Shown here: one piece after another, positions 1 through 38,633 of the stretch
Layout: each line of letters begins with the position of its first letter
Position numbering within the stretch: the first letter of the stretch is position 1
Origin: a virus
Virus record (IMG/VR): IMGVR_UViG_3300036770_003971
Span: 1-38,633 of that record
DNA length: 38,633 nucleotides
Reading direction: 5' to 3' (one strand)
Position numbers and translations under genes: made by a program
Notes under the pieces: model-generated
Database searches by the model: none
The model's input: the letters and a program-made list of their open reading frames with translations, nothing else
Told to the model about the DNA's origin: nothing

Positions 1-127
1 GGACAGGTCGGCTCCGGACAGGTCGGCTCCGGACAGGTCGGCTCTGGACAGGTTGGCTCCGGACAGGTCGGCTCTGGACAGGTCGGCTCCGGACAGGTTG
101 GCTACGTACAGGTTGGCTCTGGACAGG
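1..127. repeat. 127-bp terminal direct repeat (assembly overlap)
   Basis: Bases 1-127 are identical to 38507-38633, read base by base. A length of exactly 127 is a common final k-mer size in de Bruijn assemblers, so this most likely marks a circular contig rather than a biological terminal repeat. Dropping one copy keeps the pentapeptide-repeat gene in frame across the junction and gives a 38506-bp circle. Confidence 0.9.
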
Positions 128-468
128 TTGGCTCCGGACAGGTCGGCTCCGGACAGGTCGGCTCTGGACAGGTTGGCTCCGGACAGGTCGGCTTCGTACA
201 GGTTGGCTCCGGACAGGTCGGCTCCGGACAGGTCGGCTTCGTACAGGTTGGCTCCGGACATGTCGGCTCTGGACAGGTTGGCTCTGGACAGGTCGGCTCT
301 GGACAGGTTGGCTCCGGACAGGTCGGCTTCGTACAGGTTGGCTCCGGACAGGTCGGCTCCGGACAGGTCGGCTTCGTACAGGTTGGCTCCGGACAGGTCG
401 GCTCCGGACAGGTCGGCTCCGGACAGGTCGGCTCTGGACAGGTTGGCTCCGGACAGGTTGGCTCCGGA
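1..468 (-). repeat. 15-bp tandem array coding pentapeptide repeats (left part)
   Basis: About 31 near-identical 15-bp units, read on the minus strand as GCC-GAC/AAC-CTG-TCC-GGA with a few variants that change the last two codons. Codon use is the same from unit to unit, so the homogeneity is at the DNA level and suggests expansion by slippage or recombination rather than protein-level selection alone. The array continues at 38335-38633. Confidence 0.95.
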
Positions 469-561
469 CTTAACCGCCGCCTGAACGCATAACTTTAGAC
501 TTTCTGTTTCAAGCGAAAATATCGCCTCTCCGTTAAATCGGTTTTTTATCTCAAATTTCAT
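1..561 (-). CDS. Pentapeptide-repeat protein, N-terminal part (continues at 38506)
   Basis: The ATG at 561 follows an AGGGGA ribosome site. The first 31 residues (starting [15 protein letters not shown]) are non-repetitive. Then A(D/N)LSG-type pentapeptides run to base 1 with no stop. Joined in frame to 38506-38000 the protein is 355 residues: a short head, about 43 pentapeptides forming a predicted right-handed quadrilateral beta-helix, and a C-terminal domain of about 110 residues. Pentapeptide proteins with this head are common in phages and their role is mostly unknown; some bacterial relatives mimic DNA and bind gyrase, which is not shown here. The plus-strand open frame over the same DNA is a by-product of the repeat. 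Confidence 0.9.
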
Positions 562-594
562 GTCATTTCCCCTGTTAATGTTAATTGAGATTTA

Positions 595-622
595 AATATA
601 ACATATTCCCGGTAACACGCAA
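595..622 (-). promoter_or_regulatory. Candidate sigma70 promoter for the pentapeptide gene
   Basis: On the minus strand, TTGCGT (622-617), a 16-bp spacer and TATATT (600-595) lie between the end of the NusG-like gene and the pentapeptide start at 561. The -10 box is good and the -35 moderate. Confidence 0.4.
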
Positions 623-629
623 ACGATAA

Positions 630-1106
630 TTATACAGGGCGCACGTCTTGAAGCTTTATCTCAAACTCTTTTCCGGTCGTAATTTCCCTGATAATCGCGC
701 GGTCTGTACGGGATAATTGCATTATTATTCCCTTGTAGTCCTTCAGTATCCCGCTGTTAAGCGTGATTAGGTCGCCAGCGGAGTATTCGCTTTTAAGCTG
801 CTCGGCCTTTTTTTCACTATGCCGGATGATGCTCATTACATACTCTTTGACCTCTGCTGGCTTGCCGTTAAATGTGATTATTTGCGCCTCACGTTTGACG
901 GGGTGAATGTCGGTTATGCCCTCAATTACCCGAACGAATAAATAAGGCGGGTACAGTGGCGATACTTCCGTGCGGCATTTGCGCTTGGTACGAATGTCGG
1001 TTTTGCGGACTGGTAGGTATGTCTCGAAGCCGATTGATTCCAGGCGGTCGCGTTTCTTAAACTCATCGCCGTATCGGGTGCGGCAGCATATCCAATAGGA
1101 AAGCAT
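630..1106 (-). CDS. RfaH/NusG-like transcription antiterminator
   Basis: 158 residues. Residues 3-100 look like an NGN domain: WICCRTRYGDEF at the start, then a YPPYLFVRV strand matching the F/YPNYLFV motif of RfaH and NusG, then IITFNGKPAEV matching the (V)xxFVRFG/xPxxV region. Residues 110-131 (GDLITLNSGILKDYKG) form a KOW motif. NusG-family proteins bind the RNA polymerase clamp; RfaH-type paralogues act on selected operons to suppress termination. It is the last gene before the pentapeptide gene and the late promoter-terminator leader, the place lambda carries Q. I infer that it is the late antiterminator. Its ATG overlaps the stop of the winged-helix gene upstream. Confidence 0.82.
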   Translation of the reverse strand: MLSYWICCRTRYGDEFKKRDRLESIGFETYLPVRKTDIRTKRKCRTEVSPLYPPYLFVRVIEGITDIHPVKREAQIITFNGKPAEVKEYVMSIIRHSEKKAEQLKSEYSAGDLITLNSGILKDYKGIIMQLSRTDRAIIREITTGKEFEIKLQDVRPV

Positions 1107-1525
1107 TATATCGCCTCGTATCGCTTGAACCGCGTCCCTGTAAGCATCGTATTAACCATACCTTCCTTCCGTAGTACCGACATAGCAGGGGCTATTTTTT
1201 CAATTCGGATATTAAGGTCTGCGCATATCATGCGGTTAGTGTTGTTTCCCCGCTTCAATGATTCGTATATTTTTATATGTATTGGAATTTTTCTTGATTT
1301 GCGCGGCTTTATAACGTGCTCGCCTTTCATTTGCTTTTTGGGCTTTTCTTGCTTTATTGACGCCGGTCTGTATCCATGCGCGTATTCAAGCACATTAGCC
1401 CGTTGCAGACGGACTAAACAGGCTTTGACCAGTTGCGGGTGAAAGCGTGTCGCTTCGGCTATTTGCTGCGCGTGTGTGTTGCCGCTCCATACTTGGTTTA
1501 GAACTGCGTATTCGTTAAGCCCCAT
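1106..1525 (-). CDS. Putative DNA-binding protein with two winged-helix-like segments
   Basis: 139 residues after a GAGGGGA ribosome site. Residues 1-50 (NEYAVLNQVW...QQIAEATRF...VKACLVRLQRANVLEY) read like a winged-helix DNA-binding domain with the usual replicon of helix, turn, recognition helix and wing. Residues 80-137 (HIKIYESLKRG...NRMICADLNIRIEKIAPAMSVLRKEGMV) look like a second such domain. A basic linker rich in Lys and Pro joins them. It is co-transcribed and overlapping with the NusG-like gene, so a regulatory role in the same circuit is plausible but unproven. Confidence 0.6.
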   Translation of the reverse strand: MGLNEYAVLNQVWSGNTHAQQIAEATRFHPQLVKACLVRLQRANVLEYAHGYRPASIKQEKPKKQMKGEHVIKPRKSRKIPIHIKIYESLKRGNNTNRMICADLNIRIEKIAPAMSVLRKEGMVNTMLTGTRFKRYEAI

Positions 1526-1526
1526 T

Positions 1527-1720
1527 TCAATTCCCCTCTATTGTGATTATGGTTTCTTCGGTTTCACCTTTTTCTTGGCTATAAGTGACTTCGATGATTT
1601 GTTCGGTCGTATCAGATTTAAGTAATCCTGTTTTAACGATACCGTCCAGTAACGCTTTCCCTGATATTCCATCCACATCGGCCAGTCTCTTCCGTATGCT
1701 ATGGATATGGCAGCGAACAG
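1527..1720 (-). pseudogene. RusA-like C-terminal segment in the -1 frame
   Basis: Read in the -1 frame relative to the ATG at 1819, this stretch encodes RKRLADVDGISGKALLDG followed by IVKTGLLKSD and ends EETIITIEGN. The D-x-D-G/N and GLL..D pattern is the acidic active-site region of RusA-family Holliday-junction nucleases (DLDN...LLD...G...DD). It has no convincing start of its own; the open frame extends to 1877 but its upstream part is the shadow of the neighbouring frame. The start given is where the resemblance begins, not a start codon. It ends two bases before the ATG at 1525. Confidence 0.45.
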
Positions 1721-1819
1721 GTGAAGTAAATCGCGCAATTTTTTCCTGTCCCACGGGTTCATGGCTAAAATTCGATTCCACGTAGGCATCGGCAGCGGTA
1801 GTATTATCTCTATTTTCAT
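1547..1819 (-). CDS. RusA-like N-terminal frame, overlapping a second coding frame
   Basis: 90 residues, ATG at 1819 overlapping the DUF1364 stop (ATGA). The first 35 residues (IILPLPMPTWNRILAMNPW then DRKKLRDLLHLF) resemble the start of small RusA-like resolvases. The rest becomes basic and low-complexity. The frame one base back over the same DNA (1527-1877) instead carries a RusA-like C-terminus. The full resolvase therefore seems split between two frames. A run of six A on the coding strand (AGGAAAAAATTG) lies between the two conserved parts. Either a frameshift (real, programmed or a sequencing error) or a true overlap is possible. Confidence 0.5.
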   Translation of the reverse strand: MKIEIILPLPMPTWNRILAMNPWDRKKLRDLLHLFAAISIAYGRDWPMWMEYQGKRYWTVSLKQDYLNLIRPNKSSKSLIAKKKVKPKKP

Positions 1820-2100
1820 TTGACACTAATAAGCCCCTCCTTAAGCCAAATTTCTTGTGTTCTAACCATCGCGTCATAAAAACAGCATTCAGTATATTCC
1901 TTGCTGTATTTTGTTGTGCGCCTGTCTATTTCATCGTGACAAGCCGAACAGCCAAAAGCCCCGAACAGGTCTGGATGCTTTGTCCCCATGCCGCCGCCGT
2001 TCAGGTGGCAAAGGACGGTGGTTTCGCGGTTGAAATTACATACATTGGGTATGCGGATTTGACAGTCGCGGCCTCGCGCCGACTTTCGCAGATTACTCAC
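1816..2100 (-). CDS. DUF1364 putative nuclease (nin region)
   Basis: 94 residues from a GTG at 2100 that overlaps the NinB stop. The sequence runs SNLRKSARGRDCQIRIPNVC, then a C-H-L-N-G-G-G-M-G-T-K-H-P-D core and FGCSACHDEIDRR, which is the DUF1364 signature. The conserved Cys/His pattern (RDCQIRIP, VLCHLN, CSACHD) suggests a zinc-stabilised HNH-like fold. The family occurs beside ninB in lambdoid phages and is taken to act in recombination or replication. An upstream ATG at 2130 would add ten residues inside ninB and is less likely. Confidence 0.85.
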   Translation of the reverse strand: MSNLRKSARGRDCQIRIPNVCNFNRETTVLCHLNGGGMGTKHPDLFGAFGCSACHDEIDRRTTKYSKEYTECCFYDAMVRTQEIWLKEGLISVK

Positions 2101-2554
2101 GGCGAAACCTATCCGGATTCGGCAGCACAATCCCCGCGTCTGCCCCTAGTCTATAAGCCCCTTCGATTAACGCGCCATACTCAACCTTGTTCGTTTTCCG
2201 CCCTTCCTCGTTGCGCTCGGATGACCTGACGAATTTGTATTGTTTTCCGTCCGGACCGGTCTTGATGTCTGCGCCCCATTCCCTTTCCTTGACCATCATC
2301 TTAACTTCTTCAGGCGTGTAGCCGGTGTCGTTGCTTATCATTTCACAAAGCCGGTGAAACCAGCCGCGTTGCTCGGCGGATAGGCTGTTGACGTGAGGCT
2401 TGATAATGACCTCGTAAGGCCGTTTCTGCGTGTCGCTAGGCAATGTTACTTCTTCCGTGAGGTATCGGATGCAGTTTGCAAGCTGAAGGTCTGAGCGCAA
2501 TATGTAGGTCTTTTCGGGCTTCATCCGAGTGCGTGGCTTTTGGAGGGCGGTCAT
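2093..2554 (-). CDS. ninB: NinB recombination protein
   Basis: 153 residues from the ATG at 2554, just after the methyltransferase stop; lambda NinB (Orf) is 146. Residues 14-25 (TYILRSDLQLAN) and 40-75 (RPYEVIIKPH...LSAEQRGWFHRLCEMIS) match NinB, followed by GYTPEEVKMMVKEREWG. Lambda NinB binds single-stranded DNA and SSB and substitutes for RecFOR in Red recombination. Here it is on a different transcript from the ERF, exonuclease and SSB-like genes (8349-9997) that it would work with. Confidence 0.88.
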   Translation of the reverse strand: MTALQKPRTRMKPEKTYILRSDLQLANCIRYLTEEVTLPSDTQKRPYEVIIKPHVNSLSAEQRGWFHRLCEMISNDTGYTPEEVKMMVKEREWGADIKTGPDGKQYKFVRSSERNEEGRKTNKVEYGALIEGAYRLGADAGIVLPNPDRFRRE

Positions 2555-2555
2555 T

Positions 2556-3956
2556 CTACAGTCTGCCAATACGGGCAAAGCACTTGTCTATGTCTGATAT
2601 TTTACCCTTGTGCGCTACGATTATTTTTTGCTCACGCTTCGGGAACTTGCGGGTATTCAGTGTTTTCTTGGCATGAGCTAACCGCGTAAACTCGCACTCA
2701 ACATACACAATCCGGTTGTATACGCTTAACCCCTGTTCTTTTAAAAACATTTCGGTTTCTGATTCGCTGCAATAATACGCGCCGTTTTTGTCCCTACTGT
2801 CCCCGGTCATTATCACGAAAAACCGGTTATCTTTTAATCTGGCTATGGCCTGTTTGTAGCCTGAAAAAAGTAGGTCACGGAACTCATCGTAAGTCGGGCA
2901 TGAATTGATTTCGCCCGCTGGCGGCTTGCCATCGTAATCAAGATACTTCTCAACCTTGTAGTAAGGCGGGCAGGTAAACACTAAATCAATCGGTATTTCA
3001 GGGTCATATTTTGAACTGTCTGCCTGTACCCATCTGACGCGCCCATCGAACTGCGAGCAAATAGCGTTATTTGCATCAACCTGGTTCTGCCTGATTTCAC
3101 TGGCAAGGTATTGATAGCCGCAAGCGCCAGCAACAAACCCAAACTGAACCCCGCCGCCAAACGGGTTATAAACTACCCCGCCGTCTTTCGGCATAAAGAA
3201 CCTTGCTATAATTTCGCAGGCAAGCGGGTCAAGCACTGAAGCGTTGCCGTTGTGTGATTTAGTTGTTTCGACTACCTCGCCGTTTTCGTCAAGGGTGCGC
3301 CGCATGTTTACCACGTTGCTGTAGCCGTTTTCACCCTGCCAACAACCGTCACGAGTTGCGTAGGTCGGGTTTGTTATTCCCAAAGCCGCGCCCGCTGCGT
3401 TTATCTGTTCGTTCCATTCTTTTTTTAGTCTTAACCAATCGCCCTTAGTGGTTATCCATACGTTTGTCATGGTCACATGCGCAAGTAATTTCATGCGAAC
3501 GTCTGACAACTTGCCGCGTACCATGTAGTGAAATCCTGACATTTTAAGGTATGTCTGAAAGCCGAGCGATTCAAACAGTTTTGGAGTTTCAAACTTGCTT
3601 TTCGGGTCTGTGGTTATTATTGCCGGATAGCCCGCGACATTTTCAGCGACCACTCTTTCAACAAGTTCCCGATATAATTCTGGCGTGTAGTGGACTGGCT
3701 CAATAACGGACTGTAGCAAGCAAAATTCGCGCTCACTGTGATTATTCTGAAAGGTCATAAACCCCGCAAAGTTCCCGTCAATCTCAAGTATTACAGCAGA
3801 ATGAATCTGCATGTTTTTCCTTGCCGCACGTTGCGCGATGCCGTCCTCTATCGCTAGTTTAGCGACTGCTTTTTCAAAGCCTGAGCCAATTATTGACGGT
3901 AATACTGTCCACTTGATTGAATCGCCTGAGTTGAATAATGTTAAATTACTGTTCAT
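2556..3956 (-). CDS. GNAT-DNA methyltransferase fusion (putative base-modification enzyme)
   Basis: 466 residues, ATG at 3956 after an AAGGGGAA ribosome site. Residues about 30-150 have the strand-helix pattern of a GNAT acetyltransferase (VILEIDGNFAGFMTFQ, then KLFESLGFQTYLKMSGFHYMV). Residues about 235-440 form a Rossmann methyltransferase: a SAM-binding motif at 262-272 (VYNPFGGGVQF) and the catalytic CPPY at 329-332 typical of N6-adenine or N4-cytosine amino methylases. Motif I comes before the CPPY, as in the gamma/alpha order. A GNAT fold joined to an amino-methylase, next to a radical-SAM-like gene, suggests a modified exocyclic amine larger than methyl, in the manner of Mu Mom. That chemistry is inference. 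Confidence 0.75.
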   Translation of the reverse strand: MNSNLTLFNSGDSIKWTVLPSIIGSGFEKAVAKLAIEDGIAQRAARKNMQIHSAVILEIDGNFAGFMTFQNNHSEREFCLLQSVIEPVHYTPELYRELVERVVAENVAGYPAIITTDPKSKFETPKLFESLGFQTYLKMSGFHYMVRGKLSDVRMKLLAHVTMTNVWITTKGDWLRLKKEWNEQINAAGAALGITNPTYATRDGCWQGENGYSNVVNMRRTLDENGEVVETTKSHNGNASVLDPLACEIIARFFMPKDGGVVYNPFGGGVQFGFVAGACGYQYLASEIRQNQVDANNAICSQFDGRVRWVQADSSKYDPEIPIDLVFTCPPYYKVEKYLDYDGKPPAGEINSCPTYDEFRDLLFSGYKQAIARLKDNRFFVIMTGDSRDKNGAYYCSESETEMFLKEQGLSVYNRIVYVECEFTRLAHAKKTLNTRKFPKREQKIIVAHKGKISDIDKCFARIGRL

Positions 3957-3971
3957 TGTGTTCCCCTTTTT

Positions 3972-4838
3972 TTAAGAGCTAAAGAATGTTTGTTGTGGCG
4001 GATATGGTCTAACGTCAGGATTATCTAGTAATCCAGCCCCGCATAGTTCAGAGCATCCTGAACAATGCCCTAGATAAGTTTGTGATTCAGGCGCTATTGA
4101 TATAGTCCTGATTGCTGTTAAATCTTTTATTTTTCTTATATGAATAACCCCTGATTGCACTAGGTAGTGATTAGCGTTTACCCGCAACGGATTGTCTATT
4201 ATTGGGTTCATTGACATTAGCATTTTTTGTGTTTCGTTCATAGCGAATCCAATCGGGTCTAATAAATTAAAATCACATGAAACAACCCGCGCAATACTCG
4301 TCCCGCCTTTGTTCTTGTATCTTTGTATTTCTGTAAGCCGCCTTGATAAATGCTGTGAACTGTCAAGTCCTGATACTGATGTGTTTAAAACTGTCCCGCA
4401 TTTCACAAGTCTTTCAATCTGTGAATCTGACGCCTTGCGCCAGTGCTTAGTTATTATGACTGGTATCGCATAAGGGGCGAGCCATTCTACGACTTCAACG
4501 GTTTCTTCCCATGCGTGTGACGGGTCGCCCATTGTGCCTATCCTGAAAAAACCTAGCGGCGAATCCTTGACTGCGCGCTCAATGTTTTTAGCTTGAGCCC
4601 TTGTGTAAACCTTGCGAACTACAGCCCTCGAAAAGTCTATACCCATGTATTTAGACATGCTTGACGCGTAACAAGCCTGATAACAGCCTTTCTCGCCATG
4701 CGCCGCAATACCAGCCGTGCAGCCTTTAACCACGTCAATATCAAGAACGCCCTTTCTGTTAATATCAACAGTCAAAACGTCTTTGTAGTATCGTTTTGGC
4801 TTTTTGGCGCAAGGTGATTCTTGGCTAAACAGTTGCAC
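3972..4838 (-). CDS. Radical-SAM-like iron-sulfur protein of the modification cassette
   Basis: 288 residues, probable GTG start at 4838 behind ACAGGGGAA. Residues 37-60 carry GC(40)...GC(52)YQAC(56)YA, a Cys arrangement seen in phage radical-SAM-like proteins although not the standard CX3CX2C. Alternating strand-helix units (FFRIGTMGDPSH, PVIITKHWRK, NTSVSGL, ARVVSCDFNL, RVNANHY) fit a TIM barrel. A second Cys set near the C-terminus (GHCSGCSELCGAG) could bind another cluster. It lies 15 bp upstream of the GNAT-methylase gene and probably makes or modifies the group that enzyme transfers. Substrate unknown. Confidence 0.65.
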   Translation of the reverse strand: MQLFSQESPCAKKPKRYYKDVLTVDINRKGVLDIDVVKGCTAGIAAHGEKGCYQACYASSMSKYMGIDFSRAVVRKVYTRAQAKNIERAVKDSPLGFFRIGTMGDPSHAWEETVEVVEWLAPYAIPVIITKHWRKASDSQIERLVKCGTVLNTSVSGLDSSQHLSRRLTEIQRYKNKGGTSIARVVSCDFNLLDPIGFAMNETQKMLMSMNPIIDNPLRVNANHYLVQSGVIHIRKIKDLTAIRTISIAPESQTYLGHCSGCSELCGAGLLDNPDVRPYPPQQTFFSS

Positions 4839-5037
4839 TCAATTCCCCTGTTTTCAATAATTCAATCTTTTCGTTAATAATCGCCATAAAATCCGCCGAT
4901 TTGCCATAATGGTGCGTCGGGTCTTTCCAGTGCTTATAGACTTCGCGGTAATAGACTGGATTGGCAAGAAAGCCTTTGGCTGCGCCGGTGAGTAGCAGGT
5001 CGTAGTCGTGGGATGGGTCGCCGCATGGACAACTCAC
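4825..5037 (-). CDS. Small Cys/His-containing protein upstream of the radical-SAM gene
   Basis: 70 residues from a GTG at 5037 overlapping the previous stop (GTGA), with AGGAAG upstream. The N-terminus CPCGDPSHDYD could bind a metal. The rest is helical (YYREVYKHWKDPTHHY, FMAIINEKIELLK). It overlaps the start of the radical-SAM-like gene by 14 bp, so it may belong to that cassette. No family recognised. Confidence 0.65.
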   Translation of the reverse strand: MSCPCGDPSHDYDLLLTGAAKGFLANPVYYREVYKHWKDPTHHYGKSADFMAIINEKIELLKTGELSATV

Positions 5038-5204
5038 GTTAGCTGCTTCCTGTTTGGGTCGAGCATAGCGCCTGGACGCATCTGCTGCGCGAATCCGTAG
5101 ACCTGACTGTTAGCCGCCAGAAATTCAGCCGGGGTCTGTGTGACTTCCGTGACTGTTACGATGTTCTGGTTGTCATCAACGCGCATGTATTGTTTAAATT
5201 CCAT
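5034..5204 (-). CDS. Hypothetical 56-residue protein
   Basis: ATG at 5204 overlapping the end of the upstream gene by 11 bp, stop overlapping the next GTG. The sequence begins MEFKQYMRVDDNQNIVTVTE and ends MLDPNRKQLT. No family recognised. Overlaps at both ends and an in-register position in the operon support it. Confidence 0.6.
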   Translation of the reverse strand: MEFKQYMRVDDNQNIVTVTEVTQTPAEFLAANSQVYGFAQQMRPGAMLDPNRKQLT

Positions 5205-5421
5205 CTGGAACGCCTCTACCCTTGATAAATGTTGCTAACTTCAAGGCGCTGGCGTCAATGTCGTCGTCTACAAATTCCCTTTCCGGGTTGAATAAGTCAG
5301 CTAGACTTTGTTCCTCAATAATTCGCTGTCCGTTGTCAAGAACGTGAACCCTAAGCGATACGCCAAATACATTTAACTCGCCTGACCATATAGACTGAGG
5401 AATGTAATCATCTTCTTTCAT
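5194..5421 (-). CDS. Hypothetical acidic 75-residue protein
   Basis: ATG at 5421, sharing ATGA with the stop of the gene before it. The first half predicts beta strands (IWSGELNVFGVSLRVHVLDNG), the second an acidic stretch (FVDDDIDASALKLATF). No family recognised; supported by coupling on both sides. Confidence 0.6.
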   Translation of the reverse strand: MKEDDYIPQSIWSGELNVFGVSLRVHVLDNGQRIIEEQSLADLFNPEREFVDDDIDASALKLATFIKGRGVPDGI

Positions 5422-5786
5422 GCCAATAATCCCCTTAATTTCGACATTGCCGCCTCTACGATATGCTTTTCAGCGGGCTTCTCCGGTTGTGCGCCTCTTG
5501 GGTCGTACTGTGGTGTTCTGCGCGTCCTGCTGCCGTACTGTAGCGATTTAGCTTTGATTATCGCCCTTTCCCAATATTGCGCGTTATAAAACCTGCCCTC
5601 TGGCGAGTTGTTTCTTATATACGTTTTATAGGTCAAATCCCAGTTTTTATGCCTTTTTTCGTTCTGCTCAAAGCACTCAACAAAGTCAGTCAGGAACACG
5701 TCAGCAAGGTTTGGATAGCCCCATTTCTGTGAGCAATATTCCCTGTGGGAATCGTTTGGTTTAAAGTCTTTTGGTAGTTTAGTCAT
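5418..5786 (-). CDS. Replication-protein-like protein (DnaT/O-type C-terminal domain)
   Basis: 122 residues, ATG at 5786 after AGGGGAGA. Residues 4-60 (LPKDFKPNDSHREYC...NWDLTYKTYIRNNSP) follow the pattern LPxDFxPNxxH...xxDWDxTFRNWIR found at the C-terminus of many phage replication and DnaT-like proteins, where it contacts ssDNA or the host helicase loader. No initiator N-terminal domain is attached, so this is a stand-alone form or a truncated one. It is the only replication-like protein I could find in the window. Confidence 0.55.
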   Translation of the reverse strand: MTKLPKDFKPNDSHREYCSQKWGYPNLADVFLTDFVECFEQNEKRHKNWDLTYKTYIRNNSPEGRFYNAQYWERAIIKAKSLQYGSRTRRTPQYDPRGAQPEKPAEKHIVEAAMSKLRGLLA

Positions 5787-6157
5787 TTTCTCCCCTTATT
5801 GTCATAATAAGCCCCTTTTCCCCTGATAAGCATTAGGTTTATCAGTGCCATTTCGGGCAGGCGTTTCCGCTGGTACTCAGTTCCCCCTGACGTTCCGTTA
5901 TCAGGTGCCTGTTGACAGTGGGCTCGGTCAGCGCAGGACATTTTGACTTCCATATTGCGTACTTTCTTGATAAACAGCGACACGCCACGCCGTAAACTTT
6001 CGTGTATCGGACGGGCTAAAAAGCTAGATTTGAAAAATAGAGGCGGGTGTTGTAAACTGCGACTGCCCGCTATCCGGTTCTCTCTCAACTTGATAGCCGC
6101 CCCGGTCGGACTTCCATCTGGCCGGGGCATGTTTTTAGTATTATCCAACTCGCGCAT
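5783..6157 (-). CDS. Hypothetical 124-residue protein, weakly supported
   Basis: Chosen start is the ATG at 6157, nine bases after the stop of the 50-residue membrane protein; a TTG at 6187 is also in frame. The protein is basic in its middle part and has no recognised motif. Its TGA overlaps the next ATG (ATGA) and the AGGGGAGA ribosome site of the next gene lies inside its end, which favours real translation. Composition is not very protein-like, so it may be a degraded gene. Confidence 0.4.
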   Translation of the reverse strand: MRELDNTKNMPRPDGSPTGAAIKLRENRIAGSRSLQHPPLFFKSSFLARPIHESLRRGVSLFIKKVRNMEVKMSCADRAHCQQAPDNGTSGGTEYQRKRLPEMALINLMLIRGKGAYYDNKGRK

Positions 6158-6165
6158 GTTGTCAA

Positions 6166-6318
6166 TCACTCGATATTTACCAAGCAATCCACAGCGACAA
6201 TCGCCCAGCCGTACATTCCCATAACAGCCAGCCAGGGATTCCCCGCCTCGATGAAATGCCAGCAGCCGATAGAGACTATCATCAGGATGGAGACGATGAG
6301 GCCGATGATGTGGGTCAT
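6166..6318 (-). CDS. 50-residue membrane protein
   Basis: ATG at 6318 overlaps the stop of the previous gene (TAATG). Two predicted membrane helices: residues 4-19 (IIGLIVSILMIVSIGC) and 29-46 (WLAVMGMYGWAIVAVDCL). No family recognised. Confidence 0.6.
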   Translation of the reverse strand: MTHIIGLIVSILMIVSIGCWHFIEAGNPWLAVMGMYGWAIVAVDCLVNIE

Positions 6319-6497
6319 TATTTTTCTACCTTGTAATCAATATCAGCGACCTGCCAATCCGTTGCAATGTTTTCGTCAATGACTTCCCTGTACTCAAGTC
6401 TTACATGAAGCAATACGTCGTTATCAAATATACCAAAGGAATTGAACGGGTATCCTGAATAACTATTACGGACTTTCTTTAATCGCAATTCAATCAT
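6318..6497 (-). CDS. Hypothetical 59-residue protein
   Basis: ATG at 6497 shares ATGA with the previous stop and follows GGTGGGGA. Starts MIELRLKKVRNSYSGYPFNS and is rich in beta-prone residues. An upstream in-frame start at 6515 would run into the previous gene and is less likely. No family recognised. Confidence 0.6.
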   Translation of the reverse strand: MIELRLKKVRNSYSGYPFNSFGIFDNDVLLHVRLEYREVIDENIATDWQVADIDYKVEK

Positions 6498-6676
6498 TTC
6501 CCCACCCTCCTGCACTCATATTTAGCGTCCTCGACCATGAAAGCGCCGAAGTTGTCGCAGTCTCCGGTTAGTTCGGACTTTCCGGAATATATGCCTGCTA
6601 TTATGATTAGCGCGACAACAACGGCCATAACTACGCCTATTGCAACAGCGGGAAGCAATGTTGTTACATCATCCAT
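6494..6676 (-). CDS. Small membrane protein, 60 residues
   Basis: ATG at 6676 in the TGATG overlap with the gene before. Residues 6-29 (TTLLPAVAIGVVMAVVVALI then IIAG) are one long hydrophobic helix; the C-terminal half has two Cys (GDCDNF, YECRR). Probably a single-pass inner-membrane protein. Role unknown. Confidence 0.6.
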   Translation of the reverse strand: MDDVTTLLPAVAIGVVMAVVVALIIIAGIYSGKSELTGDCDNFGAFMVEDAKYECRRVGK

Positions 6677-6924
6677 CACGCCACCCTCCCGCCGATAAAC
6701 TTGACGTAGCCAAGCGCGGCCTTTTTGCTCGTGTAGTGGATTTTGATACGCTTACCCTCTTTCGTCAGCGCGTGGAGCGCCGACAGACCGATATCGCGCT
6801 TTATTCGCCGGATGATTTCATTCGGGCTGCAAATGTGAAGTTGCTGAGCGTGGCGGGTGGTGATGAATCCGGCGTTGCGGATAAATTCGGCTACAAGTTC
6901 TTCTTGGGTCTGCTTGGTTTTCAT
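6676..6924 (-). CDS. Helix-turn-helix protein, 82 residues
   Basis: ATG at 6924 after ACAGGGGAAA. Residues 8-60 (EELVAEFIRNAGFITTRHAQ...NEIIRRIKRDIG) have the spacing of a helix-turn-helix followed by a basic segment (KRIKIHYTSKKAA). Second gene of the leftward transcript, so possibly a regulator of early genes. Exact family not recognised. Confidence 0.6.
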   Translation of the reverse strand: MKTKQTQEELVAEFIRNAGFITTRHAQQLHICSPNEIIRRIKRDIGLSALHALTKEGKRIKIHYTSKKAALGYVKFIGGRVA

Positions 6925-6936
6925 GGATTTCCCCTG

Positions 6937-7110
6937 TTATGATTGTTTGATATATTCTACCATTGCTTCTTTTACCGCCTTACTGAAAGCCGGATTGTAC
7001 ATATTATTGTAATAGGTCTGCCGAGATATTCCGGCAGCTATACAGGACTTGGATATATTGCCAGTTTCCCGTATAGACTTGATAAACCTTGTTGTCTGCG
7101 TTTTTGTCAT
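6937..7110 (-). CDS. 57-residue helix-turn-helix regulator
   Basis: ATG at 7110 after a strong GGAGG site. The reading MTKTQTTRFIKSIRETGNIS then KSCIAAGISRQTYYNNMYNP is a clear helix-turn-helix: the segment SKSCIAAGISRQTYYNNM has A and G at turn positions and a recognition helix RQTYYNNM. It is the first gene of the leftward transcript and faces the rightward promoter, so it may control the divergent pair. At 57 residues it lacks any cleavage or oligomerisation domain of a CI-type repressor. Confidence 0.72.
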   Translation of the reverse strand: MTKTQTTRFIKSIRETGNISKSCIAAGISRQTYYNNMYNPAFSKAVKEAMVEYIKQS

Positions 7111-7227
7111 GTTTTATCCTCCATGTGACATATTCAAGCATATAAAAATTATTTTGGCAAGTGTCTTGACAGATTATTTTTATCGGTCTATTCTGTAACC
7201 GTACCAATCAACTAACAGGGGAACACA
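7111..7227. promoter_or_regulatory. Divergent early control region
   Basis: An AT-rich 117-bp gap between the leftward helix-turn-helix gene and the rightward operon. It contains a clear rightward promoter (7166-7194). TGTCTTGACA at 7162-7171 has dyad symmetry (TGTC-TT-GACA) covering the -35 box and a related TGTGACA lies at 7126-7132, so both could be operator half-sites. A leftward promoter must lie here too, but no good match stands out. Confidence 0.6.
7166..7194 (+). promoter_or_regulatory. Rightward early sigma70 promoter
   Basis: TTGACA at 7166-7171, a 17-bp AT-rich spacer and TATTCT at 7189-7194, followed by the AACAGGGGAA ribosome site and the ATG at 7228. Confidence 0.8.
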
Positions 7228-7410
7228 ATGAACATCATCCAGCGTGAACTGAACATAGCTATTGACGACTACCAATGCGCCCGTCGCTGCTTGGCTGCGT
7301 CGAACGGAACGCAACACATGAAAGCCGACTCGATGGCCTATCTTAACCGCGCCCGCGCCAGACTGATGAATCTGGTCAAGGCAACTAACGTGATATTGGG
7401 GAGAGTGTGA
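7228..7410 (+). CDS. Hypothetical 60-residue protein, first rightward gene
   Basis: ATG at 7228 after AACAGGGGAA. Mostly helical (ELNIAIDDYQCARRCLAAS, YLNRARARLMNLVKATNVI). No family recognised. Stop overlaps the next start. Confidence 0.65.
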   Translation: MNIIQRELNIAIDDYQCARRCLAASNGTQHMKADSMAYLNRARARLMNLVKATNVILGRV

Positions 7411-7811
7411 TGACAATCGACGAACAGATAGCAGTGCTTCAGGCGTACAAGGCGGGGAAGCGGATTGATTGGCATACTCCAGGGCATAAAATTAGCGGTC
7501 AGTTTGATATTGGCTGTTTCGGGTGCGGTGATACGCAGCGTTTTGACTTCTTAAACAATATCTACAAAATCGCGCCCTCTTTCATCATAGTCAACGGCGT
7601 TGAGGTTCCTGAGCCGGTGAGGGTGATGCCGGAATTTGGCGCTGATGTTTTTATTGTGGACGGCACGGTAGAAAAAGGGGTTCTTTGCGTGGGGAGACAT
7701 ACGGAATCACGCTATCAGAACGTAGCGTTTGCAAATGGCCTCATGCACCTTACCGAAGCCGCCGCCCGTCAGCATTATGAGGCGTTAATCCTGCCGAGTA
7801 AACAGAAATGA
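7410..7811 (+). CDS. Hypothetical 133-residue protein
   Basis: ATG at 7410 inside TGATG; a GTG at 7407 is an alternative. A phage-type sequence starting MTIDEQIAVLQAYKAGKRID, with a GCFGCGD motif near residue 36 and a beta-rich second half (FIIVNGVEVPEP, ADVFIVDGT). No function recognised. Coupled to both neighbours. Confidence 0.65.
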   Translation: MTIDEQIAVLQAYKAGKRIDWHTPGHKISGQFDIGCFGCGDTQRFDFLNNIYKIAPSFIIVNGVEVPEPVRVMPEFGADVFIVDGTVEKGVLCVGRHTESRYQNVAFANGLMHLTEAAARQHYEALILPSKQK

Positions 7812-7960
7812 TTAAGCAAGATTACAAGCCGAAAAACTCCGGCACGAAACTAACAGACCAGCCCGAACAGGCGATATTCAGCAATATTTATTGGGCGGCT
7901 GTTGCATTAATAATCTCCGGCTTTCTGTTTGCGATTGCCGTATTTGGAGTGAACCCATGA
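7808..7960 (+). CDS. 50-residue single-pass membrane protein
   Basis: ATG at 7808 and TGA at 7958, each sharing ATGA with its neighbour. A polar N-terminus (MIKQDYKPKNSGTK) is followed by one membrane helix at residues 30-47 (WAAVALIISGFLFAIAVF). No family recognised. Confidence 0.65.
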   Translation: MIKQDYKPKNSGTKLTDQPEQAIFSNIYWAAVALIISGFLFAIAVFGVNP

Positions 7961-8349
7961 TAAACAACAAACTATGCCCCCGCACCCCGCGTCAGGAACT
8001 CGACGCAATAATCAACGATTTCAAAACACGCGGTCGCGAATGGGAAAACCTTGATATTGAGGAACAACAGGAAATATGCGCCCTCGTTGCTTTGACATGG
8101 AAGCGTGAAACGATAAATGACGTACTGGACAAGGTTGACGCGGTACAGCTTGTCGCCTATATGCGGCATGTTGGAATGTCAAAGGCAAAGGAAAAAGCAG
8201 GCGAATACCTGTTTACCAAGATGCAGGACTTTCTGATGCAATTCGCCGAGCAGGAATATCTGGATAACCCGACGACGATTGACGAGGGCGACCGGATAGA
8301 CCAGGCATACGACCGTTTCCGCGACAACGAAATGATGAGGGATATGTGA
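7957..8349 (+). CDS. Hypothetical helical 130-residue protein
   Basis: The ATG at 7957 (MINNKLCPRTPRQELDAIIN) is chosen over an upstream frame extension because it overlaps the previous stop. Helical and acidic, ending DQAYDRFRDNEMMRDM. Sits directly before the ERF recombinase with a TGATG overlap, so it may belong to the recombination operon. Confidence 0.65.
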   Translation: MINNKLCPRTPRQELDAIINDFKTRGREWENLDIEEQQEICALVALTWKRETINDVLDKVDAVQLVAYMRHVGMSKAKEKAGEYLFTKMQDFLMQFAEQEYLDNPTTIDEGDRIDQAYDRFRDNEMMRDM

Positions 8350-9074
8350 TGAGCAACGAATTGACAGCCGCAAGCAATGTAACAAGTTTTCTGGACGTTA
8401 TCCAACGGGCGGCATCCGACCCTAATATCGACGTTGATAAAATGTCGAAGATTCTGGACATGCAAGAACGCGTACTGAATAAGAACGCCGAGGCCGCTTT
8501 CAACGTGGCAATGTCCGACGCACAAGGCGACATGGGGCAGATAGCCACAGACTCAAATAATCCGCAGACGCGCAGCAAATACGCCAGTTATGGCAAGCTG
8601 GACAGCGTTTTAAGACCTATTTATACGAGGCATGGGTTTTCCCTTAGCTTCGACACCGGCGAACCGCTACGCGAGGATTACATCCGTATCTTGTGCCATG
8701 TATCGCATAAGGGCGGACATAGCCGGACATACAAGGCGGATATGCCAGCAGACGGAAAAGGCGCAAAGGGCGGTGATGTAATGACCAAGACTCACGCATC
8801 TGGCGCGGCCATGTCCTACGGTATGCGCTACCTGTTGAAACTGATATTCAACGTGGCAATCGGCGAGAACGACACGGACGGCAACGCACCAAAGGAAAGG
8901 GTGCAGTATGTGTCCGAGGAACAGCAAGCCAACTTACAGGCGTTAATTGATGAAGTTGGGGAAGCCGGGAAGCAAGCATTATTTGACTGGCTCAAGATAA
9001 CCGATTTGTCAGACGTTCCGGCAAAGAACTATAACCAAGCCGTTGCCGGACTGGAAAAGCGGAGGAAGTTATGA
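8349..9074 (+). CDS. erf: ERF-family single-strand annealing protein
   Basis: 241 residues from the ATG at 8349. Residues about 38-165 match the ERF core: a helical start (ERVLNKNAEAAFNVAMSDAQ), then SKYASYGKLDSVLRPIYTRHGFSLSF, then a strand-rich part and the HASGAAMSYGMRYLLKLIFN segment with the conserved S/G-MRY-L. ERF proteins such as P22 Erf form rings on single-stranded DNA and promote annealing, including circularisation of terminally redundant DNA. The last 60 residues look like a separate helical tail. Works with the exonuclease and SSB-like genes that follow. Confidence 0.88.
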   Translation: MSNELTAASNVTSFLDVIQRAASDPNIDVDKMSKILDMQERVLNKNAEAAFNVAMSDAQGDMGQIATDSNNPQTRSKYASYGKLDSVLRPIYTRHGFSLSFDTGEPLREDYIRILCHVSHKGGHSRTYKADMPADGKGAKGGDVMTKTHASGAAMSYGMRYLLKLIFNVAIGENDTDGNAPKERVQYVSEEQQANLQALIDEVGEAGKQALFDWLKITDLSDVPAKNYNQAVAGLEKRRKL

Positions 9075-9691
9075 TTGAGCAAGGATCCCCGGAATGGTTT
9101 GCGCAGCGTCTAGGAAAGGTCACGGCCTCCCGTGTCGCTGACGTTATCGCCAAGACAAAAACGGGCTACGGCGCGTCGCGGAAGAATTACCTTGCGCAAC
9201 TGGTCTGCGAGGTTATGACCGGCCAATCGAAGGACAGCTACACCAACGCGGCTATGCAGTGGGGTATCGACAAAGAGCCTGAAGCTAAGGCCGCTTATTC
9301 TTTCTTTACGGGCAATGACGTTGTAAGCGCGGAGTTTGTCCAGCATCCAGCCATACCAGCCGCAGGCGCATCGCCAGACGGCTATATCGGGGAAGATGGA
9401 TTGATTGAGGTCAAATGTCCTAACACAGCTACACACATTGAAACCCTGATAACCGGAACTGTGGACGGAAAGTACATCACTCAAATGCAGTGGCAAATGG
9501 CTTGCACTGGTCGCCAGTGGTGCGATTTCGTCAGCTTTGACCCGCGTATGCCGCCTGAGTTGTCGCTGTTTGTGAAGCGGGTTGAGCGCGACCAGAACAC
9601 GATTAACGAGCTGAGCCGGGAAGTGCTGTCATTCCTGAATGAACTGAACGACACGATAGATAAATTAAACAAGATAAAGGAAGCCGCATAA
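9071..9691 (+). CDS. YqaJ/lambda-Exo-type recombination exonuclease
   Basis: 206 residues, ATG overlapping the ERF stop (ATGA). The PD-(D/E)xK core is visible: SPEWFAQRLGKVTASRV at the start, then WGIDKEPEAKAAYSFFTG, then the active-site ASPDGYIGEDGLIEVKCPN (D of SPDG, E and K of EVK) and YITQMQWQMACTGRQWCDFV. These enzymes degrade the 5' strand from duplex ends and load the annealing partner. The pairing with ERF makes a complete two-part recombination system of the Red/RecET type. Confidence 0.9.
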   Translation: MIEQGSPEWFAQRLGKVTASRVADVIAKTKTGYGASRKNYLAQLVCEVMTGQSKDSYTNAAMQWGIDKEPEAKAAYSFFTGNDVVSAEFVQHPAIPAAGASPDGYIGEDGLIEVKCPNTATHIETLITGTVDGKYITQMQWQMACTGRQWCDFVSFDPRMPPELSLFVKRVERDQNTINELSREVLSFLNELNDTIDKLNKIKEAA

Positions 9692-9997
9692 ATGAACGAC
9701 AAAACAAAGGAATTTCCCAAAGGCTTAATAGTCAAGCCGCCGCGTGACGGTTCGCCGGACTTCGTGAAGCTGTCTATCAGTATCAAGATAGGCGAGTTTC
9801 AGGATTTTCTATCAACCAAACAGACTGAATGGCTCAATATCGACGTGAAGCAATCGAAAGACGGCAAGATGTACGCCGAGGTCAATAACTGGAAGCCCGA
9901 CGCCAGCAAGCAGAGGCACAACCAGGCTAAGGCGGATGGGTATGCGCCGGAGAAAAAGGCGTTTGTTGATGATGATTTAGATTCCGTGCCCTTTTGA
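9692..9997 (+). CDS. Single-stranded-DNA-binding-like protein with acidic tip
   Basis: 101 residues, starting one base after the exonuclease stop. A beta-rich middle (KLSISIKIGEFQDFL...TEWLNIDVKQSKDGKMYAEV) fits a small OB-type domain. The end VDDDLDSVPF resembles the acidic (D/E)xDxPF tip of SSB that recruits partner proteins. Placement after an annealing protein and exonuclease supports an SSB role. The OB fold itself is inferred. Confidence 0.6.
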   Translation: MNDKTKEFPKGLIVKPPRDGSPDFVKLSISIKIGEFQDFLSTKQTEWLNIDVKQSKDGKMYAEVNNWKPDASKQRHNQAKADGYAPEKKAFVDDDLDSVPF

Positions 9998-10006
9998 GGT
10001 CACCCC

Positions 10007-10423
10007 ATGACCGACATAGACAAGATAGCGAGAGCGCACGAACTGGATGAAAATTCCGCTGCGATTAACTGCGACCTGCATACACGCAGAATCCTTGACC
10101 GCGAATCCGCCTTCATCGCAAAGGTGCGTGAGTTGGAGAAAGCCGCCGCAAAGTTTCACGAGGACTACCGGACGCAGCTTAACGAGATAGTGCGCTGCCA
10201 CGACAAAATCACGCAACTGGAGAAGGATAAGGCGGGGCTGGTGGAGGCTGAAAAGCGATACGCTGCCGCGTTTGTCAGGATTGCGCAGGCTCACGGGATA
10301 ACCTCGCCCATGCAGTTGATTGGAAAGGCTGTAGACGATAACGAAAATTATGCGGAAATATTGGCGCGAGTTGTTGAGTCTAAAATGGATTCAATCAAAC
10401 AACACGGAGGCGAACATGAGTGA
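10007..10423 (+). CDS. Hypothetical coiled-coil protein, 138 residues
   Basis: ATG at 10007 after TTTTGAGGTC. Residues 35-90 are a likely coiled coil (KVRELEKAAAKFHEDYRTQL, DKITQLEKDKAGLVEAEKRY). No family recognised. Its stop overlaps the next gene. Confidence 0.7.
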   Translation: MTDIDKIARAHELDENSAAINCDLHTRRILDRESAFIAKVRELEKAAAKFHEDYRTQLNEIVRCHDKITQLEKDKAGLVEAEKRYAAAFVRIAQAHGITSPMQLIGKAVDDNENYAEILARVVESKMDSIKQHGGEHE

Positions 10424-10778
10424 TACGCCGAGAACTGACTATCTGCAAAATTACGTTAAGCTGCCAGAGGATTTAGCCACCCACGCAATGAACCTTGAGA
10501 CTTTATGTAAGCAGCTCGAACGCGAAATCACCACCCTCCGCCAACAGCTTGCAGACATGACGGCAAGGGCGGAAGAGGCGGAGAGGAAGCTGATAAACCC
10601 GGATGTTGAGAAAGTGGCGAGGGTATTCCATGACGCCTATGAGGATGCCGCGCTGAGACACGGATGGAAAACGCAGGACAGTTGCAGGGTCCCGTTTGAA
10701 TCGCTGCCAGTAGCAAACAAGGCCGCAATGCTGGCCGCCACCCAATCCGCCATTCAAGCCCTTGAGGGCACGAAATGA
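10416..10778 (+). CDS. Hypothetical coiled-coil protein, 120 residues
   Basis: The ATG at 10416 (MSDTPRTDYLQNYVKLPEDL) with GGAGG ten bases upstream is preferred over the longer frame beginning at 10350. The MSDTPRTD opening is frequent among phage ead/ea-type accessory proteins. Residues 28-62 form a coiled coil (CKQLEREITTLRQQLADMTA). The rest is helical. Function unknown. Confidence 0.7.
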   Translation: MSDTPRTDYLQNYVKLPEDLATHAMNLETLCKQLEREITTLRQQLADMTARAEEAERKLINPDVEKVARVFHDAYEDAALRHGWKTQDSCRVPFESLPVANKAAMLAATQSAIQALEGTK

Positions 10779-10942
10779 AAGTATTTGAACTAATAGAAGC
10801 GCTCCAGAAATTTGACAAGGACAGCGCAGTAGCTATTGATGACGCCGACACGGACTGGCTGTTAAATATCACTTCGATACGCGAGAAAAAAGGCGTCGTC
10901 AGCATTCACGGCGAATATACCGATTTGATTGATGACGTATAG
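10775..10942 (+). CDS. Hypothetical 55-residue acidic protein
   Basis: ATG overlaps the previous stop (ATGA). Starts MKVFELIEALQKFDKDSAVA and has many Asp (DDADTDW, DLIDDV). The pattern resembles small phage proteins of unknown role. Confidence 0.6.
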   Translation: MKVFELIEALQKFDKDSAVAIDDADTDWLLNITSIREKKGVVSIHGEYTDLIDDV

Positions 10943-10950
10943 GAGACGAA

Positions 10951-11058
10951 ATGAACGACTACCGCAAATCCGCTGCCGCCCTCTGGCAACTACTGAAAAT
11001 GTCGGTTTTGCTGAATGTGGTGCTGTTTGTGGCGCTGATTATTAACGCCACGGGTTAA
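10951..11058 (+). CDS. 35-residue membrane peptide, last rightward gene
   Basis: ATG at 10951 after TAGGAGACGAA. A basic N-terminus and one membrane helix at residues 16-32 (MSVLLNVVLFVALIINA). Its last 17 bases overlap the end of the convergent minus-strand gene. Confidence 0.5.
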   Translation: MNDYRKSAAALWQLLKMSVLLNVVLFVALIINATG

Positions 11059-11317
11059 ACGTCTCTTCATTTGTGGCGTTTCTGGCCTCCCAGAACTCAC
11101 AGTGGCCTTTATCCAGCCAGTCAAGGGTATCGACCAGCCATTTGCCCTTGCCGTCACGGTGGCGATTTAAACGGCCTGAAATCGTCTCTCTGGGGCTTCC
11201 GCCGGACAGGGTGTTGAGTAGCTGGTCGATGACTAAAAACGGGTAAATCACAGCCAGGTTGAGTATAAACTTGGTTATCCAGTGGAAATGGTAGATTTTG
11301 GAGAGGAACGCGCTCAT
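11042..11317 (-). CDS. Hypothetical 91-residue protein, last late gene
   Basis: ATG at 11317 overlaps the previous stop (ATATGA). Residues 14-35 (ITKFILNLAVIYPFLVIDQL) are a hydrophobic stretch; the rest is polar with several Trp. Probably membrane-associated. No family recognised. Confidence 0.6.
   Translation of the reverse strand: MSAFLSKIYHFHWITKFILNLAVIYPFLVIDQLLNTLSGGSPRETISGRLNRHRDGKGKWLVDTLDWLDKGHCEFWEARNATNEETFNPWR
11044..11080. repeat. Inverted repeat at the convergent gene ends
   Basis: AACGCCAC (11044-11051) and GTGGCGTT (11073-11080) pair perfectly with a 21-nt loop. It lies where the rightward operon and the leftward late operon meet, so it could act as a weak two-way terminator, but there is no U-run on either side. 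Confidence 0.35.
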
Positions 11318-11511
11318 ATATCAAAATCCTCCGGTTTAGCTGCCAGTCGGTCGGCTTTCTGTTTTTCGCCCCTTGCCACCATGCTTTTCAGCTCATTAAT
11401 GAGATGCTGCCTCACATCTGCGATAGTAGGCCGGATTCCGGTCAGTTCCTCGACCGCATCCGCCAGTCTAGTTGCCTTCGCGTTGGTTAAATCGATTGTA
11501 ATAGTCGGCAT
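11314..11511 (-). CDS. Hypothetical 65-residue protein
   Basis: The ATG at 11511 ([20 protein letters not shown]) overlaps the fibre stop as TAATG and is preferred to an upstream start at 11538. A short strand followed by helices, a layout seen in small DNA-binding or chaperone proteins. Placed after the fibre genes, a fibre-assembly role is possible. No family recognised. Confidence 0.6.
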   Translation of the reverse strand: MPTITIDLTNAKATRLADAVEELTGIRPTIADVRQHLINELKSMVARGEKQKADRLAAKPEDFDI

Positions 11512-12908
11512 TAAATCACTCCTTGCATGATAACCCAATTCGTCCCATCAGAAACGCATGTCGCCCACCGTCCAGCATTAGCCGAAAGGATAGCCGTCCC
11601 CGCCACGCCGCCGCCCAAAGGCACGACATTCGATGAAGCGCTGTTTAATTGCTGGCCTTGATAGTTCTGGAACATAACCTCTCTACCCGTCCACGACGAA
11701 GCCGCCGGAAGCGTAACCGTACAAGCCGAGCCGGATTTATTGTTGATTACCCAACTTTCTGTCGCCGCAAGGGTAAAGTCCCCCGTCTTGGTTACGGGTG
11801 CACCGCGCCCAAATGAGCCGGTTATATCAACGGTATTTATCGGGGCAGTTGTTGACCCGAAGCGGGTTGCGCCTTTAAACGCATTATTCGCCGTTCCGGT
11901 GTGGAGGAAGCCCCAAGCACCGGTGCCGCTGTTTTGCTGAGACCTGTACGAGACTGTCAGCGTAGGCGAAACGGTCATGTTCTCCGCATTAAACCCTATC
12001 GCATTAGTTACTAGGCTTGCGTGACCGAGATTTCCCGAATTAAATCCGGTTAATGTTGTGATTGCGCCTGTGCTGCTTAATGTTGGGGCAAGCGCGGAAT
12101 AAGCAGAGCCAGTAGTAACATTCCCCGTATTAACTACATTAACAGCTGCCTGAAGCGCCCTTGCGGTTGTGATGTTGCCAGTGTCATTAACGCCACAAGC
12201 ATAGGCCGCGCCGATAGCGAGCGTGGTTGTATTGCTTGAAAAAGATGTGGCGGTAAATGTCGCCCCACGGATTTCAGCAACCGCATTTGCGCCAAGACTA
12301 GCCACATCATACCGCCACGCTCTCAGCAGGGTTCCGCCACCAGCGTCTCCGGTAAACGTCATGTTATTCTGAACAGGAACGACATTTCCCGTTGCCGCCG
12401 TACCTACGGCACGAGTAGCAACATAATTACTACCTATCGTCCACGTTCCCGCGTTTATCGTCAGCGTGTCGGCTGAGGTGTCTCCGAGGGTGGTGTTGCC
12501 GGTTGAGGTGAGGTCTGCACAAGTCACGTTTCCAGTCGTATTTATTGTAACCGACGGCGATATTCTCATCACGCCGCCCGATACCTGAAAGTCGGCCACT
12601 TCTAAGGCCGTCCCGACAAACTCCGATCCGTTACCCACCAGAATGACGTTATTGGTCGGGGTAACGCCTGAAATAGCATCTAATGCAGCGTCATAGGCCT
12701 GAACGTCTACTCCAATCTCAAGGCCGAGATTATTCCTTGCATCAGCGGCATTGTCTGCCCCTGTCCCGCCGTCTGTGACAGGCAAGCCGTCGGATGACCC
12801 GTCCGCCCCCATCAGTTTAACCCACATCAGGCGGATGACCTCGACTAACCGTCTGTTAAAGTCCGGCGTGTTTGGGTTCAGCGGCGGCGGGTTTATTTTA
12901 ATCGTCAT
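11511..12908 (-). CDS. Tail fibre or spike protein, 465 residues
   Basis: ATG at 12908 overlaps the previous gene end. An N-terminal anchor of about 45 residues ([20 protein letters not shown]) is followed by the fibre motif [20 protein letters not shown] at 42-62. A long Thr/Asn/Gly-rich region with short strands follows ([31 protein letters not shown]), then a C-terminal domain ending NWVIMQGVI. The GGTG..A.AR.NLG motif is typical of phage tail fibres and also occurs in the neighbour at 12905-13882. Likely host recognition. Confidence 0.78.
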
Positions 12909-13882
12909 GCGGTTTTATACGACCCGATAAAGACCAGATCGCCGTCTGCTGATAATTGCGCGGCTGTCATTGTGGAGGCGCCTCCGGTTGAGTTCCACGC
13001 GATCAAAACAATCTCAGTAGACGCGGATTCAATCTCTCCAGTGATACACGTTCCGGCTGTGACGTTTAAGTTTGAGGCGGCGACGCAAGTAATACCGCCA
13101 GCTATACCGGCGGATGCTGAGGCCGCCGCAGGCAATCCGGTTATTTTAATCGCCCCCGAAAGACTGCCGAGACTTGAAGCCTCAAGCCTACCATTCAGAA
13201 ACATGCGGTTATGTATCTTTGTGTATTCACAGGTTGACTGCACCAGCGTCGCGTCTGTGTTAGTCCCGTCTGAAAGCACCATTGTGAAGCTGCCAGTCGT
13301 AACAGTTGGAACAGTCGCCCCCGCCGAGGTAATCGCGCCTGTGATGGTCAAGGCGGCAAATGTTGGGCTATCCGTCGCCCCTACCCCGAGCGCTTCCGCT
13401 GCATCTGCTGCCGTTGTTGACCCCGTCCCGCCCTTTGCCACGGGAACGGTATTTTCAATCGCTACCGTGCCGAGGCCGAGATTGGTTCTGGCTGTTGATG
13501 CGTCGCTCGCCCCGGTTCCGCCGTTGGTAACAGCCAAATCCGCGCCAGACCAGTTATCGTTATTAATGGTTGACAAGAACGGGGAGAGTCCGTCAATCGT
13601 CCAAACAGCGCCAGAATTAGCGTCTGCCGCCGCCTGAGTCGGGTACAATGACAACTTGAAAGCCCGGTCTATATGAGGAATTACCACATTACCAGAGACT
13701 TCCGGTTCGCCTCTGGCGTTTAAAGTGATTGTATTTGCGGTCGTTCCTCCGGTATTATCGGTGGCGAAAGGTGTTGCCGTGCTGCTGGCGGCAATATAGG
13801 CTTTCAGGACATAGCCGGACGCAAGAGCGCCTGTACTGGTCTGATATTGCGGGACGTGTAAACTTATTGGATTCCAGGCCAT
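12905..13882 (-). CDS. Tail fibre-like protein, 325 residues
   Basis: ATG at 13882. An N-terminal virion-binding domain ([20 protein letters not shown]) resembles the heads of podovirus fibre and tailspike proteins. Two GGTG motifs follow: [20 protein letters not shown] near 121-140 and [20 protein letters not shown] near 149-168. A beta-rich C-terminal region ends in [12 protein letters not shown]. Coupled to the second fibre gene. Two successive fibre genes may form a branched or alternative receptor-binding apparatus. Confidence 0.75.
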
Positions 13883-13902
13883 TTAGATACCTTGAGGTCA
13901 GT

Positions 13903-14124
13903 ATGGTAAAAAAGATAATGGATTTACATGCTTTGGTTTGGCTGGTAACAATGGTGATAATTGTTGTTACTTACATCACAGCCGATTCAGAAAATCCCGT
14001 ATTCAACGGCGGGTATTATTTTATGAAAACCGTCACGATACTGAATATCTATACTTTTTATGTGTGCGTTATATTTATGCTTAGAAAAGCGTTTATCTGC
14101 TTAAAAGAGATTTTATCGACTTGA
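13903..14124 (+). CDS. Plus-strand membrane protein within the late operon (moron candidate)
   Basis: 73 residues from the ATG at 13903, with GAGG seven bases upstream. Two membrane helices: residues 11-27 (LVWLVTMVIIVVTYITA region) and 42-60 (VTILNIYTFYVCVIFMLRK). It sits in the 210-bp gap between two minus-strand genes and its last 32 bases overlap the end of the ejection-protein gene tail to tail. Opposite orientation and an isolated position fit a moron: an accessory gene often expressed alone, sometimes for superinfection exclusion. No family recognised. Confidence 0.6.
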   Translation: MVKKIMDLHALVWLVTMVIIVVTYITADSENPVFNGGYYFMKTVTILNIYTFYVCVIFMLRKAFICLKEILST

Positions 14125-15997
14125 ACGCGGCCTCTTGATTAATGCCTCTGGCCTTTTCCGCCGCCGCCGCTACAGCATCAATAGCAATATCCTGAATACC
14201 TCTGCCGGTTGCGGCTTTTGCGCCACGCTTAATAGCTTGGTCTATCTGACCCTGAAATGATGTTCTGGCTACTGGCCCAAATACTCTGTCAAGCTCATCA
14301 AAAAACAAAACCTGAGATATAAGATCGTTTTTGCCCAGCCCCTTGCCTTCAATCATCAATAATCCGCTGCCGCCACGCTTGTCTGCTACGCGCTCAAGCG
14401 CAATAACCGCGTCAAGCAACGGCACTCTTGATTGTTGTTTTCCTAGCAGCCTAGTCAACAAAGTGCCGACGGCTGAATCTGCGTTCTCTCCTGCAAGATT
14501 CATTTTAGTACCGGCCACTTCTTGAAAGGCGTCTAAAGCCCGTCTTGTTTCCGCATACTCCGTATTAACTTTGTTGTATTCTGGGAATGCTGTATCAAGG
14601 ATTTCGTCTAGATTGTGACGAAGATTTTTAAGAATAACCTCAACAGACCCTTGTAGTCCAGTAACTCCGCCGCTGCCATAGGTTACTATCTCATCAAGAT
14701 ATTTTTTCATCCTGTGGACATCGTAAGCTGTTGGAACATCAGTGTTTGAAAGCCTGTCTATAACCTTATCCACGGCAGCCTCGATTCCAGTAAGCCCCTG
14801 AAAGTCTGCTCTGGTATAATCAGCACGTATGCCGCGGTCTGTGTTAAATTTAACGCCTATATTTTCAAGGTCGCTAATAAACCTGTTAATTGCCGGACTG
14901 TAGTCAACTTTTTCTGTCTTGAGAGACTTCGCTACCGGTTCAATTTTTTCGGCAGCCCTTCTATTAGCCGTCTTAACAGAATTAAATACGCGAAGTATAG
15001 TTTCACCTGCCGCGTCTGACGGCCTAATTGTAGCCGCTTCTTTTGCGTTTTTCTTGCCTCTTTCCATAGAGTTTACCATCCTGAGCATGACATCCTTGTC
15101 AGCCCGCGATGCGTTTTTAATGACGGCTACAATACCCTCATCAAAGCCCTGTCTAATCGCCTCAACCGCTGGCGCGTCCTTGACCGCCTTATCGCCTTTC
15201 ATTGTAAACCGGGCGACATCAATATCCGTTGAGCCGCTTTTAATCTGGTCGGCTATTCGCTTTCTGGCAGGTGTTTGGTATTGAAATAACTGCTTGCCAG
15301 CGGCCTGCGCAGATGTTGCCGCGCCCTGTACCACATCAGCGGCCTTACCCGCCACTACAGGCGCAACCGCTGCCAATTCCTTGCCAGCCTGTTTTGCCGC
15401 ACCCGCTGCCATCATTCCGGCCTTTGTGCCGATTATGCTTGATACTGCGTCGGGCGCTGTTTCAGCCAGTGACGCAATTAAAGGGCTTCCGGTTTCTTCA
15501 AATGCGCGATTGCCGAGTGTCTTACCCAATCCCCGCTCACGAATTGAATTAAGTGTTTCAGCGGCCTTATCAACGCCCTGCCCCGACACAAGTTCAGCAA
15601 TCCCCGCCAGACCGGATATAGGGATATTGGCCACATCTACACCTAACTCCATAAGTCTGCCGAGCGTGTCTAGTTGAGACTGGCCGGATTCCGTCTGCGG
15701 CCTCATTGTCATTGCGTTACGCACGTTTTCAACAGCCTTAGCGCCCGCGCCTTGTTCTGCAAACGGATTGATAGCCTGCGCTATACCAGCCAGCCCGCCG
15801 ACAGCCGTTCCCGCCATACTGCTGCCGACAGTGCCGATGACTTCAGCACTGCCGATTAGTCTATCAAGCAACCCGCTTGCGTTATCAAGCGCGTCCGGCT
15901 TTGCTTTCTGCTGAGGAAGGGCAGATAGTGCCGCCTGTTCGCTGTCAGCATCAATCTCGTAAGTGCCGTCATCAGTTTCAATGCGATAGATTGCCAT
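14093..15997 (-). CDS. DNA ejection protein, 634 residues (gp16-like position)
   Basis: ATG at 15997 in a TAATG overlap. A short beta N-terminus (AIYRIETDDGTYEIDADSEQ) is followed by Ala/Gly-rich hydrophobic helices at about 45-80 and 180-225 and a long helical body (KIEPVAKSLKTEKVDYSPAI). Third of three successive helical virion proteins after the gp10-like gene, matching P22 genes 7-20-16. In P22 these proteins leave the virion and form a conduit for DNA through the envelope. Assignment rests on position and composition. Confidence 0.65.
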   Translation of the reverse strand: MAIYRIETDDGTYEIDADSEQAALSALPQQKAKPDALDNASGLLDRLIGSAEVIGTVGSSMAGTAVGGLAGIAQAINPFAEQGAGAKAVENVRNAMTMRPQTESGQSQLDTLGRLMELGVDVANIPISGLAGIAELVSGQGVDKAAETLNSIRERGLGKTLGNRAFEETGSPLIASLAETAPDAVSSIIGTKAGMMAAGAAKQAGKELAAVAPVVAGKAADVVQGAATSAQAAGKQLFQYQTPARKRIADQIKSGSTDIDVARFTMKGDKAVKDAPAVEAIRQGFDEGIVAVIKNASRADKDVMLRMVNSMERGKKNAKEAATIRPSDAAGETILRVFNSVKTANRRAAEKIEPVAKSLKTEKVDYSPAINRFISDLENIGVKFNTDRGIRADYTRADFQGLTGIEAAVDKVIDRLSNTDVPTAYDVHRMKKYLDEIVTYGSGGVTGLQGSVEVILKNLRHNLDEILDTAFPEYNKVNTEYAETRRALDAFQEVAGTKMNLAGENADSAVGTLLTRLLGKQQSRVPLLDAVIALERVADKRGGSGLLMIEGKGLGKNDLISQVLFFDELDRVFGPVARTSFQGQIDQAIKRGAKAATGRGIQDIAIDAVAAAAEKARGINQEAAFKSIKSLLSR

Positions 15998-17154
15998 TAA
16001 TTAACCCTTTTGATTGAGCGAACGCCTGCGGGGAGTTGTGTCTGCTGGGCAAATCCTGCTTCAGGCTGTACGCCTTGACCTTGTAGTGCTGATTGCATAC
16101 GGGTCAATTCCTCGACCATTGCATCGTCAGAGCCTTCTATATCAATGCCGCCGCCAGCGATGGAAGCGATAACTTTCAAGTCCGTTTCTGACAATACGCC
16201 GGTCATTAACCCGAGATTTTCAGCGGTTAAAATACTCTTTAACTGGTTTATTTTTGTCTGTGCGCGTAAGGATTTATCAAAAAGAGTGGGCGATAGCCAT
16301 GACTGGTCGTATGGCCCGACAACAGAGCGCAATGCGTCGGTGTCTGCCATGAGTTCATTGACAAGTCTGAGCGTTTTTGCCTTTAACTGGCCGCCCTTTT
16401 CTATCTTTTCCTGACTTTCCTCAACCTTGACCGCGCCCTGATCGATTTCATTTTGCAGCTTCTGGAGTTCCATGCGCCGCTTTTCGTCGTCCCTTCCAGC
16501 AATGGCCTTTAGTTTCTCAATCTCGACCATCTGGCTTATTTCTTGCGGTGACTTCAGCCCTGATTCTTTTTGAACAATCATCCTAAATTGCTCATCATTG
16601 ATATTCCCTTGATTCAGGTCATAACGCGCCTTGCCGATAGTTGTCATTGGCGATTTTGAAACTACCGCTATCGGGTTGCCTTGAGCGTCAAACCTTGCCT
16701 GCCCCTCCGATAAGGTAAACCCTTCCTCTTTTGCGGGAGCCGCCACAATCCCCAACTGCTGGCCGAGTCCAATCATTGACTTGGTGACATTCGTCAATTC
16801 CCGCGGATTGGTTTTTAGTGTCTGGATAGCTTCGTCGATGTCCGTGGTATTCCCGCCTCTGGATGCCATTTTCTGACGTTCCTGCGTGAGTATTGACTCT
16901 ACCCCAGCATAATCACCGGCCTCAAGCAATGGGGCGACCTGCACCGCTTGCAGGATGCTTTCTTCAAGGTGTGCGCGGTCAAGTTCCATCTGCCCGGCCT
17001 GTAATTGCTGCTGCGCGGCCTGGGTCTGGATTTGCTGGTTTTGCATAGCCATCTGGTCGGCTTCTTTCTGCCGCTTGACCTGAGCCAAGCGCATAATACC
17101 GCCGCCGATGTCGGGAGTTTGGACGTTTAAAGCGATTTCGGGGTTTAAAGCCAT
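15997..17154 (-). CDS. DNA ejection protein, 385 residues (gp20-like position)
   Basis: ATG at 17154. Residues 25-75 are a Gln-rich coiled coil (QKEADQMAMQNQQIQTQAAQ); further helices follow (KLQNEIDQGAVKVEESQEKI). Ends VRSIKRVN. The composition and middle position in the ejection set match gp20-type proteins. No catalytic motif seen. Confidence 0.6.
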   Translation of the reverse strand: MALNPEIALNVQTPDIGGGIMRLAQVKRQKEADQMAMQNQQIQTQAAQQQLQAGQMELDRAHLEESILQAVQVAPLLEAGDYAGVESILTQERQKMASRGGNTTDIDEAIQTLKTNPRELTNVTKSMIGLGQQLGIVAAPAKEEGFTLSEGQARFDAQGNPIAVVSKSPMTTIGKARYDLNQGNINDEQFRMIVQKESGLKSPQEISQMVEIEKLKAIAGRDDEKRRMELQKLQNEIDQGAVKVEESQEKIEKGGQLKAKTLRLVNELMADTDALRSVVGPYDQSWLSPTLFDKSLRAQTKINQLKSILTAENLGLMTGVLSETDLKVIASIAGGGIDIEGSDDAMVEELTRMQSALQGQGVQPEAGFAQQTQLPAGVRSIKRVN

Positions 17155-17161
17155 ATAGTCC

Positions 17162-17938
17162 TCATTTCATCGGGTAGGAATTAAAGCTCGCGCCCGGCCT
17201 ACTCGCTGGTATCATGGATGTGTCAATCGGTTCAAGTTTCGGCTTCGGGTTTGCCAGTGCGTATATACCGGTTGCTGCGTTGATTGCGCTGTCAATGCCT
17301 TGCGTGAAGGCGTTTGCCGCGCCTACCTTGCCAGCCGCCTGCACGTTGCCCTTGTCGGTTGTCAGGTTTGATATGTTGTTTCCGGCGTTCAGGGTAGCCG
17401 AGCCTTGACCAGCAGCGGCGGATTGGCCGAGCTGGACGATATTGGATGTGTTGCCGATAGCCTGATTCTGCAACCCGAACTGATTGTTTATCAAGTCAGT
17501 GCCAAGCAACAAAAGCGAGTTTTGTAAGGCTTCGGCTGTTCCGCCTGAGCCTATTTTACCCCTTGCGGCGGCGTTGCTGAAAATCCGTTTCTGCGCGTCA
17601 TCAGCAAGCAGTTTGTAAAACGGGTTGTCCTTGACAAAATTGAACTGCGCGTTAGGGTCAACTAAATTCTGCTGCTGCGTGACCATGTTCGTTAATGCGG
17701 GTATCTGACTAACCCCTGCGCCGGTAAACGGCTGTAAATCGGCTCTGGTTTGCGCTGCGGCCTCTTTTTGGGCTTGTATTGCTTTATCAGCAGACGCGGC
17801 CTGTGTTGCGGCGGCGGATTTAGCCGCTTTCGCCGCCTTGCTTGCGCCGAATAATGACGCACCGGCTGCGCCAGCCGCCAATGCTGCCAGTTGTATCCAA
17901 CCGCCTTGATATTTGAGACTGCCCCGCATTTGTTTCAT
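17162..17938 (-). CDS. DNA transfer/ejection protein (P22 gp7-like), 258 residues
   Basis: ATG at 17938 overlaps the gp10-like stop (ATGA). An Ala/Gly-rich hydrophobic N-terminus (WIQLAALAAGAAGASLFGAS) is followed by DKAIQAQKEAAAQTRADLQP, then DNPFYKLLADDAQKRIFSNA and ARGKIGSGGTAEALQ, a stretch seen in gp7-like phage DNA-transfer proteins. It is an internal virion protein expected to enter the host envelope during infection. Confidence 0.7.
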   Translation of the reverse strand: MKQMRGSLKYQGGWIQLAALAAGAAGASLFGASKAAKAAKSAAATQAASADKAIQAQKEAAAQTRADLQPFTGAGVSQIPALTNMVTQQQNLVDPNAQFNFVKDNPFYKLLADDAQKRIFSNAAARGKIGSGGTAEALQNSLLLLGTDLINNQFGLQNQAIGNTSNIVQLGQSAAAGQGSATLNAGNNISNLTTDKGNVQAAGKVGAANAFTQGIDSAINAATGIYALANPKPKLEPIDTSMIPASRPGASFNSYPMK

Positions 17939-20064
17939 ATACCTACCTCGATGTCTGCCGCCGCTTCATAGAATGTATACCTTACCGCTTCGGATGTTCT
18001 GAATCGGAATATCCGTGAATAAAACCCGCCCAAAGAAAACCATTCGATTTTTTTCAGGTATTGGCCTGCCGTGCCGATGTTGATAGTACCGAACGATTCC
18101 GTTGACCATGTGCGCCCACCGTCATCCGAATACGACATAATCACGTTTGGCGTCGTGGTTAGGTCGCCTACGCCAGTCTCGCATATCAACTCTAACCGGT
18201 TCATTTCCAGCCAGACGCCAGGTTTACCAAATAACCCCCCGTGAATCTCGCCAGTATCCCGGACACGATAGATTGCGTCGCCGTTTTCGGTAAAAGTATC
18301 AACGTCCAGCTCGTATATTGCGCTGCTGGCGTGGTCTCCGACCAAAACCTTGTCGTAGCACTCAACGGCGCGGTTAAAGATTGCCCTGCCGCCATTTGCA
18401 CCGCTGGAGACCTCAAACCACTGGCCGACTTGCTCATGGTATACCCATGTTTTATCTTCGGTCGGGAATGTGATTTGATAGAAGTCCTGCCCCTGAAAGC
18501 TGTAGCAGGTTCCTATTGCGTCGCTGGTGGTTGCGTACCCTGATATGGCATTACTGAGGCTGATAGTTGATATTGCTTTGTAACTTGAGCCGGAGACGGC
18601 ATATATCGACTTGCCAGACAAGAAAAACATCGTCTCGCCATTATCCGCCACAGAATAAACAGCAGACAGGCCGAGAGGTATTGTCCCGCCCTCTACACGG
18701 TCAAAAGGCGGCGTCCCGGTTCCTGAGTTCCACCATTGCTCGATAATCTTGCTGCCCATCAAATAAGCAAGGCTGGTTCCGGGGATAACGTATGTTCTTG
18801 CCAAGTCATCCGCGTTACTTTCTGCGGTTGCGTAGTTCAGGGCGGGTATATCTTCCGGGTCGCCCACTGCACCGACTACAAACCGGCCATCATCACCGTC
18901 AAGAATAGCTTGATTGTTGAGCACGGATACGGAATTAGGCGATTCAAGGTCGGGGTCTGAAACGGTCGTTAATGTCGCGCCGTCCCAAACGTAAAAATTG
19001 CCCTCTGAGGTAATCAGAACACTGTCGCCCATCCCTGCAAATATGCACTGCGCCGAGCCGGTGATTGCGCCGAGGCTGGTCTTGACGCCTGCCGAACTGA
19101 CAGAATACAGGGTTGTTCCGGCCACCTGATACAGAACGCCTTTATGTTCAAACTCGCCGCGTGAGGCTGTACCGGGGAATGTGTAGCTATCCGCTGCGGC
19201 CAGTGCGCCATTAACGGTAAACCCGCCGCCCGTGCCTTTGTTTGTGTGCCACGTGGAATAATCGCCTGCCAGATAAATAATCGGGGCGGTTCCGGTCGCC
19301 TCTGAGCCTGTCCCGGTCGGGCTTAATACTGGCCTGCCGTCAGCGGCGAAGAAAAGGCGGCGGTTGGCTTCAACTGAAAAATCAATTGCTACGGCGGTAT
19401 TAAAGTATAAAAACTCAATATCTCCGTTCCATAGCGAAATCCCGCCATTTTGACCGCCAATAATCCATTCCGTGCCGACTGAATAATCGGCTTCAAAGTT
19501 TGATAGGGACGATGCGGCCGCATTGTAATCGCTTGCATCATTAACATATAACTGCCCCTCTGTGTCATTCAGGCAGTCCCAAGAAATAAGAATATTTAAC
19601 CATCCATCTGCGCTGGTGTATGAGGTAGTTGATTCGATGAATACAGCACTGGACGAACTCGAAGCCCTGTCCATCTGAACGGTTAATTTATTAGTTGAGT
19701 TTACTATTTGGAACTTTCCACGCTGCGTTGTAGTAACATCAATAAACTCAAATATATATCGGTTATTCGAGCCTGCAATATTAATTCGACATGCGATAGT
19801 ACCAACCTTTGAATTGGCCGCGCCGGTCAGATTTGCGCCCCTTGTCAGGTAATCGTTTGTGCCGTCAAACTTTGCGCCCTGCGTGGTCAGTGCTTCCGTG
19901 CCCGACGCAAATGCCGCATATCCCGGAAACGATTGCAATACAAACTTGTTTTTGGCCGAGGCGTTATCCTGCAATTCAGGATAAAAGTTGCGCGTTACCT
20001 GATTAGTCAAAGGCTTTGACCGCGATTGGTTTGTCTCGCCGGTCAGGTTAATAGGTACAATCAT
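17935..20064 (-). CDS. P22 gp10-like tail hub with inserted lectin-like domain
   Basis: 709 residues, ATG at 20064. Residues 1-54 (starting MIVPINLTGETNQSRSKPLT) and 300-709 (RGEFEHKGVLYQVAGTTLYS ... DDGGRTWS) match the packaged-DNA stabilisation protein family, which plugs the portal channel. P22 gp10 is 472 residues. The extra residues lie at about 55-300 and look like a LamG/concanavalin-A-like jelly roll: AKFDGTNDYLTRG, then GWLNILISWDCL, GQLYVND and WNGDIEFLYFNTA. An inserted sugar-binding-type domain in this hub is unusual. Confidence 0.75.
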   Translation of the reverse strand: MIVPINLTGETNQSRSKPLTNQVTRNFYPELQDNASAKNKFVLQSFPGYAAFASGTEALTTQGAKFDGTNDYLTRGANLTGAANSKVGTIACRINIAGSNNRYIFEFIDVTTTQRGKFQIVNSTNKLTVQMDRASSSSSAVFIESTTSYTSADGWLNILISWDCLNDTEGQLYVNDASDYNAAASSLSNFEADYSVGTEWIIGGQNGGISLWNGDIEFLYFNTAVAIDFSVEANRRLFFAADGRPVLSPTGTGSEATGTAPIIYLAGDYSTWHTNKGTGGGFTVNGALAAADSYTFPGTASRGEFEHKGVLYQVAGTTLYSVSSAGVKTSLGAITGSAQCIFAGMGDSVLITSEGNFYVWDGATLTTVSDPDLESPNSVSVLNNQAILDGDDGRFVVGAVGDPEDIPALNYATAESNADDLARTYVIPGTSLAYLMGSKIIEQWWNSGTGTPPFDRVEGGTIPLGLSAVYSVADNGETMFFLSGKSIYAVSGSSYKAISTISLSNAISGYATTSDAIGTCYSFQGQDFYQITFPTEDKTWVYHEQVGQWFEVSSGANGGRAIFNRAVECYDKVLVGDHASSAIYELDVDTFTENGDAIYRVRDTGEIHGGLFGKPGVWLEMNRLELICETGVGDLTTTPNVIMSYSDDGGRTWSTESFGTINIGTAGQYLKKIEWFSLGGFYSRIFRFRTSEAVRYTFYEAAADIEVGI

Positions 20065-20345
20065 AATCTTTTCATGGCCTGAATTAAGATGCGCGGCTGT
20101 AGTAAGCCGGTTTCGATATGGTTGCGGCAGTCATACTTCCGGCAAGCCTCTGGTCGTTGTTCGTAGATAGTGCAGCCGGATTCGCTTAAATAGTGGCAAT
20201 CTTCGTTTTCCTTTCGGGCGAGGTAATACTTCATGCCTTCCTGATTAAAAACGCGGTAATGCTTGAGTCTGGCGGCGTCATTGGCTGATATAGACAACTG
20301 ACGTGGCCCTTTGCAGCATTCGGTACAGGTTCCGCAATTAACCAT
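20061..20345 (-). CDS. YkgJ-family Cys-cluster protein in the tail module
   Basis: 94 residues, ATG at 20345 (TAATG overlap). It has the full YkgJ pattern: CGTCTECC at 4-11, DCHYLSESGCTIYEQRPEAC and RKYDC. In cellular proteins these eight cysteines are thought to bind zinc or iron. The gene sits between the gp4-like adaptor and the gp10-like hub and overlaps both. Its role in a virion module is unclear; it may act in assembly or be expressed for a host function. Confidence 0.82.
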   Translation of the reverse strand: MVNCGTCTECCKGPRQLSISANDAARLKHYRVFNQEGMKYYLARKENEDCHYLSESGCTIYEQRPEACRKYDCRNHIETGLLQPRILIQAMKRL

Positions 20346-20692
20346 TAATAATCCGTCGGCTCATCAATGGATTCGTATTCCGGCGTGACCAGCGCCTTGA
20401 TGCGCGGGATTGCCTGTGACGCGGTAAAGGTGATCCGCTGATACCTTTCAGGCGATACCGGGTAAGTGTTCAAGCAACTGAAAGCGACCAGCGCGACAAC
20501 GTGCGGGGTCAGTTCGTCAGCGCACGAGCCATCTGACGCCCAAGTGTTGAGTCCGTCAACCTTAAGTTGTGCGTAAACCTCATCATAAGCCGTCTCGATA
20601 CGGGTTTGATGCTGTGACGCTAATGTCTGGCCGACAGGCAGCAAACCAAGTTCGTTGGCCGCACGGTCGCGGATAGTAGCCTTAGTTGCCAT
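20345..20692 (-). CDS. Head completion/tail adaptor protein (gp4-like position), 115 residues
   Basis: ATG at 20692. A helical protein (TIRDRAANELGLLPVGQTLA, RIETAYDEVYAQLKVDG, TPHVVALVAFSCLNTY) of the type that docks under the portal. It lies between the coat region and the gp10-like gene, as P22 gene 4 does. Direct similarity to gp4 is weak by eye, so the call is mainly positional. Confidence 0.6.
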   Translation of the reverse strand: MATKATIRDRAANELGLLPVGQTLASQHQTRIETAYDEVYAQLKVDGLNTWASDGSCADELTPHVVALVAFSCLNTYPVSPERYQRITFTASQAIPRIKALVTPEYESIDEPTDY

Positions 20693-20912
20693 TCTTCGAC
20701 GGCCTGCCGCGTTTCTTTATCACAGTTTCGACCGTTTCAGGCGCTTTATTCTCGATTTCAGGTGTTTTTTCTACATACTCGATGTAGTGCGGGTTTCTAG
20801 CCGCCTTTGCGCTGAAATGGTCGTTAAAATCGACTATATCCCCGGTTGATACCGTCATGCCTTGGTAAGTCATAACCGGGCTGGATACGGGTTGAATAAA
20901 TTGGAATTTCAT
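20682..20912 (-). CDS. Small virion-module protein with basic tail, 76 residues
   Basis: ATG at 20912 after TTTGAGGT. A beta-rich first half (FQFIQPVSSPVMTYQGMTVS, GDIVDFNDHFSAKA) and a charged C-terminus ending KKRGRPSKNGN, which contains an AT-hook-like GRP. Small proteins of this form are common between coat and connector genes. Confidence 0.65.
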   Translation of the reverse strand: MKFQFIQPVSSPVMTYQGMTVSTGDIVDFNDHFSAKAARNPHYIEYVEKTPEIENKAPETVETVIKKRGRPSKNGN

Positions 20913-20915
20913 GGA

Positions 20916-21368
20916 TTACCTCAAAGCAGTTGCAATAAGCTGGATTCTGTTTGTTGTTCCCTGATTCTTTCTGACGCCGTGCAGGGTGCTATTTGGTATA
21001 AACACGGTTAATCCGGGTTCTGGGTAAATGGTCTCGATAACCTTGTCACCATCAAACACGTCTAAAGGCGCGGGAACGTCGCCCGGTTGCAAATAGTGGA
21101 CAAGGGTGGTTGCGTAATCAGGTACATGGGTATGCGGGTACTGTTCGTCGTATCCTTCCCCTTGTTTCGGGACTTGAACGGACAGATAGGTTTTGACGTA
21201 CCTGAAGTCTACCCCTTGCTCGAAAAAAGACTGAAAGGCTCTTTTCCGAAATTCGATACTTTCTGGCGTTTCCGCCTTGATTTGCTCAACCCGCCCCCGT
21301 CCTTGCCATGTGCGGATGACGTAATCAAGCCAGTGTTGATTGAAACTCCAGTATTCTTTATGCAGCAT
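20916..21368 (-). CDS. DSBH oxygenase-like protein (2OG-Fe(II) or cupin type)
   Basis: 150 residues. The second half has the layout of a double-stranded beta-helix: PHTHVPDYATTLVHYLQPGD (H79 and H81 as candidate metal ligands), GLTVFIPNSTLHGVRKN (H130) and NRIQLIATALR (R141, candidate 2-oxoglutarate contact). The usual HxD is replaced by HTH with a D three residues on. Phage relatives near coat genes are usually called 2OG-Fe(II) oxygenases. Its start codon lies just after a terminator-like hairpin and has no clear ribosome site. Whether it modifies a virion protein is unknown. Confidence 0.6.
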   Translation of the reverse strand: MLHKEYWSFNQHWLDYVIRTWQGRGRVEQIKAETPESIEFRKRAFQSFFEQGVDFRYVKTYLSVQVPKQGEGYDEQYPHTHVPDYATTLVHYLQPGDVPAPLDVFDGDKVIETIYPEPGLTVFIPNSTLHGVRKNQGTTNRIQLIATALR

Positions 21369-21370
21369 AG

Positions 21371-21400
21371 AAAAGGGGCTGAGATTTTACCCCAGCCCCG
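21371..21400 (-). terminator. Rho-independent terminator after the decoration gene
   Basis: On the minus strand GGGGCTG (21399-21393) pairs with CAGCCCC (21381-21375) across an 11-nt loop, followed directly by TTTTCTAT. It lies between the decoration protein stop (21406) and the oxygenase-like start (21368). It would lower transcription of the downstream tail genes relative to coat and decoration protein. Confidence 0.8.
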
Positions 21401-21405
21401 ATTTG

Positions 21406-21882
21406 TTACGGCACTATGTAATAAACACCAACATACAGCGTACCCGTGCCGCCAGTTGCAGCGGCGACATTTGCCTCGACCTGAATTACGGTTTCAGCGA
21501 CAAACGTCTTGGGTCCATCCTTCAGCACCCCGTTGAACGGGTAGTAAATCTGCGCTTCCGGTTTGATGTCGGTAACAGCATCGCCAGACCATACGCCCAG
21601 ATTACCAAAGCCGTCAGGATCGGCGGAGTCAGTGCCATTGCTGGCCCAACCCACATCCATATCCAGGGCTTCGATACCGGTGTCCAGGTCATCCGCACGA
21701 ATAAAGCCGTCTATGACAACAGCGCCGGCGGGAACGCGGCACATCTCGAAGATGTCGCCGTCCTCCACGTTTGCGGCTATTTCATATATGCCGTATGCGA
21801 ATTTGACGTTTCCAGCGTCGCCTTTACCCGCTTTTGGGAAGGCAGCTTTGGCGCGTGTTGCAGTAAGTGTTTCGGCAGCCAT
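21406..21882 (-). CDS. Head decoration-like protein, 158 residues
   Basis: ATG at 21882 after AGGAGGATAG. Beta-rich with sequence such as GIYEIAANVEDGDIFEMCRV and GTLYVGVYYIVP. Position right after the coat gene, similar size and composition fit a capsid-surface or cement protein. Exact family not recognised. Followed at once by a terminator, so it shares the highly expressed coat transcript. Confidence 0.6.
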   Translation of the reverse strand: MAAETLTATRAKAAFPKAGKGDAGNVKFAYGIYEIAANVEDGDIFEMCRVPAGAVVIDGFIRADDLDTGIEALDMDVGWASNGTDSADPDGFGNLGVWSGDAVTDIKPEAQIYYPFNGVLKDGPKTFVAETVIQVEANVAAATGGTGTLYVGVYYIVP

Positions 21883-21897
21883 TAGTCTATCCTCCTA

Positions 21898-23043
21898 TTA
21901 AGCGGCAGTTGAGCTGTGGAACGATGTGACCATTCCATGCTGTTTTGCGTTGTAAAACGTCTTTTTGATGTCGTGTTTCATGGTGATACCGACGCCGTTC
22001 TGGTGCTCGTAGTCATCCTCTTTCCTGCGCTTGAAAGACGGCATCCGGCCAATACCAAAGCCGAGCGCCTGCGCACCGCAAAGGAAGCCCATCGAAACGC
22101 GGCTGGAGCTGTTACCGCCGTTATCCAGGCCGTCACCCGTTGCGCCAGCACCCCAAACGCCACCGAAGTCGCCAGTTGTGCCGTCGATAAACAGCGAGTC
22201 AATTTCCGGCACTTTCTTGACGATAACGCCGTCGATTACCAAGTCACCACCAGACCAGAGAGGATTTCCCTCAACGGAGCGCGGCAGCGCATTGGAGTGC
22301 AGCGTTTGCAGGTTGACCCTCAAATCCCTGAAGGCATAGGTTCCGAGGAACAGGACGTACCACGGCTCATCGTCCTTTATCATAACCGGACGAATCAGCG
22401 GGTCGGCGTGTTCAGCCATCACCTTCAACAATTCAACCATGCTCATGGTCATCTTGTCGTTGGTGGTGTCGATGGTCGCCAGTGAGGTGGTATGGTCGCC
22501 GGATGTCAGGTTCGCTGTGGCCGCGCCGTACAGAATACGGTCGGTGTTAGCGGCCTGCCATGTGTCCATATTGGCAGCGCTGGCAGCGGTTGCGCCGTTC
22601 GCGCCCTTCGTCCCGCCGTAGTTGTAATACGTGCCGCCTGCTTCGATAGCGCCCATCGCCTGGATGATTTCATTTCGCTTCAGCTCCATCGCCCAATTGG
22701 TAAGGGCAGGACGCGCTTCCTGAAACAACTCAAACTCGGACTTCTCGTTTTCCTCGTTGTCCACGAGTACGCCATTCCGCTTGTAAGTCGGGGAAAGGGT
22801 GTAAGCGTAGTTTGACAGCGCCTCTTCACTACCGGCCAGAGTTGTCGAACCCTCGACGCCTGAACCAGACAGTTTTGCTACCAGAGGGATACTCACTTTC
22901 TTCAGGTCTTGCTTGACCTGAATAATCGCGTTTTCGGTCTTGCCGATGTAAGGCCCAAACCGACCACCACGGATATACTGGTGGTTTACTTCTCTCAGGA
23001 ACTTAGTGACGACGTTCGCTGAGGCTACTGTAGTATTAGCCAT
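21898..23043 (-). CDS. Major capsid protein (N4-gp56/DUF4043-like), 381 residues
   Basis: ATG at 23043 with GAGG ten bases upstream. The N-terminus (TKFLREVNHQYIRGGRFGPY) and the following KTENAIIQVKQDLKKVSIPL match N4-gp56-type HK97-fold coat proteins. The middle has GDHTTSLATID and the later part PWYVLFLGTYAFRDLR and GFLCGAQALGFGIGR, all typical of the family. It assembles the icosahedral shell on the scaffold gene product upstream. The GAGG is part of a small TTGCC/GGCAA hairpin that might tune expression. Confidence 0.85.
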   Translation of the reverse strand: MANTTVASANVVTKFLREVNHQYIRGGRFGPYIGKTENAIIQVKQDLKKVSIPLVAKLSGSGVEGSTTLAGSEEALSNYAYTLSPTYKRNGVLVDNEENEKSEFELFQEARPALTNWAMELKRNEIIQAMGAIEAGGTYYNYGGTKGANGATAASAANMDTWQAANTDRILYGAATANLTSGDHTTSLATIDTTNDKMTMSMVELLKVMAEHADPLIRPVMIKDDEPWYVLFLGTYAFRDLRVNLQTLHSNALPRSVEGNPLWSGGDLVIDGVIVKKVPEIDSLFIDGTTGDFGGVWGAGATGDGLDNGGNSSSRVSMGFLCGAQALGFGIGRMPSFKRRKEDDYEHQNGVGITMKHDIKKTFYNAKQHGMVTSFHSSTAA

Positions 23044-23077
23044 TGTAATTGCCTCATAAGTGGCAACCTTTCAGGCT

Positions 23078-23839
23078 TTAGAACGGCGAATCTTCCATTA
23101 TTGAGTCAAGTGTCGGCTCTTTGATAACGGGGATTGAGTTCTTGCCTGATGCAGTTGCATTGGTTAGGTCAGGCAACTCTCTTGCAGACTTGGGTTTCTT
23201 CGCGTCTTTCAGTCCGGCTTCATAGGCTTCCCGCTTTATCTGTTCGATATAGGCAGGGTCTTTCAGCTTTTGGACTTCCTGATGCTCGATTGCGTGGTTA
23301 TACGCAAACCGTGCAGGGTTTGGCGCGGCGAGGAATTTCTGATGCAAGGTCGTATCGGTGATGTTTCCATCTTTGTCCGTTATCAACCCCATAAACACCG
23401 ATTCCTTTTCCAGATAGTCAGGCTTGGTGTCAATCATCAAATCCCGCGATAGCGCAATCCGCGTGGTCATTGAATCCTGATTAACCTGTCCTTTTAACCC
23501 TTCGGCATAGCCTTCCGGGTCTGTAATAGGGTCGGGCAATGGTTTGCTTTCGATTTCCTTTAACCGCTTTTCCGCTTCCTGCCGTTTCTTTCTTTCTGCA
23601 ATGAGTGCCGCTTGCAGACCGCTATCCTTTGTGGCTGGCGTCTCCACTTCTTCACCCTTTTCAGGCTCAGGTTCTTCAGCTTTCGCCTCAGTTACGCCCT
23701 TTTCAGATTCGGGCTGCGTCACCGTTTCCAGTTCCTCATCGCCCTTATCGTCATTAAAGATGTCATCAACTGTGTCGTTTAGGGACATAATGCCCCCGGT
23801 GATTTCCTCTGTTTCAGGAGTGTTGATTTGCTCGGTCAT
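23078..23839 (-). CDS. Scaffolding protein, 253 residues
   Basis: ATG at 23839. A very acidic, low-complexity first third (DDIFNDDKGDEELETVTQPE), a coiled coil at about 75-100 (LQAALIAERKKRQEAEKRLK) and a helical C-terminus (QIKREAYEAGLKDAKKPKSA). This composition and its place directly before the coat gene are characteristic of scaffold proteins that guide procapsid assembly and then leave. Confidence 0.8.
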   Translation of the reverse strand: MTEQINTPETEEITGGIMSLNDTVDDIFNDDKGDEELETVTQPESEKGVTEAKAEEPEPEKGEEVETPATKDSGLQAALIAERKKRQEAEKRLKEIESKPLPDPITDPEGYAEGLKGQVNQDSMTTRIALSRDLMIDTKPDYLEKESVFMGLITDKDGNITDTTLHQKFLAAPNPARFAYNHAIEHQEVQKLKDPAYIEQIKREAYEAGLKDAKKPKSARELPDLTNATASGKNSIPVIKEPTLDSIMEDSPF

Positions 23840-23917
23840 GTTTTTTCACCTTTGCGCCCGAAATGCGGCGGCCATTTATGCGCCCGTAACCCGGCGGCGG
23901 CTGTATCCAGATGGATA

Positions 23918-24778
23918 CTAATGTTTTACTGTGTAGCCGCAAGCGGCCAGCAGTAAAAACACATCTTCATCGTCCTGCATCCTTCGCAGCCTTTCGGCCT
24001 CAAGGTATGCAAGGGTGCGTAATTCGGCCTCAATCTGAGCCGCGATTAACGCTTGTTCTTGTTGTCGGAGTGATTCGTAATATGCAAGGGCTTTGCTTTC
24101 GTCTACCGTGATGACTTCGGCAGGCTTAGTCTCTATCGGCTTTGGTTGCTCGACAGGCTTAATCGCAGAATTACGCGCTTTTAACGCGGCATCTTCGGCC
24201 TCGTATATCAGGTCAAGATAGGTCTTGCCTTTACGCTTCTTTTCGTCATCGCCGGAGCCGTAGGGTATTTGCGAACCGGTCGGGGCTGTGTGGTCTGCCG
24301 AGCCGGTAATAACAGCGCCTTGACCCGCTAAAACACCGCTGGCGTCATGTGTTGCCGCCGAACCTGACCTATCCGCAGACCCGTCGATTAACGCGCCCTG
24401 CCCTGACAGGTCGCCGGTAGCGTAAAACGCCCTGAATCTGGACGCGCTGCCTGAAACGTCTGCGCCTGGCCCTACTATCGCGCCAGTGGCAGATAATGCC
24501 CTGAAACGTGCCGCCGCGCCGTCTACTATAGAACCTTGACCGGATAAAACGCCGGTTGCTGCATGGGTTACCGGAGCGGCGGTTCTATCAGCACTTCCAT
24601 CAACTGCCGAACCCTGCCCCGTTAATACGCCTGTGGCCGGATGCGCTCTGAAACGGTTAGAACTGCCGTCAACTGCTGCACCCTGACCAACAAGCGCCCC
24701 GGTTGCTGCGTGGGTTATCGCGCCTCCGCTTTGTAATTGCGCTGCGCCGGGGAGTAGCGGCTGAAACGGGAAGCCCAT
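23918..24778 (-). CDS. Repeat-containing virion protein, 286 residues
   Basis: ATG at 24778. Residues 20-170 hold six or seven copies of a 22-27-residue unit with the core ATGxLxGQGAxVDGSAxR, most ending in RFRA or DRTA. A linker and a helical, Glu/Ala-rich C-terminus follow (KTYLDLIYEAEDAALKARNS, AQIEAELRTLAYLEAERLRR). Such repeats are often found in phage minor head proteins between portal and scaffold. Function not known. The repeat copies are diverged at DNA level, unlike the pentapeptide array. Confidence 0.65.
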   Translation of the reverse strand: MGFPFQPLLPGAAQLQSGGAITHAATGALVGQGAAVDGSSNRFRAHPATGVLTGQGSAVDGSADRTAAPVTHAATGVLSGQGSIVDGAAARFRALSATGAIVGPGADVSGSASRFRAFYATGDLSGQGALIDGSADRSGSAATHDASGVLAGQGAVITGSADHTAPTGSQIPYGSGDDEKKRKGKTYLDLIYEAEDAALKARNSAIKPVEQPKPIETKPAEVITVDESKALAYYESLRQQEQALIAAQIEAELRTLAYLEAERLRRMQDDEDVFLLLAACGYTVKH

Positions 24779-24954
24779 CAGCTCACCGTCAGTTCAAGGT
24801 GCTCTATAAGCTCGCTATCAAGCGGTAAATCAGTTGTGATAGACAAAACGCCGTCAGTGTAATTACTGGAAGTCAATTCGATACCGTAAGTGCCTAGATG
24901 CTCGATTATCAGCACTAGCGTCGTTGTCGATGAGTCAGTGGTGATTGAGTACAT
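24778..24954 (-). CDS. Hypothetical 58-residue protein
   Basis: The ATG at 24954 (MYSITTDSSTTTLVLIIEHL) overlaps the previous stop as TAATG and is preferred to the longer frame from 25023. Beta-rich; stop overlaps the next ATG. Probably a small virion protein. Confidence 0.6.
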   Translation of the reverse strand: MYSITTDSSTTTLVLIIEHLGTYGIELTSSNYTDGVLSITTDLPLDSELIEHLELTVS

Positions 24955-25298
24955 TATGAAACCTGCCTGATTGACCACAACACTGTGATAGTTCCGGCCA
25001 ATGCGTCGAGAGTGAAGTCCCATCCGTGCAGCAAGATAAACGATTCTGTGACAAATATCGGTTCAGCCTGAGCGCCCTGTAATATCCACTCTTTCGCCAG
25101 TCCTTGAGTGTCGCCAGACCGGCATTTTTCATACAGCCTGACTTGCAGGATGTCACCAGCCACCATGTCGGACACGTCAAGGAATAGCTGAAATATGCCG
25201 TCTGTGGTATCCGAGTCCGGGCCTGCGGTGTCCGTGGTGCAACTATGCTCTGTTGCGCCTACCGCTTCAGTCCCGCTATATAATTCTGCTATTGCCAT
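24954..25298 (-). CDS. Minor virion-module protein, 114 residues
   Basis: ATG at 25298. Beta-rich: DGIFQLFLDVSDMVAGDILQ then VRLYEKC and TITVLWSIRQVS. It is a common type of small protein next to phage coat modules. No function recognised. Confidence 0.65.
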   Translation of the reverse strand: MAIAELYSGTEAVGATEHSCTTDTAGPDSDTTDGIFQLFLDVSDMVAGDILQVRLYEKCRSGDTQGLAKEWILQGAQAEPIFVTESFILLHGWDFTLDALAGTITVLWSIRQVS

Positions 25299-25305
25299 AA
25301 TTCAC

Positions 25306-26118
25306 CTAGTAGAAACAATGAAACGCGATTCCTTGTGATTGGGCTGTGCCTGACGCCTCGCCCTGAACCTGTAAAGCGGTGCTGGACGGAATGCTGACGT
25401 ATATCGGACATTGCGGATATGGCCCATACACAATTTCGGCGGTTGTGTTATTTGTATACCATTCCGCCATCGTTGTGCCGCCGACAGTCAATTCCCAATG
25501 ATAGGCAATGGCGGTTGTTGCGGTGGCCGTGCCATTGACCGATAGCATAACCGCCCCATACTCACGGGTTGTTGTGCCGATAGTGGCGTCTGTCGATTCT
25601 GCGCCGGAGTTACCTGCTGTATGCGCTGTTCCGCCTGATGTTGCTGTGTTCGCGCCGTAGGTATCGCAGCCTGTGAATAGTTGCCCTACATACCCACTAA
25701 TTCCGCTGTTTAAAAATACCAGTATCCTGACGGTATCAGAGGCGATTGCTGATTGTGCCCTGATAGATATTTTCGTCCCTTTCGGAATGAAAATTGGTAT
25801 AAATACCCCGCTTAATCCCGCTGATGCCGCTGCTTTCCACCCAACTTGAAAATCAGGCAGGATGACGTTTTCGCCGCTTGCGCCTGTCGCTATATCAATC
25901 AAAAAGTTTGACACGGAAGCGGAGTTTGACGAGCCGGAATAATACAACCAGAATCCGTATGTGTCGTATGTGGTCGATGCAACCAACTGGGAAAACGCCG
26001 TCTTTGTATTCGGTGTCGCCCCCGTCGTCATTGAAAACCCGATATTCGCGGTCTGCGGGGTCGCGGTCAGATTGTGCTGCCACTGACCACCGGAATATGT
26101 GCGAGACATTGCAAGCAT
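25306..26118 (-). CDS. Virion protein, 270 residues, beta-rich
   Basis: ATG at 26118 (TAATG overlap). Ser/Thr/Gly-rich with many predicted strands (YDTYGFWLYYSGSSNSASVS, FIPIFIPKGTKISIRAQSAI, YVSIPSSTALQVQGEASGTA). The layout resembles a jelly-roll head-decoration or fibre protein. It lies between portal and scaffold, where P22 has no counterpart, so it may decorate the head. Inference only. Confidence 0.6.
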   Translation of the reverse strand: MLAMSRTYSGGQWQHNLTATPQTANIGFSMTTGATPNTKTAFSQLVASTTYDTYGFWLYYSGSSNSASVSNFLIDIATGASGENVILPDFQVGWKAAASAGLSGVFIPIFIPKGTKISIRAQSAIASDTVRILVFLNSGISGYVGQLFTGCDTYGANTATSGGTAHTAGNSGAESTDATIGTTTREYGAVMLSVNGTATATTAIAYHWELTVGGTTMAEWYTNNTTAEIVYGPYPQCPIYVSIPSSTALQVQGEASGTAQSQGIAFHCFY

Positions 26119-26510
26119 TAAGCAGATAACGCCGTATAGGTTAGGCTTGAACAGGAAACAGTGTCGCCGGAAGCGATTGTCAGGCCGTTGGTCAGGTCAA
26201 TATCCGAGCCTGAAGCCGCCACGCCGCAATAGATATGCAATACGTCGCCGGATGTCTGCAATGACGCTGTAGACACTGGCGATGCGTTGCCGGTGGCGTT
26301 GGTGTCTGAAGTTATCGCGCCTGCTGTGGCCGTGCCGCTGGATGACGCGCCGAACGCCGGAGTCGAGAATATCAGGGTTGCCGCTGCCGTCCCGGGCGCG
26401 CCGATTGTGCCGCCTACACGGAATACCAGTTTCGAGCCTGCGCCGTCGAGTAAATCCACTACGGCATTGGTTGCCGCGTCTCTAGCCGTTGTGCTGTGTG
26501 TGACTGCCAT
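26118..26510 (-). CDS. Virion-module protein, 130 residues
   Basis: ATG at 26510, overlapping the end of the upstream small gene by 29 bp. Starts MAVTHSTTARDAATNAVVDL and is Ala/Thr/Gly-rich and beta-prone. This kind of protein recurs in podovirus and siphovirus head modules. Role unknown. Confidence 0.65.
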   Translation of the reverse strand: MAVTHSTTARDAATNAVVDLLDGAGSKLVFRVGGTIGAPGTAAATLIFSTPAFGASSSGTATAGAITSDTNATGNASPVSTASLQTSGDVLHIYCGVAASGSDIDLTNGLTIASGDTVSCSSLTYTALSA

Positions 26511-26652
26511 TATTTGCTTCCTCTAATAGTTTTTTCAGTACTTCAGGGTCGGGGTGGCCAATAAGCTGAAACGTCTCAATCTTGCCAGTGTCCTTACGTT
26601 TTACTTCAATGGTAGCACGTAACTCGCCTGGCTTTCCGTTAAGGGCTATCAT
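26482..26652 (-). CDS. Hypothetical 56-residue protein after the portal
   Basis: ATG at 26652 shares ATGA with the portal stop. MIALNGKPGELRATIEVKRK then GKIETFQLIGHPDPEVLKKL: a strand-strand-helix pattern. No family recognised. Coupled to the portal and overlapping the next gene. Confidence 0.6.
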   Translation of the reverse strand: MIALNGKPGELRATIEVKRKDTGKIETFQLIGHPDPEVLKKLLEEANNGSHTQHNG

Positions 26653-28859
26653 TCAATCCCGACCACTTGCCCTTCGTTGTTGCGCCTGATTTCTTTCGGC
26701 TTGCTCATAACAGTGGCAAGTTCCTTGATTGCGCCAGCGACTTCAGACTGTGACGATTTGACCGCCTCGCCGTTCATAACAACGGCTTGCCCCATTGCGT
26801 TGATTGCTTCCTGCATCTGTCCAAATACTTCCTTGTCGTACACGTTGACGGCAGGCGTCTTGTCCTGTGGTTTCTGGCTGTTCAGCTTCAGGATTTCCAG
26901 TTTAGTCTTGGCGGCGATTTCCTCACGCTTTAACTTCATGTCGGCAGCGTGTTTCTCGCGTTCAAATGTAATCCGGTCGATACTTGACGTGTCGGGCGAT
27001 GTAGATACGTTTACAGCCCTTTCGGTCTGAGTCAGTGCCATGCGCTTGGTTTCTGCGTCGTACTGCTTGATTTGGACTTCCTGCGCCTTAAGATTCAGTT
27101 CTTCGGCCTTGACTTTGGTTTCAAGCTCGATTGCGGCCTGATTTGCTTGCTGTTCAGCGGTCTGCGCCCCGGATGCTTCAGCGCGGCGTCTTTCAATCTT
27201 TTCGATTAGCTTGTCCTTGCCCCGCAATTCTGACAGCTCTATCAGCTCGATGATGTCAATATCGGCGCTGGAGGCGAATTGCGCTATCGCCTGGAACTGC
27301 TCTTGCTGCGTGTTGATGGAATCGAAAGACTGGTCAAGGATGATGTCTACGTCTATCTCCGGGACAGGGTTTTGTGATGCAATAGGGGTTTCAAGTGCGG
27401 CTGTTGCTTGTTCTGCGGCAGCCAAGTCCTGTCCTTGCTCGATTTGGGTCAGGAACGTATAAGACGCGGCGTACTTCTTGCGCTCGACCAGCGGTAAAGA
27501 CTTGTCGTTAATCTTTTCCTCAAGGAATACGCGGGTTGATATTTTGGTATTCAGGCCAATCCAGCGCAGTGAATCTTCATCATCCGTAACCCGTATCCAC
27601 TTTTCCCCTGTCCAGAACTGCTTGATACGCGCCCAGATTTGGCGATAGACACGCTTTTCCCATCCAGACAGTTGGGTGTAGTCGGAATTAAGCTCAATTG
27701 TGCCAGCGGCCTGTAGTTTTTCGATAGCCCGTCCAGACAGGTCGCCAGATTGACGTTCACCGGCCAACTGCGCGTTGTACGAGACTGAATCCAGCTCTGC
27801 CTTTGCATCGTAGTACAGGTCAATTTGTGCCTTGACCATGTCGTTTGTTGGTAAAACCCCGAAGTCTTCCCCGAACTTCTCGCCGTTAAACTCAACGTGC
27901 CCGTCTGGCTTGGCAAGTTCACGCTTCAGGGCAGGAACGTCCGAGACCGTGCCCTTGCGCCCGAATGTTTGACGGCTGGAATTGCTAAACAGCCACTTTG
28001 ACCGTCTGTGGTTTATTTCGTCCTGTTGGTCAAGGAAGCCTGCGACTTCGCCATATCGGTTATTGTCACGGTCGATATTAGCAGATACCAGTTCAATCGG
28101 GCAGGTCGGCTCGCCTTCGTCATCCAGATAGGGCGAGATTTGCGGCTCAATTAACCATTCATTGTGGGTCAGTATACCGAAATGCCACTGGCCTTTATGA
28201 ATGCCGTAGTAAACCGCAATGCGTATACGTCTACTGCCTAAATCAACCCATCGCGGTCTATCTTCAGTGGTTTCATCCGTGCTGCCTTCGGCATTAATCA
28301 GGCCGTCAATGTCGGAATCCGGGAAAAGCTCTTTCGCTTCATCCTCGTACAGCCACATGTAATATCCCATGTATCGTGCGTCGGAAAAATCCTTTTTCCG
28401 GCTATGCGGGTCGAAGAATATGCGGTCAAATGGGATATTTGATATCCGTACATCGGTATCCGTCCGGCCTTTCTTAACCTCGACTATCGCGCCGGAGTAG
28501 CCCTCGACAAAGAACTCTTCACAGACTTCTAGTTTGAGGGTCTGGAAGTCGTTATCGTCTGCTACATAACGAAGTGCGTCAGTGATTGCATGGGCGGATT
28601 TCTCGTGTTTCTGTGTCCGTGGATACGCTTTCGGGTCAGACTGGCGCATATTGTACAGACCTACCAGCCCCTTGACCTTTGGGCGGATACGGTTGACAAC
28701 GATAGGCGCTTGATTGCGCTTCTTTAGCTTTTGGACTTCGGCCTCAGTCCATTGCTTGTGATCCATGTAATCACGGCACTTCTCGGACAGGGCGCGAGCG
28801 TCCATCGTGGCCGATAAGAACAGGTCTACTTGTTCTTGCGCAATGCGTGGTTCAATCAT
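26649..28859 (-). CDS. Portal protein (P22-like), 736 residues
   Basis: ATG at 28859. P22 gp1 has 725 residues. The N-terminus has RALSEKCRDYMDHKQWTEAE and QAPIVVNRIRPKVKGLVGLY, both typical of P22-type portals, then YSGAIVEVKK and FDRIFFDPHSRKKDFSDARY. A Gln/Glu-rich helical barrel region occupies the last 200 residues. The dodecameric portal is the DNA entry and exit channel and the docking site for terminase and the gp4/gp10-type proteins encoded downstream. Confidence 0.88.
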   Translation of the reverse strand: MIEPRIAQEQVDLFLSATMDARALSEKCRDYMDHKQWTEAEVQKLKKRNQAPIVVNRIRPKVKGLVGLYNMRQSDPKAYPRTQKHEKSAHAITDALRYVADDNDFQTLKLEVCEEFFVEGYSGAIVEVKKGRTDTDVRISNIPFDRIFFDPHSRKKDFSDARYMGYYMWLYEDEAKELFPDSDIDGLINAEGSTDETTEDRPRWVDLGSRRIRIAVYYGIHKGQWHFGILTHNEWLIEPQISPYLDDEGEPTCPIELVSANIDRDNNRYGEVAGFLDQQDEINHRRSKWLFSNSSRQTFGRKGTVSDVPALKRELAKPDGHVEFNGEKFGEDFGVLPTNDMVKAQIDLYYDAKAELDSVSYNAQLAGERQSGDLSGRAIEKLQAAGTIELNSDYTQLSGWEKRVYRQIWARIKQFWTGEKWIRVTDDEDSLRWIGLNTKISTRVFLEEKINDKSLPLVERKKYAASYTFLTQIEQGQDLAAAEQATAALETPIASQNPVPEIDVDIILDQSFDSINTQQEQFQAIAQFASSADIDIIELIELSELRGKDKLIEKIERRRAEASGAQTAEQQANQAAIELETKVKAEELNLKAQEVQIKQYDAETKRMALTQTERAVNVSTSPDTSSIDRITFEREKHAADMKLKREEIAAKTKLEILKLNSQKPQDKTPAVNVYDKEVFGQMQEAINAMGQAVVMNGEAVKSSQSEVAGAIKELATVMSKPKEIRRNNEGQVVGIE

Positions 28860-29070
28860 GCCTGAGATACCCGCTGGATTCGCTTACTAATTTTTGTTTG
28901 CATGGTTCCACATCGCTCATAAATTGAATCTGTGTTGTAATTCCGCAATCCATGCAGAGTAATTGACTGGCTGATAACGGTAGAGACTGCGCCCAGACGT
29001 GATGATGTGACGGATACCATTCAGACTGATTTCCAGTTGTCTTCTTCGTCGTCGTCGGATTCGTAGGCAT
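28852..29070 (-). CDS. Small His/Cys protein between TerL and portal, 72 residues
   Basis: Chosen start is the ATG at 29070, inside the terL end; an upstream start at 29196 lies entirely in terL. The sequence has SEWYPSHHHVW and LLCMDCGITTQIQFM with a second Cys later (EPCKQ), a possible metal site. Its TGA overlaps the portal ATG. No family recognised. Confidence 0.5.
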   Translation of the reverse strand: MPTNPTTTKKTTGNQSEWYPSHHHVWAQSLPLSASQLLCMDCGITTQIQFMSDVEPCKQKLVSESSGYLRHD

Positions 29071-30556
29071 CGCGGGTTTCTTTCTTTTCTTCAGTAGGTA
29101 CGGTTGCGGCAAATGTCTGGTCAAGGATGCGGCCAAATAACCCGCACACATCCACCTTGTCGTCTCGGTAATTGGTGTTAGGGATAAACCGCACAAGCTG
29201 GTCTATTAGTGCATCGCCCCATTCAGTACGCGGTATCCAAACCTTGCCCTGTGAGGCCAATCCCTGAAATGCCCTTGCGTTAGCGGCCTTGTCTGCGTTA
29301 CTGCTTATCCATTCCAGCCGAAAATAGATTTGTCTGGTCTGCTGTTGTTTCTTCAGGAACGGTTCAATACTGCGCCGGATAACGCCTGATTCAGCCACCC
29401 AGCAATAGGGGTCATGCTTTTTGGCTAAATCCAGCTCTGCGTCAATCCAAACATCAACGGTCTTTTGGCCAGACCACCAATCCAGAATCCATAAGTCTGA
29501 CTTGTCATCAAACCCGCCTATACCATGCTCTGTGTAATCGCCGCCGTCATCGGTTACAGCGTAGTCTGACGCGCCGTAGCGTGATAAATACTTCGGGTGT
29601 TCGCCTACTCTATATCGACGGTTATCAAACCATTCACGCTTGAAAAAGACGCCACTATCAGGCTGTGGTGTCTGCTGATACAGGCTAGTCCAGTTGCGCA
29701 CGTCCTTGATGGATTGCGCGGCTTTTGTTTCAATCCAATATTGAGGGGTGAACCATTCAGGCCACAGAAACTCGCCGGGCTTTCTGCCTAATGGGTCATT
29801 CTCTCTCGCTTCAGCGGGTAAACAGATTACCGTCCACGTCTGCCCGTCGCGGCCTTTAAACTCGCCGGATTCGCCATTCCATGATTCAGGCAGGATCCGT
29901 CCTGATAAATCATCCTCATGCCAGCGGGTCTGAATAATGATTTGTGCCGCGTTTGGCTTAAGTCGAGTAACAAAGTCGGACAGATACCAGTCCCAGGTAT
30001 TATCACGGACTAACTGGCTGTCTGATTCTTTCCGGCCTTTAACCGGGTCATCAATCAAACCTAAGTCTGCGCGGCGGCCTGTAATGCCAGAACCAACACC
30101 ACAAGCAAAGTAAGACCCGCCCTCACTGGTTTCCCATTCGCCTTTTGCCTGTGAATCTTCAGCAAGCGTGATTCCGAACAGACGGTTATATTCTTTGGTT
30201 GATACGATATTTCGGACTTTTCGGCCAAACGTATTGGCCAGATGTTCGCCGTATGAAGCGCAAATAATGTTGTTTTTCGGCATCTTCCCGACGTAGTAAG
30301 CAGGGAAACGCACTGACCCGCACGTTGACTTAGCCGAGCCGGGCGGCATGAATACCATTAGCCGCCTGATTTCACCAGCAACCACCTTATCCAGCGAGTC
30401 ATACAGTAAAACGTGATGCGCTGCTGGCTGTTCGTCCGGGAACAGATAGCGGGAAAACTCAGTGCAGGTTTGTCTCGCTTTCCTGCGCTTCAGTAATTCC
30501 TGCGCTGCTGCTTGTGGCGATATGTGCGAGGTCGCTGTCTGTAAGTTCTGAAGCAT
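29021..30556 (-). CDS. terL: Terminase large subunit, 511 residues
   Basis: ATG at 30556. Walker A at 71-78 (PPGSAKST), Walker B near 165-172 (LGLIDDPV), and the coupling segment QIIIQTRWHEDDLSGRIL. The C-terminal nuclease half has SDYAVTDDGGDYTEHG and WILDWWSGQKTVDVWIDAEL with conserved acidic residues. It drives ATP-dependent DNA packaging and cuts concatemers, probably by headful given the P22-like neighbours. Its start overlaps the small terminase candidate by 98 bp, as terS and terL often do. Confidence 0.92.
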   Translation of the reverse strand: MLQNLQTATSHISPQAAAQELLKRRKARQTCTEFSRYLFPDEQPAAHHVLLYDSLDKVVAGEIRRLMVFMPPGSAKSTCGSVRFPAYYVGKMPKNNIICASYGEHLANTFGRKVRNIVSTKEYNRLFGITLAEDSQAKGEWETSEGGSYFACGVGSGITGRRADLGLIDDPVKGRKESDSQLVRDNTWDWYLSDFVTRLKPNAAQIIIQTRWHEDDLSGRILPESWNGESGEFKGRDGQTWTVICLPAEARENDPLGRKPGEFLWPEWFTPQYWIETKAAQSIKDVRNWTSLYQQTPQPDSGVFFKREWFDNRRYRVGEHPKYLSRYGASDYAVTDDGGDYTEHGIGGFDDKSDLWILDWWSGQKTVDVWIDAELDLAKKHDPYCWVAESGVIRRSIEPFLKKQQQTRQIYFRLEWISSNADKAANARAFQGLASQGKVWIPRTEWGDALIDQLVRFIPNTNYRDDKVDVCGLFGRILDQTFAATVPTEEKKETRDAYESDDDEEDNWKSV

Positions 30557-30779
30557 TGATTGTGTGCGTTATCTCTGCCTGTATGTCTTTAGGTATAAAT
30601 TTAGAAGCCAACTCCATGAACCTTATGGGGTTTTCTTCAAGCTCTTTTGCGAGGATGTCAGCTATTGACTTGCCCCTTGATTCCATTACGTTCAAAGCGC
30701 CCAGAATAGCGCCTCTTGTCCTTTGGGCTAACTCAACCCCGTACCCTGCTTTCTTGCCTGTCGCCTTGTAATTAGCCAT
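30459..30779 (-). CDS. Terminase small subunit candidate, 106 residues
   Basis: ATG at 30779 after GAGGGACTACGAGTA. Helical core RGAILGALNVMESRGKSIAD and NPIRFMELASKFIPKDIQAE is shared with small-terminase-like phage proteins; an acidic Ser/Thr tail follows. It is immediately upstream of and overlapping terL. Small terminases bind the packaging site as rings; no HTH is evident, so the call rests on position and resemblance. Confidence 0.65.
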   Translation of the reverse strand: MANYKATGKKAGYGVELAQRTRGAILGALNVMESRGKSIADILAKELEENPIRFMELASKFIPKDIQAEITHTINASELTDSDLAHIATSSSAGITEAQESETNLH

Positions 30780-30792
30780 TACTCGTAGTCCC

Positions 30793-30924
30793 TCATGGGA
30801 AAATTACCATTACCGCGCCAACAGAAATTAGCGCAATCGAAGCTGTCTGATTATTATCGTATGCGTCAGACCACACTGGCATAAACAACAAAACAAGCCC
30901 TATGATGTTAACTAATATCGCCAT
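30793..30924 (-). CDS. 43-residue membrane peptide
   Basis: ATG at 30924 after TGAGTGATTGCGAGTA. Two short hydrophobic helices (ILVNIIGLVLLFMPVW and SIALISVGAVMVIF). Ends 13 bases before the small terminase start. No family recognised. Confidence 0.5.
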   Translation of the reverse strand: MAILVNIIGLVLLFMPVWSDAYDNNQTASIALISVGAVMVIFP

Positions 30925-30937
30925 TACTCGCAATCAC

Positions 30938-31015
30938 TCAAAGCGGGACCGAGCGTCCGGCGCTAACCGAAACTTCCCCTAGCGGGTTTTGTATCCGAAG
31001 GCTCGACATAATCAT
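30938..31015 (-). CDS. Possible 25-residue micro-gene
   Basis: ATG at 31015 would have shared ATGA with the stop of the phage gene interrupted by the transposon. Reads MIMSSLRIQNPLGEVSVSAG and ends before the next small gene. Very short; included because the coupling pattern matches the rest of the operon. Confidence 0.3.
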   Translation of the reverse strand: MIMSSLRIQNPLGEVSVSAGRSVPL

Positions 31016-31052
31016 TCGTAGTCCCTCAATGAATCAATGTCCAAGTCCTTAG

Positions 31053-31063
31053 CCACAACTTCC
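31053..31063. repeat. Left target-site duplication (within CCACAACTTCC)
   Basis: CCACAACTTCC here and at 34071-34081 flank the element. Equal spacing to both inverted repeats is obtained with the 8-mer ACAACTTC (31055-31062 and 34073-34080). Confidence 0.85.
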
Positions 31064-31067
31064 GCGA

Positions 31068-31087
31068 TTATCCCTTGACGTCATGTA
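31068..31087 (+). repeat. Left terminal inverted repeat of the transposon
   Basis: TTATCCCTTGACGTCATGTA, matching the reverse complement of 34048-34067 at 19 of 20 positions. It contains the palindrome TGACGTCA. Confidence 0.9.
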
Positions 31088-31104
31088 TATAATACTGATA
31101 TTCT
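31075..31104 (+). promoter_or_regulatory. Transposase promoter within the left end
   Basis: TTGACG (31075-31080), an 18-bp spacer and TATTCT (31099-31104). A perfect TATAAT at 31088-31093 without a good -35 is an alternative. The -35 lies in the inverted repeat. Confidence 0.5.
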
Positions 31105-31134
31105 ATCCCCATACTGCATGTAGAGGATACTTAA

Positions 31135-32010
31135 GTGACTGATTTTACTGTAATAGAATTTTTTAACAGATTCCCAAATGATGACGTTTGCCTTGAGCAT
31201 TTGATGGATACGCGCTTCGGGCTTACTTCTGAATGTCCGAAATGCCATAAAACCAGCCGTTTTCATCGCATCAAAAAGCGCCCTGTTTACGAGTGCCAAT
31301 TTTGTGCGCACCAGATTAGCCCAATGGCCGGAACCCCGTTCGAGAAGTCACGCACCCCTTTGCGCAAGTGGTTCTATGCGATGTATCTGTTTACTACTTC
31401 CCGTCATGGTGTACCAGCTAAGGAATTACAGCGCCAGCTTGGTGTTACCTACAAGTGCGCCTGGCGCATGGGTCACGAGATACGCCAATATATGACCGAT
31501 GTAGACGGTAACGGCCCTATAGGTGGCGGTACAGTCGTGGAAATGGATGAAACCTTTATTGGTGGCAAACCGCGCTACAAAAAGAAAATGTTTGAACCCA
31601 GACGCAATGCCTATATCGGTAAAACCATTGTGTTCGGCATGGTTGAGCGTGATGGTAACGTCCAGACCCATGTAATCAAACAGCGTAGCCGTAAAGCCGT
31701 TCAGAAACACATCAAGCAGGTTGTTAAGGATACGGTTATCGCTACCGATGAAGCGCCTATGTATAAATACCTGACAAAAGCAGGATATTTACACGGTACG
31801 GTCTGCCATGAAACCGGTGAATATGTCAGAGGCCCGATACATACCAATTCGATAGAGGGCTACTGGTCACGCCTCAAAAACTCGATCCGAGGTACACACA
31901 TCCATGTAAGTGGCAAGCACATGCCTAAATACTTGGGTGAATTTGAGTACCGCTACAATATGCGCAAAAGCCCGAAATATATGTTTGAAAGGCTTTTGGG
32001 GGCTTTTTAA
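31135..32010 (+). CDS. IS1595-family (ISXO2-like) DDE transposase
   Basis: 291 residues from a GTG at 31135 behind AGAGGA. An N-terminal zinc ribbon has CPKC at 34-37 and CQFC at 54-57. The catalytic domain has EMDETFIGGK (D138), ATDEAP (D205) and HTNSIEGYWSRLK (N238, E241), the DDE/N pattern of ISXO2-like transposases. Length is normal and the frame is intact, so the element may be active. It cuts and joins the element ends at the TTATCCC repeats. Confidence 0.93.
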   Translation: MTDFTVIEFFNRFPNDDVCLEHLMDTRFGLTSECPKCHKTSRFHRIKKRPVYECQFCAHQISPMAGTPFEKSRTPLRKWFYAMYLFTTSRHGVPAKELQRQLGVTYKCAWRMGHEIRQYMTDVDGNGPIGGGTVVEMDETFIGGKPRYKKKMFEPRRNAYIGKTIVFGMVERDGNVQTHVIKQRSRKAVQKHIKQVVKDTVIATDEAPMYKYLTKAGYLHGTVCHETGEYVRGPIHTNSIEGYWSRLKNSIRGTHIHVSGKHMPKYLGEFEYRYNMRKSPKYMFERLLGAF

Positions 32011-32132
32011 TCAAGTTTAATCGGGCTAAATCCATTATCGTCCTGATATACTTGACCTTCATAAAGTTCCACATCATGCCAAATATTCACGACGTGGGGT
32101 TTTGTTTTAGTCAATCTGGGGAGTAATGACAT
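32007..32132 (-). CDS. Possible 41-residue ORF between transposase and protease
   Basis: An ATG at 32132 on the minus strand leads into a protein-like stretch (KPHVVNIWHDVELYEGQVYQ then DDNGFSPIKLD). It overlaps the transposase end by four bases and the protease start. It may be a leftover of a former cargo gene. No ribosome site stands out. Confidence 0.25.
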   Translation of the reverse strand: MSLLPRLTKTKPHVVNIWHDVELYEGQVYQDDNGFSPIKLD

Positions 32133-32913
32133 GAGTAATGGCCATAGTATTCCTGTCTCAGCGCCTGTTGATACCGACTCTGCTGGTCGCGGCGGCGAAC
32201 AGGCAATACAATCAGTTTTTCGGGTCATTTGTCGTGATACAAATTCATCTGGCACCTGTTTTCTGCACATAAGCGGGAATCTAATAACGGCAGAACACGT
32301 TATTCGTGGGAGCAAAAACCCTGAAATAGTTCTTTCAAATGGCAACCTTATTGCGTCATCTGTTACGGCCAGCAATTTAGATTTAGATTTGGCTGTATTA
32401 AAGCCCGTGACATCAATTAATGGACAGGCGTTAAAAATTTCAAGCCAAACAGACTTCGCTATCGGAACCCAGGTATCAACTTGGGGTTTCCCCGGCGGTT
32501 ATGGGGGTTCAATTCCTATGCTAAGCGTAGGGTATTTATCAGCAATGACCGGCTTCAAAACAAATTCCGGTAAAGTTATTAAGCAGTGGGTAGTTAACGC
32601 CGCCTTTAATTCTGGAAATTCGGGCGGACCATTATTGCATGTTGAAACAGGAGATGTTATTGGCATAGTTTCAAGCAAGCTAGCGCCACTTAGTCCCTCT
32701 ACTAAAATTGCGCTCGAAGCGCTGGCAAGCAATACCAGTGGTTTTATGTATACAAGCACGGCGCCCGATGGAACGATAACTAACTATTCAGAAGGACAGG
32801 TGATTGCCGCTGTGCTGAATGATCTGCGTCAGCAAATTCAACTTGTTATTGGAATGGCCGTGCTATTGTCTGATCTTCGTGATTATTTAAACGCAAATAA
32901 AATTACGCCTTAA
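32131..32913 (+). CDS. Trypsin-like serine protease, transposon cargo
   Basis: 260 residues, ATG at 32131 after GGGGAG. The chymotrypsin-fold triad is visible: H56 in NLITAEHVI, D86 in LDLDLAVLK, and S164 in FNSGNSGGPLL. There is no signal peptide or membrane helix, so it should act in the cytosol. The C-terminal 60 residues (QVIAAVLNDLRQQIQLVIGM then AVLLSDLRDYL) form a predicted coiled coil or oligomerisation helix. It faces a two-gene unit on the other strand whose ends meet 8 bp away. Proteases of this kind occur in several bacterial immune systems, which is only suggestive here. Confidence 0.85.
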   Translation: MSNGHSIPVSAPVDTDSAGRGGEQAIQSVFRVICRDTNSSGTCFLHISGNLITAEHVIRGSKNPEIVLSNGNLIASSVTASNLDLDLAVLKPVTSINGQALKISSQTDFAIGTQVSTWGFPGGYGGSIPMLSVGYLSAMTGFKTNSGKVIKQWVVNAAFNSGNSGGPLLHVETGDVIGIVSSKLAPLSPSTKIALEALASNTSGFMYTSTAPDGTITNYSEGQVIAAVLNDLRQQIQLVIGMAVLLSDLRDYLNANKITP

Positions 32914-32920
32914 ATAAGGC

Positions 32921-33073
32921 CTATTTTTTCTTTGGTTTCTGGCTTTTTGCCATCCGTTCCAATAGCCCGTCAAACTTCTCTTTGTTACCTGTAGATGGAT
33001 GCTGCTTGATAAACTTCTTCAAGCCCTTTTCGTCTTTGGCTTCTTCGAGAGATGTGTATTTACCGTCTGACAT
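32921..33073 (-). CDS. 50-residue basic protein, transposon cargo
   Basis: ATG at 33073 overlaps the stop of the 313-residue gene (TAATG). Reads MSDGKYTSLEEAKDEKGLKK and ends in a Lys-rich tail (AKSQKPKKK). Soluble and helical. Tight coupling suggests it partners the 313-residue protein. No family name known. Confidence 0.7.
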   Translation of the reverse strand: MSDGKYTSLEEAKDEKGLKKFIKQHPSTGNKEKFDGLLERMAKSQKPKKK

Positions 33074-34014
33074 TAATCGAATCCAAGAGTGGTTTGTTTG
33101 CCTGGATTTATTCGAGGCCTGAAATCTAGAACTTCCAGAATTTTATAATGATTATTTATCTTACCGGATTCTGAAATTGTTTGGGTTATTTCTAACCTGA
33201 CCTTGTAGGTGTCATTTATCATGGCTCCTCCACGCTCAAATGCTTGCTGGGCTATGTCAGTCTCAGAAATATCTGCATAAATATGCGTGTCTCCATAATA
33301 GAAACGCCATTTATCCACGCTTTGGTCATATACAGGAGAATAGACCTGAATGAATGCCGTAACTTCCTGTGTTCCGCAATCTTCCGCTGCGTCAGTTTGC
33401 TTAATTCTTAAAATACCCTTAGCCTCTTCTTTTGTTATCGCTTCTGAAACCACGTTTTTATGCTCAAACTCAACAGTTTCATAGCCTTCTTGGGAAAGCG
33501 GCTTAACGATGGACTGAATACTTTTAATGGCTTTATTGTCTTTAAAAAGCTCGTAAGCCTCTGGCATTACATTGACGTGATTATTATCGCCCAATACTGT
33601 TATTTGTATAACAGATTTACCTTCAATTTCCTTTAATTCTGCTTTTGATATCTTTCTATCTTTTAGCCACTTTACAAACTTAAAAAGGCCGATTGCTGCG
33701 AATTCAGCAGGAGGTAAAATAATACCTAACCATTCAAGTATCTCTTTTGCGTCAGAGACCTCTTGAATTCCGATTAGTTCTTTTGCTTGTTCGTAAAAAT
33801 CAAGCACGACTTGTAAGTCTAACTGGAAACAATTTTGGTCTAGATCGGCATTTACCAGAACACGGACAGAAGCCCTATTCTGATTAAATTTTGAATTAGC
33901 AATCTTACATAGATCGCCTATAGCCAAAAGCGCGGGGGCCAAATGGTTAACGTCTATTGAATGGCCTGATAAACTCGGCCCATCGTATCTAATCCTAACA
34001 AAATCATCTCGCAT
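33073..34014 (-). CDS. 313-residue cargo protein of unknown function
   Basis: ATG at 34014. The start (FVRIRYDGPSLSGHSIDVNH then LAPALLAIGDLCKIAN) and the stretch NQNRASVRVLVNADLDQNCF are recognisable from uncharacterised proteins in many bacterial genomes. Residues 94-116 (EWLGIILPPAEFAAIGLFKF) form a likely membrane or buried hydrophobic helix. A beta-rich C-terminal half has TAFIQVYSPVYDQSVDKWRF and YGDTHIYADIS. Lower GC than the phage genes around it. It forms a unit with the 50-residue protein and lies between the protease and the right transposon end. Function unknown. Confidence 0.75.
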   Translation of the reverse strand: MRDDFVRIRYDGPSLSGHSIDVNHLAPALLAIGDLCKIANSKFNQNRASVRVLVNADLDQNCFQLDLQVVLDFYEQAKELIGIQEVSDAKEILEWLGIILPPAEFAAIGLFKFVKWLKDRKISKAELKEIEGKSVIQITVLGDNNHVNVMPEAYELFKDNKAIKSIQSIVKPLSQEGYETVEFEHKNVVSEAITKEEAKGILRIKQTDAAEDCGTQEVTAFIQVYSPVYDQSVDKWRFYYGDTHIYADISETDIAQQAFERGGAMINDTYKVRLEITQTISESGKINNHYKILEVLDFRPRINPGKQTTLGFD

Positions 34015-34047
34015 TTTTAAATAATATGCCTAATTTGTGATTTATCG

Positions 34048-34067
34048 TACATGACGTCATGGGATAA
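34048..34067 (-). repeat. Right terminal inverted repeat of the transposon
   Basis: Reverse complement reads TTATCCCATGACGTCATGTA. It now forms the last codons and stop of the interrupted phage gene. Confidence 0.9.
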
Positions 34068-34362
34068 ACCCCACAACTTCCAACCATTGAACGTCCTTGT
34101 TATTGCCTGCCGTTGCAACCAGTTTTATCAGGCTGCGTCCGTCTTGCGATGTTGTGACAACCATAGACTTGACATTACTGGTTAATGATTCGTTACTGAT
34201 TGCGGCCTGTCCGGATTCAACGGTGACAGTTACGGCCGTGACCGTGCCGTTTACCTGCGCCCATGATGTGTAATCAAAACTAATAGTCTCTTGCCCTGAC
34301 TCAAACGCGAGTCGCGACTGTTTGCGTCGGGTTCTGGTCGGAGTGACATTGTAAGTTTTCAT
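34057..34362 (-). CDS. Phage Ig-like/virion-type protein with transposon-altered C-terminus
   Basis: 101 residues, ATG at 34362 sharing ATGA with the micro-gene upstream. Beta-rich sequence (ETISFDYTSWAQVNGTVTAV, VTVESGQAAISNESLTSNVK, MVVTTSQDGRSLIKLVATAG) matches small phage proteins that often precede packaging genes. After DVQWLEVV the frame enters the right transposon end and stops as GFIP. Across the element, the original frame reads on as AKDLDIDSLRDYE and stop. So 13 native residues were replaced by four and the protein is probably still made. Confidence 0.8.
   Translation of the reverse strand: MKTYNVTPTRTRRKQSRLAFESGQETISFDYTSWAQVNGTVTAVTVTVESGQAAISNESLTSNVKSMVVTTSQDGRSLIKLVATAGNNKDVQWLEVVGFIP
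34071..34081. repeat. Right target-site duplication (within CCACAACTTCC)
   Basis: Identical to 31053-31063. On the coding strand it is the E-V-V codon stretch of the interrupted gene. Confidence 0.85.
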
Positions 34363-34442
34363 GTGTCGTTAAGCATATCCAGACATACGGAAAAAACTAC
34401 AATTCCGCAAATAAAATTAATTGTTAATGCGACGATTATCAT
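34359..34442 (-). CDS. 27-residue membrane micro-protein
   Basis: ATG at 34442 and TGA at 34361 each share ATGA with the adjoining gene. MIIVALTINFICGIVVFSVC then LDMLNDT: one membrane helix. Overlaps at both ends make chance unlikely despite the size. Confidence 0.5.
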   Translation of the reverse strand: MIIVALTINFICGIVVFSVCLDMLNDT

Positions 34443-34870
34443 TTAGTCCAAAACAACGCGCCGCAAGTCAGCGCCGTAACTATCTGCTTCACCGTTCCGG
34501 TGATTTCTGCCCGTGATGCGCTCTGTTCCATGTAGCGGATTGCTTCGTCTTTTTGGATTCCGGCGTATTCGCAGTGACTAATTGCCGACAATCTGCTGTT
34601 ATTTGCCGATACCAGGCTGTCTACCGTGTCATTTAGGGCGGTAATCGTGTCTGCCGCGTCCTGCAAGCGTTCCTCTTTGACCTCGCAGATACCGGTATCA
34701 TAACATACAGCGTCAAAATCAAAAATAACCCGCTTCATCGGGGTGGTTTTCATCGCCTCGTATTTAGCGGCGTGGTCGGCATAACTGATTGTTTCGGGTG
34801 CGGTAGCGCATCCGGTTAGCAATAAAAACAGCGATATAATCATTTGGTTTTGCACTTTAGTCGCCGCCAA
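34439..34870 (-). CDS. Phage lipoprotein, spanin candidate
   Basis: Residues 10-21 (MIISLFLLLTGC) give a signal with lipobox LLTGC and mature Cys21 if translation starts at the TTG at 34870; the ATG at 34843 would leave an 11-residue signal without a basic residue. The middle is helical and the end (QIVTALTCGALFWTK) is a short hydrophobic segment. A lipobox plus C-terminal hydrophobic end, in the lysis region, resembles a unimolecular spanin, which fuses the outer and inner membranes. The C-terminal helix is short, so an outer-membrane spanin or another lipoprotein is possible. Confidence 0.6.
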   Translation of the reverse strand: MAATKVQNQMIISLFLLLTGCATAPETISYADHAAKYEAMKTTPMKRVIFDFDAVCYDTGICEVKEERLQDAADTITALNDTVDSLVSANNSRLSAISHCEYAGIQKDEAIRYMEQSASRAEITGTVKQIVTALTCGALFWTK

Positions 34871-35729
34871 GAAAGTCTGATATTGCTTTAGTTAATTGCT
34901 CTTTACTTAACCCAGACGACAAGTCAAGGTCGGCTTGCTCGTATCCAATAGGTAGTTTATGGTCAGATATGCGGATTTTCAAACCAGATGGTTTATGGAT
35001 TATGTAAGATGATTTGCTGCGTTCAGAATCCTTAAAAATTAAGTTTTCTTCTCCGAACTTTTCTTTAATTTCGCTTAATTTATCTTTTGATTTCAGCGCG
35101 GCTTTTACCGCAACATCTGATCTTGCCCCTCTTGTTTTTGCCGCTTTTATGAGAGCATCTAAGTCCGGTCCCTCCGCGTAAAATCCTTTTCTATCGCTTG
35201 CCCACTGCGGTCTTCTCTCTATAGCGTAATTGCCGCTATCAAGCCTATACAGCCTCATCTCCATGTCTTCTGCAAGCGTTCCCGCGCTTTTATTAGGGTA
35301 TATTATTAATTGTTCTGTGGTGTTTGTTTTTTCTATGGGCATTTTCCCAAATTTTAAGCCATCAGGGGATTTTGAGGAAAATTTAATTGCAGGGCTATCG
35401 GCAGCGCGTAGCGCCTTGACCATCCCTATACTTGGCGCAAACGGCAATGCGCCAAGCCCCATTAGCCCAATATTTTTCAGGGTGGGTTGTTGGTATACGG
35501 ATTTTGCATCAGCGGCGAACCCTAACAGATCGCCAAGAACTGGAACTGGCGCAGCGGCAAGAGCGGCTCTATCCAAATAGTCCATATTTGACCATGCGTT
35601 TTTTGCTGGCTGCATGACATTTTCGGTGGCAACGCGAGGTATATCTGCTATCGTTCTCATAAGCGGGTCGTCTTGGCCGTATCTTTTCAGGACTGCGGCA
35701 AGGCCTTGTAATCGTTTTATGTCTGCCAT
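34857..35729 (-). CDS. Hypothetical 290-residue protein
   Basis: The ATG at 35729 (MADIKRLQGLAAVLKRYGQD) is chosen; the longer frame from 35792 enters the upstream gene. Residues 50-105 are Ala/Pro/Gly-rich and partly hydrophobic (AALAAAPVPVLGDLLGFAAD, LKNIGLMGLGALPFAPS), a pattern seen in phage internal or secreted proteins. The second half is charged with SSYIIHKPSGLKIRISDHKL near the end. Could be an internal virion or effector protein; no family assigned. Confidence 0.6.
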   Translation of the reverse strand: MADIKRLQGLAAVLKRYGQDDPLMRTIADIPRVATENVMQPAKNAWSNMDYLDRAALAAAPVPVLGDLLGFAADAKSVYQQPTLKNIGLMGLGALPFAPSIGMVKALRAADSPAIKFSSKSPDGLKFGKMPIEKTNTTEQLIIYPNKSAGTLAEDMEMRLYRLDSGNYAIERRPQWASDRKGFYAEGPDLDALIKAAKTRGARSDVAVKAALKSKDKLSEIKEKFGEENLIFKDSERSKSSYIIHKPSGLKIRISDHKLPIGYEQADLDLSSGLSKEQLTKAISDFLGGD

Positions 35730-35730
35730 C

Positions 35731-36063
35731 CTACTGACTCTTAAATGACCGCCTAACCCCGCCCGGCTTAACCGGTATCGGGGTGGTATCATCTTCGCTT
35801 TCGGCTATTTCCAGCGCTTTATCGTGCGCGGTTTCGGCCTTTTGTATCTCGTGGGCGGCCTGAATTATACGAGCATCGGCCATTGATTCATGCTCATCGG
35901 CTATGGTTTGGGCTTTGTCCGTTTTGGCCTTTTTTTGCTTATATTTATAAGCGCCGAGGCCTAATATTGTTAATATTATTTCAGTCGCATAGTCCCAGAA
36001 TAACCATAGACCTATAGCGGCGAGGGCATATATGGCTAGCCATTGGTATTTATTCATGGTCAT
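35731..36063 (-). CDS. Membrane protein with coiled-coil tail (inner spanin candidate)
   Basis: 110 residues, ATG at 36063 sharing ATGA with the previous stop. Residues 7-38 are hydrophobic (WLAIYALAAIGLWLFWDYAT, IILTILGLGAYKY), then a charged, Ala/Glu/Lys-rich helix (KQKKAKTDKAQTIADEHESM, AAHEIQKAETAHDKALEIAE). An N-terminal membrane anchor with a coiled-coil tail in a lysis region resembles i-spanin (Rz). The lipoprotein at 34439-34870 would be its partner. Confidence 0.45.
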   Translation of the reverse strand: MTMNKYQWLAIYALAAIGLWLFWDYATEIILTILGLGAYKYKQKKAKTDKAQTIADEHESMADARIIQAAHEIQKAETAHDKALEIAESEDDTTPIPVKPGGVRRSFKSQ

Positions 36064-36317
36064 TTCGATATTTCGCCAGTCAATTTTATTGCGAATTGCG
36101 GCTCAAATTCTGGGTTAACCATCGTTGCCACGATGCAAAATGCGCCAAATATTGATTCCATTACATCCATCAATGGTTCAAATACTACGCTGCGAACCTC
36201 TATTGCGGGGCAGTCTTTTGGCGTCATGTCTACATAAACTGGAACAATGCCGTACATCCATCCATAATGGGTGTAGTTGTTTTTGTCGTAGCAGTTTTTG
36301 TATTTATTCATCGCCAT
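36060..36317 (-). CDS. Hypothetical 85-residue protein
   Basis: ATG at 36317 (or 36311), overlapping the end of the membrane gene upstream. Polar N-terminus with several Tyr (NKYKNCYDKNNYTHYGWMYG) and one hydrophobic helix at about 52-67 (VMESIFGAFCIVATMV). No family recognised. Confidence 0.6.
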   Translation of the reverse strand: MAMNKYKNCYDKNNYTHYGWMYGIVPVYVDMTPKDCPAIEVRSVVFEPLMDVMESIFGAFCIVATMVNPEFEPQFAIKLTGEISK

Positions 36318-36870
36318 TTTTACGCTTTATAATCTTGTCTATCCGCGCTTTGTCAAAAAAGGTGGTCAATCCCTCATCTGGTTCGACTTCGTATGTCTCG
36401 CCGTCCTTGCCTTTTGTTTTGATAGTGCGTGGCGACAGGAAGAAAAACAGGGTAATCAGTATATCCCATTTGAGGTGTTGATAGGCAAATCCAATCGAAA
36501 ACTTGGTTACTTCGTACGCTATCATAGACCCGATGACGGTCATAAAAGCCCCGCCGCCGAGCGCCTTGACGGTTTGCAGGTCAGTAGCAAAGTAGACGGA
36601 CAAAGCGCCAATAATGGCTGATACTACAATTGTGAGTATAAAAAGCGGTCTTTTTTCAAAGTACCATAGTACCCGTATTGCCCGAACCGTGATGATTGAC
36701 CCGATAATGGCGAATACACCATGCGGTCCGATCATATCAAGGATTTTCGCCGTCTGGTCTATAGCAAGCTGCTCCGGCTCCGCGCCCCATGCCTCGTGAC
36801 CGGATATGATATAGGCCAGAATCGCCACTCCGACAAGGCAAAGGTATTGCATAATGCGGTCAGTGGTCAT
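36304..36870 (-). CDS. Multi-pass membrane protein, holin-region
   Basis: 188 residues, ATG at 36870. Hydrophobic helices at about 7-23 (MQYLCLVGVAILAYIISG), 50-68 (GVFAIIGSIITVRAIRVLWY), 75-93 (LFILTIVVSAIIGALSVYFA) and 103-118 (LGGGAFMTVIGSMIAYEVTK), with a charged C-terminus (TFFDKARIDKIIKRKNGDE). It lies two genes after the endolysin, so it may be a holin or pinholin, although it is larger than most. Confidence 0.55.
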   Translation of the reverse strand: MTTDRIMQYLCLVGVAILAYIISGHEAWGAEPEQLAIDQTAKILDMIGPHGVFAIIGSIITVRAIRVLWYFEKRPLFILTIVVSAIIGALSVYFATDLQTVKALGGGAFMTVIGSMIAYEVTKFSIGFAYQHLKWDILITLFFFLSPRTIKTKGKDGETYEVEPDEGLTTFFDKARIDKIIKRKNGDE

Positions 36871-37142
36871 CGAGGTGCTGTCCGGAGTATCATTTCTATG
36901 CGTTCTGCGAGTCCTGATGATTTATCCATGCGTAAATCCTCCGTCTGGCTGTCCAGTTTGCCGAGATGCTTGTTCACGTCGGCAAATCGCATGTTATCCA
37001 CTTCGATGTGATTTTTTATCATCAGGCCGATTGTCAGATTTTGGACGGTGTTAAAAATAGTGCAGGGCACTATGATTATCAAAGCCAGATAACCCAAGTC
37101 CTGAAGCACTAGTGATATGTATTCGGGGAAAATAGTAATCAC
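36867..37142 (-). CDS. Small membrane protein after the endolysin (holin/antiholin candidate)
   Basis: 91 residues from a GTG at 37142 that overlaps the endolysin stop (GTGA), with AAGGAAAGG upstream. A longer frame to 37199 lies within the endolysin gene. One membrane helix at about 14-32 (DLGYLALIIIVPCTIFNTVQ) and a coiled-coil-like tail (FADVNKHLGKLDSQTEDLRM). Position and form suit a class III-type holin or antiholin. Confidence 0.5.
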   Translation of the reverse strand: MITIFPEYISLVLQDLGYLALIIIVPCTIFNTVQNLTIGLMIKNHIEVDNMRFADVNKHLGKLDSQTEDLRMDKSSGLAERIEMILRTAPR

Positions 37143-37561
37143 CCTTTCCTTAACATGTCCATAAGGCGGGTGGCGCGGCCTTTGACCTGCCCCGCCCATT
37201 TGCTATCTAATCCTTGATTTGCGGCCTCGTTAAAGTCGCCTTGCTCAAGTGCTGCAATCATCTTTTTGAAGCCGTTAAAACGGGGATAACCGAGGTTATA
37301 GGCCATTTCGACAATGACTTCCTGTCTGACTTGGTTCAAGTTAGAAAACCAAGGGAACTGTTGCGCCTGATTCAGAGATAATTTAATCCGGTTTTGCAGC
37401 AGAAAGTCGGCTTCTTCGTCGTATAACCCGCCGGTTTCTGGGTCTATCAGGATGCCATAACCAATGGTAAGCAGGTTTTCGCTGTCGTGATAAGGGATAT
37501 GTAAACCGGATTTCCCGCGCTTTGTGCCCTCGTTTTGTTTTAGACGGTCGATTAGTGTCAT
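37139..37561 (-). CDS. Endolysin, GH24 (T4-type lysozyme), 140 residues
   Basis: ATG at 37561 (MTLIDRLKQNEGTKRGKSG). The T4-lysozyme triad is present: E11 in QNEG, D26 in PYHDSENLLTIGYG and T32. Further matches are FPWFSNLNQVRQEVIVEMAY and WAGQVKGRATRLMDMLRKG. It cleaves the N-acetylmuramic acid to N-acetylglucosamine bond of peptidoglycan. No signal peptide, so release should depend on a holin. First gene after the terminator-containing late leader, so its expression depends on readthrough. Confidence 0.9.
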   Translation of the reverse strand: MTLIDRLKQNEGTKRGKSGLHIPYHDSENLLTIGYGILIDPETGGLYDEEADFLLQNRIKLSLNQAQQFPWFSNLNQVRQEVIVEMAYNLGYPRFNGFKKMIAALEQGDFNEAANQGLDSKWAGQVKGRATRLMDMLRKG

Positions 37562-37872
37562 TGGTTTTTGTTCTTTTTGGGTAAAAAAATACCTGCCACC
37601 CATTCGGAGAGAGTGGCAGGCCGTAACCGCCATTGATGCCTACTTCGACAAGGTTCTCCAAGTCCGAGGCCGCAGCGGTAAAGGTAAAACGCCCGTTTCG
37701 GGCTTGGGAGACGGAAACGGGCTGTCCGCGTAACAGGGGAGAAACGCGGGGTACTACTGAGTCATCGGGGACACTCCCCCCTATATTTTGCGAGCGTTAA
37801 ACCTAATGGTTTTTGTCCATCTGGCCGCTACTATGCACATTCTATGTGTTATAGCAAACTTCAGATTGTAAT
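37562..37872 (-). promoter_or_regulatory. Structured late leader, no protein gene
   Basis: About 310 bp without a convincing gene, transcribed from the promoter at 37848-37876. In order it can form: GGGG-AGTGT-CCCC (near 37765-37780), CCGCG...CGCGG around the sequence TTTCTCCCCTGTTA (near 37722-37748), a long GCCCGTTTC/GAAACGGGC stem, which competes with a shorter GCCCG-AAA-CGGGC hairpin followed by GTTTT (near 37685-37715), and last the intrinsic terminator. Competing hairpins of this kind are typical of attenuators or antitermination sites. Confidence 0.55.
37583..37622 (-). terminator. Intrinsic terminator in the late leader
   Basis: On the minus strand CCTGCCACTC pairs with GGGTGGCAGG (eight or nine base pairs, nine-base loop) followed by TATTTTTTT. 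It stands between the late promoter and the endolysin start, so unmodified polymerase should stop before the late genes, like lambda tR'. Confidence 0.85.
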
Positions 37873-37876
37873 TCAA
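37848..37876 (-). promoter_or_regulatory. Candidate late promoter
   Basis: On the minus strand TTGAAT (37876-37871), exactly 17 bp, then TATAAC (37853-37848) preceded by TTTGC, an extended -10 match. It overlaps the end of the 44-residue gene and starts the leader that ends in the terminator. Confidence 0.65.
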
Positions 37877-38007
37877 GCCAGTTTTGCAAGGTACTTTGTC
37901 GCCTTGATTCGGTGTTCAGGGCGTATCCAGTATTCAACGCGGACAAGACCAAGTTCTTTCTGGCGTTTTTTGTATTCTGCCTGTCGCTGTTTATTTGATT
38001 TATTCAT
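37873..38007 (-). CDS. 44-residue basic phage protein
   Basis: ATG at 38007 overlaps the pentapeptide gene stop. MNKSNKQRQAEYKKRQKELG then LVRVEYWIRPEHRIKATKYL: a basic helix, a strand and a helix, like small ribbon-helix-helix proteins. Possibly DNA-binding. It lies immediately before the late promoter. Confidence 0.6.
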   Translation of the reverse strand: MNKSNKQRQAEYKKRQKELGLVRVEYWIRPEHRIKATKYLAKLA

Positions 38008-38633
38008 AATTTTCGGCTTCTATTCGGGTGATGAAAAAATGAATCCCACCTGAGCACTCGTTAAACCTGTCAGTATCCCATTTGCCAGCGGTTACGCGCT
38101 CGCCTGCGCGGTACTCGGTCATGCCGTCGTGCTTGCTTATGCCTTTATCGGCGCCGATTACCTCAATAACGTCAGCGTATTCTGCGCGGCATTTGCGGCC
38201 TGATGCGTTTGAACGCTTGGCAGATTCAGGTATGCGCAGCTTCACAATTACGCCTGTAGCGCATTTTTTCCAGCCTATTACATCGCCGCAATCCGGCAGG
38301 ATGGATGTCTGCGCTAATGCGTGGTCGGCTGATTTGGCTCCGGACAGGTCGGCTCTGGACAGGTTGGCTCTGGACAGGTCGGCTCTGGACAGGTTGGCTC
38401 CGGACAGGTCGGCTTCGTACAGGTTGGCTCTGGACAGGTCGGCTCCGGACAGGTCGGCTCTGGACAGGTCGGCTCCGGACAGGTTGGCTACGTACAGGTT
38501 GGCTCTGGACAGGTCGGCTCCGGACAGGTCGGCTCCGGACAGGTCGGCTCTGGACAGGTTGGCTCCGGACAGGTCGGCTCTGGACAGGTCGGCTCCGGAC
38601 AGGTTGGCTACGTACAGGTTGGCTCTGGACAGG
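38000..38633 (-). CDS. Pentapeptide-repeat protein, C-terminal part with DUF5758-like domain
   Basis: Open from the window edge to a TAA at 38000. The repeats end near 38335. The remaining 111 residues (with motifs ALAQTSILP and VIGWKK) resemble the DUF5758 domain that often ends phage pentapeptide-repeat proteins; this assignment is from memory of the family. A shorter reading from an internal GTG at 38245 would miss both the repeats and the start of the domain. The stop codon overlaps the ATG of the next small gene at 38007, suggesting coupled translation. Bases 38507-38633 duplicate 1-127 and should be counted once. Confidence 0.88.
   Translation of the reverse strand, partial: LSRANLYVANLSGADLSRADLSGANLSRADLSGADLSGADLSRANLYVANLSGADLSRADLSGADLSRANLYEADLSGANLSRADLSRANLSRADLSGAKSADHALAQTSILPDCGDVIGWKKCATGVIVKLRIPESAKRSNASGRKCRAEYADVIEVIGADKGISKHDGMTEYRAGERVTAGKWDTDRFNECSGGIHFFITRIEAENYE
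38335..38633 (-). repeat. 15-bp tandem array coding pentapeptide repeats (right part)
   Basis: The same 15-bp unit family as at 1-468, about 20 units, of which the last 127 bp duplicate the start of the window. After circularisation the full array is about 43 units long. Confidence 0.95.
38507..38633. repeat. Second copy of the 127-bp terminal direct repeat
   Basis: Identical to 1-127. It lies wholly inside the 15-bp tandem repeat array, so the exact number of array units in the real genome could differ from the assembly. Confidence 0.9.

Follow-up and report, generated by a model that had tools for sequence, protein, structure and literature searches.

A transposon of the IS1595 family carrying passenger genes very probably jumped into a phage genome, where it truncated a small gene; its clade combines two conserved genes with a variable cargo, and the cargo of this copy may include a protective or exclusion gene. 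The element lies in the window, a stretch of 38,633 nucleotides (positions 1 to 38,633 of the IMG/VR virus record IMGVR_UViG_3300036770_003971), and its features are listed in Table 1. Some IS1595 groups reportedly carry passenger genes, an observation ascribed to Siguier and co-workers in 2009. The insertion of a passenger-bearing transposon in a phage is unsurprising in itself; what is new is the second backbone gene and the type of cargo.

Table 1. Features of the IS1595-family transposon and of the phage gene that it interrupts (positions in the window).
Feature	Positions	Strand	Remarks
Interrupted phage gene, displaced 3' end	31012..31053	-	13 codons and stop
Target duplication, left copy	31055..31062		8 bp, ACAACTTC
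Complete IS1595-family transposon	31063..34072		3,010 bp; ends CGCGATTATCCC / GGGGTTTATCCC; basis: terminal repeats 21/26, exact 8-bp duplication, inner arms 19/20
Left terminal inverted repeat	31063..31088	+	26 bases compared
IS1595 transposase	31135..32010	+	291 aa; zinc ribbon and DDE domain; open frame; GTG start
Cargo 1, trypsin-like serine protease	32131..32913	+	260 aa; PF13365, 7.8e-18
Conserved 50-aa protein of the window's IS1595 clade	32921..33073	-	Basis: alignment, selection, homology islands, tree, genome scans, spacing
Cargo 2, PDC-S42 / LAPAL-family protein	33073..34014	-	313 aa; predicted C-terminal OB-like domain
Right terminal inverted repeat	34047..34072	-	26 bases compared; provides the new stop of the interrupted gene
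Interrupted phage gene, 5' part	34057..34362	-	Last four codons now read from the transposon
Target duplication, right copy	34073..34080		8 bp, ACAACTTC

The transposon and its empty site

The transposase matched the DDE_Tnp_IS1595 domain (PF12762, 2.3e-36, 125.5 bits for a cut-off of 27) and the family model NF033547 (198.2 bits, cut-off 75), and its N-terminal zinc ribbon, with the motifs CPKC and CQFC, was recognized by PF12760 (4.2e-10, 39.9 bits, cut-off 25.4). The DDE domain, the zinc ribbon, terminal inverted repeats and an 8-bp target duplication are all present, as they are in other IS1595 insertion sequences. These matches, the ends and the duplication agree with the original prediction that a passenger-bearing IS1595 transposon sits in a phage genome, and the transposase frame that it had called intact is open over its full length. 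The open transposase and the exact duplication fit a recent movement. The G+C content of the element is 42.3%, compared to 50.4% and 48.0% in the flanks. In DNA comparisons the whole element had no relative in annotated phages and one match in plasmids, a 108-base piece of the transposase gene.

The 20-bp inverted repeats that had been proposed were found at 31068-31087 and 34048-34067 with 19 of 20 positions matching, while the best pair of arms in 60 dinucleotide shuffles of positions 30900-34300 reached 18 of 20, in one shuffle. The target duplication required a correction. The repeat originally taken for it, CCACAACTTCC, does occur at 31053-31063 and 34071-34081, but its 11 bp exceed the duplication, which consists of the middle 8 bp, ACAACTTC. 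The element is taken to start at 31063, because the ends of its relatives align there in a search that tried duplications of 8 bp, the usual length in the family; an 8-bp duplication and a zinc finger are named among the usual traits of IS1595 in PMC8101967. With the ends placed in this way, their first 26 bases are identical at 21 positions, and the placement scored 25 versus 10 for the runner-up.

When the flanks were joined across a single copy of the 8 bp, they formed an in-frame ORF of 110 amino acids ending in QWLEVV-AKDLDIDSLRDYE. The ORF present today has 101 amino acids, ends in GFIP and stops within the repeat. The insertion thus replaced the final 13 of the gene's 110 codons by four codons and a stop, the replacement that had been read from the sequence. 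The empty site can be considered confirmed because a related phage carries the gene whole: when the comparison of the flanks with related phages was carried out, one contig contained an uninterrupted homologue (113 aa, 44% over 100 aa) in the same gene order, lysozyme, homologue, TerL, portal (58%) and capsid (58%). The interrupted gene is located between the lysis and terminase genes. It had no PHROG match, and neither a single-protein scan of viral contigs nor the annotated phages yielded relatives. The host phage is related to Pseudanabaena phage Pam1 and Phage CBW1004C-Prop1.

A second conserved gene

The passengers had been counted as three genes. The protease and the PDC-S42 protein are indeed cargo, but alignment, selection, homology islands and the transposase tree set the 50-aa ORF apart. 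It behaves as a second backbone gene rather than as ordinary cargo because it is under purifying selection, tracks the transposase clade, stays while the cargo changes and adjoins transposases. dN was lower than dS in all 53 computable pairs of the 210 (for L027 and L073, dN was 0.02 and dS 1.11). Its presence on the transposase tree requires 3 changes, against 21.0 when shuffled; no 50-aa form was detected for 19 of the 62 transposases in the tree. DNA homology between the element and six near elements lies entirely within its positions 1-950, except that three of them also share an island around 1864-2013, which is the 50-aa gene. Two whole-genome scans located 13 places by the 50-aa protein, ten of them adjoining an IS1595 transposase; when 385 genomes were scanned by this protein alone, the proportion was 8 of 10. 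The 50-aa protein is therefore conserved with the transposase across one clade, whereas the remaining genes differ between elements. PMC8101967 describes the IS1595 family with a single transposase gene, to which the clade found here adds the second conserved gene and the passengers.

The protein matched no Pfam or NCBIfam model and had no relative at 1e-3 in annotated plasmids and phages, and its predicted model is modest (pLDDT 71.5, pTM 0.32). No account of it was found in the literature searched; the original paper on the IS1595 family may mention it. In a neighbouring clade a trypsin-like cargo protein ends in a similar-looking motif; as a separate protein of 39-40 aa, this C-terminal tail also occurs next to IS1595 transposases in two Mucilaginibacter genomes (E about 7e-7).

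The variable cargo

Matching ends and an exact 8-bp duplication were found in 43 of the 64 elements examined, the window's included, an abundance that is partly by construction since the search was restricted to duplications of 8 bp with no more than one mismatch. These 43 elements range from 1,661 to 3,490 bp and have 735-2,517 bp beyond the transposase. The cargo of the window element's relatives is very varied, with matches to PemK, Fic, Peptidase_M78 and DNA-methylase, and the cargo proteins of different elements are mostly unrelated to each other. An enrichment in defence genes was considered and rejected: with PADLOC, 82 families matched 54 cargo ORFs, many by one member, versus 27 matching 98 flanking ORFs, no clear excess. 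PDC-S45 matched seven cargo ORFs, which are probably the tailed trypsin-like passengers of Rhizobiales-type IS1595 elements. Those passengers are of the Trypsin_2 type, as is the window's protease; however, they end in an HREDFxxL tail and run opposite to the transposase, whereas the window's protease lacks this tail and is encoded on the same strand as the transposase. The latter scored 66 bits against PF13365 (cut-off 27.6) and includes the catalytic motifs TAEH, DLAVL and GNSGG (His-56, Asp-86, Ser-164). HtrA/Deg chains were its best PDB matches; against the curated HtrA families it reached at best 55.3 bits for cut-offs of 250 and more, so that only a trypsin-like domain is assigned.

The second cargo protein gave near full-length matches to the PADLOC model PDLC05015 (9.7e-53), PDC-S42, which PADLOC labels as a candidate for anti-phage activity, and to the NCBIfam model NF053583 of the LAPAL family (177.7 bits, cut-off 60). 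In its model (pLDDT 82.1), residues 214-303 resemble the single-stranded DNA-binding protein (SSB) Rim1 (83 residues, rmsd 2.7) with a Z of 8.7, little above the level that the tool calls common. At an E value of 0.001 or lower, Foldseek retrieved four viral models, whose names give no known function, and no chain from the PDB; a single-protein scan of viral contigs gave no relatives, and no paper in the literature searched names PDC-S42. The gene was also found within the complete IS1595 element of G093 and, in a more distant form (7.4e-12), in that of L040. The window's copy resembles these in lying inside a transposon, while PDC-S42 / LAPAL records elsewhere are mostly outside them: of the 68 viral S42 loci found, the 67 compared had no counterpart of the window's transposase, small protein or protease, and four of five whole-genome S42 genes had no such transposase within the stretch fetched. 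An integrase was found in only two viral S42 loci, with a custom profile that is too weak to rely on. A fixed pair of S42 and trypsin was also considered and is unsupported: no trypsin match lay near the 67 viral loci, and the annotated surroundings of S42 in a Listeria phage, a Bifidobacterium phage and an Ewingella plasmid likewise lacked a trypsin-like gene. For most S42 genes IS1595 is not the carrier, and the protease and the S42 protein need not act together.

NCBIfam calls the family (NF053583) "putative phage structural protein", and Mu-like blocks of head genes include some of the viral S42 genes (4 of 57 upstream ORFs matched Phage_tail_S and 4 of 53 downstream ORFs Mu-like_Pro). A structural role is nonetheless less likely. 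Around 29 viral S42 loci, the 57 closest ORFs upstream included matches to HTH_3 (10), Peptidase_S24 (6) and Phage_CI_repr (5), and an N peptide (N-type antiterminator) was present in 3 of the 53 downstream ORFs. The rexAB genes of phage lambda are repressor-linked superinfection-exclusion genes. A share of the S42 genes of other phages are similarly placed, adjoining CI-type repressors and in a few cases preceding N-type antiterminators; in the window, by contrast, the gene lies within a transposon and not beside a repressor. Because some S42 genes adjoin CI-type repressors elsewhere and at least two further IS1595 elements carry genes of the S42 type, the protein may have a superinfection-exclusion or defence role.

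Alternative readings and implications

The 50-aa protein would either aid the transposase or be a constant partner of the cargo. A transposition factor that binds the transposase, the ends or a host factor is quite possible, if short of an even chance. The protein follows the transposase tree, its gene overlaps the 3' end of the transposase gene in 14 of 20 elements, and the scan of the 385 genomes placed it mostly beside transposases; but many transposases in the tree lack a detected form, and two phage contigs have kept a 50-aa-type protein and its cargo without the transposase, adjoining an integrase-like gene in L094 and a terminase-like gene in L096. Its position also speaks for the cargo: the 50-aa gene start overlaps the stop of the preceding cargo gene by one base in the window, and in 17 of 22 elements the stop of a cargo ORF lies at -27 to +13 bases from that start. 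A chaperone, adaptor, antidote or localiser for the changing cargo, to which the pairs kept without transposase and the trypsin-like tail that is free in Mucilaginibacter also point, is nevertheless rather unlikely. One partner for mostly unrelated cargo proteins would be odd, and the 50-aa and tail families are weakly linked: the best cross-hit, 0.024, compares with 0.045 for the best shuffled control.

It is possible, at appreciably less than an even chance, that the transposon is a plain selfish passenger with a cargo that does not help the phage, observed shortly after it inserted into a gene that the phage can spare. The exact duplication, the open transposase and the absence of a PHROG match for the interrupted gene are consistent with this, PADLOC showed no excess in the cargo, and genes as varied as those of the relatives could be simple addiction or chance passengers. 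The small protein and cargo kept without transposase in L094 and L096 hint at retention instead, two cases being few. That a bacterial transposon was misjoined into a phage contig during assembly is extremely improbable: the record is a viral contig, but a chimera would not yield an exact 8-bp duplication at both ends and an in-frame restored gene that is whole in another phage. The reading that we favor is that a cargo-carrying IS1595 transposon jumped into the phage gene, duplicating 8 bp, and that its S42/LAPAL and trypsin-like protease cargo may include a protective or exclusion gene. A more speculative extension, which we consider doubtful, is that the clade, a large one, is a two-part delivery vehicle, in which the transposase travels with a constant 50-aa adaptor translated with an exchangeable, often protective effector, and that phages capture such units and retain the adaptor-effector pair once the transposase has gone.

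A passenger-bearing transposon has thus been caught in a phage, with an empty site backed by a relative, and a family described with a single transposase gene has a second conserved gene in one clade. The constant small protein beside a changing cargo makes the way in which transposons swap and use cargo directly testable. As originally suggested, spread of the cargo by infection is plausible. Should the cargo protect cells, phages would be able to acquire weapons against rival phages through transposition.

An IS1595-family insertion in a phage gene

The window, which at 38,633 bases is an entire IMG/VR virus record, was searched for element boundaries with an 8-bp duplication demanded at both ends, and an element of 3,010 bp was found whose end bases are identical at 21 of 26 positions. 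The inverted repeats of the original prediction held, the arms being identical at 19 of 20 positions; in 60 shuffled controls the best value was 18, reached once, with 17 in two shuffles and 14-16 in the remainder. The proposed 11-bp duplication is shortened to 8 bp. The 11-bp repeat is present, but at one end three bases of it are part of the element, and at the other they agree with flank bases. The insertion in the window phage is genuine.

Coordinates of features in the window and in two other viral records
Feature	Record	Positions	Basis or remark
Element	window	31063-34072	end search with 8-bp duplications
Target site duplication (TSD) ACAACTTC	window	31055-31062 and 34073-34080	8-bp duplication search
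Inverted arms	window	31068-31087 and 34048-34067	
End minisatellite	window	1-469 and 38336-38633	15-bp repeat
466-aa ORF	window	2556-3956	C-terminal part matches DNA methyltransferases
288-aa ORF	window	3972-4838	no PHROG match at 0.001
Intact form of the interrupted gene	G379	7664-8005	113 aa
Small-protein gene, cargo gene	G379	28067-28930	one transposon-like end at 28923
Small-protein gene, cargo gene	L096	2513-3310	

Joining the flanks with a single TSD copy produced an ORF of 110 aa; the present-day ORF has 101 aa. When the interrupted gene was used as the query, no relative was found in viral contigs or annotated phages, and a related phage was reached through the search with the 50-aa protein of the element. 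This phage, IMGVR_UViG_3300025889_000375 (locus L094, record G379), is related to the window phage in its portal (58%), major capsid (58%), TerL (44%) and lysozyme (37%), all over the aligned parts. It has the interrupted gene intact (44% over 100 aa), flanked by lysozyme and TerL. The gene was unmatched in Phage CBW1004C-Prop1, whose TerL shares 56% with that of the window. The readable empty site, for which a comparison of the flanks with related phages had been suggested, is supported by the uninterrupted gene in this one relative.

Elsewhere in the window, a minisatellite is common to both record ends, and the minus strand of both repeats is an open frame of pentapeptide repeats (GADLS type). 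On account of this shared open frame, a single gene of pentapeptide repeats probably runs across both ends, and it may be that the record is circularly permuted and close to complete. The methyltransferase-like ORF and the 288-aa ORF lie side by side.

The 50-aa protein as a second backbone gene

Transposase scans yielded 66 loci in bacterial genomes, with identity up to 75%, and 7 in viral contigs; leaving out 10 of these 73 and adding the window gave a set of 64 elements. Clear ends with an exact 8-bp TSD, the only length that the search admitted, were found in 43 of the 64, where the DNA outside the transposase measures 735-2,517 bp (median 1,132). When the DNA of the window element is compared with that of six near relatives, homology is confined to the left end, the transposase and, for three relatives, the 50-aa gene; the cargo genes show none.

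The 50-aa protein has 40-73% matches in 21 related loci (<=1e-6), always on the strand opposite the transposase, and the 21 rows of alignment A3 give the family consensus MSxGKYLSLEEARKxKKLKRFAKEHPSKGxKKxFDxLLxRMAK. Differences at codon positions 1, 2 and 3 are 0.34, 0.20 and 0.58, and dN is lower than dS in all 53 computable pairs (of 210). A profile detected the protein at E < 1e-3 in 32 of the 64 loci, 13 of them outside the set used to build it; its best value against 629 ORFs of the other strand was 0.21. The protein has no Pfam match over the cut-off and no NCBIfam match.

On a transposase tree of 62 tips (the 64 minus four, plus L095 and L112), all 31 bearers of the protein fall inside one 35-member clade (support 100/98), and the presence label changes 3 times versus 21.0 when shuffled. 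As the sole query, the protein was found in 3 of 369 genomes of one class, two being already-known element loci and the third lying at a contig edge, so that no transposase is visible. In a second class, of which 385 genomes were covered, nine genomes gave 10 places: eight adjoin a transposase, one is a 23-residue match and one has no transposase. Pooled, 10 of 13 places adjoin a transposase. Gene overlap, which occurs at the end of the transposase gene in 14 of 20 elements, is not the explanation for this conservation, because in six, including the window element, the two genes are 340-934 bp apart. A cargo ORF stops -27 to +13 bases from the start of the 50-aa gene in 17 of 22 elements, sharing one base with it in four, the window counted; the remaining five have no such cargo ORF among the listed ORFs, in four because the element ends were not known.

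Four viral contigs carry the small protein. L093 is the same contig as L006, whose transposase is cut off by the contig end. L095 is a complete element with TSD TTTTAATT ahead of a gene read from its ORF as terminase-like. In G379, the small-protein and cargo genes adjoin an integrase-like gene; judged by eye, the cargo gene seems to encode a membrane-bound protein, and the entire record yielded no transposase. L096 has a cargo gene of similar appearance just before a terminase-like gene, and no transposase was found on its 4,976 bases.

Cargo of the window element and its relatives

Pfam matches (threshold 0.001) among 54 cargo ORFs of >=100 aa from 42 relatives include Trypsin_2 (6), Peptidase_M78 (2), PemK (2), Fic (1), SocA-type (1) and DNA methylase (1); judging from the member counts, at least 21 of these ORFs have no match. 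In the L059 element, a 311-aa ORF resembling a DNA methylase adjoins one of 173 aa, and the two may form a small restriction-modification pair. This assignment is our reading of the ORFs; the tally leaves the ORF behind its single methylase match unnamed.

The window protease has all three catalytic motifs, and its score falls short of the HtrA level. Rhizobiales-type elements carry a trypsin-like protein of 347-410 aa with a C-terminal NPxHREDFxxL-like tail, which is also a free protein of 39-40 aa adjoining transposases in two Mucilaginibacter genomes (7e-7). IS1595 transposases accompanied by trypsin-like cargo with a conserved HREDFxxL-like tail were seen at L031, L043-L047, L049, L067 and L002. 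A relationship between the tail and 50-aa families is only suggestive, the best cross-match being 0.024 versus 0.045 for the shuffled control.

The 313-aa protein matches PDC-S42 (9.7e-53) and LAPAL. Its structure model (pLDDT 82.1) has an OB-like C-terminal domain, with the best Z, 8.7, to SSB Rim1. Five of the 369 genomes searched in one class carry PDC-S42; one gene lies within a complete IS1595 element with TSD GTTTATAG, and the other four have no such transposase within the stretch fetched. The cargo of L040 is also S42-like (7.4e-12). Viral contigs contained 68 S42 loci, and the 67 taken into the neighbourhood analysis all lack a window-like transposase, small protein and protease. Neighbours were tallied per ORF, not per locus, from 35 representatives, 29 of them with enough upstream sequence. 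The 57 nearest upstream ORFs of these 29 include HTH_3 (10), Peptidase_S24 (6), Phage_CI_repr (5), YdaS (5) and a Mu-type morphogenesis family (4), and 53 downstream ORFs include N peptide (3) and Mu-like protease (4). The S42 gene adjoins an integrase in a Listeria phage and a Bifidobacterium phage.

The element type itself is already known. The novelty lies in the second backbone gene and in the cargo family linked to repressors, and the roles of the 50-aa protein and of the S42 cargo family are matters of inference.

What the first reader, a model, noticed from the sequence alone, without database searches (positions are those of the whole stretch)
32131..34014. Trypsin-like protease + 50-residue basic protein + 313-residue unknown protein: a candidate undescribed system
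A cytosolic serine protease with an intact triad is paired, tail to tail, with a coupled two-gene unit, all enclosed between transposon ends. Mobile cargo that includes an intracellular protease often turns out to be a defence or toxin-type system, with the protease acting as effector or switch. The 313-residue protein has a possible membrane segment. The function is inferred from arrangement only.
Basis: inference. Interest (0 to 1): 0.8.

Follow-up and report, generated by a model that had tools for sequence, protein, structure and literature searches.

The report
Phage-borne transposon with swappable defence-like cargo
The three genes are not one new molecular machine: they ride in a small jumping element that landed in a virus of bacteria, and its relatives keep the same jumping gene and usually the same tiny gene while swapping in different cargo, often of anti-virus or toxin-antitoxin type.

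Summary
All three ORFs, the catalytic triad and the transposon ends are there. The block is a 3,010-bp IS1595-family passenger transposon (31063-34072, 8-bp duplication ACAACTTC) inserted in a tailed-phage gene; joining the flanks restores that reading frame. The "three-gene system" fails its own refutation test. The 313-residue protein belongs to the known LAPAL family (NCBIfam NF053583, PADLOC candidate PDC-S42). I located it in 136 loci; none but the window has a trypsin-like neighbour. The 50-residue protein is a transposon gene: among those 136 loci it occurs only beside the three IS1595-borne LAPALs, yet homologues sit beside the transposase of about 20 related elements, most with unrelated cargo (DUF7946, Panacea, membrane proteins). 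In the nearest relative (L216) only the left end, transposase and small gene align; cargo is different. Further relatives carry PDC-S45 proteases, CapP-type peptidases or N6-methylases. Exact 8-bp duplications were found in 23 of 37 loci, against 1 of 1,330 mismatched pairs. LAPAL elsewhere is a single gene, often behind a prophage repressor or beside an integrase, so a lysogen-protective role is the best guess, untested. The protease is a second, apparently independent cargo.

The parts
31063..34072 (.). IS1595-family passenger transposon, 3,010 bp
   Evidence: TIRs + exact 8-bp TSD + transposase; control 23/37 v 1/1330
31063..31087 (+). left terminal inverted repeat CGCGATTATCCCTTGACGTCATGTA; includes a -35-like TTGACG for the transposase
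34048..34072 (-). right terminal inverted repeat (GGGGTTTATCCCATGACGTCATGTA on the minus strand)
31055..31062 (.). target-site duplication ACAACTTC, left copy (11-bp direct repeat CCACAACTTCC at 31053-31063)
34073..34080 (.). target-site duplication ACAACTTC, right copy (11-bp repeat at 34071-34081)
31135..32010 (+). IS1595 transposase (Zn ribbon + ISXO2-like DDE domain), 291 aa, GTG start
   Evidence: PF12762 E 2e-36, PF12760 E 4e-10; NF033547 E 1.5e-58
32131..32913 (+). trypsin-like serine protease (S1/HtrA-type domain, no PDZ), 260 aa; variable cargo
   Evidence: PF13365 E 8e-18; H, D, S164 motifs; not found with any other LAPAL
32907..32920 (.). palindrome GCCTTAAATAAGGC with T-rich tails on both sides: candidate bidirectional terminator between the converging genes
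   Evidence: consensus scan only; number of such sites in the region not above shuffles
32921..33073 (-). 50-aa basic protein, transposon accessory gene; its start codon shares one base with the end of the LAPAL gene
   Evidence: homologues next to the transposase of elements with unrelated cargo; differences from L216 by codon position 13/8/27
33073..34014 (-). LAPAL-family protein (NF053583 / PDC-S42 / phrog_3243), 313 aa; cargo, starts 58 bp inside the right end
   Evidence: AlphaFold2 pLDDT 86
34057..34362 (-). interrupted phage gene, 5' part (101-aa ORF whose last codons come from the transposon)
   Evidence: empty-site join restores ...DVQWLEVVAKDLDIDSLRDYE*
31012..31062 (-). interrupted phage gene, 3' remnant

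Best explanation
This is a passenger-gene transposon of the IS1595 family that has jumped into the genome of a tailed phage. The transposase recognises the two ends and moves everything between them (shown indirectly for the group by exact duplications, and by two identical copies at different sites of one genome). Next to the transposase, in the opposite direction, most members of the group carry a small protein gene (50 aa here) directly behind one or two cargo genes; this small gene is part of the transposon backbone and lies in line with whatever cargo is present (shown by comparison; its role is unknown). Here the cargo is a LAPAL/PDC-S42 protein and, in the slot between transposase and small gene, a trypsin-like protease. 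The two are most likely independent passengers. Most likely LAPAL is a single-gene factor expressed from prophages and mobile elements that protects the lysogen or host cell against other phages (inferred from its position behind prophage repressors and beside integrases, from its PADLOC candidate status and from the company it keeps in sister transposons; about 45% likely). Its C-terminal OB-like domain suggests that it binds single-stranded nucleic acid (inferred, weak). The protease would add a second, separate effector or processing activity (speculative).
For: Element: ends, duplication and restored phage frame; 23/37 exact duplications v 1/1330 in controls, and two 100% identical 2,434-bp copies in one genome (G388) with different duplications and unrelated flanks. 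Backbone v cargo: against the nearest relative L216 only 1-949 (left end, transposase) and 1884-2013 (small gene) of the element align, both about 71%, while cargo differs; small-protein homologues in 10 elements (window included) at E<0.01 in a first round and about 20 in a second, using only the part that does not overlap the transposase. Small gene tracks the transposon: in 136 LAPAL loci it is found only in the three IS1595-borne ones (window, L148, L150). LAPAL sits on separate transposase branches (window; L218; L239/L248), with window+L216 100/99 supported although L216 carries Panacea + membrane protein + GIY-YIG. LAPAL elsewhere: 41 loci behind one of two phage-repressor clusters, mostly within about 120 bp on the same strand; beside the integrase or in the lysogeny region of Listeria phage vB_LmoS_188 and Bifidobacterium phages PMBT6 and Bbif-1, and between lysin and integrase in Lactobacillus phage A2. 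OB-like domain: SSB-type folds among PDB matches.
Against: No experiment on LAPAL was found. LAPAL also sits in the head region of some Mu-like prophages (12 loci by neighbour cluster) and alone among housekeeping genes of Burkholderia/Caballeronia, which fits a general accessory gene as well as defence. The OB match is weak (E 0.01-0.1; whole-chain TM-scores low). Roughly half of the sister cargo has no recognised family. In three loci with PDC-S45 proteases no small protein was found, and in the LAPAL element L218 and a few others only a poorly matching Lys-rich ORF, so it is not universal.
Confidence: 0.75

Rival explanations
1. Protease, 50-aa and 313-aa proteins form one defence or toxin system in which the protease is effector or switch.
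For: Tight packing, 7 bp between protease and 50-aa gene, one-base overlap of the other two; protease domains occur in PADLOC systems.
Against: No trypsin-like gene near LAPAL in the other 135 loci; the small gene goes with other cargo; the sister element L216 has GIY-YIG in the protease slot and Panacea + membrane protein in the LAPAL slot.
Confidence: 0.1
2. The small protein is a partner of the cargo, for example an antitoxin-like or immunity protein that guards many different cargo toxins, read out by translational coupling.
For: It directly follows, often overlaps, the cargo gene in many elements; 18 synonymous v 15 amino-acid changes and third-position excess against L216 show it is translated.
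Against: Closely similar small proteins accompany unrelated cargo, which is hard for a specific antitoxin; it lies behind, not before, the cargo; LAPAL in 133 other loci has none; three PDC-S45 loci lack it.
Confidence: 0.2
3. LAPAL and the protease are host-fitness or lysogenic-conversion cargo without an anti-phage role.
For: LAPAL also stands alone in Burkholderia/Caballeronia chromosomes between conserved genes.
Against: Repressor-linked position in prophages and defence-type cargo in sister elements.
Confidence: 0.3
4. The 313-aa protein is a phage structural protein, as the NCBIfam name says.
For: Family name; some Mu-like prophages carry it within the head-gene block.
Against: It lies on transposons (window, L148, L150, L218), in bacterial chromosomes and next to integrases or repressors.
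Confidence: 0.05

Closest known systems
IS1595-family transposons with passenger genes (tIS; e.g. tISCpe8 and MTnSag1/tISSag10, PMC5704250; the defining paper Siguier et al. 2009 is cited there and was not read)
   Same: IS1595 DDE transposase, terminal inverted repeats, 8-bp duplication, passenger genes between the ends.
   Different: Different cargo (LAPAL, protease); a conserved small gene opposite the transposase; the copy lies in a phage genome. No such group with defence-type cargo turned up in the held papers.
LAPAL family: NCBIfam NF053583 / PADLOC PDC-S42 / PHROG 3243
   Same: 313-aa protein scores 177.7 bits v cut-off 60 and E 1e-52 to PDC-S42; LAPAL motif present.
   Different: Only 21-33% identical to other members aligned; rides on an IS1595 element.
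Trypsin_2 / HtrA-Deg type S1 proteases
   Same: Catalytic domain and triad.
   Different: No PDZ domain, no visible export signal; closest homologues in 399 genomes of the phylum only about 28-37% identical, mostly in long frames.
PADLOC PDC-S45 (trypsin-like candidate) carried by sister IS1595 elements L234, L240 and next to the IS1595 transposase of L008
   Same: Trypsin-like protein as cargo of the same transposon group.
   Different: The window protease does not match PDC-S45 and lies on the transposase strand.

Membership tests
IS1595-family transposon with passenger genes | IS1595 transposase with Zn ribbon and DDE domain | tested here: met
   PF12762, PF12760, NF033547 all above cut-off
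IS1595-family transposon with passenger genes | terminal inverted repeats and 8-bp target duplication | tested here: met
   control
IS1595-family transposon with passenger genes | non-transposase genes within the ends | tested here: met
   three ORFs; relatives likewise
IS1595-family transposon with passenger genes | demonstrated transposition | not testable with these tools
   indirect only: two identical copies at different sites in G388
LAPAL / PDC-S42 | curated model score and full-length match | tested here: met
   NF053583 177.7 bits v 60, residues 7-300 on 2-292/292
LAPAL / PDC-S42 | anti-phage activity implied by the PADLOC candidate label | not testable with these tools
   no experimental report found; PDC-S42 is in no held paper
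HtrA/Deg proteases | S1 domain with His-Asp-Ser triad | tested here: met
HtrA/Deg proteases | PDZ domain | tested here: not met
   no PDZ match in Pfam; 260 aa only
RT-protease (PADLOC RT-Protease_XI) | reverse transcriptase fused to the protease | tested here: not met
   only profile positions 332-498 of 506 match; no RT domain in Pfam
PDC-S45 | match of the window protease to the profile | tested here: not met
   absent, although L008, L234 and L240 match
   0 of 135 other LAPAL loci; 0 LAPAL near 30 protease homologues, 1.5 kb flanks

The most novel reading that the evidence does not exclude
A lineage of IS1595 transposons acts as a dedicated shuttle for defence and toxin-antitoxin genes among bacteria, plasmids and phages, with a conserved small accessory protein of about 50 residues that is coupled to any cargo and regulates transposition or cargo expression.
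Probability: 0.35. Interest if true: 0.8.

Novelty: new variant of a known kind. Interest (0 to 1): 0.6.

Why it matters
IS1595 elements with passengers are known, but a lineage whose cargo is often of defence or toxin-antitoxin type, with a conserved coupled small protein, would explain how single defence genes hop between genomes and into phages in units of 2-3 kb. It also gives a simple search method: take the gene between the small ORF and the far inverted repeat of each copy, and new candidate defence genes fall out. It further argues that NF053583 is misnamed as structural.

Tried and rejected
Close relatives of the 313-aa protein and of the protease in viral contigs: none. The first seven-sequence alignment was too diverse to scan with; a four-sequence one worked. 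Relatives of the phage by its terminase: one distant partial contig, so no natural empty site was available; the empty site was inferred from the window itself. A membrane-pore role for the 313-aa protein: weak hydropathy, no long helix in the model. A PDB sequence homologue of LAPAL: none. Labels I first gave from memory to two cargo genes (DUF1828-like in L241-243, PemK-like in L232) were not confirmed by Pfam and are dropped. Iterated small-protein profiles partly align the stretch antisense to the transposase end, so only the non-overlapping part was counted. Literature searches for PDC-S42 and for IS1595 with defence cargo found nothing in the held library; subscription papers could not be checked.

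Full report
What is there. The window is a single virus record with terminase, portal and major head protein genes. The three ORFs of the finding are real and lie as described. They are the inner part of a 3,010-bp transposon, 31063-34072, with an IS1595-family transposase at 31135-32010. The ends carry imperfect inverted repeats (...TTATCCC.TGACGTCATGTA). The flanks show an 11-bp direct repeat, of which the 8 bp ACAACTTC is the duplication that fits symmetric ends and the 8-bp duplications of the relatives. Joining the flanks restores a phage reading frame that the insertion had cut.

The relatives of the transposon. Close IS1595 transposases (E<1e-60) occur in 27 of 385 genomes of one class (that of the Sphingomonadaceae locus L150) and 5 of 369 of another (that of the Methylobacter locus L104), and in plasmid and viral records. 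I fetched the regions and searched for ends and duplications: 23 of 37 loci, the window included, gave an exact 8-bp duplication, against 1 of 1,330 when left and right halves came from different loci. One genome holds two identical 2,434-bp copies with different duplications and unrelated flanks, i.e. recent movement of transposase plus cargo.

Cargo is exchanged. Behind the transposase, mostly on the opposite strand, the elements carry different genes. Recognised ones are: LAPAL/PDC-S42 (window, L218, and L239/L248, which are the L150/L148 elements); DUF7946/7947 proteins, one of which (L226) weakly matches PDC-S42; trypsin-like PDC-S45 (L234, L240, and L008, whose ends were not found); M78/CapP-type peptidase plus a membrane protein (L221, L225); SocA/Panacea (L216, L232); N6-methylases similar to type I/IIG enzymes (L217, L235, L236); a Cas2-like protein (L016). 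Searches give tallies; assigning some of them to single loci rests on my reading of the sequences. Others are membrane or unknown proteins. I saw no antibiotic-resistance or metabolic gene among the cargo, but made no exhaustive check.

The 50-residue protein belongs to the transposon. Homologues lie next to the transposase in elements with unrelated cargo: 10 sequences, the window's own included, at E<0.01 with the window protein as query, about 20 in a second round, counting only the part not antisense to the transposase. Against the nearest element, L216 (transposase 73% identical), only the left end with transposase and the small gene align; all other genes differ. Changes by codon position of 13, 8 and 27 show that it is a translated, selected gene. 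In 136 LAPAL loci the small gene occurs only in the three IS1595-borne ones.

The 313-residue protein. It is a full-length member of NF053583 and PDC-S42. In 136 loci from viral contigs, genomes, plasmids and phages no trypsin-like gene lies near it except in the window. It follows one of two types of phage repressor on the same strand in 41 loci, sits in lysogeny regions of cultured Listeria, Bifidobacterium and Lactobacillus phages, lies in the head-gene block of some Mu-like prophages, and stands alone in Burkholderia-group chromosomes. Gp31 of mycobacteriophage Pipsqueaks, upstream of the integrase, is a relative of its C-terminal part; that this variable stretch is known for prophage defence genes in related phages is my recollection, not a test. 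The AlphaFold2 model (pLDDT 86) ends in an OB-like barrel resembling single-strand-binding proteins, with weak statistics.

The protease. It is an S1/HtrA-type catalytic domain with intact triad and no PDZ domain. I found no close homologue (28-37% in 399 genomes), so its history cannot be traced. Its slot, between transposase and small gene, holds a GIY-YIG-like gene in L216. It is best seen as a second passenger.

Verdict. Observation confirmed; the system claim is not borne out, but the mobile-defence intuition is partly right at the level of the transposon. Shown: element, duplication, cargo exchange, backbone small gene. Inferred: lysogen-protective role of LAPAL, nucleic-acid binding, independence of the protease. 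Not known: what the small protein does.

Noticed in passing
window 1-561 and 38226-38633: Both ends of the record lie in the same kind of A(D/N)LS pentapeptide-repeat coding sequence, so the contig may be circular or broken within a repetitive gene.
   Followed up: no
window 2556-4838: A 466-aa ORF that looks like an acetyltransferase-like part joined to a DNA methylase (TCPPY motif), next to a 288-aa Cys-rich ORF resembling phage GP88-type proteins; possible DNA-modification pair (by eye only).
   Followed up: no
L016:4920-7446: IS1595 element on a Geminicoccaceae plasmid, perfect 14-bp repeats and duplication GCACGCAA, with a Cas2-like passenger (Pfam E 6e-5) and a 198-aa unknown.
   Followed up: partly
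L232: 4,557-bp IS1595 element with a HTH gene, a membrane protein, a Panacea-like gene and further ORFs: the most gene-rich member seen.
   Followed up: partly
L226:1790-2683, L231:1784-2461, L238:4011-4877: DUF7946/7947 proteins as transposon cargo share the N-terminal pattern of LAPAL; L226 matches PDC-S42 at E 4.5e-5, so the families are probably related.
   Followed up: partly
L017-L169 (LAPAL loci; NCBIfam NF053583): The name 'putative phage structural protein' is probably misleading: members sit in lysogeny modules, transposons and chromosomes.
   Followed up: yes
L252:5750-6304 (Mycobacterium phage Pipsqueaks gp31): Relative of the LAPAL C-terminal domain upstream of the integrase and immunity repressor; a genetically tractable test case.
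   Followed up: partly
L009:4383-5922: A more distant IS1595 relative in another viral contig, duplication TTATAGAA.
   Followed up: no
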